Shown piece after piece: positions 1 through 64,000 of a DNA stretch of 64,000 bases. Positions within the stretch are counted from its first letter, which is position 1. Each line of letters begins with the position of its first letter. The notes beneath the pieces are model-generated. The model was not told the origin of the DNA and did no database searches. It worked only from the letters and a program-made list of their open reading frames with translations. Made by a program: the position numbers and the translations under genes. The DNA is from Paenarthrobacter sp. Z7-10. GTDB taxonomy: Bacteria > Actinomycetota > Actinomycetes > Actinomycetales > Micrococcaceae. The DNA lies in the NCBI RefSeq assembly GCF_026932795.1, contig NZ_JADPVH010000009.1, positions 17,731-81,730 on the forward strand, in the 5' to 3' direction.

Positions 1-345
1 TACGTCAATGAGTTCGTGCTGCGCAAGGTCCGGCCGCAAAAGCAGATTGACCTCGGCGTCCGGCACCTCAATGATTCCTCGGACCTAAGCCGTTACCATG
101 TGATGCGCAACCGGGCCTACGTGGCCAAATATCTGCAGCTGCACGGGCGCTACAACCGCTTTGGCTTCGCGCTCGGGACGCTGCTCACGGCGTCCAAGGA
201 GATGCTGCGCCTGCTGGCAGTGGAACACCGCTGGGCCGGGACAGCGAAACTGTGGAGCGGCTGGCGGGATTCCCGCGCGCTCTTGCGGGACACCGGCTGG
301 CAGCCGATGCCGCCCCTGCCCGGTGAAGGGGAGACCAATAAGTGA
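1..345 (+). CDS. Glycosyltransferase, C-terminal part (start outside window)
   Basis: The frame is open from base 1 to a TGA at 343-345, so only the last 114 residues are visible and the start lies upstream of the window. The piece contains a basic stretch, the segment SRYHVMRNRAYVAKY and a hydrophobic helix (FGFALGTLLTASKEML). This resembles the tail of family 2 glycosyltransferases of the rhamnosyl/galactofuranosyl type, which build cell-wall glycans from nucleotide sugars. The catalytic GT-A domain is not in view, so the assignment rests on the C-terminal pattern and on the following epimerase-like gene, whose ATG overlaps this stop. A cell-envelope glycan operon is inferred. Confidence 0.55.
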   Translation, partial: YVNEFVLRKVRPQKQIDLGVRHLNDSSDLSRYHVMRNRAYVAKYLQLHGRYNRFGFALGTLLTASKEMLRLLAVEHRWAGTAKLWSGWRDSRALLRDTGWQPMPPLPGEGETNK

Positions 346-1313
346 TGGCTGCAACCGGGGATTCAGAAAGCAGGGCGCCGGTGGCGTGGGTCGTGGTGGG
401 TGCCAGCGGATTTGTCGGCTCGGCCGTGGCCGCCGAGCTGGCCGGACGCGGAATTCCTGCCCGCGGCGTGCGGGCTCCCCATATCGCCAGCTCCGCTGCG
501 GACCCGGCCGCCATCGTGCGCGAAGCATCCTGCTCACCGCTGCGGCAATTGCTGGCGGCGGACTTCGCCGGCGCCGAGGTGGTGATCAATGCGGCAGGCC
601 TCGCAGCTCCCGGGCACACCGGATCACCGGAGCTCACAGGTGCCAACGCGCTGCTCCCCGTGCTGGTGGCAATCGCGGCCAAGGATGCCGGCGTGTCCCG
701 AGTCATTCACCTGAGCAGCGCCGCAGTCCAGGGCCATCGGCCGGTGCTGGACGAATCGGCCGAGCGGACGCCGTTCTCTGCCTACTCCCGCTCGAAAGCC
801 CTGGCCGAGGAAGCCTTGGCAGCCCTGCCGGAGAGTGGTTTGGAACTCGTGGTACTGCGCGCGACATCGGTTCAGGGTCCCGAACGGCCGACGACGGTGG
901 CGCTGCGCCGGCTCGCGGCCTCAGCCTTAGCCTCGGTTGCCGCCCCCGGTACGGCTCCGACGCCCGTCAGTTCAATCCACGCGCTGGCCTGGTTCGTCGC
1001 CGAAGTGGGACTGCATGCCGGCCGTGTCCCCGCCGTGGTGCTGCAGCCGTGGGAAGGACTGAGCGTCACGGCGGTGCTCGCAGCAGCGGGCGGACGGCAA
1101 CCTCGGACGCTGCCGGCCGGGGTCTGCCGGCTGCTGGTGCGCACCGGCTATCTGGTGTCCCGGCTGCTCGGAGAACGCCTGCACGGCACCGTGCGGCGCG
1201 TCGAGCTTATGTGGTTCGGCCAGGCTCAGGATCCGGGCTGGGCTGAATCGGTAATGATCGCTCCCCAGTCTCAGGTTGCGGCCGTGCTGCGGCCGGCTCA
1301 GCCGGGACGTTAG
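345..1313 (+). CDS. NAD-dependent epimerase/dehydratase (extended SDR)
   Basis: A protein of 322 residues with an N-terminal Rossmann motif (VVGASGFVGSAV, about residues 12-23) and a YSRSKALAEEA segment holding the Tyr-x-x-x-Lys pair of extended short-chain dehydrogenases near residue 147. Such enzymes epimerise, dehydrate or reduce nucleotide sugars. The ATG at 345 overlaps the TGA of the upstream glycosyltransferase, and a GTG at 342 is an alternative start. Coupled translation with that gene suggests a role in the same surface-glycan pathway, but the substrate cannot be read from sequence. The last 107 bases overlap the 3' end of the convergent tsaC gene, which is unusual. Confidence 0.75.
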   Translation: MAATGDSESRAPVAWVVVGASGFVGSAVAAELAGRGIPARGVRAPHIASSAADPAAIVREASCSPLRQLLAADFAGAEVVINAAGLAAPGHTGSPELTGANALLPVLVAIAAKDAGVSRVIHLSSAAVQGHRPVLDESAERTPFSAYSRSKALAEEALAALPESGLELVVLRATSVQGPERPTTVALRRLAASALASVAAPGTAPTPVSSIHALAWFVAEVGLHAGRVPAVVLQPWEGLSVTAVLAAAGGRQPRTLPAGVCRLLVRTGYLVSRLLGERLHGTVRRVELMWFGQAQDPGWAESVMIAPQSQVAAVLRPAQPGR

Positions 1314-2145
1314 CCGCGTCGTCACCGGCAGCGGTACCCGCGCCGGCACTGAACGCCGCCGAGAAATCGCCATCGGCGGCGGCGAACGCGCTGAGTTCGT
1401 CCACCTGATGTTCCTGCAGCACCGTTGGTTCAGCTTCGGCCGCAGCCGCCCTGCTGCCGTCGTAGTCGGCCTCCGCGACCGCTTCATCCGGTCCCAGCAC
1501 CGACGGCACCACGGCCCGCAGCTGCTCCAAACTCACCGCGCCGGTCCGGACCACCCTGGGCACTTCCCCCGTGGTGTCCACAATGGTCGAAGACAACGCC
1601 TCGGCATCCTCGGCCGGCCGCCATCCGTTCTCCAGGTAAACCTCCACCGACTCGGCCAGCTGGGCGAGGGCTTCGGCGGCCGTCCGCGCTGCTGGATGGC
1701 CGGTGCGGTTAGCCGATGACACGGCCAACGGCCCGGTGATCGTCAGCAGATCCAGGGCCAGTTGGTCCTGCGGCATCCGCAACGCCACGGTGCCCATCGT
1801 GTCGCCAAGGTCCCAGGTGAGCGTTGGCTGAGCATGGAAAATCAGGGTCAATCCCCCGGGCCAGAAGGCGGACGCCAGCTTGCGGGCGTCCTCGCTGACC
1901 TCGGCGGCCAACCCATCCATGGTCTGGATCCGCGGTATCAGCACAGGCGGCGGCATTGAGCGCCCGCGGCCCTTAGCGGCCAGCAAGGTTGCCACCGCCT
2001 GCGGTGAAAACGCGTCCGCGGCAATCCCATAGACGGTGTCCGTGGGCATCACCACCACCTGTTTGTGGGCCAGGGCCCGCTGGGCATGGGCCAGACCCTC
2101 GGCGCGTTGATCGTCGCTGCTGCAGTCATAGGAAGTGGTGCTCAC
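1207..2145 (-). CDS. tsaC: L-threonylcarbamoyladenylate synthase (Sua5/YrdC/TsaC family)
   Basis: This cytoplasmic enzyme makes threonylcarbamoyl-AMP from threonine, bicarbonate and ATP for the t6A37 modification of ANN-decoding tRNAs. The YrdC fold spans about residues 20-210, with the motifs VVMPTDTVYGIAADAF, KGRGRSMPPPVLI, FWPGGLTLIF and GPLAVSSANRTGHPA. GTG start; the gene follows prmC by 4 bases, the usual actinobacterial pairing. About 95 residues beyond the core are Ala/Glu/Pro-rich, do not look like the Sua5 domain, and run antiparallel through the 3' end of the epimerase gene. The enzymatic call is firm; the tail has no known role. Confidence 0.93.
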   Translation of the reverse strand: MSTTSYDCSSDDQRAEGLAHAQRALAHKQVVVMPTDTVYGIAADAFSPQAVATLLAAKGRGRSMPPPVLIPRIQTMDGLAAEVSEDARKLASAFWPGGLTLIFHAQPTLTWDLGDTMGTVALRMPQDQLALDLLTITGPLAVSSANRTGHPAARTAAEALAQLAESVEVYLENGWRPAEDAEALSSTIVDTTGEVPRVVRTGAVSLEQLRAVVPSVLGPDEAVAEADYDGSRAAAAEAEPTVLQEHQVDELSAFAAADGDFSAAFSAGAGTAAGDDAANVPAEPAAARPQPETGERSLPIQPSPDPEPGRTT

Positions 2146-2149
2146 AGAG

Positions 2150-3028
2150 TTATTCTCTCATTTCCGCAGGAGGGGCTTGCCGCACCGCACTGGTGGCCCG
2201 CTCTTTGCCGTTCAAGTCACGATGCGAGGTCACCTCGCCCCAGTAGGGTGATTCCTGCAGCAGCGCCGCCATCCGGGCACCCTGCACTTCCGCATGCTCC
2301 AGGACAAAATATCCCCCCTGGCGCAGCAACCGGACCGCCGAAAGAACTGCCGCCGCCGGCAGTTCCATTCCGTCCGCCCCGCCGCCAAACAGAGCCATCT
2401 GCGGATCGTGCTCGGCAACTTCGGGCTCGTTGGGCACAGCCCCGGACGGAATGTACGGCGGGTTGGAAACCACAACGTCGCAGCGGCCCTCCAGCTCCGG
2501 AAAGGCGGTACGCAGGTCGCCCTGTACCAAGGTGACGCCGAGCGGTGCGAGATTCCGCTCCGCCCAGGCATGCGCCAGCGGGCTCAATTCCACCGCGTAC
2601 ACCCGCGATCCCGGGACTTCGGTGGCAATGGACCCCGCGATGGCACCCGAACCGGTGCCCAGATCGACCACTAGCGGAGCCATGGGGGCATCCGCCCGCT
2701 GCAGCCTATCGATGACCAGCTGCACCACGGACTCCGTTTCCGGCCGGGGCAGGAAAACCCCGGGACCCACGGCCAGCTCGAGGTGGCGGAAAAACGACGT
2801 CCCGGTGATGTGCTGCAGCGGGACGCGACTGGCCCGTTCGGCAATCAAGTCGGAATAGCCCTCCGGCTCGGGAGCAGTCCCGAGCAGCATGGCACGCAGT
2901 CGCCCAAGCCCCACTTTCAGCAGGTGGTCGGCCAGCAGCTCGGCGTCCACCCGGGGCGACGGGACACCTGCTTCGGCCAAGGTTCTGGTAGCATCGGTTA
3001 CCGCCTGCGCCAAGGTACGAGGGCTCAC
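2150..3028 (-). CDS. prmC: Peptide chain release factor N5-glutamine methyltransferase
   Basis: A 292-residue SAM-dependent methyltransferase that methylates the glutamine of the GGQ motif in release factors. The SAM-binding loop reads VVDLGTGSGAIAGSIA (about residues 119-134) and the diagnostic NPPY catalytic motif appears as VVSNPPYIPSG (about residues 184-194). The N-terminal helical domain recognises the release factor. It lies 42 bases downstream of prfA, its substrate gene, and 4 bases before tsaC, so the three are probably one transcript. GTG start. Confidence 0.95.
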   Translation of the reverse strand: MSPRTLAQAVTDATRTLAEAGVPSPRVDAELLADHLLKVGLGRLRAMLLGTAPEPEGYSDLIAERASRVPLQHITGTSFFRHLELAVGPGVFLPRPETESVVQLVIDRLQRADAPMAPLVVDLGTGSGAIAGSIATEVPGSRVYAVELSPLAHAWAERNLAPLGVTLVQGDLRTAFPELEGRCDVVVSNPPYIPSGAVPNEPEVAEHDPQMALFGGGADGMELPAAAVLSAVRLLRQGGYFVLEHAEVQGARMAALLQESPYWGEVTSHRDLNGKERATSAVRQAPPAEMRE

Positions 3029-3070
3029 CGCCGTTGCCCGCCGGCCCGTCCCGCCAATCGATTGCCCATG

Positions 3071-4144
3071 TTAGTCGCCGATGGCGTCGAGCCGGGCCTG
3101 CTCGTCCATTTCGATCGCCGACTGCACCACCGGCTCCAGCTCGCCATTCATCACCGTGTCCAGATTGTAGGCCTTATAACCGGTCCGATGATCAGCAATC
3201 CGGTTCTCGGGATAGTTGTAGGTCCGGATGCGCTCGGAGCGGTCCATGGTGCGGATCTGCGATTTGCGGGTGGCGGAGTTCTCCGCGTCGATGATTGCCT
3301 GCTGATGCGCCAGGATCCGGGCACGGAGTACGCGCATGCCGGCTTCCTTGTTCTGCAGCTGCGACTTCTCGTTCTGCATTGCAACCACAATGCCGGTGGG
3401 CAAATGGGTGATGCGCACCGCGGAGTCGGTCGTATTGACGGACTGGCCACCGGGACCCGAGGAGCGGTAGACGTCAATCTTCAGATCATTCTGGCTGATC
3501 GCGACTTCCTCGGGCTCATCCACCTCCGGCAGCACCAGCACACCTGCAGCGGAAGTGTGGATCCGTCCCTGCGATTCGGTGACCGGAACGCGCTGCACCC
3601 GGTGCACGCCACCCTCGAACTTCAGCCGGGCATACACGCCTTCGGCAGGGTCATTGGACCGGCCCTTGACCGCAATGGAAATGTCCTTGTAGCCGCCCAA
3701 ATCAGACTCGGTGGCCGAGATGATCTCCGTCTTCCAGCCGCGCTGCTCCGCGTAGCGGGTGTACATCCGGACCAGGTCCGCGGCGAACAACGCGGATTCG
3801 TCGCCACCTTCGCCGGCCTTCACCTCGAGAATGACGTCGCGGGCATCATCGGGATCCCGCGGAATCAGCAGCCGCCGCAGCTTTTCCTGCGCGGCCAGCA
3901 GCTGCCCCTCCAGCACCGGCACTTCGGCGGCAAACTCCGGATCCTCCCCCGCCATTTCCTGCGCGGCAGCCAGATCATCCGTGAGGGTCTGGACCTGGTG
4001 GTAACCCTCCACGATGCCGCTCAGCTCCGCATAGCGGCGCCCCAGCTTCCGGGCGAGCGACTGGTCCGCATGCACTGCCGGATCGCTGAGCCGCAGCTGC
4101 AGCTCAGCGTGCTCGTCCAACAGTCCCTGGATGGACTCAAACAT
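3071..4144 (-). CDS. prfA: Peptide chain release factor 1
   Basis: A 357-residue class I release factor that reads UAA and UAG in the ribosomal A site. The peptidyl-hydrolysis motif GGQ is visible in [18 protein letters not shown] (about residues 230-247), and domain 2 carries the [12 protein letters not shown] stretch around the codon-recognition motif. Length is normal for RF1. The start is ATG with AAAGAGG about 5 bases upstream. It opens a run prfA-prmC-tsaC, and the rho terminator lies just upstream. Confidence 0.96.
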
Positions 4145-4183
4145 CTAAAACCTCTTTCGACTCAGTCAAGTCTAATAGTGGGG

Positions 4184-4218
4184 ACGGAAAAGCCCCGCCC
4201 TCCTAAAGAGGGCGGGGC
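4184..4218 (-). terminator. Intrinsic terminator of rho
   Basis: A perfect 11-bp stem (GCCCCGCCCTC at 4192-4202 with GAGGGCGGGGC at 4208-4218) with a 5-base loop. On the minus strand it starts 11 bases after the rho stop and is followed by TTTT. It should end rho transcription before prfA. Confidence 0.85.
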
Positions 4219-4228
4219 GGATCCTTCG

Positions 4229-6472
4229 CTATTTGTCGTTGTCGCTCTTGACGCCCAATGTCGTCTTCTGCACCTGCATCAGGAATTCGGCATTTGACTG
4301 CGTCTCCCGAATCTTGGAGGTCAGAAGTTCCAGCGACTGCTGCGTTTCCAGGCCGGAAAGGACCCGGCGCAGCCGCCACATGATCTTGACCTCCTCGGAG
4401 GAGAGCAGGTTCTCTTCGCGGCGTGTACCGGAGGCGTTCACATCGACGGCCGGGAAGATGCGCTTGTCCGCCAGCTGGCGGGACAACCGCAGCTCCATGT
4501 TGCCGGTGCCCTTGAACTCCTCGAAAATAACCTCATCAGCCTTGGACCCGGTCTCCACCAGGGCCGTGGCCAAAATGGTCAGCGAGCCACCGTTTTCGAT
4601 GTTGCGCGCCGCCCCGAAGAACCGCTTCGGCGGGTACAGCGCCGCTGCATCCACACCTCCGGAAAGAATACGGCCCGACGACGGCGCCGAGTTGTTGTAG
4701 GCCCGGCCCAGTCGGGTCATCGAGTCCAGCAACACCACAACGTCCATACCCATTTCCACCAGGCGCTTGGCCCGCTCAATGGAGAGCTCCGCCACCTGGG
4801 TGTGGTCATCCGACGGACGGTCGAAGGTGGAGGCAATGACCTCACCCTTGACCGTGCGCTGCATGTCCGTCACTTCCTCGGGACGTTCGTCGACGAGGAC
4901 CATCATCAGGTGGACCTCGGGATTGTTGATGGTGATCGCGTTGGCGATGGCCTGCAGGATCAGGGTCTTTCCGGCCTTGGGCGGAGAAACGATCAGACCG
5001 CGCTGGCCCTTACCGATGGGCGCCACCAGGTCAATGACGCGGGGACCAATCTTCTTCGGGTCGGTTTCCAGGCGCAACCGCTCGGAGGGGTACAACGGAA
5101 CCAGCTTCGAGAATTCAACCCGGTCCTTGAGCTCCTCGGGCGTCTTGCCGTTGACACTCGTCACGCGAACCAGAGCATTGAACTTCTGCCGGGCACTTTG
5201 GGCCTGGCTGCGGTCCTCACCTTCGCTGGGTGCACGGATGGCGCCAACCACCGCGTCACCCTTTCGCAGGTTGTACTTCTTGACCTGGGCCAGCGAGACA
5301 TACACGTCGTTTGAGCCCGGCAGGTAACCGGAGGTGCGGACAAAGGCGTAGCTGTCCAGCAGGTCAAGGATTCCTGCCACGGGCAGCAGCACATCGTCGT
5401 CCGTTACCTCAACGTCGTCGAAGTCCGGTCCCTGATTGCGTCCGCGGCGACGCTCGTTGCGGTCGCGGAAGCGGTCGTTGCGCGATTCCTGGCCGCCGGA
5501 GCGGTCGTTGCGGTCGCGGCGGTTGCGCCGGTTGCGGGGACCGTCGCTGTCGTCGTTCCGACCGCCATCGTTGCGGCTGTCGTTGCGGCTTTCGTTCCGA
5601 CCGCCATCGTTGCGGCCATCGTTCCGACCGCCATCATTGCGGCTGTCATTCCGACCGCCGTCATTGCGGCTGTCGCTGCGCTGATTGCGGTCCCCGCGCT
5701 GATTGCGTTGATTCCGCTGATCGTTTCCGTCGCCGGTCTCTGCGGCAGTTGCGGCATCGGCCTTAGGCGCCGTGTCGGCGGCAGCCTGAGCTTCCGTGCG
5801 GGCATCATTTCGCGCCTCGCCGCTGCGGCGGTTGCGGGTGCGCGACTGACGGCGGTTGCCATCCTCAGCCTGGGCGCCATCCTGCGCCGCCCCGGCGTCC
5901 GGAGCGGCAGCTTCGGCGCCCTGGCCATTCTGTCCGGGCTGGGTGTTCTGTCCCGCCTGGGCATTCTGTCCCGCCTGGACGTTTTGTCCCGACTGGGCAT
6001 TCTCGGCGGCCAGAACGCCATCGCTTCCGGCCCTGCGGCTGCGGCCTCGCCCACGGGCGGGGCGCTCGGCTGCCGGCTCGTCTGCTGGCTGCTGAGATGC
6101 GGCCACCGCCTGGCTGGCTGGCACAGCGGCGGTCTCCGGCTGCACCGATTCCGGTGCCTGGCCGGCGGCGGCGTCGGCCTGCCGACGGGCACGGCCGCCT
6201 CGACCGCCCCTGACCGCTGTGTCGGGAGCGGATTCGCTCTTCGCGGCGTTGGCCGGACGGTCCGCCACGGAGGAGCCACGCTGATGGTCGGAGATGGCGG
6301 ATACAAGGTCGCCCTTGCGCATCCGGGAGCCACCGGTGATGCCCAGCTGGCCCGCCAGGGCCTGAAGCTGGGCAAGCTTCAATCCGGCCAGGCCGCCGCT
6401 CTTTGCCGGAGCTGGTGCTGCTGGATTAACGGCATCGTCCAAACCCGAAGTTTGGGTGATGGTGTCTGTCAC
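4229..6472 (-). CDS. rho: Transcription termination factor Rho, with long disordered insert
   Basis: A 747-residue hexameric RNA-dependent ATPase that ends transcription. The C-terminal half is canonical: cold-shock-like RNA-binding domain around LDSYAFVRTSGYLPG, the PLYPSERLRLE segment, P-loop SPPKAGKTLILQ, DERPEEVTDM and the Walker B region VVLLDSMTRLGRAYN. The N-terminal SAP-like helix bundle (about residues 28-65) is split from the core by some 260 residues rich in Arg, Asn, Asp, Gly and Gln, with repeats such as GGRNDSRNDGGRND. Actinobacterial Rho proteins commonly carry such inserts, linked in Micrococcus to extra RNA binding. GTG start with GGGGGAAGG 7 bases upstream. Monocistronic: own leader and terminator. 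Confidence 0.95.
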   Translation of the reverse strand: MTDTITQTSGLDDAVNPAAPAPAKSGGLAGLKLAQLQALAGQLGITGGSRMRKGDLVSAISDHQRGSSVADRPANAAKSESAPDTAVRGGRGGRARRQADAAAGQAPESVQPETAAVPASQAVAASQQPADEPAAERPARGRGRSRRAGSDGVLAAENAQSGQNVQAGQNAQAGQNTQPGQNGQGAEAAAPDAGAAQDGAQAEDGNRRQSRTRNRRSGEARNDARTEAQAAADTAPKADAATAAETGDGNDQRNQRNQRGDRNQRSDSRNDGGRNDSRNDGGRNDGRNDGGRNESRNDSRNDGGRNDDSDGPRNRRNRRDRNDRSGGQESRNDRFRDRNERRRGRNQGPDFDDVEVTDDDVLLPVAGILDLLDSYAFVRTSGYLPGSNDVYVSLAQVKKYNLRKGDAVVGAIRAPSEGEDRSQAQSARQKFNALVRVTSVNGKTPEELKDRVEFSKLVPLYPSERLRLETDPKKIGPRVIDLVAPIGKGQRGLIVSPPKAGKTLILQAIANAITINNPEVHLMMVLVDERPEEVTDMQRTVKGEVIASTFDRPSDDHTQVAELSIERAKRLVEMGMDVVVLLDSMTRLGRAYNNSAPSSGRILSGGVDAAALYPPKRFFGAARNIENGGSLTILATALVETGSKADEVIFEEFKGTGNMELRLSRQLADKRIFPAVDVNASGTRREENLLSSEEVKIMWRLRRVLSGLETQQSLELLTSKIRETQSNAEFLMQVQKTTLGVKSDNDK

Positions 6473-6821
6473 GAAGGATCCTTCCCCCTCGATGGCGATC
6501 TACCTGAGATCGCGGTGAATGGTTCCTGGCCATCGCTGGAACGCCTCTACAGGCGCCGGGGCGTGTGGTCTGGTTTCCGTCCTCCGCCAACCCAGAGGTG
6601 GCGGAGCCGGTTAGTGGTCACCTTTCGACCCTTTTGATGAGACATCCGGAGTCGACTATGGGGGCGCAAAATGAACTGCGTGGGTTCCCGCGATAGATTT
6701 GAAAAGGTGGCATCGGTGAAGTACTCGGTATGCGCTGCATGAAATTGCTGCCCGGACGCACCCAACTGCTTGAACCCGCTACTGGATCCTTTGGGAATAC
6801 ATCCGAAGTGCAGCCACGCGG
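6473..6821 (-). other. Long leader region of rho
   Basis: There are 349 bases without a gene between thrB and rho. Two hairpins are visible: a 7-bp stem GCGATCT/AGATCGC (6495-6501 with 6507-6513) some 22 bases before the rho GTG, and an 8-bp stem CTCCGCCA/TGGCGGAG (6582-6589 with 6599-6606). No credible small ORF was seen. Rho is known in several bacteria to autoregulate through its leader; whether this leader does so is inference. Confidence 0.4.
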
Positions 6822-6825
6822 TCAA
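6796..6825 (-). promoter_or_regulatory. Candidate rho promoter
   Basis: On the minus strand, TTGACC (6825-6820) and TGTATT (6801-6796) are separated by 18 bases, a fair match to a housekeeping promoter. The -35 box overlaps the thrB stop codon. Transcripts from here would carry a leader of over 300 bases before rho. Confidence 0.35.
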
Positions 6826-7799
6826 TACCGCCGATGCAACTCCACTTTAGCACCCTCAACGTCCACATCCAGCCGCAGAACACGCCAGCGGACACGGGAT
6901 ATTTTCCCCGGCTCCCCCTGCGCGTCCTTCCCTGCCATGATCCACTCAGCACGGCTCGCCTCTTCGTCGCCGTTGGCCAGCGTCATAATCGTGGGCCCCG
7001 CCCCGGAGACGAAGGCCGCCAGACCCCGGGCCCTGAGCGCGTCCATCAACGCGCTGCTGTCCGGCATGGCTGCGGAACGGTAGTGCTGATGCAGATAGTC
7101 CTGGGTTCCGGCCAGCAGCAGCGCCGGGTCCTGCGTCAGCGCGTGCACCAGCAGGGCAGCCCGGGCGGCATTAGCTGCCGCGCTGGCGTGTGGCACGGAG
7201 GCCGGAAGCATGGCGCGTGCGGCTTTGGTGGGCAGCTCGACGGCGGGCACGGCGACCACGGGAATCACGGTCGACGACGGCGTCAGCCGGGCCGAGCGGT
7301 AGACGCCCGCCTCCTGCCAGGAAATGGCGGCGCCGCCGAACACCGCCGGGGCCACATTGTCCGGGTGTCCTTCCAGCTCCGAGGCCAGCTGGAAAACCCA
7401 CTGCGCATCCCGCCGGGCGGCTTCGGGAACCAGTGCATTGGCGGCCGACACCGCGGCCACGATTGCCGCCGCGGAAGAACCAAGACCCCTGCCATGCGGG
7501 AGCACATTGCTGGCGATGATTTTCAGTCCACCACGGCGGTACCCCAGCCGGGCCAGCGCCGCGTCCATCGCCCTTACTGCCAGATGTGTGGCATCGCGCG
7601 GCAACCCGGCCGCACCCTCGCCGTCGAGCTCAAATTGCAGGTCGTCCGGGTCGGATGTGTCCGCCTGCGTTTCCACCGTCAAGGTGTCATACAACGCCAC
7701 GGCCAGCCCCAGTGAGTCATAACCGGGGCCAAGATTGGCGCTGGTGCCGGGAACCCGGACTGTGACGCACTGCCCCGGCTGGAGGAGGCCTTCAGCCAT
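6822..7799 (-). CDS. thrB: Homoserine kinase
   Basis: A 325-residue GHMP-family kinase that phosphorylates L-homoserine with ATP, the step before threonine synthase. The GHMP ATP-binding motif is [16 protein letters not shown] (about residues 99-114), preceded by an N-terminal [18 protein letters not shown]-terminal glycine-rich [12 protein letters not shown] completes the fold. The ATG lies inside the end of thrC (8-base overlap), so translation is coupled. It is the last gene of argS-lysA-hom-thrC-thrB. Confidence 0.95.
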
Positions 7800-8904
7800 G
7801 GTCCGCGTCGAGCCCCAATGCGCCGGCCACCGTCACGACATCGTAGGAGACCCGCCGTGGCTCCACCGCGCTGCCGTCGACATTTTTGAGCGCCCAATCG
7901 GGATCCTTCAATCCGTGACCGGTGACCGTAATGACAATGTTGGCTCCGACAGGCACCGCTCCGGCCGCATGCTTCTTCAGCAGTCCGGCAACGCCCGCCG
8001 CGGAGGCCGGTTCCACAAAGACGCCCTCCCGTGCGGACAGCCAGCGGTGTGCCGCCAGGATCTCCTCATCGGTGACGGCCTCAATCAGGCCGCCGGATTG
8101 GTCCCGGGCCGCGATCGCCAAATCCCAGGACGCCGGATTGCCGATCCGGATGGCAGTGGCGATGGTGTCCGGCTCGGTGATTGGATGGCCGGCCACGAAG
8201 GGGGCAGCGCCGGCCGCCTGGAAGCCCCACATCATTGGGGTGCGGCTGGCCACCGCGGGTACCGTGCCGGCAGTTGCCGACTCGTACGGTGCCGCGTACT
8301 CCTTATACCCCTTCCAATAGGCGCTGATGTTGCCCGCGTTCCCGACCGGGAGGACATGGATATCCGGGGCGTCCCCCAGGCTGTCCACCACCTCAAAGGC
8401 GCCGGTCTTTTGGCCCTCGATCCGCGCCGGGTTTACCGAGTTCACGAGGAACACCGGATAGGACTCGGCCAGCTTGCGCGCCACATCCAGGCAGTTGTCG
8501 AAGTTGCCGTCCACCTGCAGCAGCGTAGCGCCGTGGGCCACTGCCTGGCTGAGCTTGCCCATCGAGATCTTGCCCTCCGGTACCAGGACCGCACAGGTCA
8601 GGCCAGCGGCGGTGGCGTAGGCGGCCGCGGAGGCGGACGTGTTGCCGGTGGATGCACAAACAACGGCCTTGGCACCCGCTGCCACCGCCGCCGTCATGGC
8701 CATGGTCATGCCACGGTCCTTGAAACTGCCGGTGGGGTTCATCCCCTCGACCTTCAGATATACCGAGGAACCGGTCAGGGCGGACAGCGCCTGCGCGGGC
8801 ACCAGGGGTGTGCCACCCTCCCCCAACGTGATGATCCTGGTGGTCTCGGTCACCGGCAAACGGTCGGCATATTCGCGGATTACGCCGCGCCATTGATGAG
8901 CCAC
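7792..8904 (-). CDS. thrC: Threonine synthase
   Basis: A 370-residue PLP enzyme converting O-phospho-L-homoserine to L-threonine. The PLP lysine lies in [11 protein letters not shown] (about residues 56-66), and the phosphate-binding loop follows in [15 protein letters not shown]. Length and motifs fit the shorter class of threonine synthases found in actinobacteria. The GTG start shares one base with the hom stop codon, and the 3' end overlaps thrB, so hom-thrC-thrB form a tightly coupled threonine operon. Confidence 0.95.
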
Positions 8905-10358
8905 TAGATTCCCTCAACTCTCAGGACAGAACTAACACGGTGAATAACGTCCAGCTCTTTGACGGCACGGACTGTGGCGGCCAGCGAGGCCTCGGAGGCA
9001 CGGTGCGTCACGATCCGCAGCTCGGCGAATCCGGGCTGCGCATCACGGTCGGCGCTGCCCGGCACCGCTGGGCGGTGGATGGTCTGCCGGATGGTTTCAA
9101 TGGACACCTGATGTTCGGCAAAGAGCTGTGCTATCCGCGCCAGCACGCCCGGTTGGTCCGCCACCTCCAGGCCGATGTAATAGCTGGTGGTGACGGCTTC
9201 TATGCCCAAGGCGGGTACGTGACCGGTGGTGGTTTCAGTCCGGCCGGGACCGCCGAGGACCAACCGCCGGGCAGCTGAAACAACATCGCCCAGGACGGCA
9301 GAGGCCGTCGCTGTACCGCCGGCTCCCTGGCCGTAGAACATCAGCTCACCGGCCGACTCCGCCTCAATGAACACGGCGTTGAAGGCTCCGTGGACGGCGG
9401 CCAGCGGATGTTCGCGCGGCAGCAGCGTGGGATGGACCCGGACACTGACCCCCTCCGGTGAACCGGAGCCGGCCAAAGCGCCTGAGACTGCCGGTTCTGT
9501 CTCGGTTGCGGGTGCCGAAGCGCCGGGAATCGGCAGTTTCTCGGCAATGGCCAGCAGCTTGATCACGTAGCCCGCCTCCTTGGCCGCGGCCACATCTGCG
9601 GCGGAGACCGAGGTGATGCCCTCGTAGTGCACGTTTTCCAGGGCAAAGCGGGTATGGAAGGACAGCGACGCGAGGATGGCTGCCTTGGCCGCGGCGTCGG
9701 CGCCACCAACGTCGGCGCTCGGATCCGCTTCTGCATAACCGAGCCGCTGAGCCTCGGCCAGGGCGTCCTGGAACTGTGCTCCGGTGGAGTCCATCTGGTC
9801 CAGGATGAAGTTTGTGGTGCCGTTGACTATGCCCAGCACCCGGCTGATCCGGTCGCCGGCCAAACTGTCGCGGATGGGACGCAGAATCGGTATCGCGCCC
9901 GCCACCGCCGCCTCATAGGACAGCTGGACGCCGGCGGCGTCCGCCTTTTCGTACAGGGTCGGACCGTCCGCCGCCAACAGAGCCTTGTTGCCGGTGACAA
10001 CGCATGCACCATGCTCAATGGCTGTGAGGATCAGCGTCCGCGCCGGTTCGATGCCGCCCATCAGCTCAATGACGATATCCGCCTCCCGGACTAGTGCGGC
10101 GGCGTCGGTGGTGAACAGCTCCCGGGGCAGCTGCGCATCCCGCGGCGCTTCCAGGTCGCGCACCGCGATTCCCGTCAATGCCAGTGTGGCACCGGTCCGG
10201 GCCGCCAGCGCCGGGGCGTCCTGCAGCAGGATGCGGGCAACCTGCGAGCCCACGTTCCCGCAGCCGAGCAGGGCAACCTTGAGGGTTTTTCCTTTCGGTG
10301 CCCGAGGGTGGCCGGTTTCCTGCACCCTGGTAACCAGGGAAATATTCTGCTCCGTCAA
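8904..10358 (-). CDS. hom: Homoserine dehydrogenase with ACT domain
   Basis: A 484-residue NAD(P)H-dependent enzyme reducing aspartate semialdehyde to homoserine. The Rossmann motif [17 protein letters not shown] (about residues 28-44) is followed by the catalytic-domain signature [18 protein letters not shown]-terminal ACT domain (about residues 395-484) is the usual site of threonine feedback. An Ala/Ser/Pro-rich insert ([19 protein letters not shown] and the next residues) interrupts the catalytic domain after AIAEK. The start appears to be TTG at 10356-10358; the start of the true protein between here and residue 25 is uncertain. Four bases separate it from lysA. Confidence 0.93.
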
Positions 10359-10362
10359 GGTT

Positions 10363-11811
10363 TCAAGCCCCTAAATCGCGTGCCAGCAAGTCATCTTCGG
10401 TTTCGCCCCGCACCATCAGGCGGGCTGCCCCGTCCCGAACGGCGACGACCGGCGGCCGCGGCACATAGTTGTAGTTGCTGGCCAGTGCCCAGCAGTACGC
10501 TCCGGTCCCGGGAACCGCAAGCAGATCCCCTGCCACCACGTCGCCGGGCAGATATACATCTCTAACAACAATGTCCCCGCTCTCGCAATGTTTGCCGACC
10601 ACGCGGGAGAGCGCCGGCGCCGCGGCGGAGGCCCGGCCTGCCAGCACGGCCGAATAATCCGCGTCGTAGAGCACCGGCCGCGCGTTGTCGCTCATGCCGC
10701 CATCCACCGACACATAGCGGCGCGGGCGCGTAACCTGCCCGCCCTCAAGCTCGACGTTGACCGTCTTCAGAGTGCCGACTTCGTACAGTGTGAAGGTGGT
10801 GCTGCCCACGATCGCCCGGCCGGGTTCGATCGAGATCCGCGGCGCGGCGAGGTCCAGCCGCTGGCAGGTGGCCCGGACGACGGCGGCCATCGCGTTGGCG
10901 ATGTCGGCCGCCGGACGCGGCGTGTCCGCCGCGGTATAGGCGATGCCGTAGCCGCCGCCCAAATCCAGCTCCGGCAGCAGCAGAGCATATTTGCGCTGCA
11001 TGGCATCCAAAAAGGTCAACAGCCGCTCGGCGGCAAGTTCAAAGCCCTCGGGTTCGAAGATCTGCGAGCCGATGTGACAGTGCAATCCCAGCAGGTCGAT
11101 GCTGGCGTAGCCCGCCGCGGTGGCGACGGCCTGCTCGGCCGCGCTGACGCCGTCGTCCGCGCTCATCGACAGGCCAAACTTCTGGTCCTCGTGCGCGGTG
11201 GCGATGAATTCGTGCGTATGCGCGTGCACACCCGGGGTGAGGCGCAGCAGCACCCGGGCACGCTCGCCCCGGCCGGCGGCGATGGCCGCCACCCGGTCCA
11301 GTTCGGCCAGGCTGTCCACCACAATCCGGCCCAGCTTCATCTCCAGTGCCCGGTTGATTTCCGCGTCCGACTTGTTGTTACCGTGCAGCCCCAGCCTGTC
11401 CCCGTCCAGCCCCGCGCGGGCGGCCACGGCCAGCTCGCCGCCGGAGCAGGTGTCCAGCCGCAGGCCCTCACTGTCCACCCAGCGGGCGATCTCGGTGCAC
11501 AGAAACGATTTGCCCGCGTAATCGACGTCAACGCCACCGCAGATATCGGCGAAGGCGGCATCGAAGGCGTCCTTGAAATCCCTCGCGCGGGTCCTGAAGT
11601 CCGCCTCGGAGACCACATACAAGGGACTGCCGAACCGTGCCTTCAACTCGCTGACGGACACCCCAGCGACGGTGAGCTGACCGCCTTCGCCGCGTTCGAC
11701 GTCGTGCGCCCACAGCTTTGGCGTGAGCTCGTTGGCGTTGGTGGGGTACGCCAGCCAGTCGGGCGCCAGCTCGGATCCGCCGGTCTCCCGGACACCTGCC
11801 TGCTCCGTCAC
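10363..11811 (-). CDS. lysA: Diaminopimelate decarboxylase
   Basis: A 482-residue PLP-dependent fold-type III decarboxylase that turns meso-diaminopimelate into lysine. Motifs: the PLP-lysine region VDYAGKSFLC, GLHCHIGSQIFEP, the phosphate-binding GGGYGIAYT, EPGRAIVGS and the C-terminal active-site Cys in KHCESGDIVVRD. GTG start 2 bases after the argS stop, and hom follows after 4 bases. The order argS-lysA-hom-thrCB links lysine and threonine branches of the aspartate pathway in one operon. Confidence 0.95.
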   Translation of the reverse strand: MTEQAGVRETGGSELAPDWLAYPTNANELTPKLWAHDVERGEGGQLTVAGVSVSELKARFGSPLYVVSEADFRTRARDFKDAFDAAFADICGGVDVDYAGKSFLCTEIARWVDSEGLRLDTCSGGELAVAARAGLDGDRLGLHGNNKSDAEINRALEMKLGRIVVDSLAELDRVAAIAAGRGERARVLLRLTPGVHAHTHEFIATAHEDQKFGLSMSADDGVSAAEQAVATAAGYASIDLLGLHCHIGSQIFEPEGFELAAERLLTFLDAMQRKYALLLPELDLGGGYGIAYTAADTPRPAADIANAMAAVVRATCQRLDLAAPRISIEPGRAIVGSTTFTLYEVGTLKTVNVELEGGQVTRPRRYVSVDGGMSDNARPVLYDADYSAVLAGRASAAAPALSRVVGKHCESGDIVVRDVYLPGDVVAGDLLAVPGTGAYCWALASNYNYVPRPPVVAVRDGAARLMVRGETEDDLLARDLGA

Positions 11812-11813
11812 TG

Positions 11814-13472
11814 CTACATCCGATCCGGCGCCGAGACGCCCAGCAGACCCAGGCCATTGGCGAGGACCTGGCCGACGGCGTCATTGAGCCACAAGCGGGT
11901 GCGGTTCAGGTCGGTAATCTCCTCGTCTCCGACCGGAGCGACCCGGCAGGCGTCATACCAACGGTGATAGGCGCCGGCAATAACCTCCAGGTGCCGGGCC
12001 ACCCGGTGCGGTTCACGGAATTGCGCCGACTGCGCCAGCACGCCGGGATACTGGCCCAGCACCGCCAGCAGCTCGGACTCGGTGGGATGGTTCAGCGCGC
12101 CGGCGTCAAAGCCGCTGCGGTCCACACCGGCGGCCGCGGCGTTGCGCGCCACCGCGGCGGTGCGTGCATGCGCGTATTGGACGTAGAAGACCGGATTTTC
12201 ATTGGACCGCTTGGTCAGTACATCCAGATCGATGTCGATGTTGGAATCGGAGGAAAAGCGCGCAAGCGAGTAGCGGGCGGCATCGGTGCCGACAATGTCC
12301 ACCAGGTCCTCCAGCGTCACAACGTTGCCGGCCCGTTTGGACATCCGCAGCGGCGCACCGTCCTTGAGCAGGTTCACCATCTGCCCGATCATGACCTCGA
12401 TGGTGTCCGGGTCATCGCCCAACGCCGCGGCAGCCGCCTTCAGCCGCGCCACGTAACCGTGGTGGTCAGCGCCGAGCATGATGATGTTCAGGTCAAAACC
12501 GCGGGCGCGCTTATTAGCGAAATATCCGATGTCGCCGGCAATGTAGGCGGCGTTGCCGTCGGATTTGATCACCACCCGGTCCTTGTCGTCGCCGTAGTCG
12601 GTGGACTTAAGCCACCAGGCGCCGTCGTGGAAGTACAGGTTGTCGGATTTCTTGAGCTGTTCCAGCAGCGCCTCCACCGCGCCGTCCTGGTGCAGGGAAT
12701 CCTCGTGGAAAAAGACATCGAAGCTGACGCCGAAGTTGTGCAGGGATTCCTTGATGTCACCGAACATCAGGTCCACCCCAACGGCCCGGAAGCGTTCCTG
12801 CGCTTCGGCTTCGGCAAGGTCCAAAATGGCCGGCTCAACGGCCAGCACCCGGTCCTTGATGTCCTCGATGTAGACTCCGCCGTAGCCGTCCTCCGGAGCC
12901 GGCAGGCCCATGGCGCTGGCCAGCAGCGAACGGGCAAACCGGTCAATCTGGTTTCCGTGGTCGTTGAAGTAGTATTCCCGGGTCACGTCGCCGCCCTGGG
13001 ATTGGAAAATCCGGGCCAGTGAATCGCCGACGGCCGCCCACCGCGTTCCACCCAGGTGAATGGGGCCGGTGGGATTGGCGGAGACGAATTCCAGGTTGAT
13101 CTTCCGGCCCGCCATCGAGTCGTTGGTCCCGAATGCAACCCCGGCCTGCACAATTACCTGGGCGAGTCCGCCGGCGGCGGAGGCATCAAGGGTGATGTTG
13201 AGGAATCCCGGTCCGGCGATGTCAACTTTGGCCACGCCCGCAATGCCGGCAAGCCGGCTGCTGAGTGCTTCAGCAATTTTGCGCGGTGGCAGGCCGGCGG
13301 GCTTGGCCAGCTGCAGCGCAATGCTGGTGGCCCAATCACCATGGTCGCGGCTTTTCGGCCGGTCAACCCGGAGTTGACGCGGAACAGCCTCGGCGGGAAC
13401 ACTCAGCTCACCGGAGGCGATGGCGTCCTGGAGGCAGGTGGCAATGGCGGCAGAAAGCTCTTCGGGAGTCAC
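11814..13472 (-). CDS. argS: Arginyl-tRNA synthetase
   Basis: A 552-residue class I synthetase charging tRNA-Arg. The HIGH-type signature appears as ANPTGPIHLGGTRWAAVG (about residues 129-146), with the class I degenerate lysine-signature MSKRAGN further on (LRMSKRAGNVVTLED). An N-terminal additional domain and a C-terminal anticodon-binding helical domain (YHRWYDACRV region) fit the family. GTG start preceded closely by AGGGA. It is the first gene of the lysine/threonine operon; no attenuator was recognised upstream. Confidence 0.96.
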   Translation of the reverse strand: MTPEELSAAIATCLQDAIASGELSVPAEAVPRQLRVDRPKSRDHGDWATSIALQLAKPAGLPPRKIAEALSSRLAGIAGVAKVDIAGPGFLNITLDASAAGGLAQVIVQAGVAFGTNDSMAGRKINLEFVSANPTGPIHLGGTRWAAVGDSLARIFQSQGGDVTREYYFNDHGNQIDRFARSLLASAMGLPAPEDGYGGVYIEDIKDRVLAVEPAILDLAEAEAQERFRAVGVDLMFGDIKESLHNFGVSFDVFFHEDSLHQDGAVEALLEQLKKSDNLYFHDGAWWLKSTDYGDDKDRVVIKSDGNAAYIAGDIGYFANKRARGFDLNIIMLGADHHGYVARLKAAAAALGDDPDTIEVMIGQMVNLLKDGAPLRMSKRAGNVVTLEDLVDIVGTDAARYSLARFSSDSNIDIDLDVLTKRSNENPVFYVQYAHARTAAVARNAAAAGVDRSGFDAGALNHPTESELLAVLGQYPGVLAQSAQFREPHRVARHLEVIAGAYHRWYDACRVAPVGDEEITDLNRTRLWLNDAVGQVLANGLGLLGVSAPDRM

Positions 13473-13529
13473 TCCCTAAGCATAAGGTGGGCCGCCGGAG
13501 CGCCCCAATCAGGCCGGTTTGTTAGCGTC

Positions 13530-14759
13530 TTACGGCTCTGCCGCCGCGCGTCCCTGTTCGTCTTCGAGGAATCGTGGCCGGCAGACGAAGAACGCCCCGC
13601 TGACCAGCAGAATCAGGGTGGTAAAGAGGAAAAGGAACGGCACAAGCCAGCTGCCGGTGCGTTCGTGCAGGATGCCGAAGAGCAGCGGCCCGGCGCAGGC
13701 TATCGCGTAGCCGGTTCCTTGGCTGAAACCGGAGAGGGCACCGGCGCCCGCCCGGGTCCGGGTGCGCAGATTGATCAGCAGCAGGGCCAGCGGAAAGGTC
13801 CCCGGCCCCATGCCGGCCAGCGATACCCAAAGCCAAGTGGCGGTGGCAGGGCTCAGCAGCAGGCCAAGGTACCCGGCGATGAAGCAGCCAAGGAAGACCA
13901 GGACCATGGGAAACGGATTGGACATTTTCCCGGCAAACAGAGGCACCAGCAGGCTCAGCGGCAGGCCGATCCCGGCAAAAAGCGCCAGCATCGACCCGGC
14001 ATCGGTCCGGCTCAGCCCCGCCTCCGTCAGGATGCCCGGAAGCCAGGCGAACATGGCATACGTGTTCAGCGAAGTGCAGCCGAACATGAAGGTCAGACCA
14101 ACGGCCATCGGCGAGCGCCAGGGATTGATCTTCGCCGCCGGCACAGCTCCGGACACCTGCTGTGCAGCGGCGTGGGCCGCGGGCCGTGGTGCCCGGACGT
14201 TCATCACGGTGGTCAACCAAGGCAGGGCGGCCACGATGTTGACCCCGGCCCACAGTCCGATGGAAAAGCGCCAGCCGGTGGCATCGGCCACCGGCACCGC
14301 CAGTTGGGCCGGCAGTGCAGTGCCGACGCTCAAGACGGTGACATACAGAGCTGTCAGCAGTCCCACGCGGTCGGGGAAGTACTGCTTCACCAGCGGCGGG
14401 AGCAGCACGTTGCCCGCGCCCATCCCGGCCAGCGCAAGCACGGAGTACAGCAGGAACAGCGGCGTGTTCGGTGCAAACGCCCGCAGTACCTGCCCGGCCA
14501 CCGCCACCCCCATCGCCAGCACCGTCAGCCGCTCCAGGCTGGCCCACCGGATCACGTACGGTGTCAGAAATCCGAAGACGGCGAAGGCGGCCGTTGGCAA
14601 CATGCCCAGCAGGCCAATGGTGGAGGCGTCGAAGCTGATGTCGCGGTCAATTGTGGACACCAGCGGAGGCACCACCGTTACGGCCGTGCGCAGCGTCAGC
14701 GCCACCAGCAGGATGCCCGCCAGCACCAGCAGTCGTCCTCGGAATCCTTTAGTTGTCAC
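13530..14759 (-). CDS. MFS transporter, CynX/NimT-type
   Basis: About 409 residues with twelve predicted membrane segments, beginning LLVLAGILLVALTLRTAVT. The start TTKGFRGRLLVL and the pattern ALTLRTAVTVVPPL match the cyanate/nitroimidazole (CynX/NimT) branch of the major facilitator superfamily, which exports or imports small anions or drugs. I chose the GTG at 14757-14759, preceded by AAGG; an upstream GTG at 14817-14819 would add 20 polar residues. The longer frame reaching 15002 would overlap the divergent gene and is rejected. Substrate unknown. Confidence 0.8.
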   Translation of the reverse strand: MTTKGFRGRLLVLAGILLVALTLRTAVTVVPPLVSTIDRDISFDASTIGLLGMLPTAAFAVFGFLTPYVIRWASLERLTVLAMGVAVAGQVLRAFAPNTPLFLLYSVLALAGMGAGNVLLPPLVKQYFPDRVGLLTALYVTVLSVGTALPAQLAVPVADATGWRFSIGLWAGVNIVAALPWLTTVMNVRAPRPAAHAAAQQVSGAVPAAKINPWRSPMAVGLTFMFGCTSLNTYAMFAWLPGILTEAGLSRTDAGSMLALFAGIGLPLSLLVPLFAGKMSNPFPMVLVFLGCFIAGYLGLLLSPATATWLWVSLAGMGPGTFPLALLLINLRTRTRAGAGALSGFSQGTGYAIACAGPLLFGILHERTGSWLVPFLFLFTTLILLVSGAFFVCRPRFLEDEQGRAAAEP

Positions 14760-14973
14760 GCCCTTGAGGTTACCGGTGATCGCCGCCGGGCCTTTTCCGG
14801 GCGCTGTCGGCTTGCTCACAGCTGACGTCCGGCGGGCTCGGAAAATCAACAGATACCGTTGCGGGGGCGCCTTGTTCCTCCGGCGCAGCGGCGGACGGCC
14901 GCGGAGCAGAGCTGCGCGGCGCGGCCTTACAGAGCGGCAAGCAAAACGGAAGGCCCGCGAATTGAAGGCAAAA

Positions 14974-16458
14974 ATGGATACCGCACTGGGCCGGATCAGC
15001 ACATACCGGTTGGTGCTGCTGGTCCTTGCGGCCCTGGTGACCTATTCGCTGCTGCTGGACCTGCTGGGCTGGCTGACCTTCGGGATCCTGGCCATGCTCC
15101 TGACTCTGGCGGTGGCCGTCGGGGTGAGCTGGGGAGCCAGCGCGATTTTCGCTCGTGCCTTCGGGACCCGCCTGCACCCGGAGTCGGCACTGATTACCGG
15201 AGCGCTGCTGTACTTCCTGTTTTGGCCCACGCTGGCCGCCCCGGATCTGGCCGGCATCGCCCTGGCCGCCGCGGTGGCCGCCGGCTCAAAGTTCCTGCTC
15301 GCCGCCCGTGGCCGGCACATCTTCAACCCAGCCGCCATCGGAGCTTTGGTGGCAGGGTTGACCGGGCTGGACATCAGCACCTGGTGGGTGGCCGCGCCCG
15401 CCATGCTGCCCGCCGTCGTCGTCGGCGTTGTGCTGGTGCTGTACCGAACATCGAAGGTGACTTTCGCCGTGCTTTTCCTGGCCGTCAGCACCGCCCTCAT
15501 AGCGCTCCAGCTCAGCGCCGCGGGCATGGCACTGACACCGGCCCTCGCGGCTCCGCTGCTCAACCGGCCCGGCTTGTTCCTGGTCGGGTTCATGCTCACC
15601 GAGCCGCTGACGCTGCCACCGCGGCGCTGGCAGCAGCTGAGCCTGGCCGTCGCCGTCGGCGTGATTTTTGCGCTTCCGTTCAGCGTGGGCCCGCTGTATT
15701 CCTCACCGGAGCTCACCCTGCTGATCGGCAACCTGCTGGCGTTCCTGGCCGGACCGCGGCGCGGACTGCTGCTCACGTTTACGGGTGCGCGCCGGCTCAC
15801 GCCCACCAGCCGCGAGTACGGCTTTGCGCTGGAAAAGCCCGTCCGCTTCCGTGCCGGCCAATTCATGGAATTGTCGATGCCTGCCGCGGGAACGTCGGAT
15901 CCGCGCGGCCACCGGCGCATCTTCAGCCTCACCTCTGACCCGAACGACGGCGGCAATGTCAGTTTTGGCCTGCGGCTCACCGAACCATCGAGCAGCTTCA
16001 AAAAATCCCTCAACCAGCTGCGGCACGGCGACCGGGTTCGGGCCACCGGGATCGGCGGCGACTTCATCCTCCCCTCCACGCCAGAGCCGCTGCTGCTGCT
16101 GGCCGGCGGCGTGGGCATTACGCCCTTCATTAGCCAGCTGCGCAGCCTGCGGAGCGCCGCAACGCCGAGTGACGTGGTGCTGATCTATGCCATCTCCGGA
16201 CCAGCGGAATTCGGCTACCGGCGCGAGCTGACGGAGCTGGGTGCCCGACTGCTGGTGCTCGCGCCGACAAATCCGGGCACGGGTGAATATCTCGGTGCCG
16301 GCCAACCCACCGCCGCCGTGCTGCAGGCCGCTGTTCCGGATCTGGCCGGGCGCCGGATCTACGTTTCCGGGTCACCTGTCTTCGTGGCCGGTGCCAAGGC
16401 TGCCGCCCGGGACGCCGGCGGACGCAGGATCCGCACCGACACCTTCTGGGGATACTGA
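14974..16458 (+). CDS. Membrane NqrB/RnfD-like domain fused to FAD/NAD(P) reductase
   Basis: 494 residues. The first roughly 265 hold eight or more hydrophobic segments, with GRHIFNPAAIGALVAGLTG and PLTLPPRRWQQL, resembling the NqrB/RnfD membrane family of ion-pumping or electron-transfer complexes. The rest is a ferredoxin-NADP reductase-type domain: FAD-binding RAGQFMELSMP and HRRIFSLTSDP, NAD(P)-binding LLLAGGVGITPFISQL, and the terminal aromatic in TFWGY. It therefore likely passes electrons from NAD(P)H through FAD to a membrane acceptor. ATG at 14974 with GAAGG upstream; the frame is open far upstream but that part is antisense to the MFS gene. Partner proteins are absent nearby. Confidence 0.75.
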   Translation: MDTALGRISTYRLVLLVLAALVTYSLLLDLLGWLTFGILAMLLTLAVAVGVSWGASAIFARAFGTRLHPESALITGALLYFLFWPTLAAPDLAGIALAAAVAAGSKFLLAARGRHIFNPAAIGALVAGLTGLDISTWWVAAPAMLPAVVVGVVLVLYRTSKVTFAVLFLAVSTALIALQLSAAGMALTPALAAPLLNRPGLFLVGFMLTEPLTLPPRRWQQLSLAVAVGVIFALPFSVGPLYSSPELTLLIGNLLAFLAGPRRGLLLTFTGARRLTPTSREYGFALEKPVRFRAGQFMELSMPAAGTSDPRGHRRIFSLTSDPNDGGNVSFGLRLTEPSSSFKKSLNQLRHGDRVRATGIGGDFILPSTPEPLLLLAGGVGITPFISQLRSLRSAATPSDVVLIYAISGPAEFGYRRELTELGARLLVLAPTNPGTGEYLGAGQPTAAVLQAAVPDLAGRRIYVSGSPVFVAGAKAAARDAGGRRIRTDTFWGY

Positions 16459-16550
16459 ACCGCTTGGAGGGAACCGAGCCCCGGTTTTCCTTTGCACGGC
16501 CCGCACCTGCTAAGCTCTTTTAGTTCCCAACGGTGGCTATCAGCCATCGG

Positions 16551-16626
16551 GCCCTCGTAGCTCAGGGGATAGAGCGGTTGCCTCCGGAGCAACAGGCCGT
16601 AGGTTCGAATCCTATCGAGGGCACCA
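16551..16626 (+). tRNA. tRNA-Arg (anticodon CCG), CCA encoded
   Basis: The cloverleaf is complete: acceptor arms GCCCTCG (16551-16557) and CGAGGGC (16616-16622), D arm GCTC/GAGC, anticodon stem GTTGC/GCAAC with loop CTCCGGA giving CCG, T arm GTAGG/CCTAT with TTCGAAT, discriminator A and encoded CCA (16624-16626). It reads CGG arginine codons. A strong terminator follows. Confidence 0.96.
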
Positions 16627-16641
16627 CGAAGGAAGCACCGC

Positions 16642-16682
16642 GAAATCCCGCCATGGAACGTACATGGCGGGATTTCCTTTTT
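16642..16682 (+). terminator. Intrinsic terminator after tRNA-Arg
   Basis: A perfect 14-bp stem (GAAATCCCGCCATG at 16642-16655 with CATGGCGGGATTTC at 16663-16676), 7-base loop, then CTTTTTC. It lies 16 bases after the tRNA CCA. Confidence 0.9.
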
Positions 16683-16845
16683 CGGCCACCGCACCTTGGG
16701 CCCCAGCACCGCCGTGTGGTTTCAAGCCAGAAGAGGCGGAGCAAGGGTCCGGCTGTAACGGGCATTGTGATGGGAGCAATCTTGCTCCGGCAGCAGCGAA
16801 CGATGCCAATCCGCCTACTCACCCCGCCAGCACGGCCCGGGTTCT

Positions 16846-17118
16846 TCAGATTCGTCCGGTTCGGCCCGAACCGGACCCCGGGGCTGGATCGGAAAGCAGA
16901 ACCACGGTGACCACCATCATTGCGGCCCCAACCAGTGCCAGCATTACGGGCGTCTGCCAGTCGCGGAATCCGCTGTTAAAGGCACTGTAAATTATTGAGC
17001 CGATGCCAATGACCAGCACCACGATCCCCACCAGGAACGCGGCACCCCCGACCAAGCTCCGGACGATCGGACCGGTGCCGGCGGATTCTCTGTATCGGGT
17101 GTTCCGTGTTTGACCCAT
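16846..17118 (-). CDS. Small two-helix membrane protein, unknown function
   Basis: 90 residues with two clear membrane helices (LVGGAAFLVGIVVLVIGIGSI and PVMLALVGAAMMVVTVVLL), a polar N-terminus MGQTRNTRY and a Gly/Ser-rich C-terminus. I do not recognise the family. The frame extends upstream to 17235, but that part is made of CCAACCAGC-type repeats and enters the palindromic element, so I chose the ATG at 17116-17118. A possible promoter TTGACG-17-TTGGAT ends 6 bases before this ATG, which would give a leaderless transcript. Start moderately uncertain. Confidence 0.5.
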   Translation of the reverse strand: MGQTRNTRYRESAGTGPIVRSLVGGAAFLVGIVVLVIGIGSIIYSAFNSGFRDWQTPVMLALVGAAMMVVTVVLLSDPAPGSGSGRTGRI

Positions 17119-17216
17119 CCGCTCATCCAAGCACTGCGCCATTGTGCCGTCAACCAATCCCAGCCAACCGTCAGCCAATCCAGCCAACCAGCCAACCAGC
17201 ATCGAACCCAGCCAAG

Positions 17217-17270
17217 TAAGTAACAGATAAAGCATTCATAACCGCGAATGAGTGCGTTATCTGTTACTCA
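17217..17270. repeat. 54-bp palindromic element, copy 1
   Basis: Arms AGTAACAGATAAAGCATTCA (17219-17238) and TGAGTGCGTTATCTGTTACT (17249-17268) pair with two mismatches around a 10-base loop. Outer bases TA and CA match the other two copies at 47073 and 51789, as does the total length. This is the most diverged copy. Unlike the others it lies between divergent genes, 25 bases before hrpA, so it is not simply a terminator. Confidence 0.8.
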
Positions 17271-17294
17271 GTTGGGACATAAACTGGGTCCACA

Positions 17295-20200
17295 ATGACT
17301 TTGACAATCCATTACCCACCCGAGCTGCCTGTTTCCGAGCGCCGCGAGGACCTGATGGCGGCCATCGCGGCCAACCAGGTGACGATCATCGCCGGTGAAA
17401 CCGGTTCCGGAAAGACCACCCAGATCCCCAAGATGTGCCTGGAACTGGGTCTGGCGGACAAGGGCCTGATCGCGCATACGCAGCCGCGCCGGCTGGCCGC
17501 CCGGACGGTGGCGGAACGCATCGCCAGTGAGCTCGATGTCGAACTGGGCGCCGAGGTGGGCTTCCAGGTGCGCTTCACCGGCCATATGGGACCGCAGACG
17601 AAAATCAAGCTGATGACGGACGGCATTCTGCTCGCCGAAATCCAGCGCGACAGGCTGCTGCGGCGGTACTCGGTGATCATCATCGACGAGGCCCACGAGC
17701 GCAGCCTGAACATCGATTTCATCCTCGGCTACCTCAAGCGGATCCTGCCGCAGCGCCCGGATTTGAAGATCGTGATCACCTCCGCCACCATCGATCCGGC
17801 GCGTTTCGCGGACCATTTCGCCTCGGCGCAGGGCCCCGCGCCCATAATGGAGGTCTCCGGCCGCACGTATCCGGTGGAGATCCGCTACCGGCCCCTGAGC
17901 GGTCCGGCCTCCGGTGAGGAGGACGACGGCGATCCCGGCTTGGAGCGGGACGGAACCGAAGAGGACCGGGACCCATTGGACGCCGTCTGCGACGCCGTCG
18001 ATGAGCTCGCCCGCGAAGCGCCCGGGGACATACTGATTTTCTTCTCCGGGGAACGTGAAATCCGTGATGCGGCCGAGGCCCTGCGCGGCAGGGCGCAGTC
18101 CGCCCCGGCAAATTCGCAACTGCGCGAGACTGAAATCCTGCCGTTGTTTGCCCGGCTCTCACTGGCCGAACAGCATGCGGTGTTCACCCCCAGCCGGGGC
18201 TCGAAGGCCAAACGGCGGATCGTGCTGGCAACGAACGTCGCGGAAACATCGCTGACGGTTCCGGGAATCAAGTACGTCATCGATCCCGGCACCGCCCGGA
18301 TTTCACGCTACTCGCACCGCACCAAGGTCCAGCGGCTGCCCATCGAACGGGTCTCGCAGGCTTCGGCCAATCAGCGGTCAGGCCGATGCGGCCGGGTCTC
18401 AGACGGCATCTGCATCCGGCTGTACTCGGAGGAGGATTTCAGTTCCCGGCGCGAATTCACCGACCCGGAAATCCTGCGCACCAACCTGGCGGCCGTGATC
18501 CTGCAGATGACCGCCATGGGGGTGGCCAACGGTCCCAAGGACGTCGCGGACTTCCCGTTCGTGGAACCTCCGGACTCCAAGGCCATCGCCGACGGCGTCA
18601 CGCTGCTGCGCGAGCTCAGTGCGGTCGATGCCCAAGGTGCGATTACCGCCGTCGGACGCCAACTCGCCCAGCTGCCGGTGGATCCGCGGCTGGGACGGAT
18701 GATCGTCGAGGCCGGCAAGCGCGGCTGCGCCCGCGAGGTGATGATCCTGGCGGCCGCCCTGACCATTCAGGATCCGCGCGAACGCCCGCAGGCGGAAAGC
18801 GGAAAGCAGCAGCTCGCGGCCGAAAAGCACAAACGGTTTGCGGACGAGAATTCGGACTTCACCGGCTTCCTGAACCTGTGGCGGTACCTGCAGGAGAAGC
18901 AAAGCGAGCTCTCCTCCACTGCCTTTCGGCGGCTGTGCAAGGCAGAATTCATCAACTACCTGCGGATCCGGGAGTGGCAGGATCTGTTTGCGCAGCTGCG
19001 CCAGCTGGCCAAGCCGCTGGGCATCACCCTGGCCACCGGCGAAGTGGATCCGGTGGGCAATTCCGTCAACGTCCATATGAGCCTTTTGACCGGATTGCTG
19101 AGCCACATTGGCCTCTACGATCAGCGTAAACGCGAATATGCCGGCGCCCGCGGGAGCCGGTTTGCGGTCTTCCCCGGCTCGGCCCTGTTCAAGAAGTCCC
19201 CGGACTGGGTGATGGCCGCCGAGCTGGTGGAAACCTCCCGGCTTTGGGCCCGGGTGGCGGCCAAATTCGATCCGCTTTGGGCCGAGCAGGTGGCCCCGGA
19301 CCTGGTGAAGCGCAGCTACAGTGAGCCGCACTGGTCCAAGAAAATGGGCTCGGTGATGGCCTACGAAAAGGTGACCCTCTATGGGGTGCCGATCGTTCCG
19401 CAGCGCCGCATCAACTATGGCCGGATCGACCCGGAACTCAGCCGCGAACTCTTTATCCGCCATGCCCTCGTGGAGGGCGACTGGCGCACGCATCATAAGT
19501 TCTTCCACCGGAACCAGGCGCTTTTGGCCGAAGTGGAGGAACTGGAAACACGGATGCGGCGCCGTGACCTGCGGGTCGACGACGAATCGCTGTTCGAATT
19601 CTATGACGGCCGCATCGGTGCCGAGGTGGTTTCCGAGCGGCACTTCGACAAGTGGTGGAAGGGCGCCCGGGCCGATAATCCGGCGTTGCTGGACTTTGAT
19701 CCGGACGTGGTGATGGCCGAGGATGCGGCGGCGCTGGACGAAACGGCGTTTCCCAGGATCTGGCGGCAGGGGGACTTCGAACTGCCGTTGTCCTATGAAT
19801 TCCACCCCACAGCCCCCGGTTCGGTTCCAAATCCGTCCGACGGCGTCACGGTCCAGGTCCCCGTGCTGTTCCTCAACCAGCTGCGTGAGGCGCCGTTCCG
19901 CTGGCAGATCCCGGGCTTGCGGGCCGAGCTGATCACGGCACTGATCAAATCGCTGCCCAAGGCGATCCGCAAAAATTTCATCCCCGCTCCCGATGTTGGC
20001 CGCAGCGCCGCCGCTGCCCTGGCGGCAGACTTCAATCCCGCCACGGACGCCTTGGAGCCCTCCCTTGAGCTGGCCCTGCGCCGGCTCAAGGGACACATCG
20101 TGCCGCCGGGATCGTGGAATTGGGATGCCGTACCGGTTCACCTGCGGATGACATTCCAGATCGTGGACCTCCACGGCCGGATCCTGGACGAAAGCAAGGA

Positions 20201-21377
20201 TCTGGCCCGGCTCGCGGAGGAACTGGCACCGGCCACACGCCGGGCCATTGCCGAGTCACTCGGCGCCACTCCCAAAAGCACCCGGACCGCGCCCGGAACG
20301 GCCGGAGCGGATCAGCGGGAACGGGCCGCGGGTGCTGGCGCGACCCGCGGCGGGGCCTCGAGCGGCCGGGCCGGTTTCAATGGCGCGAACGGGCAATCCG
20401 GCCGGGCCGGTTTCAATGGCGATAACGGGCAAGCCGGCCAGGCTTCGGATCCTGCTGCACCCGGCCAAGGTTTCCGGGAACAATCCGGATTGACTGGCTG
20501 GAGCATCGGCACCCTCCCCCGGGACATCCGCCGTCTGGTGCGGGGCCATACCGTCACCGGCTATCCAGCCTTGGTGGATGAGGGATCCGCCGCCGGACTT
20601 CGGGTCTTTCAAACCGAGGCGGAGCAGCTCGCCGCCATGCGGACCGGCATCATCCGGCTGCTGGCCGTGCGGGTACCGTCTCCGGACCGGTACGTTCTGG
20701 AGCACCTGAGCAACAACGAAAAGCTGACTTTCACGCAGAACCCGCACGGGAGTGTGAGCTCGCTGATTGCCGACTGCACTTTGGCCGCCATCGACAAACT
20801 GACCCCGGCGGAACTGCCGTGGTCAGAGCCGGACTTCAACGCACTCTATGAGACGGTCCGTGCCGAACTGATCGACACCGTGTTCGTGGTGACCGCCGTC
20901 GTCGAACGCATTCTGGCCAGTGCCCGCCGGATCGACAAGCAGCTGAAGGGCAGCACCAGCCTGGCCCTGATTTCGGCGCTCAATGACGTCCGCAGCCAGC
21001 TGGAGCGGCTGGTCTATCCCGGCTTCGTGGCGCGGACCGGGTACGCGCAGCTGAGCCAACTGCCCCGCTACCTGACTGCGATTGAACGCCGGCTGGAGAA
21101 GCTGCCGAGCAATGTTGCGCGCGATGGGCTGAACATGGCCGCCGTGCAGCGGTTGGAGGATGAGTACGACGACGCCGCCGCGGCTCTGCTGCCCGGCGGT
21201 CAGTCCGCGGCCGCCGGGCAGGGCGCCGGCGGGCCGCACGCAGCTCTGCTGACTCGGGTGCGCTGGATGATCGAGGAACTGCGCGTCAGCCTGTTCGCGG
21301 TGGAGCTCGGAACGGCGTATTCCGTCTCCGAAAAGCGCATCCGCGCGGCGTTGAACCAGGCGCTGACGCCGGCATGA
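17295..21377 (+). CDS. hrpA: ATP-dependent RNA helicase HrpA
   Basis: 1360 residues, the normal size for HrpA, a DEAH-box helicase that acts on mRNA and stalled ribosomes. Motif I is GETGSGKTTQIPK (about residues 34-46), motif II IIIDEAHERSLNIDF, motif III ITSATIDPARF and motif VI QRSGRCGR. The helicase core, winged-helix and ratchet regions are followed by the long DUF3418-type C-terminal domain. A Gly/Asn/Ser low-complexity stretch with a repeat of GRAGFNG (about residues 990-1060) interrupts the C-terminal half. The palindromic element lies just upstream. The stop overlaps the next gene's ATG. Confidence 0.93.
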   Translation: MTLTIHYPPELPVSERREDLMAAIAANQVTIIAGETGSGKTTQIPKMCLELGLADKGLIAHTQPRRLAARTVAERIASELDVELGAEVGFQVRFTGHMGPQTKIKLMTDGILLAEIQRDRLLRRYSVIIIDEAHERSLNIDFILGYLKRILPQRPDLKIVITSATIDPARFADHFASAQGPAPIMEVSGRTYPVEIRYRPLSGPASGEEDDGDPGLERDGTEEDRDPLDAVCDAVDELAREAPGDILIFFSGEREIRDAAEALRGRAQSAPANSQLRETEILPLFARLSLAEQHAVFTPSRGSKAKRRIVLATNVAETSLTVPGIKYVIDPGTARISRYSHRTKVQRLPIERVSQASANQRSGRCGRVSDGICIRLYSEEDFSSRREFTDPEILRTNLAAVILQMTAMGVANGPKDVADFPFVEPPDSKAIADGVTLLRELSAVDAQGAITAVGRQLAQLPVDPRLGRMIVEAGKRGCAREVMILAAALTIQDPRERPQAESGKQQLAAEKHKRFADENSDFTGFLNLWRYLQEKQSELSSTAFRRLCKAEFINYLRIREWQDLFAQLRQLAKPLGITLATGEVDPVGNSVNVHMSLLTGLLSHIGLYDQRKREYAGARGSRFAVFPGSALFKKSPDWVMAAELVETSRLWARVAAKFDPLWAEQVAPDLVKRSYSEPHWSKKMGSVMAYEKVTLYGVPIVPQRRINYGRIDPELSRELFIRHALVEGDWRTHHKFFHRNQALLAEVEELETRMRRRDLRVDDESLFEFYDGRIGAEVVSERHFDKWWKGARADNPALLDFDPDVVMAEDAAALDETAFPRIWRQGDFELPLSYEFHPTAPGSVPNPSDGVTVQVPVLFLNQLREAPFRWQIPGLRAELITALIKSLPKAIRKNFIPAPDVGRSAAAALAADFNPATDALEPSLELALRRLKGHIVPPGSWNWDAVPVHLRMTFQIVDLHGRILDESKDLARLAEELAPATRRAIAESLGATPKSTRTAPGTAGADQRERAAGAGATRGGASSGRAGFNGANGQSGRAGFNGDNGQAGQASDPAAPGQGFREQSGLTGWSIGTLPRDIRRLVRGHTVTGYPALVDEGSAAGLRVFQTEAEQLAAMRTGIIRLLAVRVPSPDRYVLEHLSNNEKLTFTQNPHGSVSSLIADCTLAAIDKLTPAELPWSEPDFNALYETVRAELIDTVFVVTAVVERILASARRIDKQLKGSTSLALISALNDVRSQLERLVYPGFVARTGYAQLSQLPRYLTAIERRLEKLPSNVARDGLNMAAVQRLEDEYDDAAAALLPGGQSAAAGQGAGGPHAALLTRVRWMIEELRVSLFAVELGTAYSVSEKRIRAALNQALTPA

Positions 21378-22000
21378 ATGGATCCGTCCCCGGCGGAAGT
21401 GCAGTCAGCGCGGCGGCGCAGATCCCGCTGCCGCCATCGACGCTGGCGGCCGGATACTTCCTGCTGCGCCGGATCAAACCGGGCGACGAAGGACTGGAGC
21501 AGTCTCTCTCCCGCTGCCCGGACGTCGTGACCTGGACCTATTACCCGCCGAATCTGAGCGCGGACCAGGCGCGGGAGCGGGTGCTGCGGACGCAGGCGCG
21601 GGCCGCCGAGGGCACCGCCGCCCGCTATGTGGTGGAGCTGGACGGGCATCCGCTGGGTACCGCCGGCATCAAGAACTCCGACGACGCACCCGAGATCTTC
21701 TACGCGCTGCTGCCGCACGGGCGGGGTCAGGGAGCGGCCACCGCCGCCGCTGCCGCCCTCTCTGACTGGGCGCTCGACGCCGGCGCCCCGTACGTCGCCC
21801 TGTGGACATTGGTTGGCAACGCTGCCAGCGAACGTGTGGCCCGACGGGCTGGTTTTTATTGCGTCGATGTCGCCAGCGCCGATTCCTGCAGCGCCGATTC
21901 CTCCTGGTCCGATTCCTCCAGCGCCGACTTGGGTGGGCCCGATCCTGACTCGCCCGTCCAGGACAGCGGACCTCGGCTCTGGACCCGCTTCCGCTCCTGA
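21374..22000 (+). CDS. GNAT family N-acetyltransferase
   Basis: 208 residues. The core (about residues 25-165) has the RimJ/RimL-type pattern: an N-terminal YFLLRRIKPGDEG, the acetyl-CoA loop LLPHGRGQGAATAAAAAL and the ending NAASERVARRAGF. It transfers acetyl from acetyl-CoA to an unknown amine, often a ribosomal-protein or antibiotic amine in this branch. The last 40 residues are an Asp/Ser-rich repeat ((A/S)DS units), probably disordered. The ATG overlaps the hrpA TGA (ATGA), so the two are translationally coupled. Confidence 0.8.
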   Translation: MNGSVPGGSAVSAAAQIPLPPSTLAAGYFLLRRIKPGDEGLEQSLSRCPDVVTWTYYPPNLSADQARERVLRTQARAAEGTAARYVVELDGHPLGTAGIKNSDDAPEIFYALLPHGRGQGAATAAAAALSDWALDAGAPYVALWTLVGNAASERVARRAGFYCVDVASADSCSADSSWSDSSSADLGGPDPDSPVQDSGPRLWTRFRS

Positions 22001-22010
22001 CCAGGCGTGC

Positions 22011-22439
22011 TCACGCCTGCGGTACGAACTCCCCGTGGCCTGCCGCCCGCAGGGCAGTGCGGAGTTTTTCCGCGTTCGTGTCCATCTTGGCCGGCTCCGG
22101 ATGGTTGTCCACCGTGCCGAAGTCGAAGTCCGCCATCGAGTTAGCGGGAAAGACATGGATATGCAGGTGTTCGACCTCAAACCCGGCAATCGTGAGGCCG
22201 GCCCGGGCAGCGTTGAACGCCTCCACCTGGGCCTTGCCAATGATCTGTGCCACCGAAGTAAGTTTGACCAGCAAGCCGGGATCCGCCTCCGTCCAACGGT
22301 CCAATTCCTGGCGCGGCACCACGAGCGTGTGCCCGTCCGTCAGCGGACCGGCGGTCAGGAATGCCACCACATCGGCATCCTTCCAGACGAAGCGCCCTGG
22401 AATCTCGCCATTGATGATGCGGGTGAAGATGGTTGTCAT
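22011..22439 (-). CDS. HIT family hydrolase
   Basis: 142 residues of the histidine-triad fold, which hydrolyses nucleoside phosphoramidates and dinucleotides. The start FTRIINGEIPGRFVW and DGHTLVVPRQ are typical of the HinT/Fhit-like branch, and the catalytic triad is visible as HLHIHVFP. The ATG at 22437-22439 has AGGAG 6 bases upstream; a longer frame to 22490 lacks support. It ends convergent with the GNAT gene. The precise substrate is not knowable from sequence. Confidence 0.9.
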   Translation of the reverse strand: MTTIFTRIINGEIPGRFVWKDADVVAFLTAGPLTDGHTLVVPRQELDRWTEADPGLLVKLTSVAQIIGKAQVEAFNAARAGLTIAGFEVEHLHIHVFPANSMADFDFGTVDNHPEPAKMDTNAEKLRTALRAAGHGEFVPQA

Positions 22440-22496
22440 ATTTGCTCCTGAAAGTTGGCGGTATGGATGATCGAGGCACCCGGTGCCCATGCAGTT

Positions 22497-23456
22497 TCAG
22501 ACCTTGACGGCCGGGGGGTGCACGCCGACGCTGGGTTCCGACGGCCTCAGGCTCATGCTGCCGGTTCCTGGCCCCCTGCCGGCCACCGGCCCCGTGGCGC
22601 TGGCTTCCGGCTTCGTGCCGCTGGCCTCGGGCCCTGTCGCCACCGGAAGTTGTGCATGGTTGGACCAAGCGGACCATGAGCCAGGAAAGAGTGTGGCGTC
22701 GATGCCGGCAATTTCGAGTGCGGCAATTTCGTGCGCCGCGGTGACGCCGGAGCCGCAGTACACGGCAACCGGGGTGGCTGCACTGATACCGAGGGCCGCG
22801 AAGCGGGCCGCCAGCTCGTCGGCCGGCAGGAAGCGCTGGTCGGCACCGAGGTTGCCCCCTGTTGGCGCGCTCAAGGCCCCCGGGATATGACCGGCCTTGG
22901 GGTCCATGGGCTCGGTCTCGCCGCGGTAGCGCTCGGGTGCCCGAGCGTCCAGCAGCTTGCCCGTCGCCGACCAGTGCGCCACCTCGTCGATCCCCGCGGT
23001 GGGCAGGTGGCCACTGGAAAGCTGCACATTACCCAGGCAGGGCTGCTCGATTCCGCGTTCGATGGCTTGGTTGGCCTGACGCCATGCCGCCAGTCCGCCG
23101 TCGAGCATTGAAACCTGATTAAAGCCTGCGTACCTCAGCAGCCACCACAACCGTGCTGCGGCGGTATTGCCATTGTCGTCATACGCTACGACCGTGTCGC
23201 CGTCGTTGATCCCCCAGCACCGTGCCGATTCCGCGAAAGCCTGGGGCTGCGGCAGCGGATGCCTCCCGTCCGTGGCGGGACCCGTGCCAGCCAGTTCCGT
23301 CGCCAGGTCCACAAAAACCGCGCCGGGAATATGCCCGGCGGTGTAATGCGCGCGGCCGTGGGGATCTCCCAGCACCCAGCGGACATCGAGAAGAACGGTC
23401 CGGGCTCCGGAGGCCATGCGGTGCACCAGGGTGTCCACGCTCATCAGGGTGTTCAT
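22497..23456 (-). CDS. Sulfurtransferase with two rhodanese domains
   Basis: 319 residues with tandem rhodanese folds. The N-terminal domain (VLLDVRWVLGDPHGR, HIPGAVFVDL) is the inactive one; the C-terminal domain has CGSGVTA, the loop with the catalytic Cys common to thiosulfate and 3-mercaptopyruvate sulfurtransferases. It moves sulfur from thiosulfate or mercaptopyruvate to cyanide or thiols. The tail after the second domain is a Pro/Ala/Thr/Gly repeat region of about 50 residues (PEASG units). ATG with GGAG 5 bases upstream. The choice between the two donor specificities is open. Confidence 0.88.
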   Translation of the reverse strand: MNTLMSVDTLVHRMASGARTVLLDVRWVLGDPHGRAHYTAGHIPGAVFVDLATELAGTGPATDGRHPLPQPQAFAESARCWGINDGDTVVAYDDNGNTAAARLWWLLRYAGFNQVSMLDGGLAAWRQANQAIERGIEQPCLGNVQLSSGHLPTAGIDEVAHWSATGKLLDARAPERYRGETEPMDPKAGHIPGALSAPTGGNLGADQRFLPADELAARFAALGISAATPVAVYCGSGVTAAHEIAALEIAGIDATLFPGSWSAWSNHAQLPVATGPEASGTKPEASATGPVAGRGPGTGSMSLRPSEPSVGVHPPAVKV

Positions 23457-23538
23457 CAAATCTCCTTTGATTCGTGCACCTTGGATGGATGCACTTAAAA
23501 ACGGTGGGTCGAAGGTTGTCCGAATTCACCGCTGGTTG

Positions 23539-24537
23539 TCATAACCAGTTTCTCTTTTTGAAAATCACATATAAAGCAACCGAAACCAGTACTATCAGGA
23601 TCGCTGCCAGTCCCACTCCCGCCTGCGTGCCGACCCCCGGATACGGAACATTCATTCCGTAAAAGCCGGTGATCGCCGTCGGAACCGCAATGATCGCGGC
23701 CCAGCTGGTGACCTTCTTCATGATCACATTCATATTGTTGCCCTGAATGGTCAAGTATGTCTGCAGGACGTTGTTGACCATGTCGCGGGCGGACTCGGTC
23801 CAGTCCACGGCCCGGAGCACATGGTCATAGACATCCTGGAAGTAGGGCACCAGCTCGGACTTCAGCGGCTCAGACCCATCCTGCCGGGCTGTCTCATGGC
23901 GCAGCACCGCGCTGAGCACCTCGCGCATTGGAACCAACACGCGCCGCAAGGTGGTCAGCTCCTTATGCAGGCGGAAACTCTCCAGCTGAACGTCCTTGGG
24001 CCGGTGCGCAAAGAGCAGCGAACCCAGGTCGTCCGCCCGCGAATCCAGGGCCTCCGACGCGGCCAGCTGACCATCCACCAGGGAATCAAGCAGGGCATAG
24101 ACCAAGAAGCCCGAACCACACTGCGCGGGTTCCTCCGCTTCCTCCGCCCGGCGCAGCACCTCCTCGGCATCGAATCCCGGTCCGTCCGGAACCACGACCA
24201 CGACGTTGGCGGTGATGAACGCGGAAACCTCGGTGGTGTGCAGCCGGATTCCGGCCGGATCGGCGGACTCTTCATCCACCGAGGTGACATAGGCGTTCAG
24301 GAAAAAGTGGTCCCGATAGGCCTCGAGCTTGGGCCGCTGCCGCTCCCCCAGGACATCCTCCACCGCCAGCCGGTGGAAACCCAGCTGCTCGCGCAACCGG
24401 CCAATGACGGCCTCATCCGGGGCGGAAACGTCGATCCAGACGGTTGCCTCCGGGTCCTTCGCCAACTGACCGAGCTGGTTCACCGTGGCTTCTTCCCCGG
24501 TGCGGCGGCCGCCGCGGTAAACCCTGATCCTGAGCAT
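23539..24537 (-). CDS. corA: CorA-type magnesium/cobalt transporter
   Basis: 332 residues. A large N-terminal cytoplasmic domain is followed by two C-terminal membrane helices. The selectivity motif GMN of the CorA pore is present in [10 protein letters not shown] after the first helix, and the protein ends in a basic KKRNWL as expected. It forms pentamers that admit Mg2+ (and Co2+/Ni2+). The helix preceding the pore ([18 protein letters not shown]) is also typical. Divergent from the PLP enzyme gene with only 47 bases between them. Confidence 0.93.
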
Positions 24538-24584
24538 CCACCCACTCTAACCGCGGGCGGCCCCGGCTCGGATACGCTGGCTGC

Positions 24585-25670
24585 ATGGAGACTCCCGCAT
24601 GTACGCCGCAGCGCAGCTGGGCGGATTGGGCCCTGCGCCGGATCGAAGCCGAAAATAACCGTTCCGCGGACACGCACCTCTATGCCGTGCCACTGCCGGA
24701 GGACTGGGGCGTCCAGTTGTACCTCAAGGATGAGTCGACGCACCGCTCCGGCAGTCTCAAACATCGGCTGGCCCGGTCCCTGTTCCTGTTCGGCCTGGTC
24801 AACGGCTGGATCTCGGAGGGCACCACCATCGTGGAGGCCAGCTCCGGCAGCACCGCAGTTTCGGAAGCCTATTTTGCCCGCCTGATCGGCCTGCCCTTCG
24901 TTGCCGTCATGACAGCCAGCACCAGCGCGGAAAAGATAGCACTCATCGAAGAATACGGAGGAACGTGCCACTTTGTGGACTCCGCGCCAGAGGTCTACGA
25001 CGTTGCCGCCGATCTTGCTGCCACCACCGGCGGCCATTACATGGACCAGTTCACTTACGCCGAACGGGCCACGGATTGGCGCGGCAACAACAACATCGCC
25101 GAGTCCATCTTCGATCAGCTGGCGATGGAGGAGCACCCGGTGCCGCGCTGGATCGTCGTCGGCGCGGGAACCGGCGGCACCAGCGCAACCATCGGCCGCT
25201 ACCTGCGCTACTACCGTCACCCTACCCAGCTGGCTGTCGTCGACCCGGAAAATTCCGCCTTCTACCCGGGCTGGAAAACCGGTGATCCGAGCTACTGCAC
25301 CGGCCAGCCCTCCCGGATCGAGGGCATCGGACGCTCCCGGATGGAACCGAGCTTCGTCCCGTCGGTCATCGATGACATGATCCAGGTCCCGGACGCCGCC
25401 TCCGTCGCCGCCATGATCCACCTGCACCGACTCACGGGTTTGCGCGCCGGTCCATCCACCGGCACAAATCTGTGGGGGGTGTGGCAGTTGATGGCGCGGA
25501 TGATGGCCGACGGCGAACGCGGCAGCATTGTTTCGCTGATGTGCGACGGCGGTGAAAGGTACGAGGGCAGCTACAACAATCCGCAGTGGCTGGCGGAGAA
25601 AGGGCTGCAGCCCGGCGCCCATGCGGCAACCTTGGAACGCTTCTTCGCCTCCGGACGTTGGGACGGCTGA
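24585..25670 (+). CDS. PLP-dependent cysteine synthase-family protein, Cds1-like
   Basis: 361 residues of fold-type II PLP enzyme. The PLP lysine is in [15 protein letters not shown] (about residues 52-66), the Ser/Thr loop in [12 protein letters not shown], and the phosphate loop in [16 protein letters not shown]. The pattern matches the actinobacterial group that includes the mycobacterial cysteine desulfhydrase Cds1, which releases H2S, pyruvate and ammonia from L-cysteine; a cysteine or cystathionine synthase role is the alternative. The rhodanese gene about 1 kb away hints at sulfur metabolism, but the two are not in one operon. Confidence 0.75.
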
Positions 25671-25725
25671 CGGCGCCCGGCCAGGGATCCCCCGACGCGA
25701 GCGTGGCGGGTTCGAACGCGTCCGC

Positions 25726-26382
25726 TCAGACCTCCACGCTTTCGCCGGCGGCCAGATGGCGGAACTCGGTGCCGTAGCGCGCACCGATCCGCTGGACATG
25801 GGATTCGGCGAATCCAAGTCCGTTCTCGTTAAGAAGTCCGTCGTGGATCTGGAAAGCCACCGGTGCCCGCACGGAGGTAACGAAGTCGATGACCTCGGCC
25901 GTTTTGGACCACGGCGCATGGATTGGAACCAGCAGGGTCTGCACCGCAATGCCATCCGGGACAATGAAGGAATCACCCGGATGATAAACGTTTTCCTCCA
26001 CCAAGAAGCCGATGTTGGCCACCACCGGGATGTGCGGATGGATCAGCGCGTGTTGTCCACCGAAACTGCGGATCCCGAAGCCGGCCACGTCGAACGAGGT
26101 GTCCGGCTCCGCATCCAGCACCCGGTCCGCGGCATCCGGCGCTTTGCCGCGCAGCGAAGCGGCCACTCCGGCCGGCGCATACACGAGCAGGGCGGGATCC
26201 GCGGACAACGACGCCGAAATAGCGTCGGCGTCGAAGTGGTCCGCGTGTTCGTGCGTCACCAGGATGGCGTCCGCACCGCGCAGCGCCTCCCCTGTCTCAG
26301 AGAAGACACCAGGATCCAGGACCAGGACTCGGCCTACTTTTTCCAGCCGGATGCAGGCATGCGTGAACTTGGTCAGCTTCAT
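25726..26382 (-). CDS. MBL-fold metallo-hydrolase (UlaG-like)
   Basis: 218 residues of metallo-beta-lactamase fold. Metal ligands are visible in VTHEHADHFDAD (HxHxDH, about residues 42-53), a further histidine in the FGGQHALIH segment, and a late His in FQIHDGLLNENG. The start MKLTKFTHACIRLE is typical of the beta-lactamase-like group of UlaG-type hydrolases with unknown substrates. Convergent with the preceding PLP enzyme gene, 55 bases apart. Function beyond hydrolase cannot be stated. Confidence 0.8.
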   Translation of the reverse strand: MKLTKFTHACIRLEKVGRVLVLDPGVFSETGEALRGADAILVTHEHADHFDADAISASLSADPALLVYAPAGVAASLRGKAPDAADRVLDAEPDTSFDVAGFGIRSFGGQHALIHPHIPVVANIGFLVEENVYHPGDSFIVPDGIAVQTLLVPIHAPWSKTAEVIDFVTSVRAPVAFQIHDGLLNENGLGFAESHVQRIGARYGTEFRHLAAGESVEV

Positions 26383-26537
26383 CTGTTCAGCCTACTTCCG
26401 TTGTCAGCGGTGTCGGAAGTCCCCCGCGGGTCCCGACGAAGGCACCTCAGGGAGCCGCGTCAGGCCGCGGCACCGCCATCTGGGCTGATAACCTTGGAGG
26501 TTGAGGATGGCAGGCAATCAGAAAGCGGGCAACATCG

Positions 26538-26987
26538 ATGTCCCAGCCAGGACGGTCCAGGACGGTGCCCGTGGACGGCGGGCCGGCCAGGGAACAGCGG
26601 GTGACGAAGCAACGCCTGGCCGTGGGTGCCGCGCTGGAGAAGATTGATGATTTTGTCAGCACTCAGGAGCTTTACCGGCTGCTGCACAATGACGGCGTGT
26701 CCGTCTCGTTGGCCACTTCCTACCGGATCCTCCAATCAATGGCCGACGACGGACTGGTGGACGTGCTCCGCAACGCCGAGGGCGAGGCCGTCTACCGGCG
26801 CTGCTCGGTAGCCTCCCATCATCACCATCTGCTCTGCCGCAGCTGTGGCAAGGCGGTGGAAATACAGGCTCCGGCGGTGGAGAGCTGGGCCGCCTCGACC
26901 GCGCAGGCCCATGGTTTCACGCAGGTGCAGCACACGGTGGAAATTTACGGCCTGTGCCCGGAATGTTCCGCGGCCGGCCGCACCTGA
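26538..26987 (+). CDS. zur: Fur-family zinc uptake regulator
   Basis: 149 residues. A winged helix (KQRLAVGAALEKIDDFVSTQELY with SLATSYRILQSMADDG) is followed by the dimerisation domain with metal ligands HHHHLLCRSCGK and a second CPECS pair, the structural Zn site of Fur proteins. The adjacent convergent znuABC operon makes Zur the best subtype. With zinc it should repress zinc uptake. ATG at 26538 has a weak ribosome site and an internal GTG near residue 22 is possible. Its last 43 bases overlap the 3' end of znuB. Confidence 0.85.
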   Translation: MSQPGRSRTVPVDGGPAREQRVTKQRLAVGAALEKIDDFVSTQELYRLLHNDGVSVSLATSYRILQSMADDGLVDVLRNAEGEAVYRRCSVASHHHHLLCRSCGKAVEIQAPAVESWAASTAQAHGFTQVQHTVEIYGLCPECSAAGRT

Positions 26988-27973
26988 TCCGACATCCTAT
27001 CCAGCTCGCCGGCTTTGGCTCGGGCGCCGGCATCCACGTCCTCGATCGCTCCAGCGCCGGAACCGGCACCGAGGCCAGCGGCGGAACTGGATCCGCCGGC
27101 GTTGCTCCCGGACCTCCTGCCATTGGAGCCACGTTTACGCCGATACCGGCCCAACAGACGGCATACGAGGTAAATGAGGAATGACAGCGTGGTCACGTAC
27201 GGGCTGATCGGAATCCGGCCGCCCAGGGCAAGCAGAATGCCTCCGACGGTTGCGGTGACGGCGAAAGTGATGCTCAACAGCACCACGACTTTAGGCGCCG
27301 ATGAGACCCGCAGGGCGGCGGCGGCCGGTGTTATGACCAGCGCCAGGACCAGCAGCGCACCCACGATCTGAATGGACAACGCCACCGAAATTCCGAGCAG
27401 GAACATAAACACCATCGACAAGGTGCGCACCGGCACGCCGCGGGCCTGCGCGATGTCAGGATCGGCGCTGGCGAACGTGAGCGGACGCCAGATAGCCAGC
27501 AGTGCGGCCACCACGACGACGGCGGCGCCCACCAGAAGTGAGAGCTGGTTGGAGTCCACCGAAACAATCTGCCCGGTCAGCAGACCGAATTTGTTCGCCG
27601 CACGGCCCTGGTACAAGGACAGGAACAGGATTCCCAGTCCCAGTCCGAAGGGCATGATCACACCGATAATGGAATTCCGGTCCCGCGCCCGCACGCCCAT
27701 CACGCCAAGCAGCAGTGCGGCCAAAATGGACCCAACGACGGAACCCAGGATCACGTCGGCGCCGATCAGCAGCGCAAAAGCGGCCCCGGCGAAGGACAGC
27801 TCGGCGATGCCGTGCACGGCAAAGGCGAGGTCGCGCATCATCACGAACGTGCCGATCAGCCCGCCCACCAGGCCCAGCACGGCTCCGGCGACGATGGAGT
27901 CCCGGAACAGCGGCAGCAGTTCCCCGTAATTCTGGAAATTCAGCGCCGCGTCGAGAAAGTCCTGCACGCTCAT
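26945..27973 (-). CDS. znuB: Zinc/metal ABC transporter permease
   Basis: 342 residues with eight or nine membrane helices of the ABC-3 family (MVMRDLAFAVHGIAELSFAG-type segment near residues 45-65 is characteristic; LALVITPAAAALRVS later). It forms the channel for Zn2+ (or Mn2+) import. The ATG overlaps the znuC stop (ATGA). The last 65 residues are a Gly/Ser/Ala/Arg-rich tail, absent from typical ZnuB, and run antisense to the end of zur. Substrate zinc is inferred from the neighbouring regulator. Confidence 0.9.
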   Translation of the reverse strand: MSVQDFLDAALNFQNYGELLPLFRDSIVAGAVLGLVGGLIGTFVMMRDLAFAVHGIAELSFAGAAFALLIGADVILGSVVGSILAALLLGVMGVRARDRNSIIGVIMPFGLGLGILFLSLYQGRAANKFGLLTGQIVSVDSNQLSLLVGAAVVVVAALLAIWRPLTFASADPDIAQARGVPVRTLSMVFMFLLGISVALSIQIVGALLVLALVITPAAAALRVSSAPKVVVLLSITFAVTATVGGILLALGGRIPISPYVTTLSFLIYLVCRLLGRYRRKRGSNGRRSGSNAGGSSSAAGLGAGSGAGAIEDVDAGARAKAGELDRMSDQVRPAAEHSGHRP

Positions 27974-28794
27974 CCCGGTCCTCCATCGGCGTGCGCGTGG
28001 GTGGTGGCATCGGGCAGTCCGACGACGACGATCCGGCCATGCGCATGCAGGACCTCGACGTCGGTGCCGTACAGTTCCGAGAGCACCTCGGTGGTCATCA
28101 CTTCTTCCGGAGCGCCAATCCGGAACTTTCCGCCGGCCAGATACAGCACCCGGTCCACGTGGTCGATGATCGGGTTGATTTCGTGGGTAACGAAGACAAC
28201 GGCGGTGCGGTTATTCCGGCACTGATCGCTGACCAGCCGGCTGACCGCCTTCTGGTGGTTGAGGTCCAGGGAGAGCAGCGCCTCGTCGCACAGCAGCACT
28301 TCGGGCTGGGCTGCCAGCGCCTGCGCAACGCGAAGGCGCTGCTGCTCACCGCCGGACAGCAGGCCCACGGGCACGTCGGCGTAGTCGCCGGCTTCGACCT
28401 GGGCCAGCAGCTGATCCACCCGCCGGCGGTGCGCTCTGCCATGGATCCGGATGCCCCAGCGGTGTCCATCCAGACCCAAGCCCACCAAGTCCCGGGCGCG
28501 CAGCGGCGTGTCCGGAGCAAAGGACTTCTGCTGCGGCACGTAGCCAATATGGCCGCTCCCGCGCCGGGCCGGCTCACCGCCGACCGTGACCATGCCGCCG
28601 GTCAGCGGCTGCAAACCCAACAGCACCTTGAGCAGGCTGGTCTTACCGCTGCCATTTGGTCCGAGCACGGCAAAAAACTCCCCCGCCTTAATCTCCAGGT
28701 CAAGTTCGCTCCACAGCATCCGGTCGCCAAAGCCCAGGCTGGCCTGCTCAAGACGCACCACGGTGGGTGGCATATCCCGTCCTGTTCCATTCAT
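27970..28794 (-). CDS. znuC: Zinc/metal ABC transporter ATP-binding protein
   Basis: 274 residues. Walker A is GPNGSGKTSLLKVL (about residues 45-58), the Q-loop lies near YVPQQKSFAP, the ABC signature is LLSGGEQQRLRVAQAL and Walker B VLLCDEALLSLDLNHQ; the D-loop Asp is kept but the usual LDEP is LCDEAL. The switch His is in VVFVTHEINP. It powers the ZnuA-ZnuB importer. A His-containing C-terminal tail (HAHGRIVVVGLPDATTHAHA) may bind metal. Fifteen bases follow the znuA stop. Confidence 0.92.
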   Translation of the reverse strand: MNGTGRDMPPTVVRLEQASLGFGDRMLWSELDLEIKAGEFFAVLGPNGSGKTSLLKVLLGLQPLTGGMVTVGGEPARRGSGHIGYVPQQKSFAPDTPLRARDLVGLGLDGHRWGIRIHGRAHRRRVDQLLAQVEAGDYADVPVGLLSGGEQQRLRVAQALAAQPEVLLCDEALLSLDLNHQKAVSRLVSDQCRNNRTAVVFVTHEINPIIDHVDRVLYLAGGKFRIGAPEEVMTTEVLSELYGTDVEVLHAHGRIVVVGLPDATTHAHADGGPG

Positions 28795-28809
28795 GTTGTT
28801 CCGCCGCCG

Positions 28810-29775
28810 CTACGGTGCCGGAGAGGTGGTCAGCGCCTGACCGATGTGATCGGCATTGGCGTTCATCCAGGCCAGGTAGTCCAAGTCCTGCGGCAGGGTC
28901 TCGCTGAAACTGACTACCGGGATGCCCGCGGCTGTGGCAGCGTCCCGAAGGGCCCGGGTCTGCGGGCCCTCGGTCTGATCGTTATAAGCAAGGAATTTCA
29001 CCTTTTTATTGCGGAGCAGGTCGGTGGTCTCCTTGAGCACCGAGGCAGGAACGTCCGTGCCCTGCTCCACGGCATGGCTGTAGGCCGGCGGGGTCTGATT
29101 GACCAGTCCCGCCGCCTGCAGCAGATACAGCGGCACCGGTTCCGTGATCGCCACCGGTTCTGTGCCGTGCGCGGCCTTCAGCGCCGCGAGTTTGGCCGAG
29201 ATCCGCTGGGTCGAGGCCTTAAAGGCGTCCGCGTTAACCCGGAAGGAAGGAGCAGAACTCGGGTCCAGCTCTCCCAGCCGGCTGGCGATTGCGTCCGCCA
29301 GCCGGGCCACAGTTGGCATAAAGTACCAGACGTGTTCGTTGAAGCTGTCCCTGGTCGCGTCGGTTTCAAGGCCTGAAAGACGGGCCACATTCAGGATCCG
29401 CTCCGCAGGCAGCGTGCCGCCGGCAGCGAGCTGGTCGAAAAAGTCATCATAGCCGCCGCCGTTTTCGATCCCCAGTTGAGCCTTGGAAACGGCGAGCTTA
29501 TCCTGGGCCGTGGCCTGGTATGAGTGCGGGTCCTGGCTGGGCAGGTCGATGATGGAGCGCACCGTTACCTTGTCCCCGCCAATCCGCGCCGCGATGTCGC
29601 CGTAGACATTGGTGGAGGCAACCACGCTGATGCGTGCCGGCGCCGGCGTGCCGGCGGCCGCTCCCGGTGCCGCGTCGGTGCCGCAGCCGGAGAGCATGAG
29701 CACCGACAGCATGGCCAGGGCCATGGCCAGCGCCGGAGGGACCGGCAGCGGCGGAGAATAGCGGCGATGCCGCAT
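28810..29775 (-). CDS. znuA: Zinc-binding lipoprotein of ABC transporter
   Basis: 321 residues of the cluster A-I (ZnuA/TroA) substrate-binding family. A signal peptide ends in the lipobox MLSGC (about residues 27-31), so the protein is a lipid-anchored receptor on the outer face. Metal-ligand regions are visible: SQDPHSYQATAQD, the NEHVWYFMPTVARLAD helix, and later histidines. A long acidic His loop, seen in many ZnuA proteins, is not obvious. First gene of znuACB on the minus strand. Confidence 0.9.
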   Translation of the reverse strand: MRHRRYSPPLPVPPALAMALAMLSVLMLSGCGTDAAPGAAAGTPAPARISVVASTNVYGDIAARIGGDKVTVRSIIDLPSQDPHSYQATAQDKLAVSKAQLGIENGGGYDDFFDQLAAGGTLPAERILNVARLSGLETDATRDSFNEHVWYFMPTVARLADAIASRLGELDPSSAPSFRVNADAFKASTQRISAKLAALKAAHGTEPVAITEPVPLYLLQAAGLVNQTPPAYSHAVEQGTDVPASVLKETTDLLRNKKVKFLAYNDQTEGPQTRALRDAATAAGIPVVSFSETLPQDLDYLAWMNANADHIGQALTTSPAP

Positions 29776-29841
29776 TGAGGACTCCAGCTCTGTGGGGAAG
29801 TGGATCAGGATAACGATCGCTTCCCAGCATATCTCAAATAG

Positions 29842-29850
29842 GAATCATTC
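29842..29850. promoter_or_regulatory. Possible Zur operator core
   Basis: GAATCATTC is a 9-bp odd-centred palindrome about 67 bases upstream of znuA and resembles the centre of known Zur boxes (AATCATT). The flanks do not extend the symmetry, so this is weak evidence supported mainly by position. Confidence 0.3.
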
Positions 29851-29876
29851 GCAGCAAGGACCAAGCAAGCCCACGA

Positions 29877-30947
29877 TCAGGCAGTTTCCGTCTCGCCCAG
29901 CCGGCGGACGCCCTTGGCTTGAGTGGCATCCCGGATCTCGCCCACCAATTGCTCTATGACGTCCTCGAGGAAGAGCACGCCCTGGGTGCGGCCATCCGGG
30001 GAAATGACGCGTGCCAAGTGCGAGCCGGTGCGCTGCATCGTGGCCAGCGCTTCCTCCACGTCGTCTGCGAGGGCCAGATTAGCGAGGGTACGGACCCGGC
30101 TCTCGGCAATGGGTGCTTCGTAGCTGTCCAGCGGAATGGAAATCACGTCCTTGACATGCAGGTAGCCGGTGAGCGTGCCCGCCCCATCGGCCAGCACGAA
30201 GCGCGAGAATCCGGTTCGCCGGACGGCCTGTTCAAACTCCACGGGAGTCGCAGTGGTGCGCAGCGTGACCAATTCCGACAGCGGGACCATAATGTGTTCG
30301 GCCGTATGCGCGGAGAATTCCAGCGCCCCGCTGATCAAACCGGTTTCATCAAAGACCAATCCGTGCCGGGTGGATTCCTCCACGATGGACTGCACCTCTT
30401 CCAGCGTGAAGCTGGAGGACACCTCGTCCTTAGGCTCGACGCGCAACAGCCGCAGCGTGCCGTTTGCCAGCCAGTTCAGTGAATGGATCACCGGCCGGAC
30501 CAGCCTGCCGATGAACACCAGCGGCGGAGCCAGCAGCAGGGCGGCCCGGTCCGCCATGGAAACCGAGATGTTCTTCGGGATCATTTCCCCGAAAGTGACG
30601 TGCAGGAAGGTGACGGCCAGCAGTGCCACCACGAACGTCACGGGCGCCGCAATCTCATCCGGCAGGCCAACCGCGGCAAGCGGACCACCCAATAGGTGGT
30701 GAATGGCCGGCTCGGCCACGTTCAGGATCAGCAGCGAACACACCGTGATGCCCAGCTGCGCACAGGCAAGCATCAACGAGACGTTTTCCATTGCTGCCAG
30801 CGTGGTCTTCGCCCTCGCGGAACCAGCCTCCGCACGCGGCTCAATCTGGCTTCGCCGGGCGGACATGATCGAAAATTCCGCCGCCACAAAGAACGCATTA
30901 CCGGCCAGCAGCAGCACCAGAGCACCCAGTCCGCCCCACTCGCTCAT
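29877..30947 (-). CDS. CNNM-domain protein with CBS pair
   Basis: 356 residues. An N-terminal CNNM (DUF21) membrane domain with about four helices (LVLLLAGNAFFVAAEFSIMS, then FGEMIPKNISVS) is followed by a CBS pair (about residues 205-340). This family is tied to Mg2+ extrusion or homeostasis and was formerly called hemolysin-like. Unlike its neighbour it ends soon after the CBS pair and lacks the CorC_HlyC domain. The start overlaps the upstream gene's stop by 4 bases (ATGA), so the two paralogues are co-translated and may form a heterodimer. Confidence 0.85.
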   Translation of the reverse strand: MSEWGGLGALVLLLAGNAFFVAAEFSIMSARRSQIEPRAEAGSARAKTTLAAMENVSLMLACAQLGITVCSLLILNVAEPAIHHLLGGPLAAVGLPDEIAAPVTFVVALLAVTFLHVTFGEMIPKNISVSMADRAALLLAPPLVFIGRLVRPVIHSLNWLANGTLRLLRVEPKDEVSSSFTLEEVQSIVEESTRHGLVFDETGLISGALEFSAHTAEHIMVPLSELVTLRTTATPVEFEQAVRRTGFSRFVLADGAGTLTGYLHVKDVISIPLDSYEAPIAESRVRTLANLALADDVEEALATMQRTGSHLARVISPDGRTQGVLFLEDVIEQLVGEIRDATQAKGVRRLGETETA

Positions 30948-32554
30948 ACCGCACCACCCTTGCTGGAACGGGCGTCGGCACCCGCGCCGAAGCCACCCTT
31001 GGCGGAACGGGCGTCGGCACCCGCGCCGAAGCCACCCTCGCCGGAACGGGCATCGGCACCTACGCCGAAACCACCCTCGCCGGAACGGGCGTCGGCACCC
31101 GCGCCGAAGCCACCCTCGCCGGAACGGGCATCGGCACCTACGCCGAAACCACCCTCGCCGGAACGGGCATCGGCACCTACGCCGAAACCACCCTCGCCGG
31201 AACGGACATCGGCACCCGCGCCGAAACCACCCTCGCCGGAGGTGCCGCCGTCGACGGCCGCCGAGGTGGGACGGAACCGGATCCGATCGACCCTGCGCCC
31301 CTCCAGCCGCTCAACTTCAAGCGCTCCGCCGTCGATCGCCACCCTGTCCCCCACCGCGGGGATGCGCCCCAGTTCGGCCATGATGAAGCCGCCCAGCGTC
31401 TCATAGCTGGATTCGTCCGGCACGCGCAGCCCGGGAATCTGTTCCGTCACCTCGTCGGGGCGCATCAGGCCGGGGAAATACCAGTCCCCGGAGGCACTCT
31501 GCAGCACGCCGGGCTTGGTGCGGTCGTGCTCGTCCGAGACTTCCCCGACAATCTCCTCGACCAGATCCTCAAGTGTTGTCACACCGGCCGTTCCACCATA
31601 TTCGTCCAGCACCACAGCCAGCTGGAGGTTGCCCTCGCGCAGTTCGGACAGCAGGGAGTCCAGGTGAATGGTTTCCGGCACCCGCAGCACATCGGTCATG
31701 ATCGCGCCCGCCTGCAGCTGGGCCCGCTTGGCGGCCGGAACGGCAATCGCCTTTTTGACGTGCACCACGCCGCGGATGTCATCAGGGGATTCGCCGATCA
31801 CCGGGAAGCGGGAAAAACCCGTCCGCCGGGCCGCTTCGACAATATCGGCTACGGATTGCTCGGACTCTATGGTTTCCACCCGGATTCGGGGCGTCATGAC
31901 GTCCGCGGCTGTCCGGGCTGAAAAACTCAGCGTTTTTGCCACAAAATTCGCGGTCCCCTTGTCCAAAGTTCCCATTGCGGCGGAGCGCCGCACCAGCGAG
32001 GCCAGCTCGGCCGGCGTGCGCGCTCCGGATATCTCCTCCTTGGCCTCCAAGCCGAACACGTTCAGTACCCGGTTGGAGAAGCCGTTGAGCACCACAATGG
32101 CGGGCTTGAAAATGGCCGTGAAGACCAGTTGCGGCCGAGCCACCGCCTTGCCGATCTCCAGCGACAGTGAAATGGCCATGTTTTTGGGGACCAGTTCACC
32201 CATCAGCATCGAGGCAAGCGTTGCCAGCACCATGGCGGCGGTCAGCGAGACAGGTTCAACCGCCGTCGCCGGCAGACCTGCGGCCCGCAACGGCGCAGCG
32301 AGCAGTCCACCCAGCGCCGGCTCCATCACAAAACCGGTGAGCAGCGTGGTCAGCGTGATGCCCAGCTGACAGCTGGAAAGCTGAGTGGAAAGTGACTTCA
32401 GGCAGCGCAGCAGCGGTTCCGCACGGGTGTCACCGTTGCTGATGGCCCGCTGGACGGTGGATTGGTCAAGGGCAACGAGGGAAAATTCGACGGCGACGAA
32501 GAAGCCTGTCCCCAGGATCAGCAGCAGGCCCACGGCCAGCAAAATCCACTCCAT
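30944..32554 (-). CDS. CNNM/CBS/CorC_HlyC protein with C-terminal 13-residue repeats
   Basis: 536 residues. Domain order: CNNM membrane domain ([18 protein letters not shown], then [14 protein letters not shown]), CBS pair (about residues 205-340, with [19 protein letters not shown]), CorC_HlyC domain (about 350-425, [19 protein letters not shown]) and then about 90 residues of tandem repeats SGEGGFG(A/V)GADAR. The core fits the divalent-cation efflux family. The repeat tail is not part of any domain I know and is probably disordered and acidic. Shares ATGA with the downstream paralogue. Confidence 0.85.
30961..31233. repeat. 39-bp tandem repeat, seven units, in frame
   Basis: Seven units of 39 bp lie at the 3' end of the CNNM gene. 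Units differ at a few sites (GGCGTCGGCACCCGC versus GGCATCGGCACCTAC). Because 39 is a multiple of 3, changes in copy number keep the reading frame and only alter tail length. Confidence 0.95.
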
Positions 32555-32851
32555 CAGCGGAACACCGCCCGCGGAACACCCGTTGGGTCGCTGGAAATCT
32601 TCGCGCGTTCAGGCGGAGGGCGGTCGGCCGTGGCAGCGGCCGACGTGGCAGTAGAGGGACGGTGGGCACGAGTGCGGGGTCTGCCGGCGTTGCGGGGGTT
32701 CGAGGTACTGCGGCTCGAACCCGGGCGCCGGCCCCTAGAGTTACTGTCCATAGGAGCTCTATTCTACAGGACCAGCGTTCCCGCCGGTGGACGCCGGGCG
32801 TCCGCAGGGCCCGCGCTGGAGCCGGTCGACGGCGGGCCCGCCGGGCCCGCG

Positions 32852-35182
32852 CTAGAGCCGGGTGTCGAAGGAACCACAGAAGACATTCTCGTTGTAGGTT
32901 CCGTGGAACTCCGACGTGCCTTGGATCTTCCCGATCGCAGCGCGGATGGCTTCCGGTGTCGCCGCATGGGCGTGGATCGCCGTTTTCACCATCGGCACGT
33001 CAATCAGGTGGTTTGGCTGATTGAGCGAGACGAAGACCGTGGGTACCTCGGTCACGTACCAGGGAATTTCCGCCGCCATCGGGCTGGACCACTTGATCCG
33101 GATGGCCGCCTCCTGGGCAAAGCCTTTGACGTTGGCAAAAACGAAGGCCGCGTCGTACTTCTGCGCATAGTCTCCGGTCGCTTCCTCGGAGATGACGGAC
33201 AGGAAATTCACGTCTTTTTCGCCGTCGGCCTCGCGTTGTGCGGCGGTCCTGAACACATGGACCTCGAAACCGGCGTTCTCCAACTCCTTGCGAACCACGT
33301 CCAAGTACGCCAGCGGATTCGACCGGGTGAAATCCGCGCCGCCCGAAATCCCGTACAGGCGGATGCGCGGATGGGTCAGCGGAGTAATGGGCAGGATCCC
33401 GGCTGTGTCCTTAATCAGGGTCACGGTCTTGTCCGCGATCGCAGCGGCGACGGCACGGTGCTGTTCGCTGCCCACCAGGGCAAGCGCCTCGACCGGTGCG
33501 ACGATGTCCGCGCGCGGGATTTTGTGCAGCCCCAGGGAAGCCTTCAGCGCCAGGATACGCTGCAGCGCGTCGTGGAGTCGCTCCTCCGTAATGACACCAC
33601 TTGTGTAACCGTCCAGCATGTAGCCGAAGTCCTCCTCCGGGTTACGGAAGAACAAAAACATGTCGCAGCCGGCGGCAATGGTCGCCGGCACCAGGTCCTG
33701 TCGCTTCATGGCCTGGGTCAGGCCCACCATCTGCGACGCATCAGTGAGGATCAGCCCATTGAAGCCCAGCTCCCCGCGCAGCAGATCCTGCAGCAGTTCC
33801 GGGGCGAGCGTGGCCGGCATGACCTGCTGATCTTCCAGACCCGGGCGGAACCGCCGGGACAGTTCCGGCGCACCGATGTGGCCGATCATGATCGACTGGA
33901 CGCCGTGTCCGATCATCTCCCGGTACACCTGCCCGTAGGTCCGGTTCCAGTCGTCGTAGCCCAAAGTGTTGTAGGAGGTGACCACATGCTGGTCACGCTC
34001 ATCCACCCCGTCGCCTGGGAAGTGCTTTATGGCGCAAGCCATTCCCGACTCGCTGATCCCGTCGAAGTACTCCTTGGCCCGCTCGATCACTAGCTCCGGA
34101 TTATTGCCGAAGGACCGGGTGGAGATGACGGTGTTGCGCCAGTTGTAATGGATGTCCACAATCGGTGCGAACGCCCAGTTGCAGCCGATCGCGGTGCATT
34201 CCACGCCAGCTACCCTGCCCATGTCACGGGCGATGCTCTTGTCCGGATGGGAGCCGGCCTGAAGATGTGTGCACACGAAGGTGCCGTCATCGCAGCTGCC
34301 GAAGCCGCCCATCTCCGGGTTGGAGGCCACCAGCAGCGGCACCTTAGTCCTGGACTGGGCGTAGCGGATGTGCTCCTGGACCGCGCTGGCGGGACCGGGC
34401 CGGTAGCGCATGCCGCCTACGTGGTACTTCTCCAGCACGGCGTCGAGGTACTCCGGGGAGAAGTCGTTGTTGTGGTTGATGAACAACTGGCCAATTTTCT
34501 CCGCCAGGCTCATTGAGGCAATCGTGGAGTGCACCCAGGCGACGGCGTCCTCGTCCAGGTTGAACGGGGCCGCCGTCAGGTCCACGCTGAACGGCGCCTG
34601 CCGCCCACGGGCGGGCGTGGCTGAAGCGGGCGCGGCCGCAAGGAGCGGGAGCGCCGCCAGACCGGCGACGGCCGCGGCCACCACCTGATCCACGGGTAAC
34701 GAGATGTCGACGACGACGCCAGCCTCGTCGGAGCCGAGCGGTTCCAACGTGGCCAGCTGGGAATCCAAAAGGGCCGGCGGCATGAAGTGCCCGCTCCGGC
34801 CCTCCAGCCGGGCTTCCAGGACAGCCCTCGTCCCGTTCAGATGCAGGAAGGCAGTATCGGGAGCCTGGGCCCGGATGGCATTCCGGTAGCTGCGTTTGAG
34901 CGCAGAACAGGCGATCACCAGGCCGGCAGCTGAGGCACCGCCGACAGCGCTCGCACCATCGGTTACTCGACCCCCGTCAGCCGCCGCCAGCTCGGCCCCG
35001 ACCTGCGCAAGCCAGGGCCAGCGGTCCTCGTCATTCAGAGGGATGCCGGCTGCCATCTTGGCCACATTTTCCACCGGATGCAGCGCGTCCCCGTCGATGA
35101 ATGGGACGCCCAGCTCTCGAGCCACCAGCGCGCCAATGGTGGTTTTTCCGCAGCCGGAAACACCCATCACTACGACCTTCAC
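32852..35182 (-). CDS. Fused gluconokinase and family 3 glycoside hydrolase
   Basis: One open frame of 776 residues. Residues 1-175 are a complete GntK-type gluconokinase: P-loop [37 protein letters not shown] and [11 protein letters not shown]; it makes 6-phosphogluconate. Residues from about 200 are a GH3 beta-N-acetylhexosaminidase-like domain: [14 protein letters not shown] with the acid/base loop, and TDASQM with the likely nucleophile Asp. The joint (about 164-192) is Ala-rich, [16 protein letters not shown], and resembles the end of a signal peptide. An internal GTG (34691-34693) could start a separate GH3, but without a good ribosome site. Shares ATGA with manD. Confidence 0.85.
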
Positions 35183-36408
35183 CAGTCATGCACCGTGCCG
35201 TCTGCCAGGCGATTGTAGGGCAGGTAGGCCTGCTGGTAGGGGAAGGAGGCGGCAGCCTCCTCGTTGAGCTCGATGCCCAGGCCCGGCTTGTCCCCCGGGT
35301 GCAGGAAGCCGTCGGCGAAGGTCATTGACTGCTCAAAGACTGTGTTTGTGGCTTCACTGTGCTCCATGTACTCCTGGATGCCAAAGTTATGGATGGCAAG
35401 ACCCAGATGGGTCTGCGCGGCCAAACCCACCGGCGAAACATCGGTAGGGCCATGGAAGCCGGACTTAATCTGATACTGCGCGGCGTAGTCCATCACCTTT
35501 TTCAGCGGCGAGATGCCGCCGAAGTGGGTGGAAGCAGCGCGCACGTAGTCGATCAGCTGTTCCCGGATCAGCGTCTGGAAGTCAAAGACGGTATTAAAGA
35601 CCTCCCCCACGGCCAGCGGGGTGGTGGTGTGCTGGCGGACCAACCGGAACGCATCCTGGTTCTCCGCGGGAGTGCAGTCTTCCAGCCAGAACAAGTCATA
35701 CGGTTCCAGCGATTTACCGAGCTTGGCCGCCTGGATGGGCGTCATCCGGTGGTGACCGTCGTGCAGCAGCGGAATTTCTGGGCCGAATTCATTGCGGACC
35801 GCCTCGAAGACGGTGGGCACATGCCGCAGGTAGGCGCGGGTATCCCAGTCCTCCTCCGCGGGCTGCGGCCCGCGGCCGGCCGGTTCATAATCGTAGCGCT
35901 CACCGGTGGCTTGGGCCTGCGCAGCGACGCCATACAGCGCCTTGATGCCCGGAACGGATGTCTGCACCCGAATGGACTTGTACCCCTCCTCCAGATGCTG
36001 GCGGATGGAGTCAAAGAGCTCCGGGATATCCCGGCCCGATGCATGCCCGTAGGTTTGCAAAGCCGTCCGGGAGGCGCCGCCGAGAAGCTGGTAGACGGGC
36101 ATTCCCGCAACTTTGCCCTTGATGTCCCACAACGCCATATCCACGGCTGCAATGGCCGCCATTGTCACGGGTCCACGGCGCCAGTACGCGCTGCGGTACA
36201 GGAACTGCCAGGTGTCCTCGATGCGGTGTGGGTCCCGCTCAATGAGCAGCGGCACCACGTGCTCGGTGAGGTACGCCGCAACGGCGAGCTCACGGCCGTT
36301 CAGGGTGGCATCCCCCAGCCCAGTCACGCCCTCATCCGTGGTGATCTTGAGCGTGACAAAGTTCCGGGAGGGGCTGGTGACAATCACATCGGCGGCAATG
36401 ATCTTCAT
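35179..36408 (-). CDS. manD: D-mannonate dehydratase (enolase superfamily, ManD-like)
   Basis: 409 residues of the mandelate racemase/enolase superfamily. Features of ManD: Mg-ligand segments [23 protein letters not shown] and AVGEVFNT, and the conserved [16 protein letters not shown] and [12 protein letters not shown]. It dehydrates D-mannonate to 2-keto-3-deoxygluconate, the step after fructuronate reductase. The ATG at 36406-36408 has AAGGA upstream and gives MKIIAADV as start. The uxaC and uxuB genes close by make the mannonate role likely, although some family members act weakly on other sugar acids. Confidence 0.88.
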
Positions 36409-36459
36409 GGTGTTCCTTTCGGGTCCTTCCAACGGTGGCGCGGGCGGCGCACGAAGCGC

Positions 36460-37948
36460 TTAGAGCATATCTTTGGGACTGGGCACAGCGGTAGGCAGAT
36501 CCTGCCGGGATGGATCGCCGGCACCGTGATCGTCGGCAGCGTAATCACCGTCAACGGGCGCTGACGCGGACTTCGCAGCGCGGCGGGCGGTGATCTCGGC
36601 GACGATGTCCTTGTGACGAGCATCCGTCAACGGGTAGGCGAGCATCACAGCGATGGCCAGCAGTCCGAAAGCGGCAGGCAGCAGGCCTGCACCGGCGCGG
36701 ATCCCCAATGTGGCTTCGGCAGTCTGGACCCCGGCGCCCGCCGCGTAGCCGCCCCAAGCCAAGGCATAGGCAGCCAGGGCGCCGCCCACCGCCTGCCCGG
36801 TCTTCCGCGTGAAGGAGAAGAGCGCGTAGGTGATGCCTTCAGTGCGCACATGAGTCTTCCACTCGCCGTATTCAACGGTATCCGCCTCCAGCGCCCAGAC
36901 AAGCATGTTGATCATCAGGATGCCAAACTGCGTGATGACCACACCGACGAAGGCCAACGGCACCACGTTGGCCGGGGCGAAAAAGACGATCAGACCGCCC
37001 GCCACCATGACCAGACCCGAGTAGACGTAGGTCTTCTTTTTGCCCAGCTTGCGGACAATCAACGACAGCACACTACCCATGCCAAAGGTCAGGACGATGT
37101 TGACGATGGACAGCGCCGCGTACAACGGCAGCGCGTGCAGCACGTCGCGGAAGTAGTAAATCTGGACTGTGCCAACGGCGAGTTGCCCGGTCAGGAACAA
37201 GAAGGAGCTCACACAGAGCATCAGTAGCGGCTTGTTGCCCTTGAGCGTGGCCAGGCTCTGTTTGAAACTGACCTTGGGCACCTCGCGGACCACCCGTTCC
37301 CTGGTGGAGAGCGCGGTGAACAGGTACAGCGCGGCGCCGATCACCACGAAGATGAGCGTCATGGTGGTGAACAGCGGTTGAAGGTCAACCCCGTGCACCA
37401 TCCGTGGTGCAATGAAGATCCCCAGAAGGGATCCGACGGTCACGGCGCCGATGGTGCGCGCACCGGCCAGCTTGGCCCGCTCGGAGGAGACCTGTGTCAT
37501 GGCTCCGGCCAGCGAACCGTAGGGAATATTAACCATGCTGTACGCCAGCCCCAGCAACGTGTAGCTGACGTAGGCCCAGAGCAGCATACCCGTCTGGCCT
37601 ATCTGCGGAATGGAAAAGCTGGCCGCGCTCAACAGCAGCAGAGGAACCGAGCCGAACATTATTGAAGGGACGGAATTTACCGAATTTCCGGCTGTAGGTT
37701 TTGTCCACCATGCGGCCGGCGAAGAGGTCGGAGAACGCGTCGAAGATCCGCACCACCAGCAGCAACGTGCCCGCTGCTGCGGCGCTGATCCCGGCCACGT
37801 CCGTGTAGTACAGCAGCAGGAACATGGTCGCCGTGGTGAAGGCCAAGTTGTTGGCTGCGTCCCCCGCTCCATAGCCGACGATACTGACCTTGGACAGCGG
37901 CTTGAGCGTCTCATTCATGGCCTGCCGGGAATCGTTTAGTGTCCTCAT
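36460..37948 (-). pseudogene. GPH-family sugar/hexuronide:cation symporter, frame-shifted
   Basis: Two overlapping frames together make one glycoside-pentoside-hexuronide symporter. The 5' part starts at ATG 37948 (AAGGAG upstream) with [20 protein letters not shown] and runs to [12 protein letters not shown]. The 3' part continues as [15 protein letters not shown] to SPKDML in the next frame. Between FRPF and FGSVP there are 7 bases where 6 are expected, so one extra base lies near 37657-37663. No slippery heptamer is present. It would have imported hexuronates or glucuronides with Na+ or H+. A sequencing error remains possible, in which case the gene is intact. Confidence 0.8.
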
Positions 37949-38047
37949 GGTGGGCTCCTTTACCCGTTGCTCATCATCGAGCAGGTTCTGCTGGTTCATC
38001 GTGTGCGGTGGCTGCTTCCGGACACTGCATGTGAGCTGACGTACTTA

Positions 38048-38087
38048 AGTAGAACAGATAAGGAAACAATTGGCAACCGATTGCCAA
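38048..38087 (-). promoter_or_regulatory. LacI-type operator overlapping symporter promoter
   Basis: TTGGCAACCGATTGCCAA (38070-38087) is an 18-bp palindrome with 7-bp perfect arms. On the minus strand its second half gives TTGCCA as -35, followed after exactly 17 bases by TCTACT (38053-38048) as -10. Same layout as at 41541, 46939 and 48243. Confidence 0.7.
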
Positions 38088-38182
38088 ACGCATGTAATCG
38101 CTTTCTTGCTCAATCTGCCCAGTGAAGCGGTCGATGGATGGGCAGAACGGTGATCTGTCCCACCCCTCATGTCCATCAATGC

Positions 38183-38234
38183 GCAGAACCGTTCCAATCA
38201 GTCAACGAGCAGGACCGTTCCACCCAGTCAACGA
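38183..38234. repeat. 26-bp tandem duplication
   Basis: 38183-38208 and 38209-38234 are direct copies (GCAGAACCGTTCCAATCAGT versus GCAGGACCGTTCCACCCAGT, each ending CAACGA) with three mismatches. It lies between the symporter operator and the 13-bp array. Confidence 0.75.
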
Positions 38235-38286
38235 AAGGGAATCCGCGTCGACCGTCACGGTCGAAATCCGCTCCAACTATCTGTAT

Positions 38287-38440
38287 ACTGTGCCGTCTTA
38301 CTGTGCCGTCTTACTGTGCCGTCTTACTGTGCCGTCTTACTGTGCCGTCTTACTGTGCCGTCTTACTGTGCCGTCTTACTGTGCCGTCTTACTGTGCCGT
38401 CTTACTGTGCCGTCTTACTGTGCCGTCTTACTGTGCCGTC
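38287..38440. repeat. 13-bp tandem array, about 12 units, at the uxuB stop
   Basis: Eleven identical units of ACTGTGCCGTCTT and a twelfth of 11 bases. Read on the minus strand, each unit is GACGGCACAGTAA, that is the last uxuB codons and its TAA stop, so the array looks like repeated copies of the gene's own end. No spacers or diverged units occur; it is not a CRISPR. Confidence 0.95.
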
Positions 38441-40041
38441 GCGGCACTGATGCCAACCGCCATCGACTCCACGAGGTCCAGCACTCTTTGGTCAGCGGCC
38501 AGTTCGGGATCCAGCAGCCCAAGCAGGGCACGGGCGTCCCGCCCGGCCGGCAGATTCAGGGCCTGGACAAGCTGCCCTGCGGCAGCGTCCTGAATCTGGC
38601 CACCCGTGGCGTGCCTTGCCCGAAGATAGGCCAGCCAGGAACCGATCATTCTGGCGGCCCCGGTCCCCGATCTGCCCGCTGCCAGCTCCGCCTTCAGGAC
38701 CGGGATGGCACGCATCCGCAGCTTGCTGGATCCGTCCATGCCAATCTGCGCCAGATAGTGCGCGATTCTGCCATTGCTGAACCGCCTCAGCAATGCTTCG
38801 CGGTACGCCGGGATATCCAAGCCGGCGTCGGGCAGATTCGCCTCTGCCTCGTCCCAGAACTCGGTCACCCACGCCCGGCATTCAACGTCTGCCAGCGCCT
38901 GCGCCACTGTCTCGTGGCCGCGCAGGCTACCGGCGTACGCCAGGAGCGAGTGCGCCCCATTGAGGAGCCAGAGTTTGCGGTTTTCGAAAGGTTCAATATC
39001 GTCCACAAAGACCGCTCCGGCGGCACCCCAGTCCGGCCGGCCGGCCGGGAACTCTCCGCTCAGCACCCAATTGGAAAACGGCTCCGTCACCACAGGCGAG
39101 CTGTCCTGAAAGCCGGTCTCCGCCGCAACCAGGCGGATCTCTTCGGCCGTTGTTCGCGGGGTGATCCGATCCACGGAGGTGCCCACAAATGACACGTTTT
39201 CCTGGATCCAACGGGCCAGCGCCGGGTCCACCGCTAAGGCCAGACCATGAATGGCTGCCTCGACCGCGGTACGGTTATTGGCCAGGTTATCGCAGGAGAC
39301 AACCGCAATAGGACCTGCTTCGGAGCGCCGCCGGGCGGCCAGCGCGAACACCAGCCGGCCGGCCGCCGTCGTCGGCCCGCCTTCCGCTCCGTCTCCCGGT
39401 CCGCGTCCCAACCCGCCTTCCGCTCCGTCTCCCGGTCCGCGTCCCAACCCGCCTTCCGCTCCGTCTCCGGGTCTGTTTCCCGGCCCGAATTCCGCACCGT
39501 TTTCCGGTCCGTTTTCAGGCCCGGCTCCCGGCCCGAATTCCGCACCGCCGTCCGCGCTTCCGTCGACCCTTTGACCGTGGCCGGCTTCTGCCACAGAGGC
39601 AAATGCGACGCCGAGACGCTCAATATCCGTCCTCACTGCGGGATTTGCCATGTCCAGCGAGCCCTGTGCATCGAGATTGTAGGCGGCTTCCGTGATGGTG
39701 AGAGTCACCAGCGCCGTGCTGGGTGCGGCGACCAGCTCCGCCAGCCGGGTGACGTCGGCGCCGTCGTGGGCCTGAACAATGCTGGCGATGACTTCGAAGG
39801 TGTCGCCGTCGTCAGCCCTTTCGATGAGGGTGTAAAGCCCGTCTTGGTCAGCCAGCGCCACGGCGGCGTCAGGACGCCTTCCGGTAAAGGCGGCAATACC
39901 CCATTGCCCGGAAGGGTCCGCGCGCTGGGTGTACCAGGCCTGGTGCGCCCGGTGGAAGGCTCCTAGACCGAGGTGCACGATCCGCACCGGCGCCGCGGGG
40001 CGGGTATCAAAGGTTGCCCGGCTCAACTGCGGCTGATTCAT
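38428..40041 (-). CDS. uxuB: Fructuronate reductase / mannitol dehydrogenase family
   Basis: 537 residues of the polyol-specific long-chain dehydrogenase family. N-terminal NAD domain VRIVHLGLGAFHRAHQAWY (about residues 19-37); C-terminal domain with PFSNWVLSGEF, KLWLLNGAHSLLAYAG and RFSNGRIAHYLAQIGMDGS, carrying the catalytic Lys/Asn/His set. It reduces fructuronate to mannonate. An insert of about 70 residues (about 153-223), rich in Gly/Pro/Glu/Asn and partly encoded by a 36-bp repeat, splits the N-terminal domain. The ATG overlaps the uxaC stop. The C-terminus and TAA lie in the 13-bp array. Confidence 0.88.
   Translation of the reverse strand: MNQPQLSRATFDTRPAAPVRIVHLGLGAFHRAHQAWYTQRADPSGQWGIAAFTGRRPDAAVALADQDGLYTLIERADDGDTFEVIASIVQAHDGADVTRLAELVAAPSTALVTLTITEAAYNLDAQGSLDMANPAVRTDIERLGVAFASVAEAGHGQRVDGSADGGAEFGPGAGPENGPENGAEFGPGNRPGDGAEGGLGRGPGDGAEGGLGRGPGDGAEGGPTTAAGRLVFALAARRRSEAGPIAVVSCDNLANNRTAVEAAIHGLALAVDPALARWIQENVSFVGTSVDRITPRTTAEEIRLVAAETGFQDSSPVVTEPFSNWVLSGEFPAGRPDWGAAGAVFVDDIEPFENRKLWLLNGAHSLLAYAGSLRGHETVAQALADVECRAWVTEFWDEAEANLPDAGLDIPAYREALLRRFSNGRIAHYLAQIGMDGSSKLRMRAIPVLKAELAAGRSGTGAARMIGSWLAYLRARHATGGQIQDAAAGQLVQALNLPAGRDARALLGLLDPELAADQRVLDLVESMAVGISAATAQ
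39377..39470. repeat. 36-bp in-frame repeat inside uxuB
   Basis: Two exact 36-bp units (39377-39412, 39413-39448) and a partial third encode GLGRGPGDGAEG in the UxuB insert. The following bases on the same strand are more diverged versions (GPENGAEFGPG). Confidence 0.85.
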
Positions 40042-41534
40042 AGTTTGAAGGCCCTCCGCGGCGCCGCGTCGACGATGTCGACAATAATGTCGGCGGCCCG
40101 GGTCTCGGAGATCCGGCGCTCGGCAACCAGCCGGGCCAGGAAAGAGGCTTCGATCCGCCGGGAGGTGTTGTGCCGGGCCGGAATGGAGCAAAAGGCCCGG
40201 GTATCGTCGATGAACCCGGAGGACCGGGAGAAGCCAGCCGTCTCGGTGACCGCGGAGCGGAAGCGCAACATGGCATCCGGGGCATCAAGGAACCACCAGG
40301 GCGCGCCAATGTAGACCGCGGGGTAAAAGCCCGCCAGCGGCGCGATCTCCCGGGAAAATACCGTTTCGTCCACGGTAAAGGGGATGAAGTGGAAGCCCGG
40401 AACCGTGCCGAAGTCCTCCAGCAGGGGCCGGAGCCCTTCGGTGAAGCTGACTGGAAAGGGGATGTCATGCCCCGTATCTGCGCCGAACGATTCAAAGGTG
40501 GGGCGGTGGTGGTTGCGGAAAACACCGGGATGCAAAGTCATCACCAGTCCGTCCGCCACCGACATCCGCGCCATCTGATACATCATGTGCGCTTCAAATG
40601 CATCCGCATCCTCTGCGGTTGCGTCGCCTCGCCGGGCCTTATCGAACAGGGCCTGGGCCTGCTCTGCCGGCAGTTTCAGAGTGCCGGCGGTCCGGGATCC
40701 ATGATCGGCGGAAACGGCGCCATGATTGACAAAGTACTGGCGCCGGTTTTCCAGTGCCTGCAGGTAGCCGGGATAACCGCTGTGGCCATCTCCAGCCACG
40801 GAGATCAGGCGTTCCACCCGCTCCGCCCAGCCGGCCGCATGAAACTTAATGTAAGCATCCGGTCGGAAGGTTGGCAGGACCCGACCCGGAAAGGTTGGGT
40901 CCGCTGCCAGGGCAGCGTGGGCCGACAGGTCGTCCAGCGGGTCGTCGGTGGTGGCCAGCACCTCAATGTTGAAGTCGCTGAACAGCTTCCGTGGACGGAA
41001 GTCCGGCTCCCGCAGCCGGGCACTGAGCTGGTCAAAGAGCCCGTCCGCAACGCCGTCGTCCGCGGCCGGCGTGATGGCATCGAGGGCGGAAATGTCCAAT
41101 CGGAAAACATGTTCAAATTCCTGCCGGAACCAATAGCCCGACGCCGTACCCTCGAACAACGGCCATGCTTTGACGAACGCCCGCCAGACATCGCGGCCGG
41201 CTCGGGCCGCGTCAATTCCGGCACCGGCTATCGCTCCGGCTCCAGTTCCGGCGGCAGCAGGTTCAGGCAGGGACGTTGGGTTTCGGACGCCGAGACTGTG
41301 CAGTGGAATTCCGCTGGCGTGAATCACCCTCGTGACGTAGTGATCCGGAGTCACCAGCAGCGTTGCGGGATCCGGAAAGGGAGTATTCCTCAGGATCATG
41401 GCCGCGTCCACATGTCCATGTGGCGAAAGGATGGGCAGTTGTTCCACCAGAGCCAACAGACGCCGGGCAATGGCCCGGGTGCCTGGATCGGCCGGCAGCA
41501 GCCGGTCTGGTTCGGCGGCAATGTTCTCTGACAT
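40038..41534 (-). CDS. uxaC: Glucuronate isomerase
   Basis: 498 residues of the UxaC family, a metal-dependent TIM-barrel of the amidohydrolase superfamily. It isomerises glucuronate to fructuronate (and galacturonate to tagaturonate). Typical segments: LPILSPHGHVDAAMILRN with the HxH metal pair, SDFNIEVLATTDDPLDDL, TLHPGVFRNHHRPTF and RDTRAFCSIPARH-like FIDDTRAFCSIPARHN. Its length is near that of family members, with a short Ala-rich insert (AAGTGAGAIAGAGIDAA). No ribosome site precedes the ATG and the predicted promoter places +1 at the ATG. It shares ATGA with uxuB. Confidence 0.92.
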   Translation of the reverse strand: MSENIAAEPDRLLPADPGTRAIARRLLALVEQLPILSPHGHVDAAMILRNTPFPDPATLLVTPDHYVTRVIHASGIPLHSLGVRNPTSLPEPAAAGTGAGAIAGAGIDAARAGRDVWRAFVKAWPLFEGTASGYWFRQEFEHVFRLDISALDAITPAADDGVADGLFDQLSARLREPDFRPRKLFSDFNIEVLATTDDPLDDLSAHAALAADPTFPGRVLPTFRPDAYIKFHAAGWAERVERLISVAGDGHSGYPGYLQALENRRQYFVNHGAVSADHGSRTAGTLKLPAEQAQALFDKARRGDATAEDADAFEAHMMYQMARMSVADGLVMTLHPGVFRNHHRPTFESFGADTGHDIPFPVSFTEGLRPLLEDFGTVPGFHFIPFTVDETVFSREIAPLAGFYPAVYIGAPWWFLDAPDAMLRFRSAVTETAGFSRSSGFIDDTRAFCSIPARHNTSRRIEASFLARLVAERRISETRAADIIVDIVDAAPRRAFKL

Positions 41535-41540
41535 AGCTTA

Positions 41541-41580
41541 ATCGTCAAACAGCCGATGGTTTTTGTCAACCGGTTGCCAA
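41541..41580 (-). promoter_or_regulatory. LacI-type operator and predicted leaderless promoter of uxaC
   Basis: TTGGCAACCGGTTGACAA read on the minus strand (41580-41563). Its second half supplies TTGACA (41569-41564), a consensus -35; 17 bases on is GACGAT (41546-41541), and 6 bases later the uxaC ATG. No Shine-Dalgarno lies between. Confidence 0.65.
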
Positions 41581-41626
41581 TTCAGCCATCCCGTCGTTCG
41601 GTTACTTCCGGCCGCTCCAACGGCGC

Positions 41627-42688
41627 TCAAACCGAAGGTGCGGGCCCGCTGGACCCTCGAATCACCAATTCGGTGGACAACCCTCCCCGGGGCGGCGGCG
41701 GCGAGGTTCCAGCCAAGTCGGCAAGGATCAGGGCGAGCGACGCCGCACCGGCGTCGCGCAGTGGCGACTTGATCGTCGACAGTGGCGGAGTGGTGAAATC
41801 AGAACCAAAGATATTGTCAAAGCCCACAATGCTGACATCGCCGGGAACCTGCACGCCGGCCAGCTGCAACTCCCGCATCAGTCCGATAGCCATCAAGTCG
41901 TTGTAGCAAATCACGGCCGTGGCACCGCCGGACCGAACCGATGCTGCGGCCTGTCGGCCGCCTTCCACGGTCGGATTACCGGAACTGATTTTTTCCACTT
42001 CCAGTGAGGACCACTGACAGCGTTCACGGATGCTTTCCCAACGGTGTCCGGACATCCATGATCGTTCCGGTCCGGCAACATAGGCCAGCTTCTTGTGGCC
42101 CAGCCCTGCCAAATGCCTGACCGCTTCGCTGACTCCGGTCTGGATTTCCGCGACCACACTGTGCACATCGCGCACCGAGCGGTTAAGGACCACCACAGGT
42201 TTCCTGCCGGCCAGTTCCTGGATCTGGTCATCCGACAGCCGTGGGCTGGCCAGGATGATCCCATCCACGGTGCTGATGATCCGCTTCGCAGCCAACAGTT
42301 CCGTCTCCGCTGATTCCGCCGACTCGGCCAGCAGCAGCGTGTAGTTCCGTTCCGACGCGGCTGCTTCGGCCCCACGGATGACGTCGAAATACATTGGGTT
42401 GGTGATGTCGGAGACGATCAGGCCAACCGTATTGGTCCTGCCGGTGGGAAGCGCACGGGCGAAGGTATTCACCTGGTAGTTCAGCTCGGCCGCCGCGTCC
42501 TCGATTTTCTTCTGCGTCTTAACACTGACGCGGCCGGGATTGCTCAACGCCCGCGACACAGTGGATGCGTTCACACCGGCGGCCTTGGCAATGTCATAGA
42601 TGGTTGCCGGTGCTCCGGACGGCCGGCTCCGGCCCACGTGCGCGGCTTCGGCACCGGGCTCAGCGTGCTGTGGTGCATTCTGGCTCAC
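41627..42688 (-). CDS. LacI-family transcriptional regulator (1)
   Basis: 353 residues. The helix-turn-helix ATIYDIAKAAGVNASTVSRA (about residues 23-42) and hinge are followed by a periplasmic-binding-like ligand domain (TVGLIVSDITNPMYFDVIRG through VSIVGFDNIFGSDFTTPPL). It should repress sugar genes until bound by a sugar or sugar acid. The GTG at 42686-42688 has AGAGG 6 bases upstream; the frame continues to 42898 but crosses a candidate operator. It sits just upstream of uxaC and is the likely regulator of the hexuronate genes; an operator-like site lies in its own upstream region. Confidence 0.88.
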   Translation of the reverse strand: MSQNAPQHAEPGAEAAHVGRSRPSGAPATIYDIAKAAGVNASTVSRALSNPGRVSVKTQKKIEDAAAELNYQVNTFARALPTGRTNTVGLIVSDITNPMYFDVIRGAEAAASERNYTLLLAESAESAETELLAAKRIISTVDGIILASPRLSDDQIQELAGRKPVVVLNRSVRDVHSVVAEIQTGVSEAVRHLAGLGHKKLAYVAGPERSWMSGHRWESIRERCQWSSLEVEKISSGNPTVEGGRQAAASVRSGGATAVICYNDLMAIGLMRELQLAGVQVPGDVSIVGFDNIFGSDFTTPPLSTIKSPLRDAGAASLALILADLAGTSPPPPRGGLSTELVIRGSSGPAPSV

Positions 42689-42829
42689 GCCAACCTCTTT
42701 CCCTTGGGACGGTTGCACCGCCGTGCTCCGGCGAAGTACCCCCGAACCGGTCTTATCTCCACCCTGGATTCCGGGGCTCGGATGATTCCGGGACTCGGGC
42801 AATTCAATTTTTTGGCTCCACGGTCCGGC

Positions 42830-42847
42830 TTTGCAGCCGGTTGCCAG
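42830..42847 (-). promoter_or_regulatory. Degenerate LacI-type operator upstream of regulator 1
   Basis: CTGGCAACCGGCTGCAAA on the minus strand matches the island operator at most positions (two or three changes). It lies about 140 bases before the lacI GTG. No convincing -10 was seen at 17 bases, unlike the other sites. Confidence 0.45.
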
Positions 42848-42900
42848 CATAACCCAGTTGGGCGCCACTCCCCTCCCAACTTCCAGCCCACGGCCCACAG

Positions 42901-42932
42901 CCCTGCCCTGCCCTGCCCTGCCCTGCCCTGCC
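42901..42932. repeat. 5-bp microsatellite (CCCTG)6
   Basis: Six CCCTG units and a final CC lie 5 bases beyond the stop of the Gfo/Idh/MocA gene, in the 249-bp gap before lacI 1. It is non-coding in the chosen annotation. Confidence 0.9.
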
Positions 42933-42937
42933 GGACA

Positions 42938-43942
42938 CTATCCGAACGGCACCGCAGCCGGATAGGACTGGGCGTAGACGTCCTTAATGATCCGCAGCGA
43001 CTTCAGTGCCTCCGACGGCGAAATCCAGAACGCACCGGGCTCGTCCAGCGTTCGGTAGAAATCCTGGATCAGCAGCGCATGTGAGGCACCCCAATACGCC
43101 CGGCCGTCGGTAACGGCCTCCCGTTCCGGGACCACATCGACCCGGCCATCGGCATAGCTCACGGTCAACGCGCCGCGCAGGTTCAGGACCGCCTTTTCGG
43201 TGTATATATCCAACGTCACCGGCGCATTGACGGCGTTGGCCAGGGTTGCGTAGAAAACGCTGCGGGCCCCGTTGGCATGCGTTAAGGAAAGGTCGGCTGT
43301 GTCCTCAACTTCAATGACGCCGGCCAGGGCACGAGTTCCCGCATGTCCGCGGACTTCTGTCACCTCCCCAACCAGCCACTGCAGCAGATCCAGTGTGTGA
43401 ATGGCCTGATTCATCAGCAATCCCCCACCGCCGGTGGACCATTGACCGCGCCATGGCCGGTCCAGGTAGTAAGCGGGAGTCCGCGACCACATGACAGTGC
43501 CGGCAGCACCGGTGACCGCGCCCAGTCCCCCATCGCCCAGCAGCGACGCCATCGCCTGCACGGGTGCGTTGTAGCGGTTTTGGAAGCACACCCCGATCCG
43601 GGCCGAGCTTCGGGCGGCAGCCTGGACCAGCCGCTTTCCCCCGGCCAGGGTGTGGGACAGCGGTTTTTCCAGAATCACGTTGATCCCGCGCTCCAGAGCC
43701 GCAATGGCCATCGCCGCATGCTGATGGTGCGGAGTGCAGATGTGCACCACGTCCGGGTGGACCGCATCCAACAAAGTTTCGTAGTCCTCGTACGCCGCCA
43801 CGCCATGGTGCGCCACGGCGGCGGAGCGACGGTCCAGATCCGGATCGCAGACGGCGGCCAGCTCAATTCCGGGGCTTGCTGAAATCGCGCCGAAGTGAAC
43901 GGCCGACACATCTCCGCAGCCAATTACCGCTGCTGTGCGCAT
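42938..43942 (-). CDS. Gfo/Idh/MocA-family oxidoreductase (A)
   Basis: 334 residues. N-terminal NAD(P)-binding TAAVIGCGDVSAVHFGA, the family's catalytic-lysine motif VILEKPLSHTL (about residues 93-103), and the substrate-domain pattern GGGGLLMNQAIHTLDLLQW. The family oxidises or reduces sugar hydroxyls, often at C3 of glycosides or inositols. ATG at 43942 with AGGAGG 5 bases upstream. Last of four genes alternating isomerase-dehydrogenase-isomerase-dehydrogenase; 19 bases after the previous one. Substrate unknown. Confidence 0.82.
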   Translation of the reverse strand: MRTAAVIGCGDVSAVHFGAISASPGIELAAVCDPDLDRRSAAVAHHGVAAYEDYETLLDAVHPDVVHICTPHHQHAAMAIAALERGINVILEKPLSHTLAGGKRLVQAAARSSARIGVCFQNRYNAPVQAMASLLGDGGLGAVTGAAGTVMWSRTPAYYLDRPWRGQWSTGGGGLLMNQAIHTLDLLQWLVGEVTEVRGHAGTRALAGVIEVEDTADLSLTHANGARSVFYATLANAVNAPVTLDIYTEKAVLNLRGALTVSYADGRVDVVPEREAVTDGRAYWGASHALLIQDFYRTLDEPGAFWISPSEALKSLRIIKDVYAQSYPAAVPFG

Positions 43943-43961
43943 CATTCCTCCTCAGCCCCGG

Positions 43962-44873
43962 TCAGCCACGCGGGCGGCGTTCCGGGTCCAATGCACTCTG
44001 CGCCCAGACAAAGGACATTTTGTGCGACTCGTACAGCGAATCAACACTGGGCTGATCCACCTCGATCATGTAGTCGCCGTCGTAGGTCGCCGGCATGGCG
44101 GCAAGCACGGCGTCAAAGTCCAGCACACCCAGCCCCGGCTCCGCCCACAGCCGTTTCGTGGCAGACACCTCAAAGTACCCCATCCCGGCACGGGATGCCG
44201 GTTCCAGATAGTCGGCGAAGACGTCCTTAATGTGGATCCCTCCGATCCGGTCCGCGTAGCGGCGGATCATCGCGGCTGGATCCATGCCGGCCCAGCGCAG
44301 GTGGCCCGTATCGGGACCAAAGCCGATCACGTCTGGGCCGAGGGTGTCCAGCAGCGCGGTGATTTCCGCTTCCGTTTCAAAGACACCGCCGATGTGGGAA
44401 TGATGCAGCGGCCGCAGCCCCTCGGACTGCAGCGCCTGGCAGACAATGCCCACATTCTCGATGGCCAGCCGCAGCCGGTCTTCGCTGAAGTCCGCCCCGA
44501 CGGCGGGCTGTGCCAGCCTGGCGGGCAGCGACATCGAGGAAACCATCGTCCGGTCCAGTCCCAGCGCCAGCTGGTCTGGCGCAAAAGCCTTGGCCCTTTC
44601 CACTTCATCCGCGATCCGGATTGTTTCGTCAAAGGGCGAATTGAACAGGCTCAGCGCGGGGGCGAGGCCGTAACCGGCGATCCAGCCGGCGTAATCCGCA
44701 GCAGACATGCCGTCCGGAACATCGGCCTTGACCGCGGTGAATCCGATCTCCTGGAAGTCCCTAAAAGCCGTCTCAAAGACCGCCTTGGACTTGTCCGTTT
44801 TACCACCTCTGGACCAGTACGGAATGGGATTGGCCGCCACCTTCGGTGTGCGTGCCTGCGTTGCCTCGTTCAT
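43962..44873 (-). CDS. Sugar phosphate isomerase/epimerase (IolE-like TIM barrel) (B)
   Basis: 303 residues of the AP-endonuclease-2-like TIM-barrel family. IolE-type features are visible: an N-terminal ANPIPYWSRGG, HHSHIGGVFET, GFGPDTGHLRWAG, GGIHIKDVF and YMIEVDQPS, which carry the probable metal ligands. Members include inosose dehydratase and hydratases/eliminases acting on 3-keto sugars. The ATG overlaps the stop of the upstream dehydrogenase (4 bases). An inositol-like or 3-keto-sugar substrate is inferred from this pairing. Confidence 0.8.
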   Translation of the reverse strand: MNEATQARTPKVAANPIPYWSRGGKTDKSKAVFETAFRDFQEIGFTAVKADVPDGMSAADYAGWIAGYGLAPALSLFNSPFDETIRIADEVERAKAFAPDQLALGLDRTMVSSMSLPARLAQPAVGADFSEDRLRLAIENVGIVCQALQSEGLRPLHHSHIGGVFETEAEITALLDTLGPDVIGFGPDTGHLRWAGMDPAAMIRRYADRIGGIHIKDVFADYLEPASRAGMGYFEVSATKRLWAEPGLGVLDFDAVLAAMPATYDGDYMIEVDQPSVDSLYESHKMSFVWAQSALDPERRPRG

Positions 44874-45994
44874 GATGTCTGGTCCTTTGGTTGTGCAGTC
44901 CCGCTTTGGCGCAGGCTTACCGGCTGGCCGGTTCGGGCCGATTCGTAGGCCGCCAGGATGACGCTGACGGACCGCCGATTTTCGGCCAGGCCAACCCGGA
45001 TTTCCTCGTCGCCGCGCAGCGCGGCCAGGAAGTTGAGATATTGGTGGCGGTGCGCGTCCGAGAGCTGGCCGGGATTGGCGCCGGCGGCGGCGGCCCGATC
45101 GTTCCCCAGGTCGTACTGATCCAGTTGGTTGCTCGGGCCGGAGGAACCGAAGAACGCTTCCGTACTCTCGGTCCCTTGCGGCGTGGTGTGGATGTAGGTC
45201 AGCTTGTCATTGTCGATGACGGCCGAGCCCTTGTCCCCGTGCACCTGCAGCCGCGCGCTGAGGCCAGGGAACGCCGCCGTCGAGCCGTGCAGCACGCCCA
45301 GGGCGCCGCTTTCAAACTTCACCACGCCGACGGCGACATCCTCCACCTCGATGCGTTCATGCGCCAAAGTGGCGGTGTAGGCAAAGACCTCCACCGGGTT
45401 CCCCAGCGCGGCGACGAGCAGGTCCACGGTGTGGACCCCCTGGTTCATCAGCGCCCCGCCGCCGTCCAGCGCCCAGGTGCCGCGCCAATCGCCCGAATCG
45501 TAGTAGGTCTGTCCCCGCCACCAATCGATCGAGGCAATACCGGATGTCAGCCGGCCCAGCTCGCCCTTCCGGATGGCCTCCAGCACAATCTCGGTGGAGG
45601 GATCGAAGCGGTGCTGCGAAATGACGGTGACCAGTGTGCCGGCCTGCTGCTGAGCGGCAATGATCTCGTCCGTCTTAGCCAGCGTGACCTCGGCCGGCTT
45701 TTCGATGATCACGTGCTTGCCGCTGTGCAGCGCCTCGATGGCCACCTCGGCATGCGCCCCGGTCGGGGTGCAGACGGCGACGGCGTCGAAGTCGGTCCCG
45801 GCCAACGCCTCGGGCAGCGAGGTATAGACGGTCCCGCCGTATTGGGCGGCGATCTTGTCGGCCTTGGCACGGTCCAGGTCGACGACGGCGACCAGGTCCA
45901 GCTCGTCGGCGAGTTCGCGCATGACGGTTCCGTGCTGGTTGCCGATGATGCCGGCGCCCACCAGGGCGAAACGGACCTTATTGGGGATGCTCAT
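44870..45994 (-). CDS. Gfo/Idh/MocA-family oxidoreductase (C)
   Basis: 374 residues. NAD(P) motif RFALVGAGIIGNQHGTVM near the start, catalytic-lysine motif VIIEKPAEVTL (about residues 96-106) and GGGALMNQGVHTVDLLVAALG in the substrate domain. It is distinct from gene A, with a longer C-terminal part (RHQYLNFLAALRGDEEIRVG). Probably performs the opposite or complementary redox step to gene A. It overlaps both neighbours by 4 bases, so the module is tightly coupled. Confidence 0.82.
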   Translation of the reverse strand: MSIPNKVRFALVGAGIIGNQHGTVMRELADELDLVAVVDLDRAKADKIAAQYGGTVYTSLPEALAGTDFDAVAVCTPTGAHAEVAIEALHSGKHVIIEKPAEVTLAKTDEIIAAQQQAGTLVTVISQHRFDPSTEIVLEAIRKGELGRLTSGIASIDWWRGQTYYDSGDWRGTWALDGGGALMNQGVHTVDLLVAALGNPVEVFAYTATLAHERIEVEDVAVGVVKFESGALGVLHGSTAAFPGLSARLQVHGDKGSAVIDNDKLTYIHTTPQGTESTEAFFGSSGPSNQLDQYDLGNDRAAAAGANPGQLSDAHRHQYLNFLAALRGDEEIRVGLAENRRSVSVILAAYESARTGQPVSLRQSGTAQPKDQTS

Positions 45995-46839
45995 GAGAGG
46001 GTGACTCCTATCGTTGTGGCCAGGGCAGCAAAGGCTCGGGCGGCCTGGCCGAAGGCCACCGGGCCGGAAAAGCCGCCAAGCGCATGGGTGTCGGCAAGGT
46101 GCGGTTCCAGCGACGCGAACCCGCGGTAGCCGTCGTCGCGCAAGGCCGTCAGCGTTTCCAGCAGTTCTCCATCGCCGTGTCCGGCCGGCACCACCTCGCC
46201 GGTGGCAAGCAGCGCATCCTTGACCTGCAGGTATTCCAGGTGCGGGCGCAGCATGGCGTAGCCGGCGCTGAACGGACGCACCCCCACTTGGACAAAGTTG
46301 GCCGAGTCCCAGGCAACTTTCAGCGCCGGCGAGCCGACCGACTCGACGATGTCCAGGACCCGCTCCGGGGTGTCTCCGTAGATGTCTTTTTCATTTTCAT
46401 GCAGCAGCACCACGCCGGAGCGCTCGGCCTCATCGGCCAGCAGCCGCATCCGGGACAGCACGTCGTCGCGGGTGTCTTCGACCGGGACTCCGTCGGCGCG
46501 GTAGAAGGAAAAGACCCGGACATACTTCGTCTCCAGCACGTTGGCCACGCCGATCACCCGGCGCAACCGCTCCAATTCGAGATCAGCGTCCAGCGCCACG
46601 TCCACCTTGCCGATGGGCGAGGCAACCGCTGAAACCATTACCCCCCTCGTATCCAGGGTCTTCTTGAGCGCGGCCGTCTGATCCGGTTCCAGATCAACGA
46701 CATTGACGCCCCACGCGCTGCGCACCTCGATATGGCGCGCGCCCAGGGCGAGCAGCACGGAGGCCTGCAGATCGGGGTTGGGGTCGATTTCGTCGCCAAA
46801 CCCGGAGAGCGTCCAGTTGAGTGCATCATCGGTGTTCAT
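45991..46839 (-). CDS. Sugar phosphate isomerase/epimerase (TIM barrel) (D)
   Basis: 282 residues. Metal-site segments typical of the family: LLHENEKDIYGDTPE, KVAWDSANFVQVG, YLQVKDALLATG and GFASLEPHLADTHALGG. First gene of the four-gene module, directly downstream of a predicted LacI-controlled promoter. It is only distantly similar to gene B, so the two barrels likely catalyse different steps such as an elimination and a hydration, or an isomerisation. Substrate unknown. Confidence 0.8.
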   Translation of the reverse strand: MNTDDALNWTLSGFGDEIDPNPDLQASVLLALGARHIEVRSAWGVNVVDLEPDQTAALKKTLDTRGVMVSAVASPIGKVDVALDADLELERLRRVIGVANVLETKYVRVFSFYRADGVPVEDTRDDVLSRMRLLADEAERSGVVLLHENEKDIYGDTPERVLDIVESVGSPALKVAWDSANFVQVGVRPFSAGYAMLRPHLEYLQVKDALLATGEVVPAGHGDGELLETLTALRDDGYRGFASLEPHLADTHALGGFSGPVAFGQAARAFAALATTIGVTLS

Positions 46840-46938
46840 TCATTTTCTCCAGTTCGCCTCGAACCTGCCGCCGGGACGGACCTGTTTCTCCACGGTGCAG
46901 CTCGCACGGTGGAGGTGGCGCCCGGCCATCTGGCTGGA

Positions 46939-46978
46939 AGTCTATCGGCCGCACCGCCGTTTGACAACCGATTGCCAC
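46939..46978 (-). promoter_or_regulatory. LacI-type operator and promoter of the dehydrogenase/isomerase module
   Basis: GTGGCAATCGGTTGTCAA on the minus strand (46978-46961). The second half gives TTGTCA (46967-46962), then 17 bases, then TAGACT (46944-46939), a good -10. It lies about 100 bases upstream of gene D. Confidence 0.7.
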
Positions 46979-47072
46979 TCGAATGCCAGGATCTCCCGCG
47001 TGCGGGACACTGGGGCAGGAACTGCGGCGCCGGCGGCCGCTCCCTGCCTCCTGCGCCCCACCCCTTCTCATC

Positions 47073-47126
47073 TAAGTAACAGCAGATGCACTCAAAAGCC
47101 AGTATGAGTGCATCTGCTGTTACTCA
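47073..47126. repeat. 54-bp palindromic element, copy 2
   Basis: Perfect 20-bp arms AGTAACAGCAGATGCACTCA (47075-47094) and TGAGTGCATCTGCTGTTACT (47105-47124) with a 10-base loop; the stem continues outward (CATCT with AGATG) after one A-C mismatch. The element supplies the TAA stop of lacI 2 and could end that transcript before the module promoter. Confidence 0.92.
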
Positions 47127-48160
47127 GATGGAGCGGGGCCGGTTGAATCACGGATGGTCAGATGCGTGGGCAGCCTCGTCACCTGATGCACCCCGGGGTG
47201 TTTGCCACCGGGCTGATGCATCGCCGGCTGGCCCGTCCTCAGCGCGGCCAGCAGCATGCTCGTCGCCACCCTGCCCGCCTGTTCAATCGGCGCGGTGATG
47301 GTGGTCAGCGGAGGATTGCAGAAGTCGGCGCCGAAGATGTCATCACAGCCCACGATGCTGAAATCACCGGGAACTCGAACTCCCCTGGCATTGAACCGCT
47401 GCAGCATGCCAATGGCCAGCAGATCGTTGAAGGCGATGCAAGCTGTGGCGGCACTGATCAGCACCGCATCCGCGGCGGCGGCCCCGGAAGTGGGTTTGGG
47501 CGCATATGGTCCGATTCGCAGCGCCTCAACGCCGTGGCGGGAGGCGGCGGCCTCGAAGGCCTGCCAACGCCACTGATTGGTCCAGGACTTCGCCGGACCG
47601 GAGACAAAGGCAATCCTGCGGTGACCGAGCGAGACGAGATGTTCCACCGCCTGCTGTACCCCCATGGTGGTGTCGATGAGCACGGTGGGAACCACCGAAT
47701 CATTGCGGTTGATGGTCACCAGCGGTATGCGGTGAACGGCGCCGGCCAGGACTGTCTCCGGCAGCCGGGAAGCCGCCAGGATGACGCCGTCCGCCGTCGT
47801 CATCGCTCGTTCCAGCGCAACCATTTCCACGTCGGCGGATTCCTCCGTATCGACCAGCAGCTGGGTGTATCCGGCTGCTTTGAGCTGCTCCTGGGCGCCG
47901 TGGATGATGTCGAAGTAAAACGGGTTCGTAATGTCCGGAACCAGCAAGGCCACCGCTCGGGTTCGGGCGGCGACCCCGGGACGCCGGCCTGAATTTGGCA
48001 CGTAGTCCAACGCCTCCGCGGCCTGCAGCACCAGATTCCTGGTCCTGGCGCTGATTCGACCCGGATCTGACAATGCCCGGGACACCGTCGATGTGGCCAC
48101 ACCGGCCCGCGCCGCAACGTCATGGATGGTGGCCCGGGCCCCGCTTTGCCGCTCTGACAC
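47120..48160 (-). CDS. LacI-family transcriptional regulator (2)
   Basis: About 346 residues. Helix-turn-helix ATIHDVAARAGVATSTVSRA (about residues 10-29) and ligand domain (AVALLVPDITNPFYFDIIHG through FSIVGCDDIFGADFCNPPL). The recognition helix TSTVSRALSDPGRIS is close to that of regulator 1, so both could bind the shared operator. I chose the GTG at 48158-48160, preceded by GGGGAG; the frame allows a GTG- or ATG-type start up to 48238. Divergent from the ABC importer it probably controls. Its stop codon lies in palindromic element copy 2. Confidence 0.85.
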   Translation of the reverse strand: MSERQSGARATIHDVAARAGVATSTVSRALSDPGRISARTRNLVLQAAEALDYVPNSGRRPGVAARTRAVALLVPDITNPFYFDIIHGAQEQLKAAGYTQLLVDTEESADVEMVALERAMTTADGVILAASRLPETVLAGAVHRIPLVTINRNDSVVPTVLIDTTMGVQQAVEHLVSLGHRRIAFVSGPAKSWTNQWRWQAFEAAASRHGVEALRIGPYAPKPTSGAAAADAVLISAATACIAFNDLLAIGMLQRFNARGVRVPGDFSIVGCDDIFGADFCNPPLTTITAPIEQAGRVATSMLLAALRTGQPAMHQPGGKHPGVHQVTRLPTHLTIRDSTGPAPSE

Positions 48161-48242
48161 GCTTGCTCCCCGCTTTCGGTGACGCCCGCGGCTTCCCCGA
48201 CGGACCTCGAACAGATCTTTATCAGACACCTTTGGCAAATAT

Positions 48243-48282
48243 TTGGCAACTCATTGCACACAATTTGCCGCCTCGGTAGAGT
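48243..48282 (+). promoter_or_regulatory. LacI-type operator and promoter of the sugar ABC operon
   Basis: TTGGCAACTCATTGCACA (48243-48260), a degenerate operator, with TTGCAC (48254-48259) as -35, a 17-base gap and TAGAGT (48277-48282) as -10. A second TTTGGCAA at 48231-48238 precedes it, perhaps an additional half-site toward lacI 2. Confidence 0.6.
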
Positions 48283-48362
48283 CGGGCTCGTCAGCTCGGC
48301 GATGTGGTATCGATCACGTCTGTAGGGCCAGGTGAAGGTCACGATGTTCGAGGAGGAACACG

Positions 48363-49718
48363 ATGGAATTGACACGGAAGAAATTTCTCGCCGGCGTCGG
48401 CGGGACGGGAGTACTCGCGTTGGCGCTGGCCGCCTGTGGCGGCGCCAAGACCAGCTCCACCAGCAGCGGCGGGAAAGTGGATGGCGCCGGGAAAACCCTG
48501 GTGGTGCTGATGAGCGTTAAGTCGCAGTATCCGCAGGAGCAGCAGACCTGGTTCAAGCAAATGGGCGAGAAGTTCAAGCAGCAGACAGGTGCGGGCATCC
48601 AATGGGAAACCTTTCCCTCAGCCAACGATGAGATGACCCGCATTCAGACGTCGGTTGTGTCTGGCCAAGGCCCCGACGTCTATGGCTTGGGCACAACGTT
48701 CACGCCGACTGCCTATTCAACATCCGCCTTCGTCAAACTCGGCGACGCCGAGTGGAACATGCTGGGCGGGAAAGATAAATTCGTCCCTGCCGCGCTGGGG
48801 ATCTCGGGCCCGGATGACAGCAACCAGATAGGGATCCCGTTTGTCAGCCGGCCCTTCGTGATGGCCTACAACACGGAGCTGCTGAAGAAAGCGGGCATCG
48901 ATAAACCGGCCACCACCTGGGACGACCTCGGCGCCCAGGCCCGCAAACTCACCTCAGGTGATCAGTACGGGCTGGCGATAGCCTACAAGGATAATTTCGA
49001 CCCCTGGAAGTTCATCTGGGGCATGTCCATCCAGGCCGGTAACAAGCTCATTGACGGTAAAAGCGCCAAGATCGCCGATCCCACAGTCAAAACCGCATAT
49101 GAAACCTACTTCGGCTGGCTGACGAAGGACCATGTGGTGGATCCGGCGTCGATTGGCTGGAGCAATTCCCAGGCGCTGGCCGCCTTCGCCGATGGCAAGG
49201 CCGCCTACTTCCCGATGACCTCGCCGCTGAGCATACCGACGTTGGAGAAGTCGGCGGTCAAGGGCAAGTACAAGTACGCGCTGATGCCCATGGTTCCTCC
49301 CGGAGCCACCACCCGTCCTGAGGGCGGCGTGGAGGCAGCGAGCATCCTTTCCGGCGACAACTTGGTCATTGCGGACTACTCCAAGCAAAAGGACCTGGCG
49401 TTTGCCTTCGTCAAAATGATCACAGACACGGCTGTACAGGCCGACTACTACAAGACATTCGGCGAGCTGCCGGCCAATGCCGAGGCGGCCAAGGCGCTGC
49501 AGTCAGATCCGGTGCTTGCTCCCGCGCTGGAAGCTGCATCGAAGTCGGTTGCGACACCCTTCAGCGGTGCCTGGGGCGACGTGCAGCTGGCGCTGGTCAA
49601 CATTGCCGTCCAAAGCATTCCCGACCTTGCCTCCGGAGGCGTCAGCGATGCGGACCTCTCCAAACGGCTCCAAGATGCCCAAGCTAAGTCGCAGACCTCC
49701 CTGGACCGCGCCAAGTAG
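48363..49718 (+). CDS. Sugar ABC transporter substrate-binding lipoprotein
   Basis: 451 residues of the cluster B extracellular solute-binding family. A signal peptide MELTRKKFLAGVGG ends at the lipobox LAAC, so the mature receptor is lipid-anchored outside the membrane. The body has the alternating pattern of maltose/multiple-sugar receptors (ETFPSANDEMTRIQTSVVSG, GIPFVSRPFVMAYNTELLKK). It captures a mono- or oligosaccharide for the two permeases downstream. AGGAGGAAC precedes the ATG. The ligand is unknown; the position suggests the substrate of the dehydrogenase/isomerase module. Confidence 0.88.
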   Translation: MELTRKKFLAGVGGTGVLALALAACGGAKTSSTSSGGKVDGAGKTLVVLMSVKSQYPQEQQTWFKQMGEKFKQQTGAGIQWETFPSANDEMTRIQTSVVSGQGPDVYGLGTTFTPTAYSTSAFVKLGDAEWNMLGGKDKFVPAALGISGPDDSNQIGIPFVSRPFVMAYNTELLKKAGIDKPATTWDDLGAQARKLTSGDQYGLAIAYKDNFDPWKFIWGMSIQAGNKLIDGKSAKIADPTVKTAYETYFGWLTKDHVVDPASIGWSNSQALAAFADGKAAYFPMTSPLSIPTLEKSAVKGKYKYALMPMVPPGATTRPEGGVEAASILSGDNLVIADYSKQKDLAFAFVKMITDTAVQADYYKTFGELPANAEAAKALQSDPVLAPALEAASKSVATPFSGAWGDVQLALVNIAVQSIPDLASGGVSDADLSKRLQDAQAKSQTSLDRAK

Positions 49719-49769
49719 CAGTTCCACCGGCACAGCAGCAAGAACGCAATCAGCAGGAGGCAGCAGCCA

Positions 49770-50768
49770 ATGACGACCGAGACACCAGGACGCGCAGGCA
49801 GGCGCGCCCTTCACCGGCCAGGAGACGGCGCCCCGGGCCACGACGAACCCGGGGGCGGGCCCAAAAAGAAGCACAGGCGCGGCGTTACGGAGCGCAACAG
49901 GCCGCTCTGGCTGCTGACTCCGGGCGGGGTGCTGATGACGGTGGTCATCCTGATCCCGCTGGCGCTGGGCATCTACATGTCGCTGATCGACCTGGATCAG
50001 TACACCCTGCGCAAATGGCTCAGCACCCCCTTCATAGGCGTGGCAAACTTCGTCGAGGCACTGACCAGCACCGACCTGCTGCGGTCCATTTGGATCAGCG
50101 TTTCATTCGCGGTCATTTCCACGATTGTCACAGTTCCGCTCGGCGTCGCAGCCGCCGTGGTGACGCAAAACGCCTACCGGGGACGCGCCGTCGTCCGCGC
50201 CATCTTCCTGATTCCGTACGTGCTGCCCTCCTTTGTGGTCGCCACCGTTTGGCGCACCATGCTGCAGCCGGACGGCATCGTCAACAACCTGCTCGGCAAA
50301 GTCGGCATGGGCGGTGGCCTATGGCTCAACGGCCCGCAATCGTACTGGACGCTGATCCTGGTGGAGATCTGGGCCGCCTGGCCGTTCATCTACCTGCTGG
50401 CGCTGGCCGGTCTGCAGTCGGTGGACCACGAGGTGCACGAGGCGGCGGCCCTGGACGGCGCACTCTGGTGGCGCAAACTGCGGTACGTGATTTTCCCTTA
50501 CCTCAAGGGGCCAGTGTCGCTGGCCTTCCTGCTGGGCACGCTGAACCACATCAACAACTTCACACTGCCGTTTGTGCTGTTCGGGGCACCGGCGCCGTCG
50601 GATGTCAATGTGCTCCCCATGCTGGTGTACGTCACCAGTTTCCAAAGTTTCCGGTTTGGACTCAGCGCCGCCATGGCCGTGGTTTCGCTGATCCTGATCT
50701 CGATTCCGCTGTTCATTTATCTGCGGGCTGTCCGGCTTGATGTGCACGAAGAGGGAGCGAAAAAGTGA
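49770..50768 (+). CDS. Sugar ABC transporter permease, MalF type
   Basis: 332 residues with six main membrane helices of the MalF/UgpA class, an extended basic N-terminus (RGVTERNRPLWLLTPGG) and the EAA loop EAAALDGALWWRKLRYVIFP that docks the ATPase. Begins 51 bases after the receptor gene with a good AGGAGG upstream. It pairs with the next gene, whose GTG overlaps its TGA region by 4 bases. No ATPase gene lies in this operon. Confidence 0.9.
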   Translation: MTTETPGRAGRRALHRPGDGAPGHDEPGGGPKKKHRRGVTERNRPLWLLTPGGVLMTVVILIPLALGIYMSLIDLDQYTLRKWLSTPFIGVANFVEALTSTDLLRSIWISVSFAVISTIVTVPLGVAAAVVTQNAYRGRAVVRAIFLIPYVLPSFVVATVWRTMLQPDGIVNNLLGKVGMGGGLWLNGPQSYWTLILVEIWAAWPFIYLLALAGLQSVDHEVHEAAALDGALWWRKLRYVIFPYLKGPVSLAFLLGTLNHINNFTLPFVLFGAPAPSDVNVLPMLVYVTSFQSFRFGLSAAMAVVSLILISIPLFIYLRAVRLDVHEEGAKK

Positions 50769-51700
50769 GCGCCACGGTGAGCACCAAACGAACACGGCAG
50801 CCGGCCAGGTCCGGAACTGCGGCACGGCATCCCAATGCCGGCAGGGCCAAGCAGGTCACCCGGCTGATGCCCACCCCGCTGCTGGCCGTCATCACGACCC
50901 TGCTGTGCATTATGGTGCTGGTGCCGATCGTGTACATCTTCCTGGCGTCATTGAACACAGACGCAGGAGTGGCGCGCGGTGAATTTTGGCCGAGCGCCTT
51001 TTCCGGCGAAAGTTATGTCAAGATCTGGACCAGCGTAGGGCTGGGGAAGGCCATCATAAACTCGATCCTGGTGTCCGGCTCCGTGGCCATCGTCTCCGCG
51101 GTCATTGCCGTCGGGACGGCCTATGTCCTGGTTCGCTTTACGTTTTTTGGCCGATTGACCATGCTCCGTGGGCTCCTCGGGCTGCAAAGCATCCCCGGCA
51201 CGCTGATGATCCTGCCTGTGTTTGTGCTCTTCTCCTCGGTGGGCACCTACCTAGGCATCAGCGTGATCGGCACGCTCTGGGGACTGTTCATCGCCTACCT
51301 GACCTTCGCACTGCCCTTTTCCACCTGGGTGATGGTGACGTACCTGCGCGGCCTGCCGCGTGAACTGGAGGAGGCAGCGAGGATCGATGGGGCTTCCAAC
51401 CTCGGCATCTTGTTCAAGATCATCGTCCCGCTCAGCTGGCCCGCCATTGTGGTTTCCGGCATTTTCGCCTTCCTGCTTGGCTGGAATGACGTTTTGTTCG
51501 CGTCGGTCTTCACCCGTCCCGAAACCCACACCGCCGCCATCGCCCTGCAGGTCTTCAGCGCCGGCCAGGAAGGAGGGGCCATACCGGTCTACAGCCAGAT
51601 GATGGCCGCGGCGCTGGTCTGTGCCGTTCCCGTGGTGCTGCTCTACCTGATTTTCCAACGTTACCTGGTGGGTGGCCTCACCGCGGGAGGAGTCAAGTAG
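50765..51700 (+). CDS. Sugar ABC transporter permease, MalG type
   Basis: 311 residues with six membrane helices, of the MalG/UgpE class. The EAA loop is EAARIDGASNLGILFKIIVPL, and TWVMVTYLRGLPRELEEAARI precedes it. GTG start overlapping the previous stop (GTGA). It ends with the usual GGLTAGGVK terminus of this family. With the previous gene it forms the channel; energy is probably supplied by a shared MsmK/MsiK-type ATPase encoded elsewhere, as is common in actinobacteria. Confidence 0.9.
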   Translation: MSATVSTKRTRQPARSGTAARHPNAGRAKQVTRLMPTPLLAVITTLLCIMVLVPIVYIFLASLNTDAGVARGEFWPSAFSGESYVKIWTSVGLGKAIINSILVSGSVAIVSAVIAVGTAYVLVRFTFFGRLTMLRGLLGLQSIPGTLMILPVFVLFSSVGTYLGISVIGTLWGLFIAYLTFALPFSTWVMVTYLRGLPRELEEAARIDGASNLGILFKIIVPLSWPAIVVSGIFAFLLGWNDVLFASVFTRPETHTAAIALQVFSAGQEGGAIPVYSQMMAAALVCAVPVVLLYLIFQRYLVGGLTAGGVK

Positions 51701-51726
51701 CCCCCGCACCCATCCCCGCCCCGAGC

Positions 51727-51784
51727 ACACCGCCCCATCTCAGCGCGCCGCCTCAACACACCGTCCCATCTCAGCGCGCCGTCC
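51727..51784. repeat. Direct repeat of about 26 bp before palindrome copy 3
   Basis: 51727-51752 and 51758-51784 share the core CCCATCTCAGCGCGCCG with nearly the same flanks (ACACCG before it). They lie in the 135-bp gap between the ABC permease and the convergent MFS gene. Confidence 0.75.
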
Positions 51785-51788
51785 CAAG

Positions 51789-51842
51789 TAAGTAGCAGCA
51801 GATGCACTCAAAACGCGGAATGAGTGCATCTGCTGTTACTCA
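51789..51842. repeat. 54-bp palindromic element, copy 3
   Basis: Arms AGTAGCAGCAGATGCACTCA (51791-51810) and TGAGTGCATCTGCTGTTACT (51821-51840) with one G-T wobble and a 10-base loop; the stem extends outward (AAGT with ACTT) past the same A-C mismatch as copy 2. It supplies the TAA stop of the MFS gene and lies between convergent genes. Confidence 0.92.
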
Positions 51843-53365
51843 CTTTCGGGGCGCACGCCGCTCACATGGGAGGCGACGTCGCGGGGCAAACGCACGGTGT
51901 CGATCACGCACAGCAGGATCAGAGCGGCCATCGCCAGAAATGCGATCCGATACGGCAGCAGGGGGTCCGGCGCAAGCATCATGGCCCATGCCGGACCCTC
52001 ACGGTTCCCGGCGGTACCGGCACCGACACCATCGCTCAGTTCCCCACCGGCACGCACGCTCAGTTCCGCACCGAGACGCAGGCTCAGCGCACCGATGGCG
52101 ATGCCCAAGCCGGAACCCAGCTGGCTGACAGTCGCGGACAGCGCATTCGCCGAGCCCATCTGCTTTGGCCCAACGTCCGCGAACTGCAGGGAGTTGTAGG
52201 CCGTGAATCCAATCGAACGGAAGGCGCCGCTGATCACCAGCAGGGCAAAGATCAGTGGATCCGGCAAGCCAACAGGCAGCAGCGCGCACAGCACGAAGGT
52301 GATCGCGGACCCCACAATGGCCAGCAGCAGGACGGGACGGAAGCCCAGTCCGCGGATCAGCGGCGTGGTGGCGGGTTTAATCGCGATGTTCCCGACAAAC
52401 ACCGCCGCCACCATGGCCCCTGACCGCAGCGGGTCCCAACCGTAGCCGTTCTGGAACAACAGCGGCAGCAGGAACGGGGCCGCACTGATCGCGGTGCGGT
52501 AAATGAATCCGCCAGAGTTGGAGACCCGAAAGGTGCGGATCCGCAGCGTGCGCAGGTCGAAAAGCGGCCGCGGCGTCCGGAGCATCCACCATACGGCGGC
52601 GGCGATGGACACGGCTGCAAAACCCAGCACGACGACGGCGCTCACCCCACCGGCGCTGCCGGCGCTGTCTGTGCTGCCGGAAATGAGCTCCAGCCCCACC
52701 ACGAGTGCACCGATGCCCACGCTGGCGCCAATCAAACCAAACCAGTCCAGCCGGACGGGAGCGCCTCCGGTCCGGACCGGAACCATTCGCACGGCGGCCC
52801 AGAATGCCGCCATCCCCAAGGGTACGTTGATCAGGAAGATCCAATGCCAGGACAGGTAGCTGGTAAAGATACCGCCAATCAGCGGGGCAATCACAGGCGC
52901 CAGCAGCGCCGGCCAGGTCAGGAATGCAATGGCGCGCAGCAAATCCTTCTTGTCCGTATAGCGCAGCACCACCAGGCGGCCCACCGGTACCATCATGGCT
53001 CCACCAATGCCCTGCAGGATCCGGCTGAGGGTCAGTAAGGTCAGATCCGGACTCAGCGCACACAATGCCGAAGCGGCAGTGAACAACGCGATGGCGGTGC
53101 AGAACACCTTGCGGTCTCCGAACCTCTCGGTCAGCCAGCCGCTGACCGGAATAAACATTGCCACGGTGACCAGGTAGGCCGTCATTGTGACGTTGACGTC
53201 GGTGGAGGCCACCTGAAAATCCGCTGCGATGCTGGGCACGGCAGTCACCAGCACGGTGCCGTCCAGGTTTTCCATGAAAAACGTGGCGGCCGCCAGCAAC
53301 GCCAGGCCGCGGTGCCAACCGCCGGTTGCGGCGGGTTCTGAGGCGGGTGATGCGGGCAACGTCAT
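51836..53365 (-). CDS. MFS multidrug exporter, DHA2 (14-helix) family
   Basis: 509 residues with about fourteen membrane helices. DHA2 motifs: the MENLDGTVLVTAVPSIAADF start with the Asp of helix 1, GWLTERFGDRKVF (motif A) and LSRILQGIGGAMMVPVGRLV (motif C-like antiporter region). It should expel toxic organic compounds in exchange for protons. A Ser/Ala/Gly insert near LISGSTDSAGSAGG and a Gly/Glu tail near the last loop are low complexity. ATG with AGGA upstream. The final codons GAG TAA are supplied by the palindromic element. Confidence 0.88.
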   Translation of the reverse strand: MTLPASPASEPAATGGWHRGLALLAAATFFMENLDGTVLVTAVPSIAADFQVASTDVNVTMTAYLVTVAMFIPVSGWLTERFGDRKVFCTAIALFTAASALCALSPDLTLLTLSRILQGIGGAMMVPVGRLVVLRYTDKKDLLRAIAFLTWPALLAPVIAPLIGGIFTSYLSWHWIFLINVPLGMAAFWAAVRMVPVRTGGAPVRLDWFGLIGASVGIGALVVGLELISGSTDSAGSAGGVSAVVVLGFAAVSIAAAVWWMLRTPRPLFDLRTLRIRTFRVSNSGGFIYRTAISAAPFLLPLLFQNGYGWDPLRSGAMVAAVFVGNIAIKPATTPLIRGLGFRPVLLLAIVGSAITFVLCALLPVGLPDPLIFALLVISGAFRSIGFTAYNSLQFADVGPKQMGSANALSATVSQLGSGLGIAIGALSLRLGAELSVRAGGELSDGVGAGTAGNREGPAWAMMLAPDPLLPYRIAFLAMAALILLCVIDTVRLPRDVASHVSGVRPESE

Positions 53366-53481
53366 GAAATCCTATTCTCGTCTTAGCGGCTCAACAGCCG
53401 CCGGCCATTCCACGCAGGCGCTGCCGCACACCAGCCCCAAGGAGGCGCAGCCGCCGGCCCCACCGCCGGGCGCTGCCGGGC

Positions 53482-53526
53482 GGTCCGGCAGGTCCGGCAG
53501 GTCCGGCAGGTCCGGCAGGTCCGGCA
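53482..53526. repeat. 9-bp tandem repeat, five units
   Basis: Five exact copies of GGTCCGGCA lie in the 179-bp gap between guaB1 and the MFS exporter gene, about 20 bases beyond the guaB1 stop. Confidence 0.92.
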
Positions 53527-53544
53527 GCGCGCTGACTGCAACAG

Positions 53545-55119
<1,575 letters not shown>

Positions 55120-55306
55120 CTAATGCTTGACACGAGCGCCCGTAGATTGGCTTGCTCCTTGTTCTTCTCACTACACTGGGTGTGGGTGGGTCTGGTGAAA
55201 CCGGACCCGACAGCGGAACAAGAAGCCGGCCGGGATGCAGGAGCTACTCTTGCACCGTGGCCTGGGCCAGCGGGCAACTAGAACTCATGGAAGAGGCGTA
55301 TTACAC

Positions 55307-58300
55307 GTGTCAGATCAAGCCATCCACCGTCTACCCGAGGACTTTGGCGGAAACGAGTGGCTCGTTGACGAGCTTTACGAGCGGTATCAACAGAACAAAA
55401 ATTCGGTCGATACCAAATGGTGGCCCCTTTTCGAATCCTTTGACCGCGAGGACAGCGTACCCAACGGCGAGCACGCCGGTGCCAACGCCAACCCGGTGAC
55501 GCGGGAACTGCCGGTAGTGTCCGGCTCCGCTTCACCCGCCAAGAGTTCCGGGCCGGCAAGCGAGCCGACCTTACCAGCCAGGCCGGCGACGCCGCCGGCC
55601 CAATCAGCTGCTCCAGCGCCGGCAAAGGCCGAGGAAGCCAAAACTCCGGCAGCCGCTGCCGAGCCGAAGACCGCACCGAACTCCACGGCCGCTGCCAAGC
55701 CGTCGCCGTCGTCCGCCGGCCCCGCCAAGGATTCGGCCCGGACCGGAACCACCCCCATTCCGGCCCAGCTGCCCAAGACTGTCCGGGACAATGCAGCACT
55801 CGAGGAAGACGCCGTTTCCCCGTTGCGCGGTCCGGCCAAGGCCATCTCGGCCAACATGATCACCAGCCTGGAGGTGCCGACGGCCACCAGCGTGCGCGCA
55901 ATTCCGGCGAAGCTGCTGATTGATAACCGCGTGGTCATCAACTCCAACCTGGCCCGTGCCCGCGGCGGGAAAGTTTCCTTCACACACCTGATCGGCTATG
56001 CCGTGATCCGGGCACTGGCCCAATTCCCCTCCATGAACGTCCATTACGACGAGGTGGACGGCAAGCCCGTTGCGGTGACGCCGGCGCACGTAAATTTCGG
56101 CATCGCCATCGACATGCCCAAACCGGACGGCACCCGGCTGCTGGTGGTTCCGAACATCAAGAAGGCGGAGACGCTCAATTTCTCCGAGTTCTGGCACACC
56201 TATGAGGACTTGATCAAGCGGGCCCGCAATGGCAAGCTCACGGCCGATGATTACGCCCGCACCACCGTCTCGCTGACCAACCCCGGCGGCATCGGTACGG
56301 TCCATTCCGTTCCCCGGCTGTCCAAGGGCCAAGCGGCCATCATCGGAGTGGGTTCGCTGGACTATCCGGCCGAGTTCCAGGGCGCCAGCGAAAAAATCAT
56401 CGCGCAGAATGCCATCAGCAAGATCCTCACGCTGACGTCCACTTACGACCACCGCGTCATCCAGGGCGCAGGCAGCGGCGAATTTCTGCGCCTGATCAGC
56501 CAGCTCCTGCTGGGGGCGGACAACTTTTACGACGATATCTTCGAGTCCCTGCGGATCCCGTATGAGCCGGTGCGCTGGAGCCCGGACATCCAGGTGGACC
56601 CCGCGGATGAAATCAACAAGGTGGCGCGGATCCAGCAGCTGATCCACTCCTACCGGGTGCGCGGGCACCTGATGGCGGACACGGATCCGCTCGAATATGT
56701 CCAGCGGAAGCATCCGGACCTCGACGTGCTCACCTATGGCCTGACGCTGTGGGATTTGGACCGTGCCTGGCCCACCGGCGGCTTCGGCGGCAAGCCGATG
56801 CTCAAGTTCCGGGACATCCTGGGCGTGTTGCGCGATGCTTACTGCCGCACCACCGGCATCGAGTACATGCATATCCAGGATCCGGAACAGCGTAAGTGGT
56901 TCCAGGACGAACTGGAGCACCCCTACTCCAAGCCCAGCCGCGAGGAGCAGCTGCGCATCGTCTCCAAGCTCAACGCGGCCGAGGCTTTCGAAACCTTTTT
57001 GCAGACCAAGTTCGTGGGCCAGAAGCGTTTCTCGCTGGAGGGCGGCGAATCGCTCATTCCGCTGCTGGACGCAGTCATCTCCAACGCGGCCGACGACGGC
57101 ATGGACGAGGTGGCGATCGGCATGGCCCACCGTGGCCGGCTGAACGTCCTCACCAACATTGCCGGCAAGACCTACGCGCAGGTCTTCCGCGAGTTCGAGG
57201 GTACCCAGGACCCGCGCAGCGTGCAGGGCTCCGGCGACGTGAAGTACCACCTCGGCACCGAGGGAACCTTCACCTCGGACAACGGGAACGAGACAAACGT
57301 TTACCTGGCCGCCAACCCCTCGCATCTGGAAGCCGGCGATGCCGTGCTGGAGGGCATTGTGCGGGCCAAGCAGGATCGGCTGGACCGCGGCGAGGCCTTC
57401 CCGGTGCTGCCCATCATGGTGCACGGCGATGCGGCCTTCGCCGGCCAGGGCGTGGTGGCGGAGACGCTGAACCTCTCCCAGCTGCGGGGCTACCGCACCG
57501 GCGGCACCATCCACATCGTGGTCAATAATCAGGTCGGCTTCACCACGGCTCCGTCGTCGTCGCGCTCCTCGGTGTACTCCACCGACGTGGCCAAGATGAT
57601 TCAGGCACCGATCTTCCACGTCAACGGCGACGATCCCGAGGCAGTGGTCCGGGTGGCGCAGCTGGCCTACCAGTTCCAGCAGAAGTTCCACAAGGACGTC
57701 GTCATTGACCTGGTCTGCTACCGGCGCCGCGGCCATAACGAGGGCGATGACCCGTCGATGACGCAGCCGCTGATGTACAACCTGATCGAAGCCAAGCGAA
57801 GCGTCCGCAAGCTGTACACCGAGGCTCTGATCGGCCGCGGTGACATCACCGAAGAAGAAGCCGGGCAGCTGCTGCGCGACTACCAGGAACGGTTGGAGCG
57901 GGTCTTTGCCGAGACGCATGCGGCCCAGACCTCACCGATTCCGATCCTTACTTCTGACTCGCAGGCCGTCTCCGACCTGGAACGGCCAATGTCGCAACAG
58001 TCGGACGCGGGCATCAGCAACCCGGCCTCGACTGCGATCAGTGCTGAAATGCTGGCCGGAATCGGAAAGGCACACGTCACCATTCCGGACGGCTTCACCG
58101 TGCACCCGAAGTTGAAGCAGCTGCTGGAAAAGCGCGAAGTGATGTCCCGAGAGGGGGGCATCGACTGGGGCTTCGGCGAACTGGCGGCTTTCGGTTCGCT
58201 GTTGATGGAAGGTGTCCCCGTCCGGCTGGCCGGTCAGGACTCCCGCCGCGGCACCTTCGTCCAGCGCCATGCCGTCTTCCATGACCGGGCCAATGGCGAG

Positions 58301-59185
58301 GAATGGACGCCGCTGGCAGAGCTGAGCGACAGCCAGGCAAAATTTTGGATTTACGATTCACTCCTTTCCGAATTCGCCGCCATGGGCTTCGAATACGGTT
58401 ATTCGGTGGAACGTCCCGATGCACTGGTGCTGTGGGAGGCACAGTTCGGCGACTTTGCTAATGGTGCCCAGACGGTGGTGGACGAGTTCATTTCTTCCGC
58501 CGAACAGAAGTGGGGGCAGCGTTCGTCGCTGGTTCTGCTGCTGCCGCACGGCTACGAGGGTCAGGGACCTGACCATTCCTCGGCCCGCATAGAGCGCTAC
58601 CTGATGATGTGCGCCGAGGAGAACATGGTGGTGGCCAATCCCACCACCCCGGCCTCGCACTTCCATCTGCTACGGCGACAAGCGTACAGCAAGCCGCGGA
58701 AGCCGCTGATTGTCTTCACTCCCAAGCAGCTGCTGCGCCTGAAGGCCGCCGCGTCGCCGGTGGAGGACTTCACCGAGGGCACCTTCCGTCCGGTCATCGG
58801 CGAAGCCACAGCCCTGGACGGCGGGGCGGTGGAGCGCGTCATCCTGGTTTCCGGCCGGCTCTACTACGATCTGCTGGTCGCACGGCAGAAGTCCGGTGAT
58901 GAGAAAACGGCGATCATCCGTCTGGAGCAGCTGTACCCGCTGCCGCTGCAGGAGATTGAAGCCGAGCTGGCCACGTACCCGAACGCGGATATCGTCTGGG
59001 CCCAGGACGAACCGGCGAACCAAGGTCCGTGGCCGTTCATCGGCCTGAATTTGGCACCGGTGCTGGACCGTCCGGTTCGCCTTGTCTCCCGCCCGGCGTC
59101 GGCCTCCACCGCCACCGGATCGGCAAAGCGGCATGCCGTGGAGCAGAACCTGCTGGTTTCCAAGGCCTTCGAGAGAAGCACGTAG
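55307..59185 (+). CDS. kgd: Multifunctional 2-oxoglutarate decarboxylase/dehydrogenase E1 with E2-like domain
   Basis: 1292 residues from the GTG at 55307 (MSDQAIHRLPEDFGGNEWL-type start). Order: short E1 N-terminal helix, an Ala/Pro/Lys linker (about residues 50-150), an E2-like acyltransferase core ending in YDHRVIQGAGSGEF (near residue 380), then the ThDP-dependent E1 with HRGRLNVLTN, GDAAFAGQGVVAETLNL and HNEGDDPSMTQP. As in other actinobacteria it has no lipoyl domain of its own and works in the TCA cycle as OGDH E1 and decarboxylase. An in-frame open region before the GTG lacks a better start. Confidence 0.95.
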   Translation: MSDQAIHRLPEDFGGNEWLVDELYERYQQNKNSVDTKWWPLFESFDREDSVPNGEHAGANANPVTRELPVVSGSASPAKSSGPASEPTLPARPATPPAQSAAPAPAKAEEAKTPAAAAEPKTAPNSTAAAKPSPSSAGPAKDSARTGTTPIPAQLPKTVRDNAALEEDAVSPLRGPAKAISANMITSLEVPTATSVRAIPAKLLIDNRVVINSNLARARGGKVSFTHLIGYAVIRALAQFPSMNVHYDEVDGKPVAVTPAHVNFGIAIDMPKPDGTRLLVVPNIKKAETLNFSEFWHTYEDLIKRARNGKLTADDYARTTVSLTNPGGIGTVHSVPRLSKGQAAIIGVGSLDYPAEFQGASEKIIAQNAISKILTLTSTYDHRVIQGAGSGEFLRLISQLLLGADNFYDDIFESLRIPYEPVRWSPDIQVDPADEINKVARIQQLIHSYRVRGHLMADTDPLEYVQRKHPDLDVLTYGLTLWDLDRAWPTGGFGGKPMLKFRDILGVLRDAYCRTTGIEYMHIQDPEQRKWFQDELEHPYSKPSREEQLRIVSKLNAAEAFETFLQTKFVGQKRFSLEGGESLIPLLDAVISNAADDGMDEVAIGMAHRGRLNVLTNIAGKTYAQVFREFEGTQDPRSVQGSGDVKYHLGTEGTFTSDNGNETNVYLAANPSHLEAGDAVLEGIVRAKQDRLDRGEAFPVLPIMVHGDAAFAGQGVVAETLNLSQLRGYRTGGTIHIVVNNQVGFTTAPSSSRSSVYSTDVAKMIQAPIFHVNGDDPEAVVRVAQLAYQFQQKFHKDVVIDLVCYRRRGHNEGDDPSMTQPLMYNLIEAKRSVRKLYTEALIGRGDITEEEAGQLLRDYQERLERVFAETHAAQTSPIPILTSDSQAVSDLERPMSQQSDAGISNPASTAISAEMLAGIGKAHVTIPDGFTVHPKLKQLLEKREVMSREGGIDWGFGELAAFGSLLMEGVPVRLAGQDSRRGTFVQRHAVFHDRANGEEWTPLAELSDSQAKFWIYDSLLSEFAAMGFEYGYSVERPDALVLWEAQFGDFANGAQTVVDEFISSAEQKWGQRSSLVLLLPHGYEGQGPDHSSARIERYLMMCAEENMVVANPTTPASHFHLLRRQAYSKPRKPLIVFTPKQLLRLKAAASPVEDFTEGTFRPVIGEATALDGGAVERVILVSGRLYYDLLVARQKSGDEKTAIIRLEQLYPLPLQEIEAELATYPNADIVWAQDEPANQGPWPFIGLNLAPVLDRPVRLVSRPASASTATGSAKRHAVEQNLLVSKAFERST

Positions 59186-59190
59186 TTCCA

Positions 59191-59229
59191 CGGATGCCCG
59201 GTCTGCTGGCGGACCGGGCATCCGATTTT
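59191..59229 (+). terminator. Intrinsic terminator of kgd
   Basis: Perfect 13-bp stem CGGATGCCCGGTC (59191-59203) with GACCGGGCATCCG (59212-59224), 8-base loop, followed by ATTTTT. Six bases after the kgd stop. Confidence 0.93.
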
Positions 59230-59266
59230 TACGGCAAGTATATTTCCGCAAGTACAGAAGAGGTTT

Positions 59267-59869
59267 ATGGTGCAGGACAGGAAACTGCGGATCGTTGCAG
59301 TCGGGGATGAACTGATTGCAGGGGTCGGGGACCCGCGCGCTCTGGGCTGGCTGGGCCGCGTGCTCGCCCGCACACCGCAGGACGATGTCCCCGTCCAGGC
59401 CTACGCCCTGGCCTGCCCACAGGAAGGCACGGAGGGACTGGCCGAACGCTGGGTACAGGAAGTGGGCCGGCGCTTTGACGAATTCCACGAGAACCGGCTG
59501 GTCATTGGGCTCTCCGGCCGGGACATCGATTTTGGCCTTTCTCCGGCCCGGAGCCGGCTGAACCTGGCCAACATCCTGGACGGGGCTGCCCAGAAGAGCA
59601 TTCCTGTCTTTGTCGTTGGTCCACCGCCGGGCTTGGATCCGGTGGCCAATAAACGGCTGGCGGAATTGAACGCAGCCTTCGCCGACGTGACCACCCGCCG
59701 CAAGCATTACTACGTGGACACCTTCTCACCGCTGCAGAACCACGAGCAGTGGCGCACCGATTTGGCCGCCAATGGCGGAACACCCGGCCAGGCAGGCTAC
59801 GGGCTGATGGCATGGCTGGTGCTGCATCGCGGCTGGAACCAGTGGCTTAACCTTCCGGAGATGTCCTGA
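59267..59869 (+). CDS. GDSL-like esterase/lipase family protein
   Basis: 200 residues with SGNH-hydrolase features: the block I region IVAVGDELIAGVGDPRALGW, where Glu-Leu follows Gly-Asp in place of the Ser of GDS, then VIGLSGRDID and VVGPPPGLDP, and a late DLAANGGTPGQAGYGLMAW region. The usual nucleophile Ser is not at its position, so catalysis is doubtful and a divergent or non-esterase role is possible. No signal peptide, so cytoplasmic. Follows kgd past a terminator; ATG preceded by AGAGG. Confidence 0.65.
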   Translation: MVQDRKLRIVAVGDELIAGVGDPRALGWLGRVLARTPQDDVPVQAYALACPQEGTEGLAERWVQEVGRRFDEFHENRLVIGLSGRDIDFGLSPARSRLNLANILDGAAQKSIPVFVVGPPPGLDPVANKRLAELNAAFADVTTRRKHYYVDTFSPLQNHEQWRTDLAANGGTPGQAGYGLMAWLVLHRGWNQWLNLPEMS

Positions 59870-59921
59870 CCCGCGGCACATCCTGATAGTTGGGAACCCC
59901 GTTCCTGCTACTTCAGGCCAA

Positions 59922-60800
59922 TCAGCCGGCGCCCGGCAGGCAGACCTCCACTTGCCCGTCCACCACCCTGGTGAGGAATTTCGGCTGTGGTGACGTTGCC
60001 GGGCCATGCACCACTTCTCCGCTGCGCAGCGAAAAAGCACTTTCATGCCATGGACAGACGACGCACTGTTCACCGGAAATGGTCTGCTGTTTCCCCTCGG
60101 ACAGCGGACCGGACAGATGGCTGCAGGTATCGGCAAGCACCAGAATTTCATTGGCCTGGGTGCGCAGCACCAATAATGGAACGGTCCCCAGCAGCCGACG
60201 CTCCATCTTGCCTGTCGTGAGTTCGCTGAACGGAGCCAAGCTGTGCCAGCCCGCCGGAATCCGGTGCGGCACGTCCTCGGCATGATTAGCGCCAACTGCC
60301 TGCCGAAACGCCAGGTGACCACCCAGCCAACCTCCGGCCATCACGACCGTCAGTCCCAGCAGGCCCAGTGCCTTGCCGCGGCCCGGGGATCCGGTCAGCC
60401 GCTGGAGCAGCGACCCAGTGTAGAGGCCCACCGCCACCAGATTGGCGCTGGAATGGATAACTGCGACACGCTGCTGCTGTTCGTGCAGCTCGGAAAAGTC
60501 CACGTAGCCGGCCAGAGCGGAGGGACCGGCGGTGACCAGTCCGAGGGCCACCAGCGCGGTCGAGGCCTTTCCGGTTCCCGGCAATGCATCCAGGACGGCG
60601 GCCGATGTCCAAGCCCCCAGCGGCACCTGAACCATCAGTGGATGCAGCGGATGGCCCAGCGGAACTCCATGCAGCACATCCCGAAGCCACTGCGGCTTCA
60701 CGATCTTGTTAACGGCGTCGCGCACCGCGCCGGCAAGTGGGTCGAGGCCTCCAGCATTTTCGAGCCGGTCGATGAAGCCGAGGGGAGCAAACGTCTTCAC
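59922..60800 (-). CDS. DUF2231 membrane domain fused to Rieske [2Fe-2S] domain
   Basis: 292 residues. The first part (GHPLHPLMVQVPLGAWTSAA, then about four membrane helices) is a DUF2231-type membrane domain; the C-terminal third is a Rieske domain with CSHLSGPL and CPWHESAF, giving the Cys-x-His and Cys-x2-His cluster ligands. It may pass electrons at the membrane. The GTG at 60798-60800 uses AGGAG located in the end of the preceding DUF3072 gene, one base apart. Partner and donor are unknown. Confidence 0.8.
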   Translation of the reverse strand: MKTFAPLGFIDRLENAGGLDPLAGAVRDAVNKIVKPQWLRDVLHGVPLGHPLHPLMVQVPLGAWTSAAVLDALPGTGKASTALVALGLVTAGPSALAGYVDFSELHEQQQRVAVIHSSANLVAVGLYTGSLLQRLTGSPGRGKALGLLGLTVVMAGGWLGGHLAFRQAVGANHAEDVPHRIPAGWHSLAPFSELTTGKMERRLLGTVPLLVLRTQANEILVLADTCSHLSGPLSEGKQQTISGEQCVVCPWHESAFSLRSGEVVHGPATSPQPKFLTRVVDGQVEVCLPGAG

Positions 60801-60801
60801 A

Positions 60802-61080
60802 TCATTCTCCTGCGCTGGTCGGCTGCTGGTTGAGCTTTTCCTGCAGCCGGTCAATATGTTCGGAAGCTTCGGCCTTCGTGAGGTCAGGAGATAGTTGCTC
60901 GCCCGCCTGCCGTGCCAAATTGTCCAGGTAGCTGCGCTGGGATCCGGTCATCGGATCGTCCCCCGTGACCCAGTCCTCGGGGTCCTTGGCGGGGTTCCCG
61001 CTTGAAACGGGCACGGGACTACCGAGAAGATCCGTGGAATCCGCTTCGTTCCCGGTGCTCTCGTCGGATGGGTTCGTCAT
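60802..61080 (-). CDS. DUF3072 family small protein
   Basis: 92 residues, hydrophilic. The segment DDPMTGSQRSYLDNLARQAG (about residues 41-60) is the hallmark of DUF3072, and the following DLTKAEASEHIDRLQEKL is a short helix. The N-terminus is acidic and probably disordered. No function is known for the family. It sits one base before the Rieske gene and 48 bases after the ChaB gene, in what looks like an operon of accessory or stress genes. Confidence 0.7.
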   Translation of the reverse strand: MTNPSDESTGNEADSTDLLGSPVPVSSGNPAKDPEDWVTGDDPMTGSQRSYLDNLARQAGEQLSPDLTKAEASEHIDRLQEKLNQQPTSAGE

Positions 61081-61128
61081 TGCTGCTGGCTCCCTTACTT
61101 CGGTCCCGTCGCCGGGATTTCGGCTGAA

Positions 61129-61554
61129 TCAATCCTGCTTGCGTGCGATCCGGGTTTCCTTGTCGTTGGCCTTTTGCAGGGCGTCCACCAATTCGCTCTT
61201 GGTCATCCGGGACCGGCCCGTGACATCCAGTCGCTTCGCCAACGAGTAAAGGTGTTCCTTGGAGGCATTAGCATCCACACCGCCGGCCGTGGGCCGCTGG
61301 GTACCCCTTCCGCCCTTGGCTTGGTTGTCCGAGGGACCGGCGGAGTCCTTGGCCTCCCAGTGGTCCCCCACCTTTTCGTAACTGTGCTTCAGCGCCGCGT
61401 AAGCGGTTCTCGCAGCCCGTTCCTCGTCGTCGTACTCCGCCACCGCCGAATCGTACGTCTTCGCGAACGTCTCCTGGGCATGGGCATCCGAGCGCTGCAA
61501 GGTGCCCGGCAGTTCGCTCTGCTTTGCATTCCCGCCCTTATCCGTCTTCGGCAT
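61129..61554 (-). CDS. ChaB-like protein with C-terminal SAP/Rho-N-like helix pair
   Basis: 141 residues. The first half matches ChaB (ELPGTLQRSDAHAQETFAKTYDSA, then ARTAYAALKHSYEKVGDHW), a small acidic family first named as a cation-transport regulator; its real role is unclear. The C-terminal KEHLYSLAKRLDVTGRSRMTKSELVDAL is a helix-extended-helix motif of the SAP or Rho N-terminal type, often nucleic-acid binding. A low-complexity linker joins them. Likely co-transcribed with DUF3072 and the Rieske gene. Confidence 0.75.
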   Translation of the reverse strand: MPKTDKGGNAKQSELPGTLQRSDAHAQETFAKTYDSAVAEYDDEERAARTAYAALKHSYEKVGDHWEAKDSAGPSDNQAKGGRGTQRPTAGGVDANASKEHLYSLAKRLDVTGRSRMTKSELVDALQKANDKETRIARKQD

Positions 61555-61607
61555 TGGTACACCCTTTCGCTATGATGCCTACGGCTGCTGCAGTTCCCCG
61601 GCGCAAT

Positions 61608-61931
61608 CTAGGCTCCAGTTCCCGGCCAGTCAACCTTGCCCTCATATTCCTCGCGCGTGCTGACAACGTCGGCAACGAAGGGACAGTGCGGAATTATGCG
61701 CTTGCCGCGCTCCATCGCATCGTCCAACGCAAAGATGGCCAGTCGGGTCGCCAGACCCTGTCCCCGAAACCTCTCGTCGGTCTCCGTATGCACAAAATCG
61801 ATGCTTTCCGCCCGCTCCTGATATGTCAGCGTCGCCGCGGGCTCGCCTTTGATCTGCGCCTCATACCGATGCAGGTCCTCCCGTCGGTGCAGGGAGACGT
61901 CGGCGAGGCTGATCCCGTTCGAGGAGTTCAT
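61608..61931 (-). CDS. NATD1-like small N-acetyltransferase
   Basis: 107 residues, a complete small GNAT of the YjdJ/NATD1 type: HTETDERFRGQGLATRLAIF holds the acetyl-CoA loop, and IIPHCPFVADVV is the family's second hallmark. The acceptor is unknown. ATG at 61929-61931 with a weak AAGG upstream; the longer frame to 62186 is antisense to DUF4097 and is rejected. Divergent from the DUF4097/PadR pair, so the PadR operators at 62030-62067 lie between the two and may affect both. Confidence 0.8.
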   Translation of the reverse strand: MNSSNGISLADVSLHRREDLHRYEAQIKGEPAATLTYQERAESIDFVHTETDERFRGQGLATRLAIFALDDAMERGKRIIPHCPFVADVVSTREEYEGKVDWPGTGA

Positions 61932-62013
61932 AGCTCGAGCCTTGCACTTCTTCGCAGAGGAGACAACAGCCCCGCTCCGCTGCCTTGGCTCAGCCAGCCG
62001 GAAAGCGGTTCCC

Positions 62014-62067
62014 TTGACGCGCCCGCAAACGCGATATATCGTAAGTTTCACCACGCGATATATCGCG
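62014..62067 (+). promoter_or_regulatory. Promoter region with twin PadR-type operators
   Basis: CGCGATATATCG (62030-62041) and the perfect palindrome CGCGATATATCGCG (62054-62067) have centres 24 bases apart. A -35-like TTGACG (62014-62019) precedes them, and the first repeat covers the possible -10 (TATATC or TATCGT). The second lies 15 bases before the DUF4097 ATG. The downstream PadR gene is the obvious binder (inference). Confidence 0.65.
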
Positions 62068-62082
62068 AACTGTGGAGGAATC

Positions 62083-62913
62083 ATGACAACCGAAAACTGG
62101 TCCATTTCAACCCCGCAGACGCTGGAGGTCGACGGCGTTGCGGACCTTCGCGCCGCCGTCGTCCGCGGGCGTCTGGACGTCATCACTCACAACGAACCCA
62201 CCACTCGGATCGAAGTGACGGAAGTGTCCGGGCCGCCGCTGGAGGTGGAGTTCAGCGACGGCATCCTGCGGATCGACCATTTGGACTCCGGAGGCTGGCT
62301 GAAAAAACTCGGCAATCTCAACAGTATGAACCGGGCCGTGATCAGCATCGCTGTGCCGTCCGGCATCGATGTTTCCGCAGCGACCGTCAGCGGCGACGGA
62401 CTGGTCTGCGGCACCTCGGCCCGTACCGCAGTGAAAACCGTTTCCGGTTCCGTCATGACAGACGACACCACGGGCACGCTGACAGCCGATACGGTTAGCG
62501 GAGAAATTATCACGCGGCATCACCGCGGGCCGCTGGTGGCCAAAAGCGTCTCGGGCGAAATCACCGCCTCGGGCTTCCTGAGCGATGTGCGTGCCTCCAC
62601 CGTCAGTGGAGACATGACCTTCGACATGCTCGGCGTACCCGAGGATCTGTCCTTTAAGTCCGTCTCCGGCGACGTCACGGTCCGGCTGGCGGACGATGTT
62701 GGCGTCCAGGTCGAATCGAAGTCGACCTCCGGAACCATCATCATCGACGACCAGCGTTTCTCCGGCACCGCACAGACGGTTCGAGCCAGCTCCGGCCCGG
62801 CTGCCAATATGCTCAAACTGCGCACCACCTCGGTTTCCGGCAGCGTGGCGGTGGTGCACCGCGGCCCCGCCCCTGAGACGAGCTCGAAGGCAGGCATGGA
62901 GGCCGACCTCTGA
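62083..62913 (+). CDS. DUF4097 family beta-strand repeat protein
   Basis: 276 residues built of repeated short beta-strands with a recurring VSG (KTVSGSVMTD, DTVSGEIITR, STVSGDMTFD, KSVSGDVTVR, TSVSGSVAVV), the mark of DUF4097 right-handed solenoid proteins. No signal peptide or membrane helix, so cytoplasmic. The ATG has GGAGG 5 bases upstream. Its TGA overlaps the PadR ATG by one base. This DUF4097-PadR pairing is frequent in actinobacteria, but the function of DUF4097 is not established. Confidence 0.82.
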   Translation: MTTENWSISTPQTLEVDGVADLRAAVVRGRLDVITHNEPTTRIEVTEVSGPPLEVEFSDGILRIDHLDSGGWLKKLGNLNSMNRAVISIAVPSGIDVSAATVSGDGLVCGTSARTAVKTVSGSVMTDDTTGTLTADTVSGEIITRHHRGPLVAKSVSGEITASGFLSDVRASTVSGDMTFDMLGVPEDLSFKSVSGDVTVRLADDVGVQVESKSTSGTIIIDDQRFSGTAQTVRASSGPAANMLKLRTTSVSGSVAVVHRGPAPETSSKAGMEADL

Positions 62914-63521
62914 TGCCCCCGGTATTCGCCCATGGCGCTCTCCGGCTCTACCTGCTCGCTCTGCTGGAGGAAGGTCCCAAACACGGTTACGACGTGATAC
63001 GCGACCTGAGCGGGCGCTTCGGCGGCACATACTGCCCCAGCGCCGGGACGGTTTACCCGCGGCTGGCCAAACTGGAGGAGGAGGCTCTGGTTCGGACGAC
63101 GTCGGACGGGCGGCGGACCATTTACAGCATCACCGACGCCGGATTAGCGGAGCTGGAGCGGCGCCGGGATGAGCTTCAGGCAGTGGAAGAGGACATTTCT
63201 GCCTCCATCCGGCGTCTGGCCGACGAGCTTCGCAGCGATATCCAAGCCAATATGAAGGGCTTGCGGGCCGACCTCGCTGCCACGGCCGAGGCGGCAAGAA
63301 AAGGCTCCCACCGCATGCCCGGCGCCTCCACGCGTCCGCAGGCCAGCACTCACCGCCTGCTAAAGGAAGCGGAGATGATGCTTCAATCTTTCCGCGACGA
63401 CGTACGCGTTGAGCTGCGTGACTTTGCCGGGCGCGGTGCTCTGGACGAGATCACAGCCGAGACTGTGCGCACCGTCCTTGACCAGGCAAAGATCGCCATC
63501 CAGGCAACTCTGAAAGGGTGA
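62913..63521 (+). CDS. PadR-family transcriptional regulator
   Basis: 202 residues. A winged helix-turn-helix of PadR type: LLALLEEGPKHGYDVIRDL, SAGTVYPRLAKLEEEALV and RRTIYSITDAGLAEL (about residues 10-85), then a helical dimerisation region and a long helical C-terminus. PadR proteins usually repress their own operon and bind AT-rich palindromes; the twin CGATATATCG sites before DUF4097 fit. It is coupled to DUF4097 by a one-base overlap. The effector is unknown. Confidence 0.88.
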   Translation: MPPVFAHGALRLYLLALLEEGPKHGYDVIRDLSGRFGGTYCPSAGTVYPRLAKLEEEALVRTTSDGRRTIYSITDAGLAELERRRDELQAVEEDISASIRRLADELRSDIQANMKGLRADLAATAEAARKGSHRMPGASTRPQASTHRLLKEAEMMLQSFRDDVRVELRDFAGRGALDEITAETVRTVLDQAKIAIQATLKG

Positions 63522-63877
63522 CAACCATGCTCATCTGGAATTACATTCCACCATCCGCTGACCGTAGTCAGCGAATCCCCTGCACAGATGCGGACGACGA
63601 CGGTTCCGGCTCAGTGTGTGAAAGCGACCTTGGCGTGAACGGCGGAGGCCAACACCCGCGCAAACCCCCACTTCGCCCGATCCAAGGACTGCACTGAGTC
63701 AATACGCCGAAGGAAACACGGTTCATTTCCCACATTCAGGCCCACTGCGACTGCCTATCCTCTCGACGCCTAAAGCCCCGGCATGCCCAGCCAGCGCCAG
63801 TTAGGTCAGCCGGTAAGGGTTATGGGAGACTAGAGGGCGGATCTTTTTCAGATCATTTTCGAAGATTGGAGGCAGCT
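63522..63877. other. 356-bp gap between PadR and bL37
   Basis: Contains a possible 56-codon ORF (63528-63698) and a small hairpin GCTGAC/GTCAGC (63557-63562 with 63567-63572) without a T-run. The last 180 bases should hold the promoter of bL37; no clear -35/-10 pair was identified. Confidence 0.4.
63528..63698 (+). CDS. Possible 56-residue ORF of unknown function
   Basis: ATG 6 bases after the PadR stop, with AAAGGG about 8 bases upstream. The product starts MLIWNYIPPSADRSQ and is acidic then Pro/Arg-rich, unlike any family I know. Its codon use is weaker than that of its neighbours. It may be an accidental frame. Confidence 0.2.
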
Positions 63878-63952
63878 ATGTCCAAGCGAGCACGCAAGCG
63901 TCGTGACCGGAAGCGTGGCGGCGCTAACCACGGTAAGCGTCCCAACGCTTAA
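63878..63952 (+). CDS. 50S ribosomal protein bL37
   Basis: 24 residues, very basic: MSKRARKRRDRKRGGANH then GKRPNA. It matches the small actinobacterial ribosomal protein bL37 found in mycobacterial 50S structures (NHGKRPNA C-terminus). ATG with GGAGG 5 bases upstream. Too short for ordinary gene finders. A terminator-like hairpin follows. Confidence 0.88.
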   Translation: MSKRARKRRDRKRGGANHGKRPNA

Positions 63953-63980
63953 GTCTTGTACTTAAGAGCGAAAGAGACCC

Positions 63981-64000
63981 CCTGAACCACGAGGTTCAGG
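63981..64000 (+). terminator. Terminator hairpin after bL37 (cut by window end)
   Basis: Perfect 8-bp stem CCTGAACC/GGTTCAGG with loop ACGA, ending at the last base of the window, so any T-run is out of view. Confidence 0.65.

Follow-up and report, generated by a model that had tools for sequence, protein, structure and literature searches.

A conserved in-frame fusion of a gluconokinase-family kinase and a BglP-type family 3 glycoside hydrolase in uronate operons of Arthrobacter-type bacteria

Introduction

BglP (BglX; PDB 5VQD and 5VQE) acts on beta-glucosides by phosphorolysis and is one of two characterised phosphorylases of glycoside hydrolase family 3 (GH3); in the accessible part of the source, the His of the Asp-His motif is tied to phosphorolysis in both Nag3 and BglP (PMC8950772). 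Relatives of the same GH3 subfamily are found in Demequina and Opitutaceae behind an N-terminal sugar-phosphate enzyme, beta-phosphoglucomutase. Another GH3 protein, SN243 (PDB 7QE1, 7QEA), was crystallised, according to the entry titles, with fluorescein-di-beta-D-glucuronide as ligand. Among sugar-acid kinases, the gluconokinases of the GntK/IdnK type are represented by the model TIGR01313 and by the structures 3T61, 4EUN and 1KNQ. A GntK homologue was proposed as a mannonate kinase in a uronate route of Lactobacillus suebicus, and no fusion is reported in the accessible part of that paper (PMC6978723). In Arthrobacter sp. PAMC25564, a 2.3-kb GH3 gene named "beta-glycosyl hydrolase" lies about 2.8 kb from a GH2 beta-glucuronidase gene, and the accessible part of the description does not mention a kinase half (PMC8171050). 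A literature search by title and abstract opening, mostly outside subscription journals, returned no paper on a GntK-GH3 fusion.

In this study, we analyzed such a fusion in a stretch of 64,000 nucleotides from Paenarthrobacter sp. Z7-10, hereafter the window. It differs from BglP in possessing a kinase domain, in having Arg rather than Met at residue 259, and in its location in a uronate operon, whereas the activity shown for BglP is on beta-glucosides. The kinase half resembles GntK/IdnK in model score, P-loop and SGHFMP motifs, but is joined to GH3 and takes the operon slot of a 2-keto-3-deoxygluconate kinase. SN243 shares the GH3 fold, but has only about 20% identity, a longer chain and a different GH3 subfamily. 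In the beta-phosphoglucomutase fusions, the N-terminal domain is unrelated (HAD) and the GH3 part is about 40% identical. The L. suebicus kinase likewise belongs to a uronate pathway, but mannonate was proposed as its substrate, while the ManD of the window is predicted to yield 2-keto-3-deoxygluconate.

Results

Architecture of the fused gene

The fused gene occupies positions 32852..35182 on the minus strand, as do all features given below, and consists of 776 codons plus stop, with a GTG start and no internal stop. The kinase half (residues 1-172; 34667..35182) matches the NCBIfam gluconokinase model TIGR01313 with 179 bits over residues 3-172 (cut-off 113.75) and carries the P-loop GVSGCGKT at residues 7-14 (35141..35164). 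Its nearest solved relatives are 3t61, 4eun and 1knq, which are named gluconokinase, thermoresistant glucokinase and gluconate kinase. An Ala/Gly-rich linker follows (residues 173-197; 34592..34666) and leads into a full-length GH3 half with its C-terminal domain (residues 198-776; 32855..34591), which matches Pfam PF00933 with 189 bits over residues 226-545 (cut-off 27) and is covered to the C-terminus by the BglP structure 5vqd, the nearest solved GH3. The Glyco_hydro_3 domain and the Asp nucleophile place this half in GH3, and the Asp-His motif together with a two-domain fold like that of 5VQD places it in the BglP type. The motif with the predicted Asp-His acid/base pair (D397, H399) lies at 33986..34027, the predicted nucleophile D481 in TDAS, which aligns with the TDAT motif of BglP, at 33740..33742, and the candidate specificity residue R259, recognised by clade-wise residue comparison, at 34406..34408. 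The reading frame and the two domain matches bear out the preliminary description of a stop-free frame from a complete GntK into a complete GH3; that description is right in its anatomy and wrong in its history.

The AlphaFold model of the fused protein has a mean pLDDT of 89.9 and falls below 50 at residues 185-195 of the linker, where disorder is predicted. It was used in place of an earlier structure model built from 57 rows, whose mean pLDDT at the active site was 72.1. Comparison of the fused protein with a viral structure library gave nothing useful. The database copy of the protein has 771 aa and starts at a Met five codons downstream of the GTG. The fused gene is a new two-domain variant built from known families.

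Distribution of the fusion

A search of 5.8 billion proteins found at least 120 relatives of 748-792 aa. The P-loop and the motif KHFPGDG were both present in all of the best 120 matches, which were listed, and the named organisms among these matches were Arthrobacter, Pseudarthrobacter or unassigned Micrococcaceae. This is a genuine and conserved fusion that several genera have in common, namely Arthrobacter, Pseudarthrobacter and Paenarthrobacter. The presence of fused relatives in many other genomes rejects an assembly or sequencing error at the joint and excludes a missing base as the cause of the fusion. A single fresh deletion in the genome of strain Z7-10, as earlier supposed, is ruled out by the sharing of the fusion across genera.

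Comparison with related genomes, which the preliminary description had proposed as a check, found GH3 of the fusion type in 29 of 295 genomes of the family (E up to 1e-60). Eighteen of them have an in-frame joint, one of which (G251) has a stop inside GH3; seven carry separate gntK and GH3 genes, three have GH3 without gntK ahead, and one copy is decayed. Among 107 loci from two overlapping collections (L006 and L052, for instance, represent one contig), a script classed 82 as fused, 14 as split and 11 as lacking gntK, and for the 80 named loci it gave 65, 7 and 8. L115 and L122 were scripted as split and belong by sequence to the fused group, with frameshifts outside the joint. Breaks outside the joint are also found in L124 and in L032 and L095, the latter two having a stop inside GH3. 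The sister genomes of the window show further states: the fusion is decayed in G003, manD and gntK are still together in G002 and G004 without a whole GH3, and G001 lacks gntK, its GH3 frame having as first start codon the GTG that overlaps manD. In the split operons L041, L043, L049-L051 and L118-L120, a second gntK of its own clade was observed directly behind GH3.

Genomic context

The operon in the window has the order LacI, uxaC, uxuB, GPH symporter, manD and gntK-GH3. The LacI-type regulator at the operon head (41627..42898) matches LacI-family models, none over its own cut-off. Glucuronate isomerase UxaC (40038..41534) scores 531 with NF002794 (cut-off 387) and D-mannonate dehydratase ManD (35179..36432) scores 695.6 with NF043051 (cut-off 550), while the uxuB-like fructuronate reductase (38428..40041), recognised by its Pfam Mannitol_dh domains and bearing an internal repeat insert, reaches 255 bits with NF011611, under the cut-off of 603. 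The stop of manD and the start of gntK share four bases, GTGA, at 35179..35182. The adjoining GPH importer noted in the preliminary description is present (36460..37999), but its gene is split over two reading frames with a break near 37660, which is either real decay or a sequencing error. The C-terminal part of the importer scores 274 with TIGR00792 (cut-off 231), and a score of 431 with the glucuronide transporter model NF007353, under the cut-off of 528, makes it glucuronide-transporter-like.

Several repeats were seen near these genes. In the uxuB coding frame, 36-bp repeats at 39376-39511 give rise to a low-complexity insert in the dehydrogenase, and a perfect 13-bp tandem repeat of 11.9 copies, TACTGTGCCGTCT, occupies 38286-38440 in the GPH-uxuB interval and extends up to the stop codon of uxuB. 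A 39-bp tandem repeat of 7.4 copies at 30953-31240 codes for the Gly-rich tail of a membrane protein (30944-32554, minus strand), which we take to resemble the CNNM/hemolysin-C type. Genes for Gfo/Idh oxidoreductases and isomerase-like TIM barrels, of which two were scanned, follow one another over 42938-46839 on the minus strand. Genes of similar appearance are adjacent to GH3 in Okibacterium (L127) and in Arcanobacterium (L201), and a 3-keto-glycoside route may be involved.

Within about 5 kb upstream of GH3 in 71 named loci, manD was found in 64, gntK in 63, uxuB in 54, GPH in 43 and uxaC in 21, the last count being low since the place of uxaC is often past the flank. In 54 of these loci manD occurs together with uxuB or uxaC. 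The seven loci without manD are L106 (A. agilis) and six from Microbacteriaceae, which have the same GH3 without matches to the operon's uronate genes. Outside this set, a run in Arcanobacterium canis contains GPH, a 44% identical GH3, HAD-like, uxuB-like, uxuA, eda and PfkB kinase genes and the start of uxaC, so that a PfkB kinase fills the slot held by GntK in the window. The other three outlying GH3 neighbourhoods hold GPH, GH3 and a farther uxuB-like gene; GPH and GH3; and none of these genes beside GH3. Three of the 30 genomes carrying GH3 or its remnants, two with the fused and one with the split form, have a GH2 beta-glucuronidase that passes the cut-off of NF007538. In each case its gene shares the strand of gntK and is located 2.8-2.9 kb upstream of the gntK start. 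Since these genomes have both enzymes, GH3 may serve another substrate. The genome of strain Z7-10 also encodes two Eda-type aldolases, and no 6-phosphogluconate dehydratase was found in it beyond one IlvD-like gene.

The operon context points to catabolism of beta-glucuronides. Our best explanation, advanced tentatively, is a cytoplasmic two-domain enzyme, in which GH3 would free glucuronate from imported beta-glucuronides and the kinase would phosphorylate the 2-keto-3-deoxygluconate made by ManD.

Selection and phylogenetic analysis

A length filter reduced the 83 fused rows, with that of the window among them, to 81; it left out L032 and L095 and retained L124 despite a lack of about 50 residues near the C-terminus. 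The 81 rows represent 71 different genes. Counted from residue 166 up to the conserved VDL, the joint spans 15-53 residues and occurs in 21 lengths, with the frame kept throughout. As the 71 genes are in frame by choice of the set, stronger evidence for frame keeping is that the sole joint stop seen among loci of the fused group is in the decayed G003 copy. Ala makes up 28% and Gly 17% of the linker. The GntK and GH3 halves are under purifying selection, with median dN/dS values of 0.15 and 0.10, respectively (2079 pairs with GH3 dS of 0.1-1.0); the linker, at a median of 0.71 (1900 pairs), is almost unconstrained. Both active sites keep their motif residues: G7, C11, G12 and K13 of the P-loop and the nucleophile D481 are identical in 71/71, and K386, H387, D397 and H399 are invariant. 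A joint active site or tunnel is not expected, because the linker is a variable spacer; the likelier benefit would come from equal dosage and nearness.

The GH3 tree was constructed from 88 rows, with L122, L032 and L095 left out as too short, and the tree tests were performed on hand-picked subsets of 50 rows for monophyly of the fused form, 42 and 40 for the conflict between kinase and GH3, and 34 for manD. Split forms are basal in the GH3 tree, next to the fused clade. Holding the fused rows and their GH3-only offshoots together gives a p-AU of 0.655, and the constrained tree scores higher. On GH3 a single origin of the fusion is thus not rejected, and several independent fusions are not needed; two origins are still allowed by the positions of S. 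cremeus (L039/L126) and strain 35W (L037/L105), both close to the split forms.

The kinase and GH3 trees conflict. One kinase clade comprises 17 halves, most of them from Paenarthrobacter and its relatives (SH-aLRT 95, and 100 for the nine tested), yet the corresponding GH3 halves do not group (p-AU 1.5e-9). A GH3 clade with support 99 unites L044, L086 and L093 with L074 and L089, a grouping that is rejected on the kinase (p-AU 1e-42). In the manD tree the rows with a swapped kinase are not grouped, the test being borderline (p-AU 0.0517). The simplest reading of these trees is that a divergent kinase replaced the kinase half in several lineages, with no loss of frame at the joint; alternatively, fusions duplicated long ago may have been lost selectively.

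The history of the locus bears on whether the fusion brings any gain. It is possible, if doubtful, that the border was lost by chance and that two independent domains have been carried along neutrally. This would agree with a linker that evolves almost freely in sequence and length, with two apparent departures of GH3 from the fusion (one in G001, the other in the G115/A. agilis lineage), and with the persistence of split operons in seven of the 29 GH3-bearing genomes. However, the main fused GH3 clade contains no working split pair, the sole split-labelled row nested inside it being the frameshifted fused copy L115, and the frame was kept through the kinase replacement.

The GH3 half

Many database entries of this group still bear the name of the beta-N-acetylhexosaminidase NagZ, which was rejected here, as NF003740 gives 118 bits against a cut-off of 207. 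A BglP-like phosphorylase yielding a beta-sugar 1-phosphate, which would fit either kinase substrate, is regarded as somewhat unlikely. It is suggested by the invariant Asp-His acid/base motif, whose His is the one linked to phosphorolysis in Nag3 and BglP in the accessible part of PMC8950772, by BglP being the nearest structure, and by the relatives fused to beta-phosphoglucomutase. Demequina has a beta-phosphoglucomutase fused in front of this GH3 subfamily, with the TIGR01990 cut-off passed by three of four tested, and beta-glucose 1-phosphate as a product fits this arrangement. The long beta-phosphoglucomutase-GH3 form was found in 20 of 120 relatives among the matches listed, including Opitutaceae.

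The Arthrobacter-type clade is nevertheless set apart from the mutase-fused one by N236, R259, H306 and H312. Residue 259 is Arg in 87 of 88 rows of the fusion clade versus 0 of 19 beta-phosphoglucomutase-fused rows; Arg is also found in L186-L190, and Met in L191, BglP and the mutase-fused relatives. A beta-phosphoglucomutase partner encoded in the same genomes was rejected, since none of the 30 genomes with GH3 or its remnants has one over the cut-off and only one weak match was seen. Moreover, the operon's UxaC takes free glucuronate, and the presence of uxaC favours the predicted release of free glucuronate by the GH3 half.

The in-frame mutase fusions include L192, L194-L197, P0121-P0135 and P0141-P0148, not all of them of the long form. 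In Actinomycetaceae, an HAD-like protein directly follows GH3 (L199, 7735-8640; L201, 7867-8787), with a weak Pfam match in L201 and none in L199, and it might handle a sugar 1-phosphate.

The kinase half

By its operon position, 2-keto-3-deoxygluconate would be the likeliest substrate of the kinase half. The established 2-keto-3-deoxygluconate kinase KdgK has the PfkB fold, while this half belongs to the GntK family; a GntK-family kinase may still do the job of KdgK. That the kinase is instead a true gluconokinase, attached to a GH3 which cleaves a beta-glycoside of gluconate or glucose (for example a cellobionate-like aldonic disaccharide) and phosphorylating the gluconate, appears unlikely. 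Such a reading draws on the TIGR01313 score and on the beta-glucosides used by BglP. Nearly all kinase motif residues are also common to unfused paralogues in the same genome, one of which is linked to a gluconate permease, and because the fused kinase differs so little from them, gluconate may be the real substrate. Kinases nearer to known 2-keto-3-deoxygluconate kinases also exist elsewhere in the genome, which makes the ketodeoxygluconate reading less sure. Fourteen PfkB match places were found, of which 13 (all except L146) were scored against NCBIfam, ten of them as matched stretches, and none of the 13 reached a KDG-kinase cut-off. The nearest are L134, with 190 of 400 bits, and the gene L142/L144 on contig C53, about 3 kb from an eda gene, with 79 of 400 bits on a piece.

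The neighbouring genes speak against gluconate. The operon partners of the kinase are uronate enzymes, gntK remains with manD where a whole GH3 is absent, no gluconate permease was found among five scanned operon genes (0/5), and a GntP-linked gluconokinase is encoded elsewhere in the genome. For the kinase half, the operon suggests a sugar acid other than gluconate.

The joint

Seven split operons with printed DNA have their GH3 start at ATG, GTG or TTG, a few codons ahead of the conserved VD, and an AGGAG site precedes it in six of the seven; in L125, L127 and L130 (Microbacteriaceae), GH3 can start at the codon just before VD. This clear site of the split form is gone in the fused genes, and so the joint appears to have replaced the gntK stop and the ribosome site. 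The earlier claim that the gntK stop and the GH3 start were deleted holds in that both are gone in fused genes, but the event was not recent in this genome.

The preliminary description further took the joint for the end of a signal peptide. Never-fused GH3 relatives begin 1 to about 10 codons ahead of VDL, and no hydrophobic leader was seen in their sequences as read by eye. A mean hydropathy of 2.0 over 12 residues at the joint is reached in 23 of 113 scorable rows among the 120 listed, the window included, indicating that a hydrophobic joint is not conserved. A signal-peptide origin of the linker is ruled out by these two observations, and the leaderless relatives also reject a secreted GH3.

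That GH3 is additionally made alone from an internal start, such as the GTG named in the preliminary description, is very improbable: although some in-frame ATG, GTG or TTG lies between residue 150 and VDL in 71/71 fused genes and a weak Shine-Dalgarno-like match (at least 4 nt) precedes one in 32/71, ATG occurs there in only 11/71, with a 4-nt site in 1/71 and a 5-nt site in 0/71, and none of the four candidate codons at the window joint has such a site.

Discussion

Returning to the glucuronide-cleaving two-domain enzyme, we infer that the starting point was an operon with gntK and GH3 already adjacent, and that the gntK stop, the GH3 ribosome site and the GH3 start were then lost. GH3 would afterwards have been made solely from the gntK start, which overlaps manD, so joint synthesis of ManD, kinase and GH3 is predicted; the GTGA overlap may couple translation of manD and gntK. 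The proposed route would run from import by GPH through cleavage by GH3 to UxaC, UxuB and ManD, then to the GntK-type kinase, and finally to an Eda aldolase encoded elsewhere. A coupling of sugar release to phosphorylation in one polypeptide, as put forward in the preliminary description, is plausible in this putative form.

A wider proposal is that BglP-type GH3 serves as a recurrent fusion platform, combined with beta-phosphoglucomutase on the one hand and with an exchanged GntK kinase on the other. The Arthrobacter-type proteins would then unite a glucuronide-cleaving GH3 and a GntK-family 2-keto-3-deoxygluconate kinase, a single polypeptide both opening and closing the pathway. We consider this combined proposal speculative and distinctly unlikely to hold in full.

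The fused architecture, together with the conflicting automatic names (gluconokinase, beta-N-acetylhexosaminidase, glycosyl hydrolase), hides the likely pathway of at least 120 database protein clusters. If the proposed functions are true, the family would offer a natural test of what is gained by fusing both ends of a pathway, because fused, split, kinase-less and GH3-less versions occur in close relatives. It would also be a starting point for finding new GH3 enzymes that act on glucuronides in the cytoplasm, and possibly a ketodeoxygluconate kinase of the GntK family.
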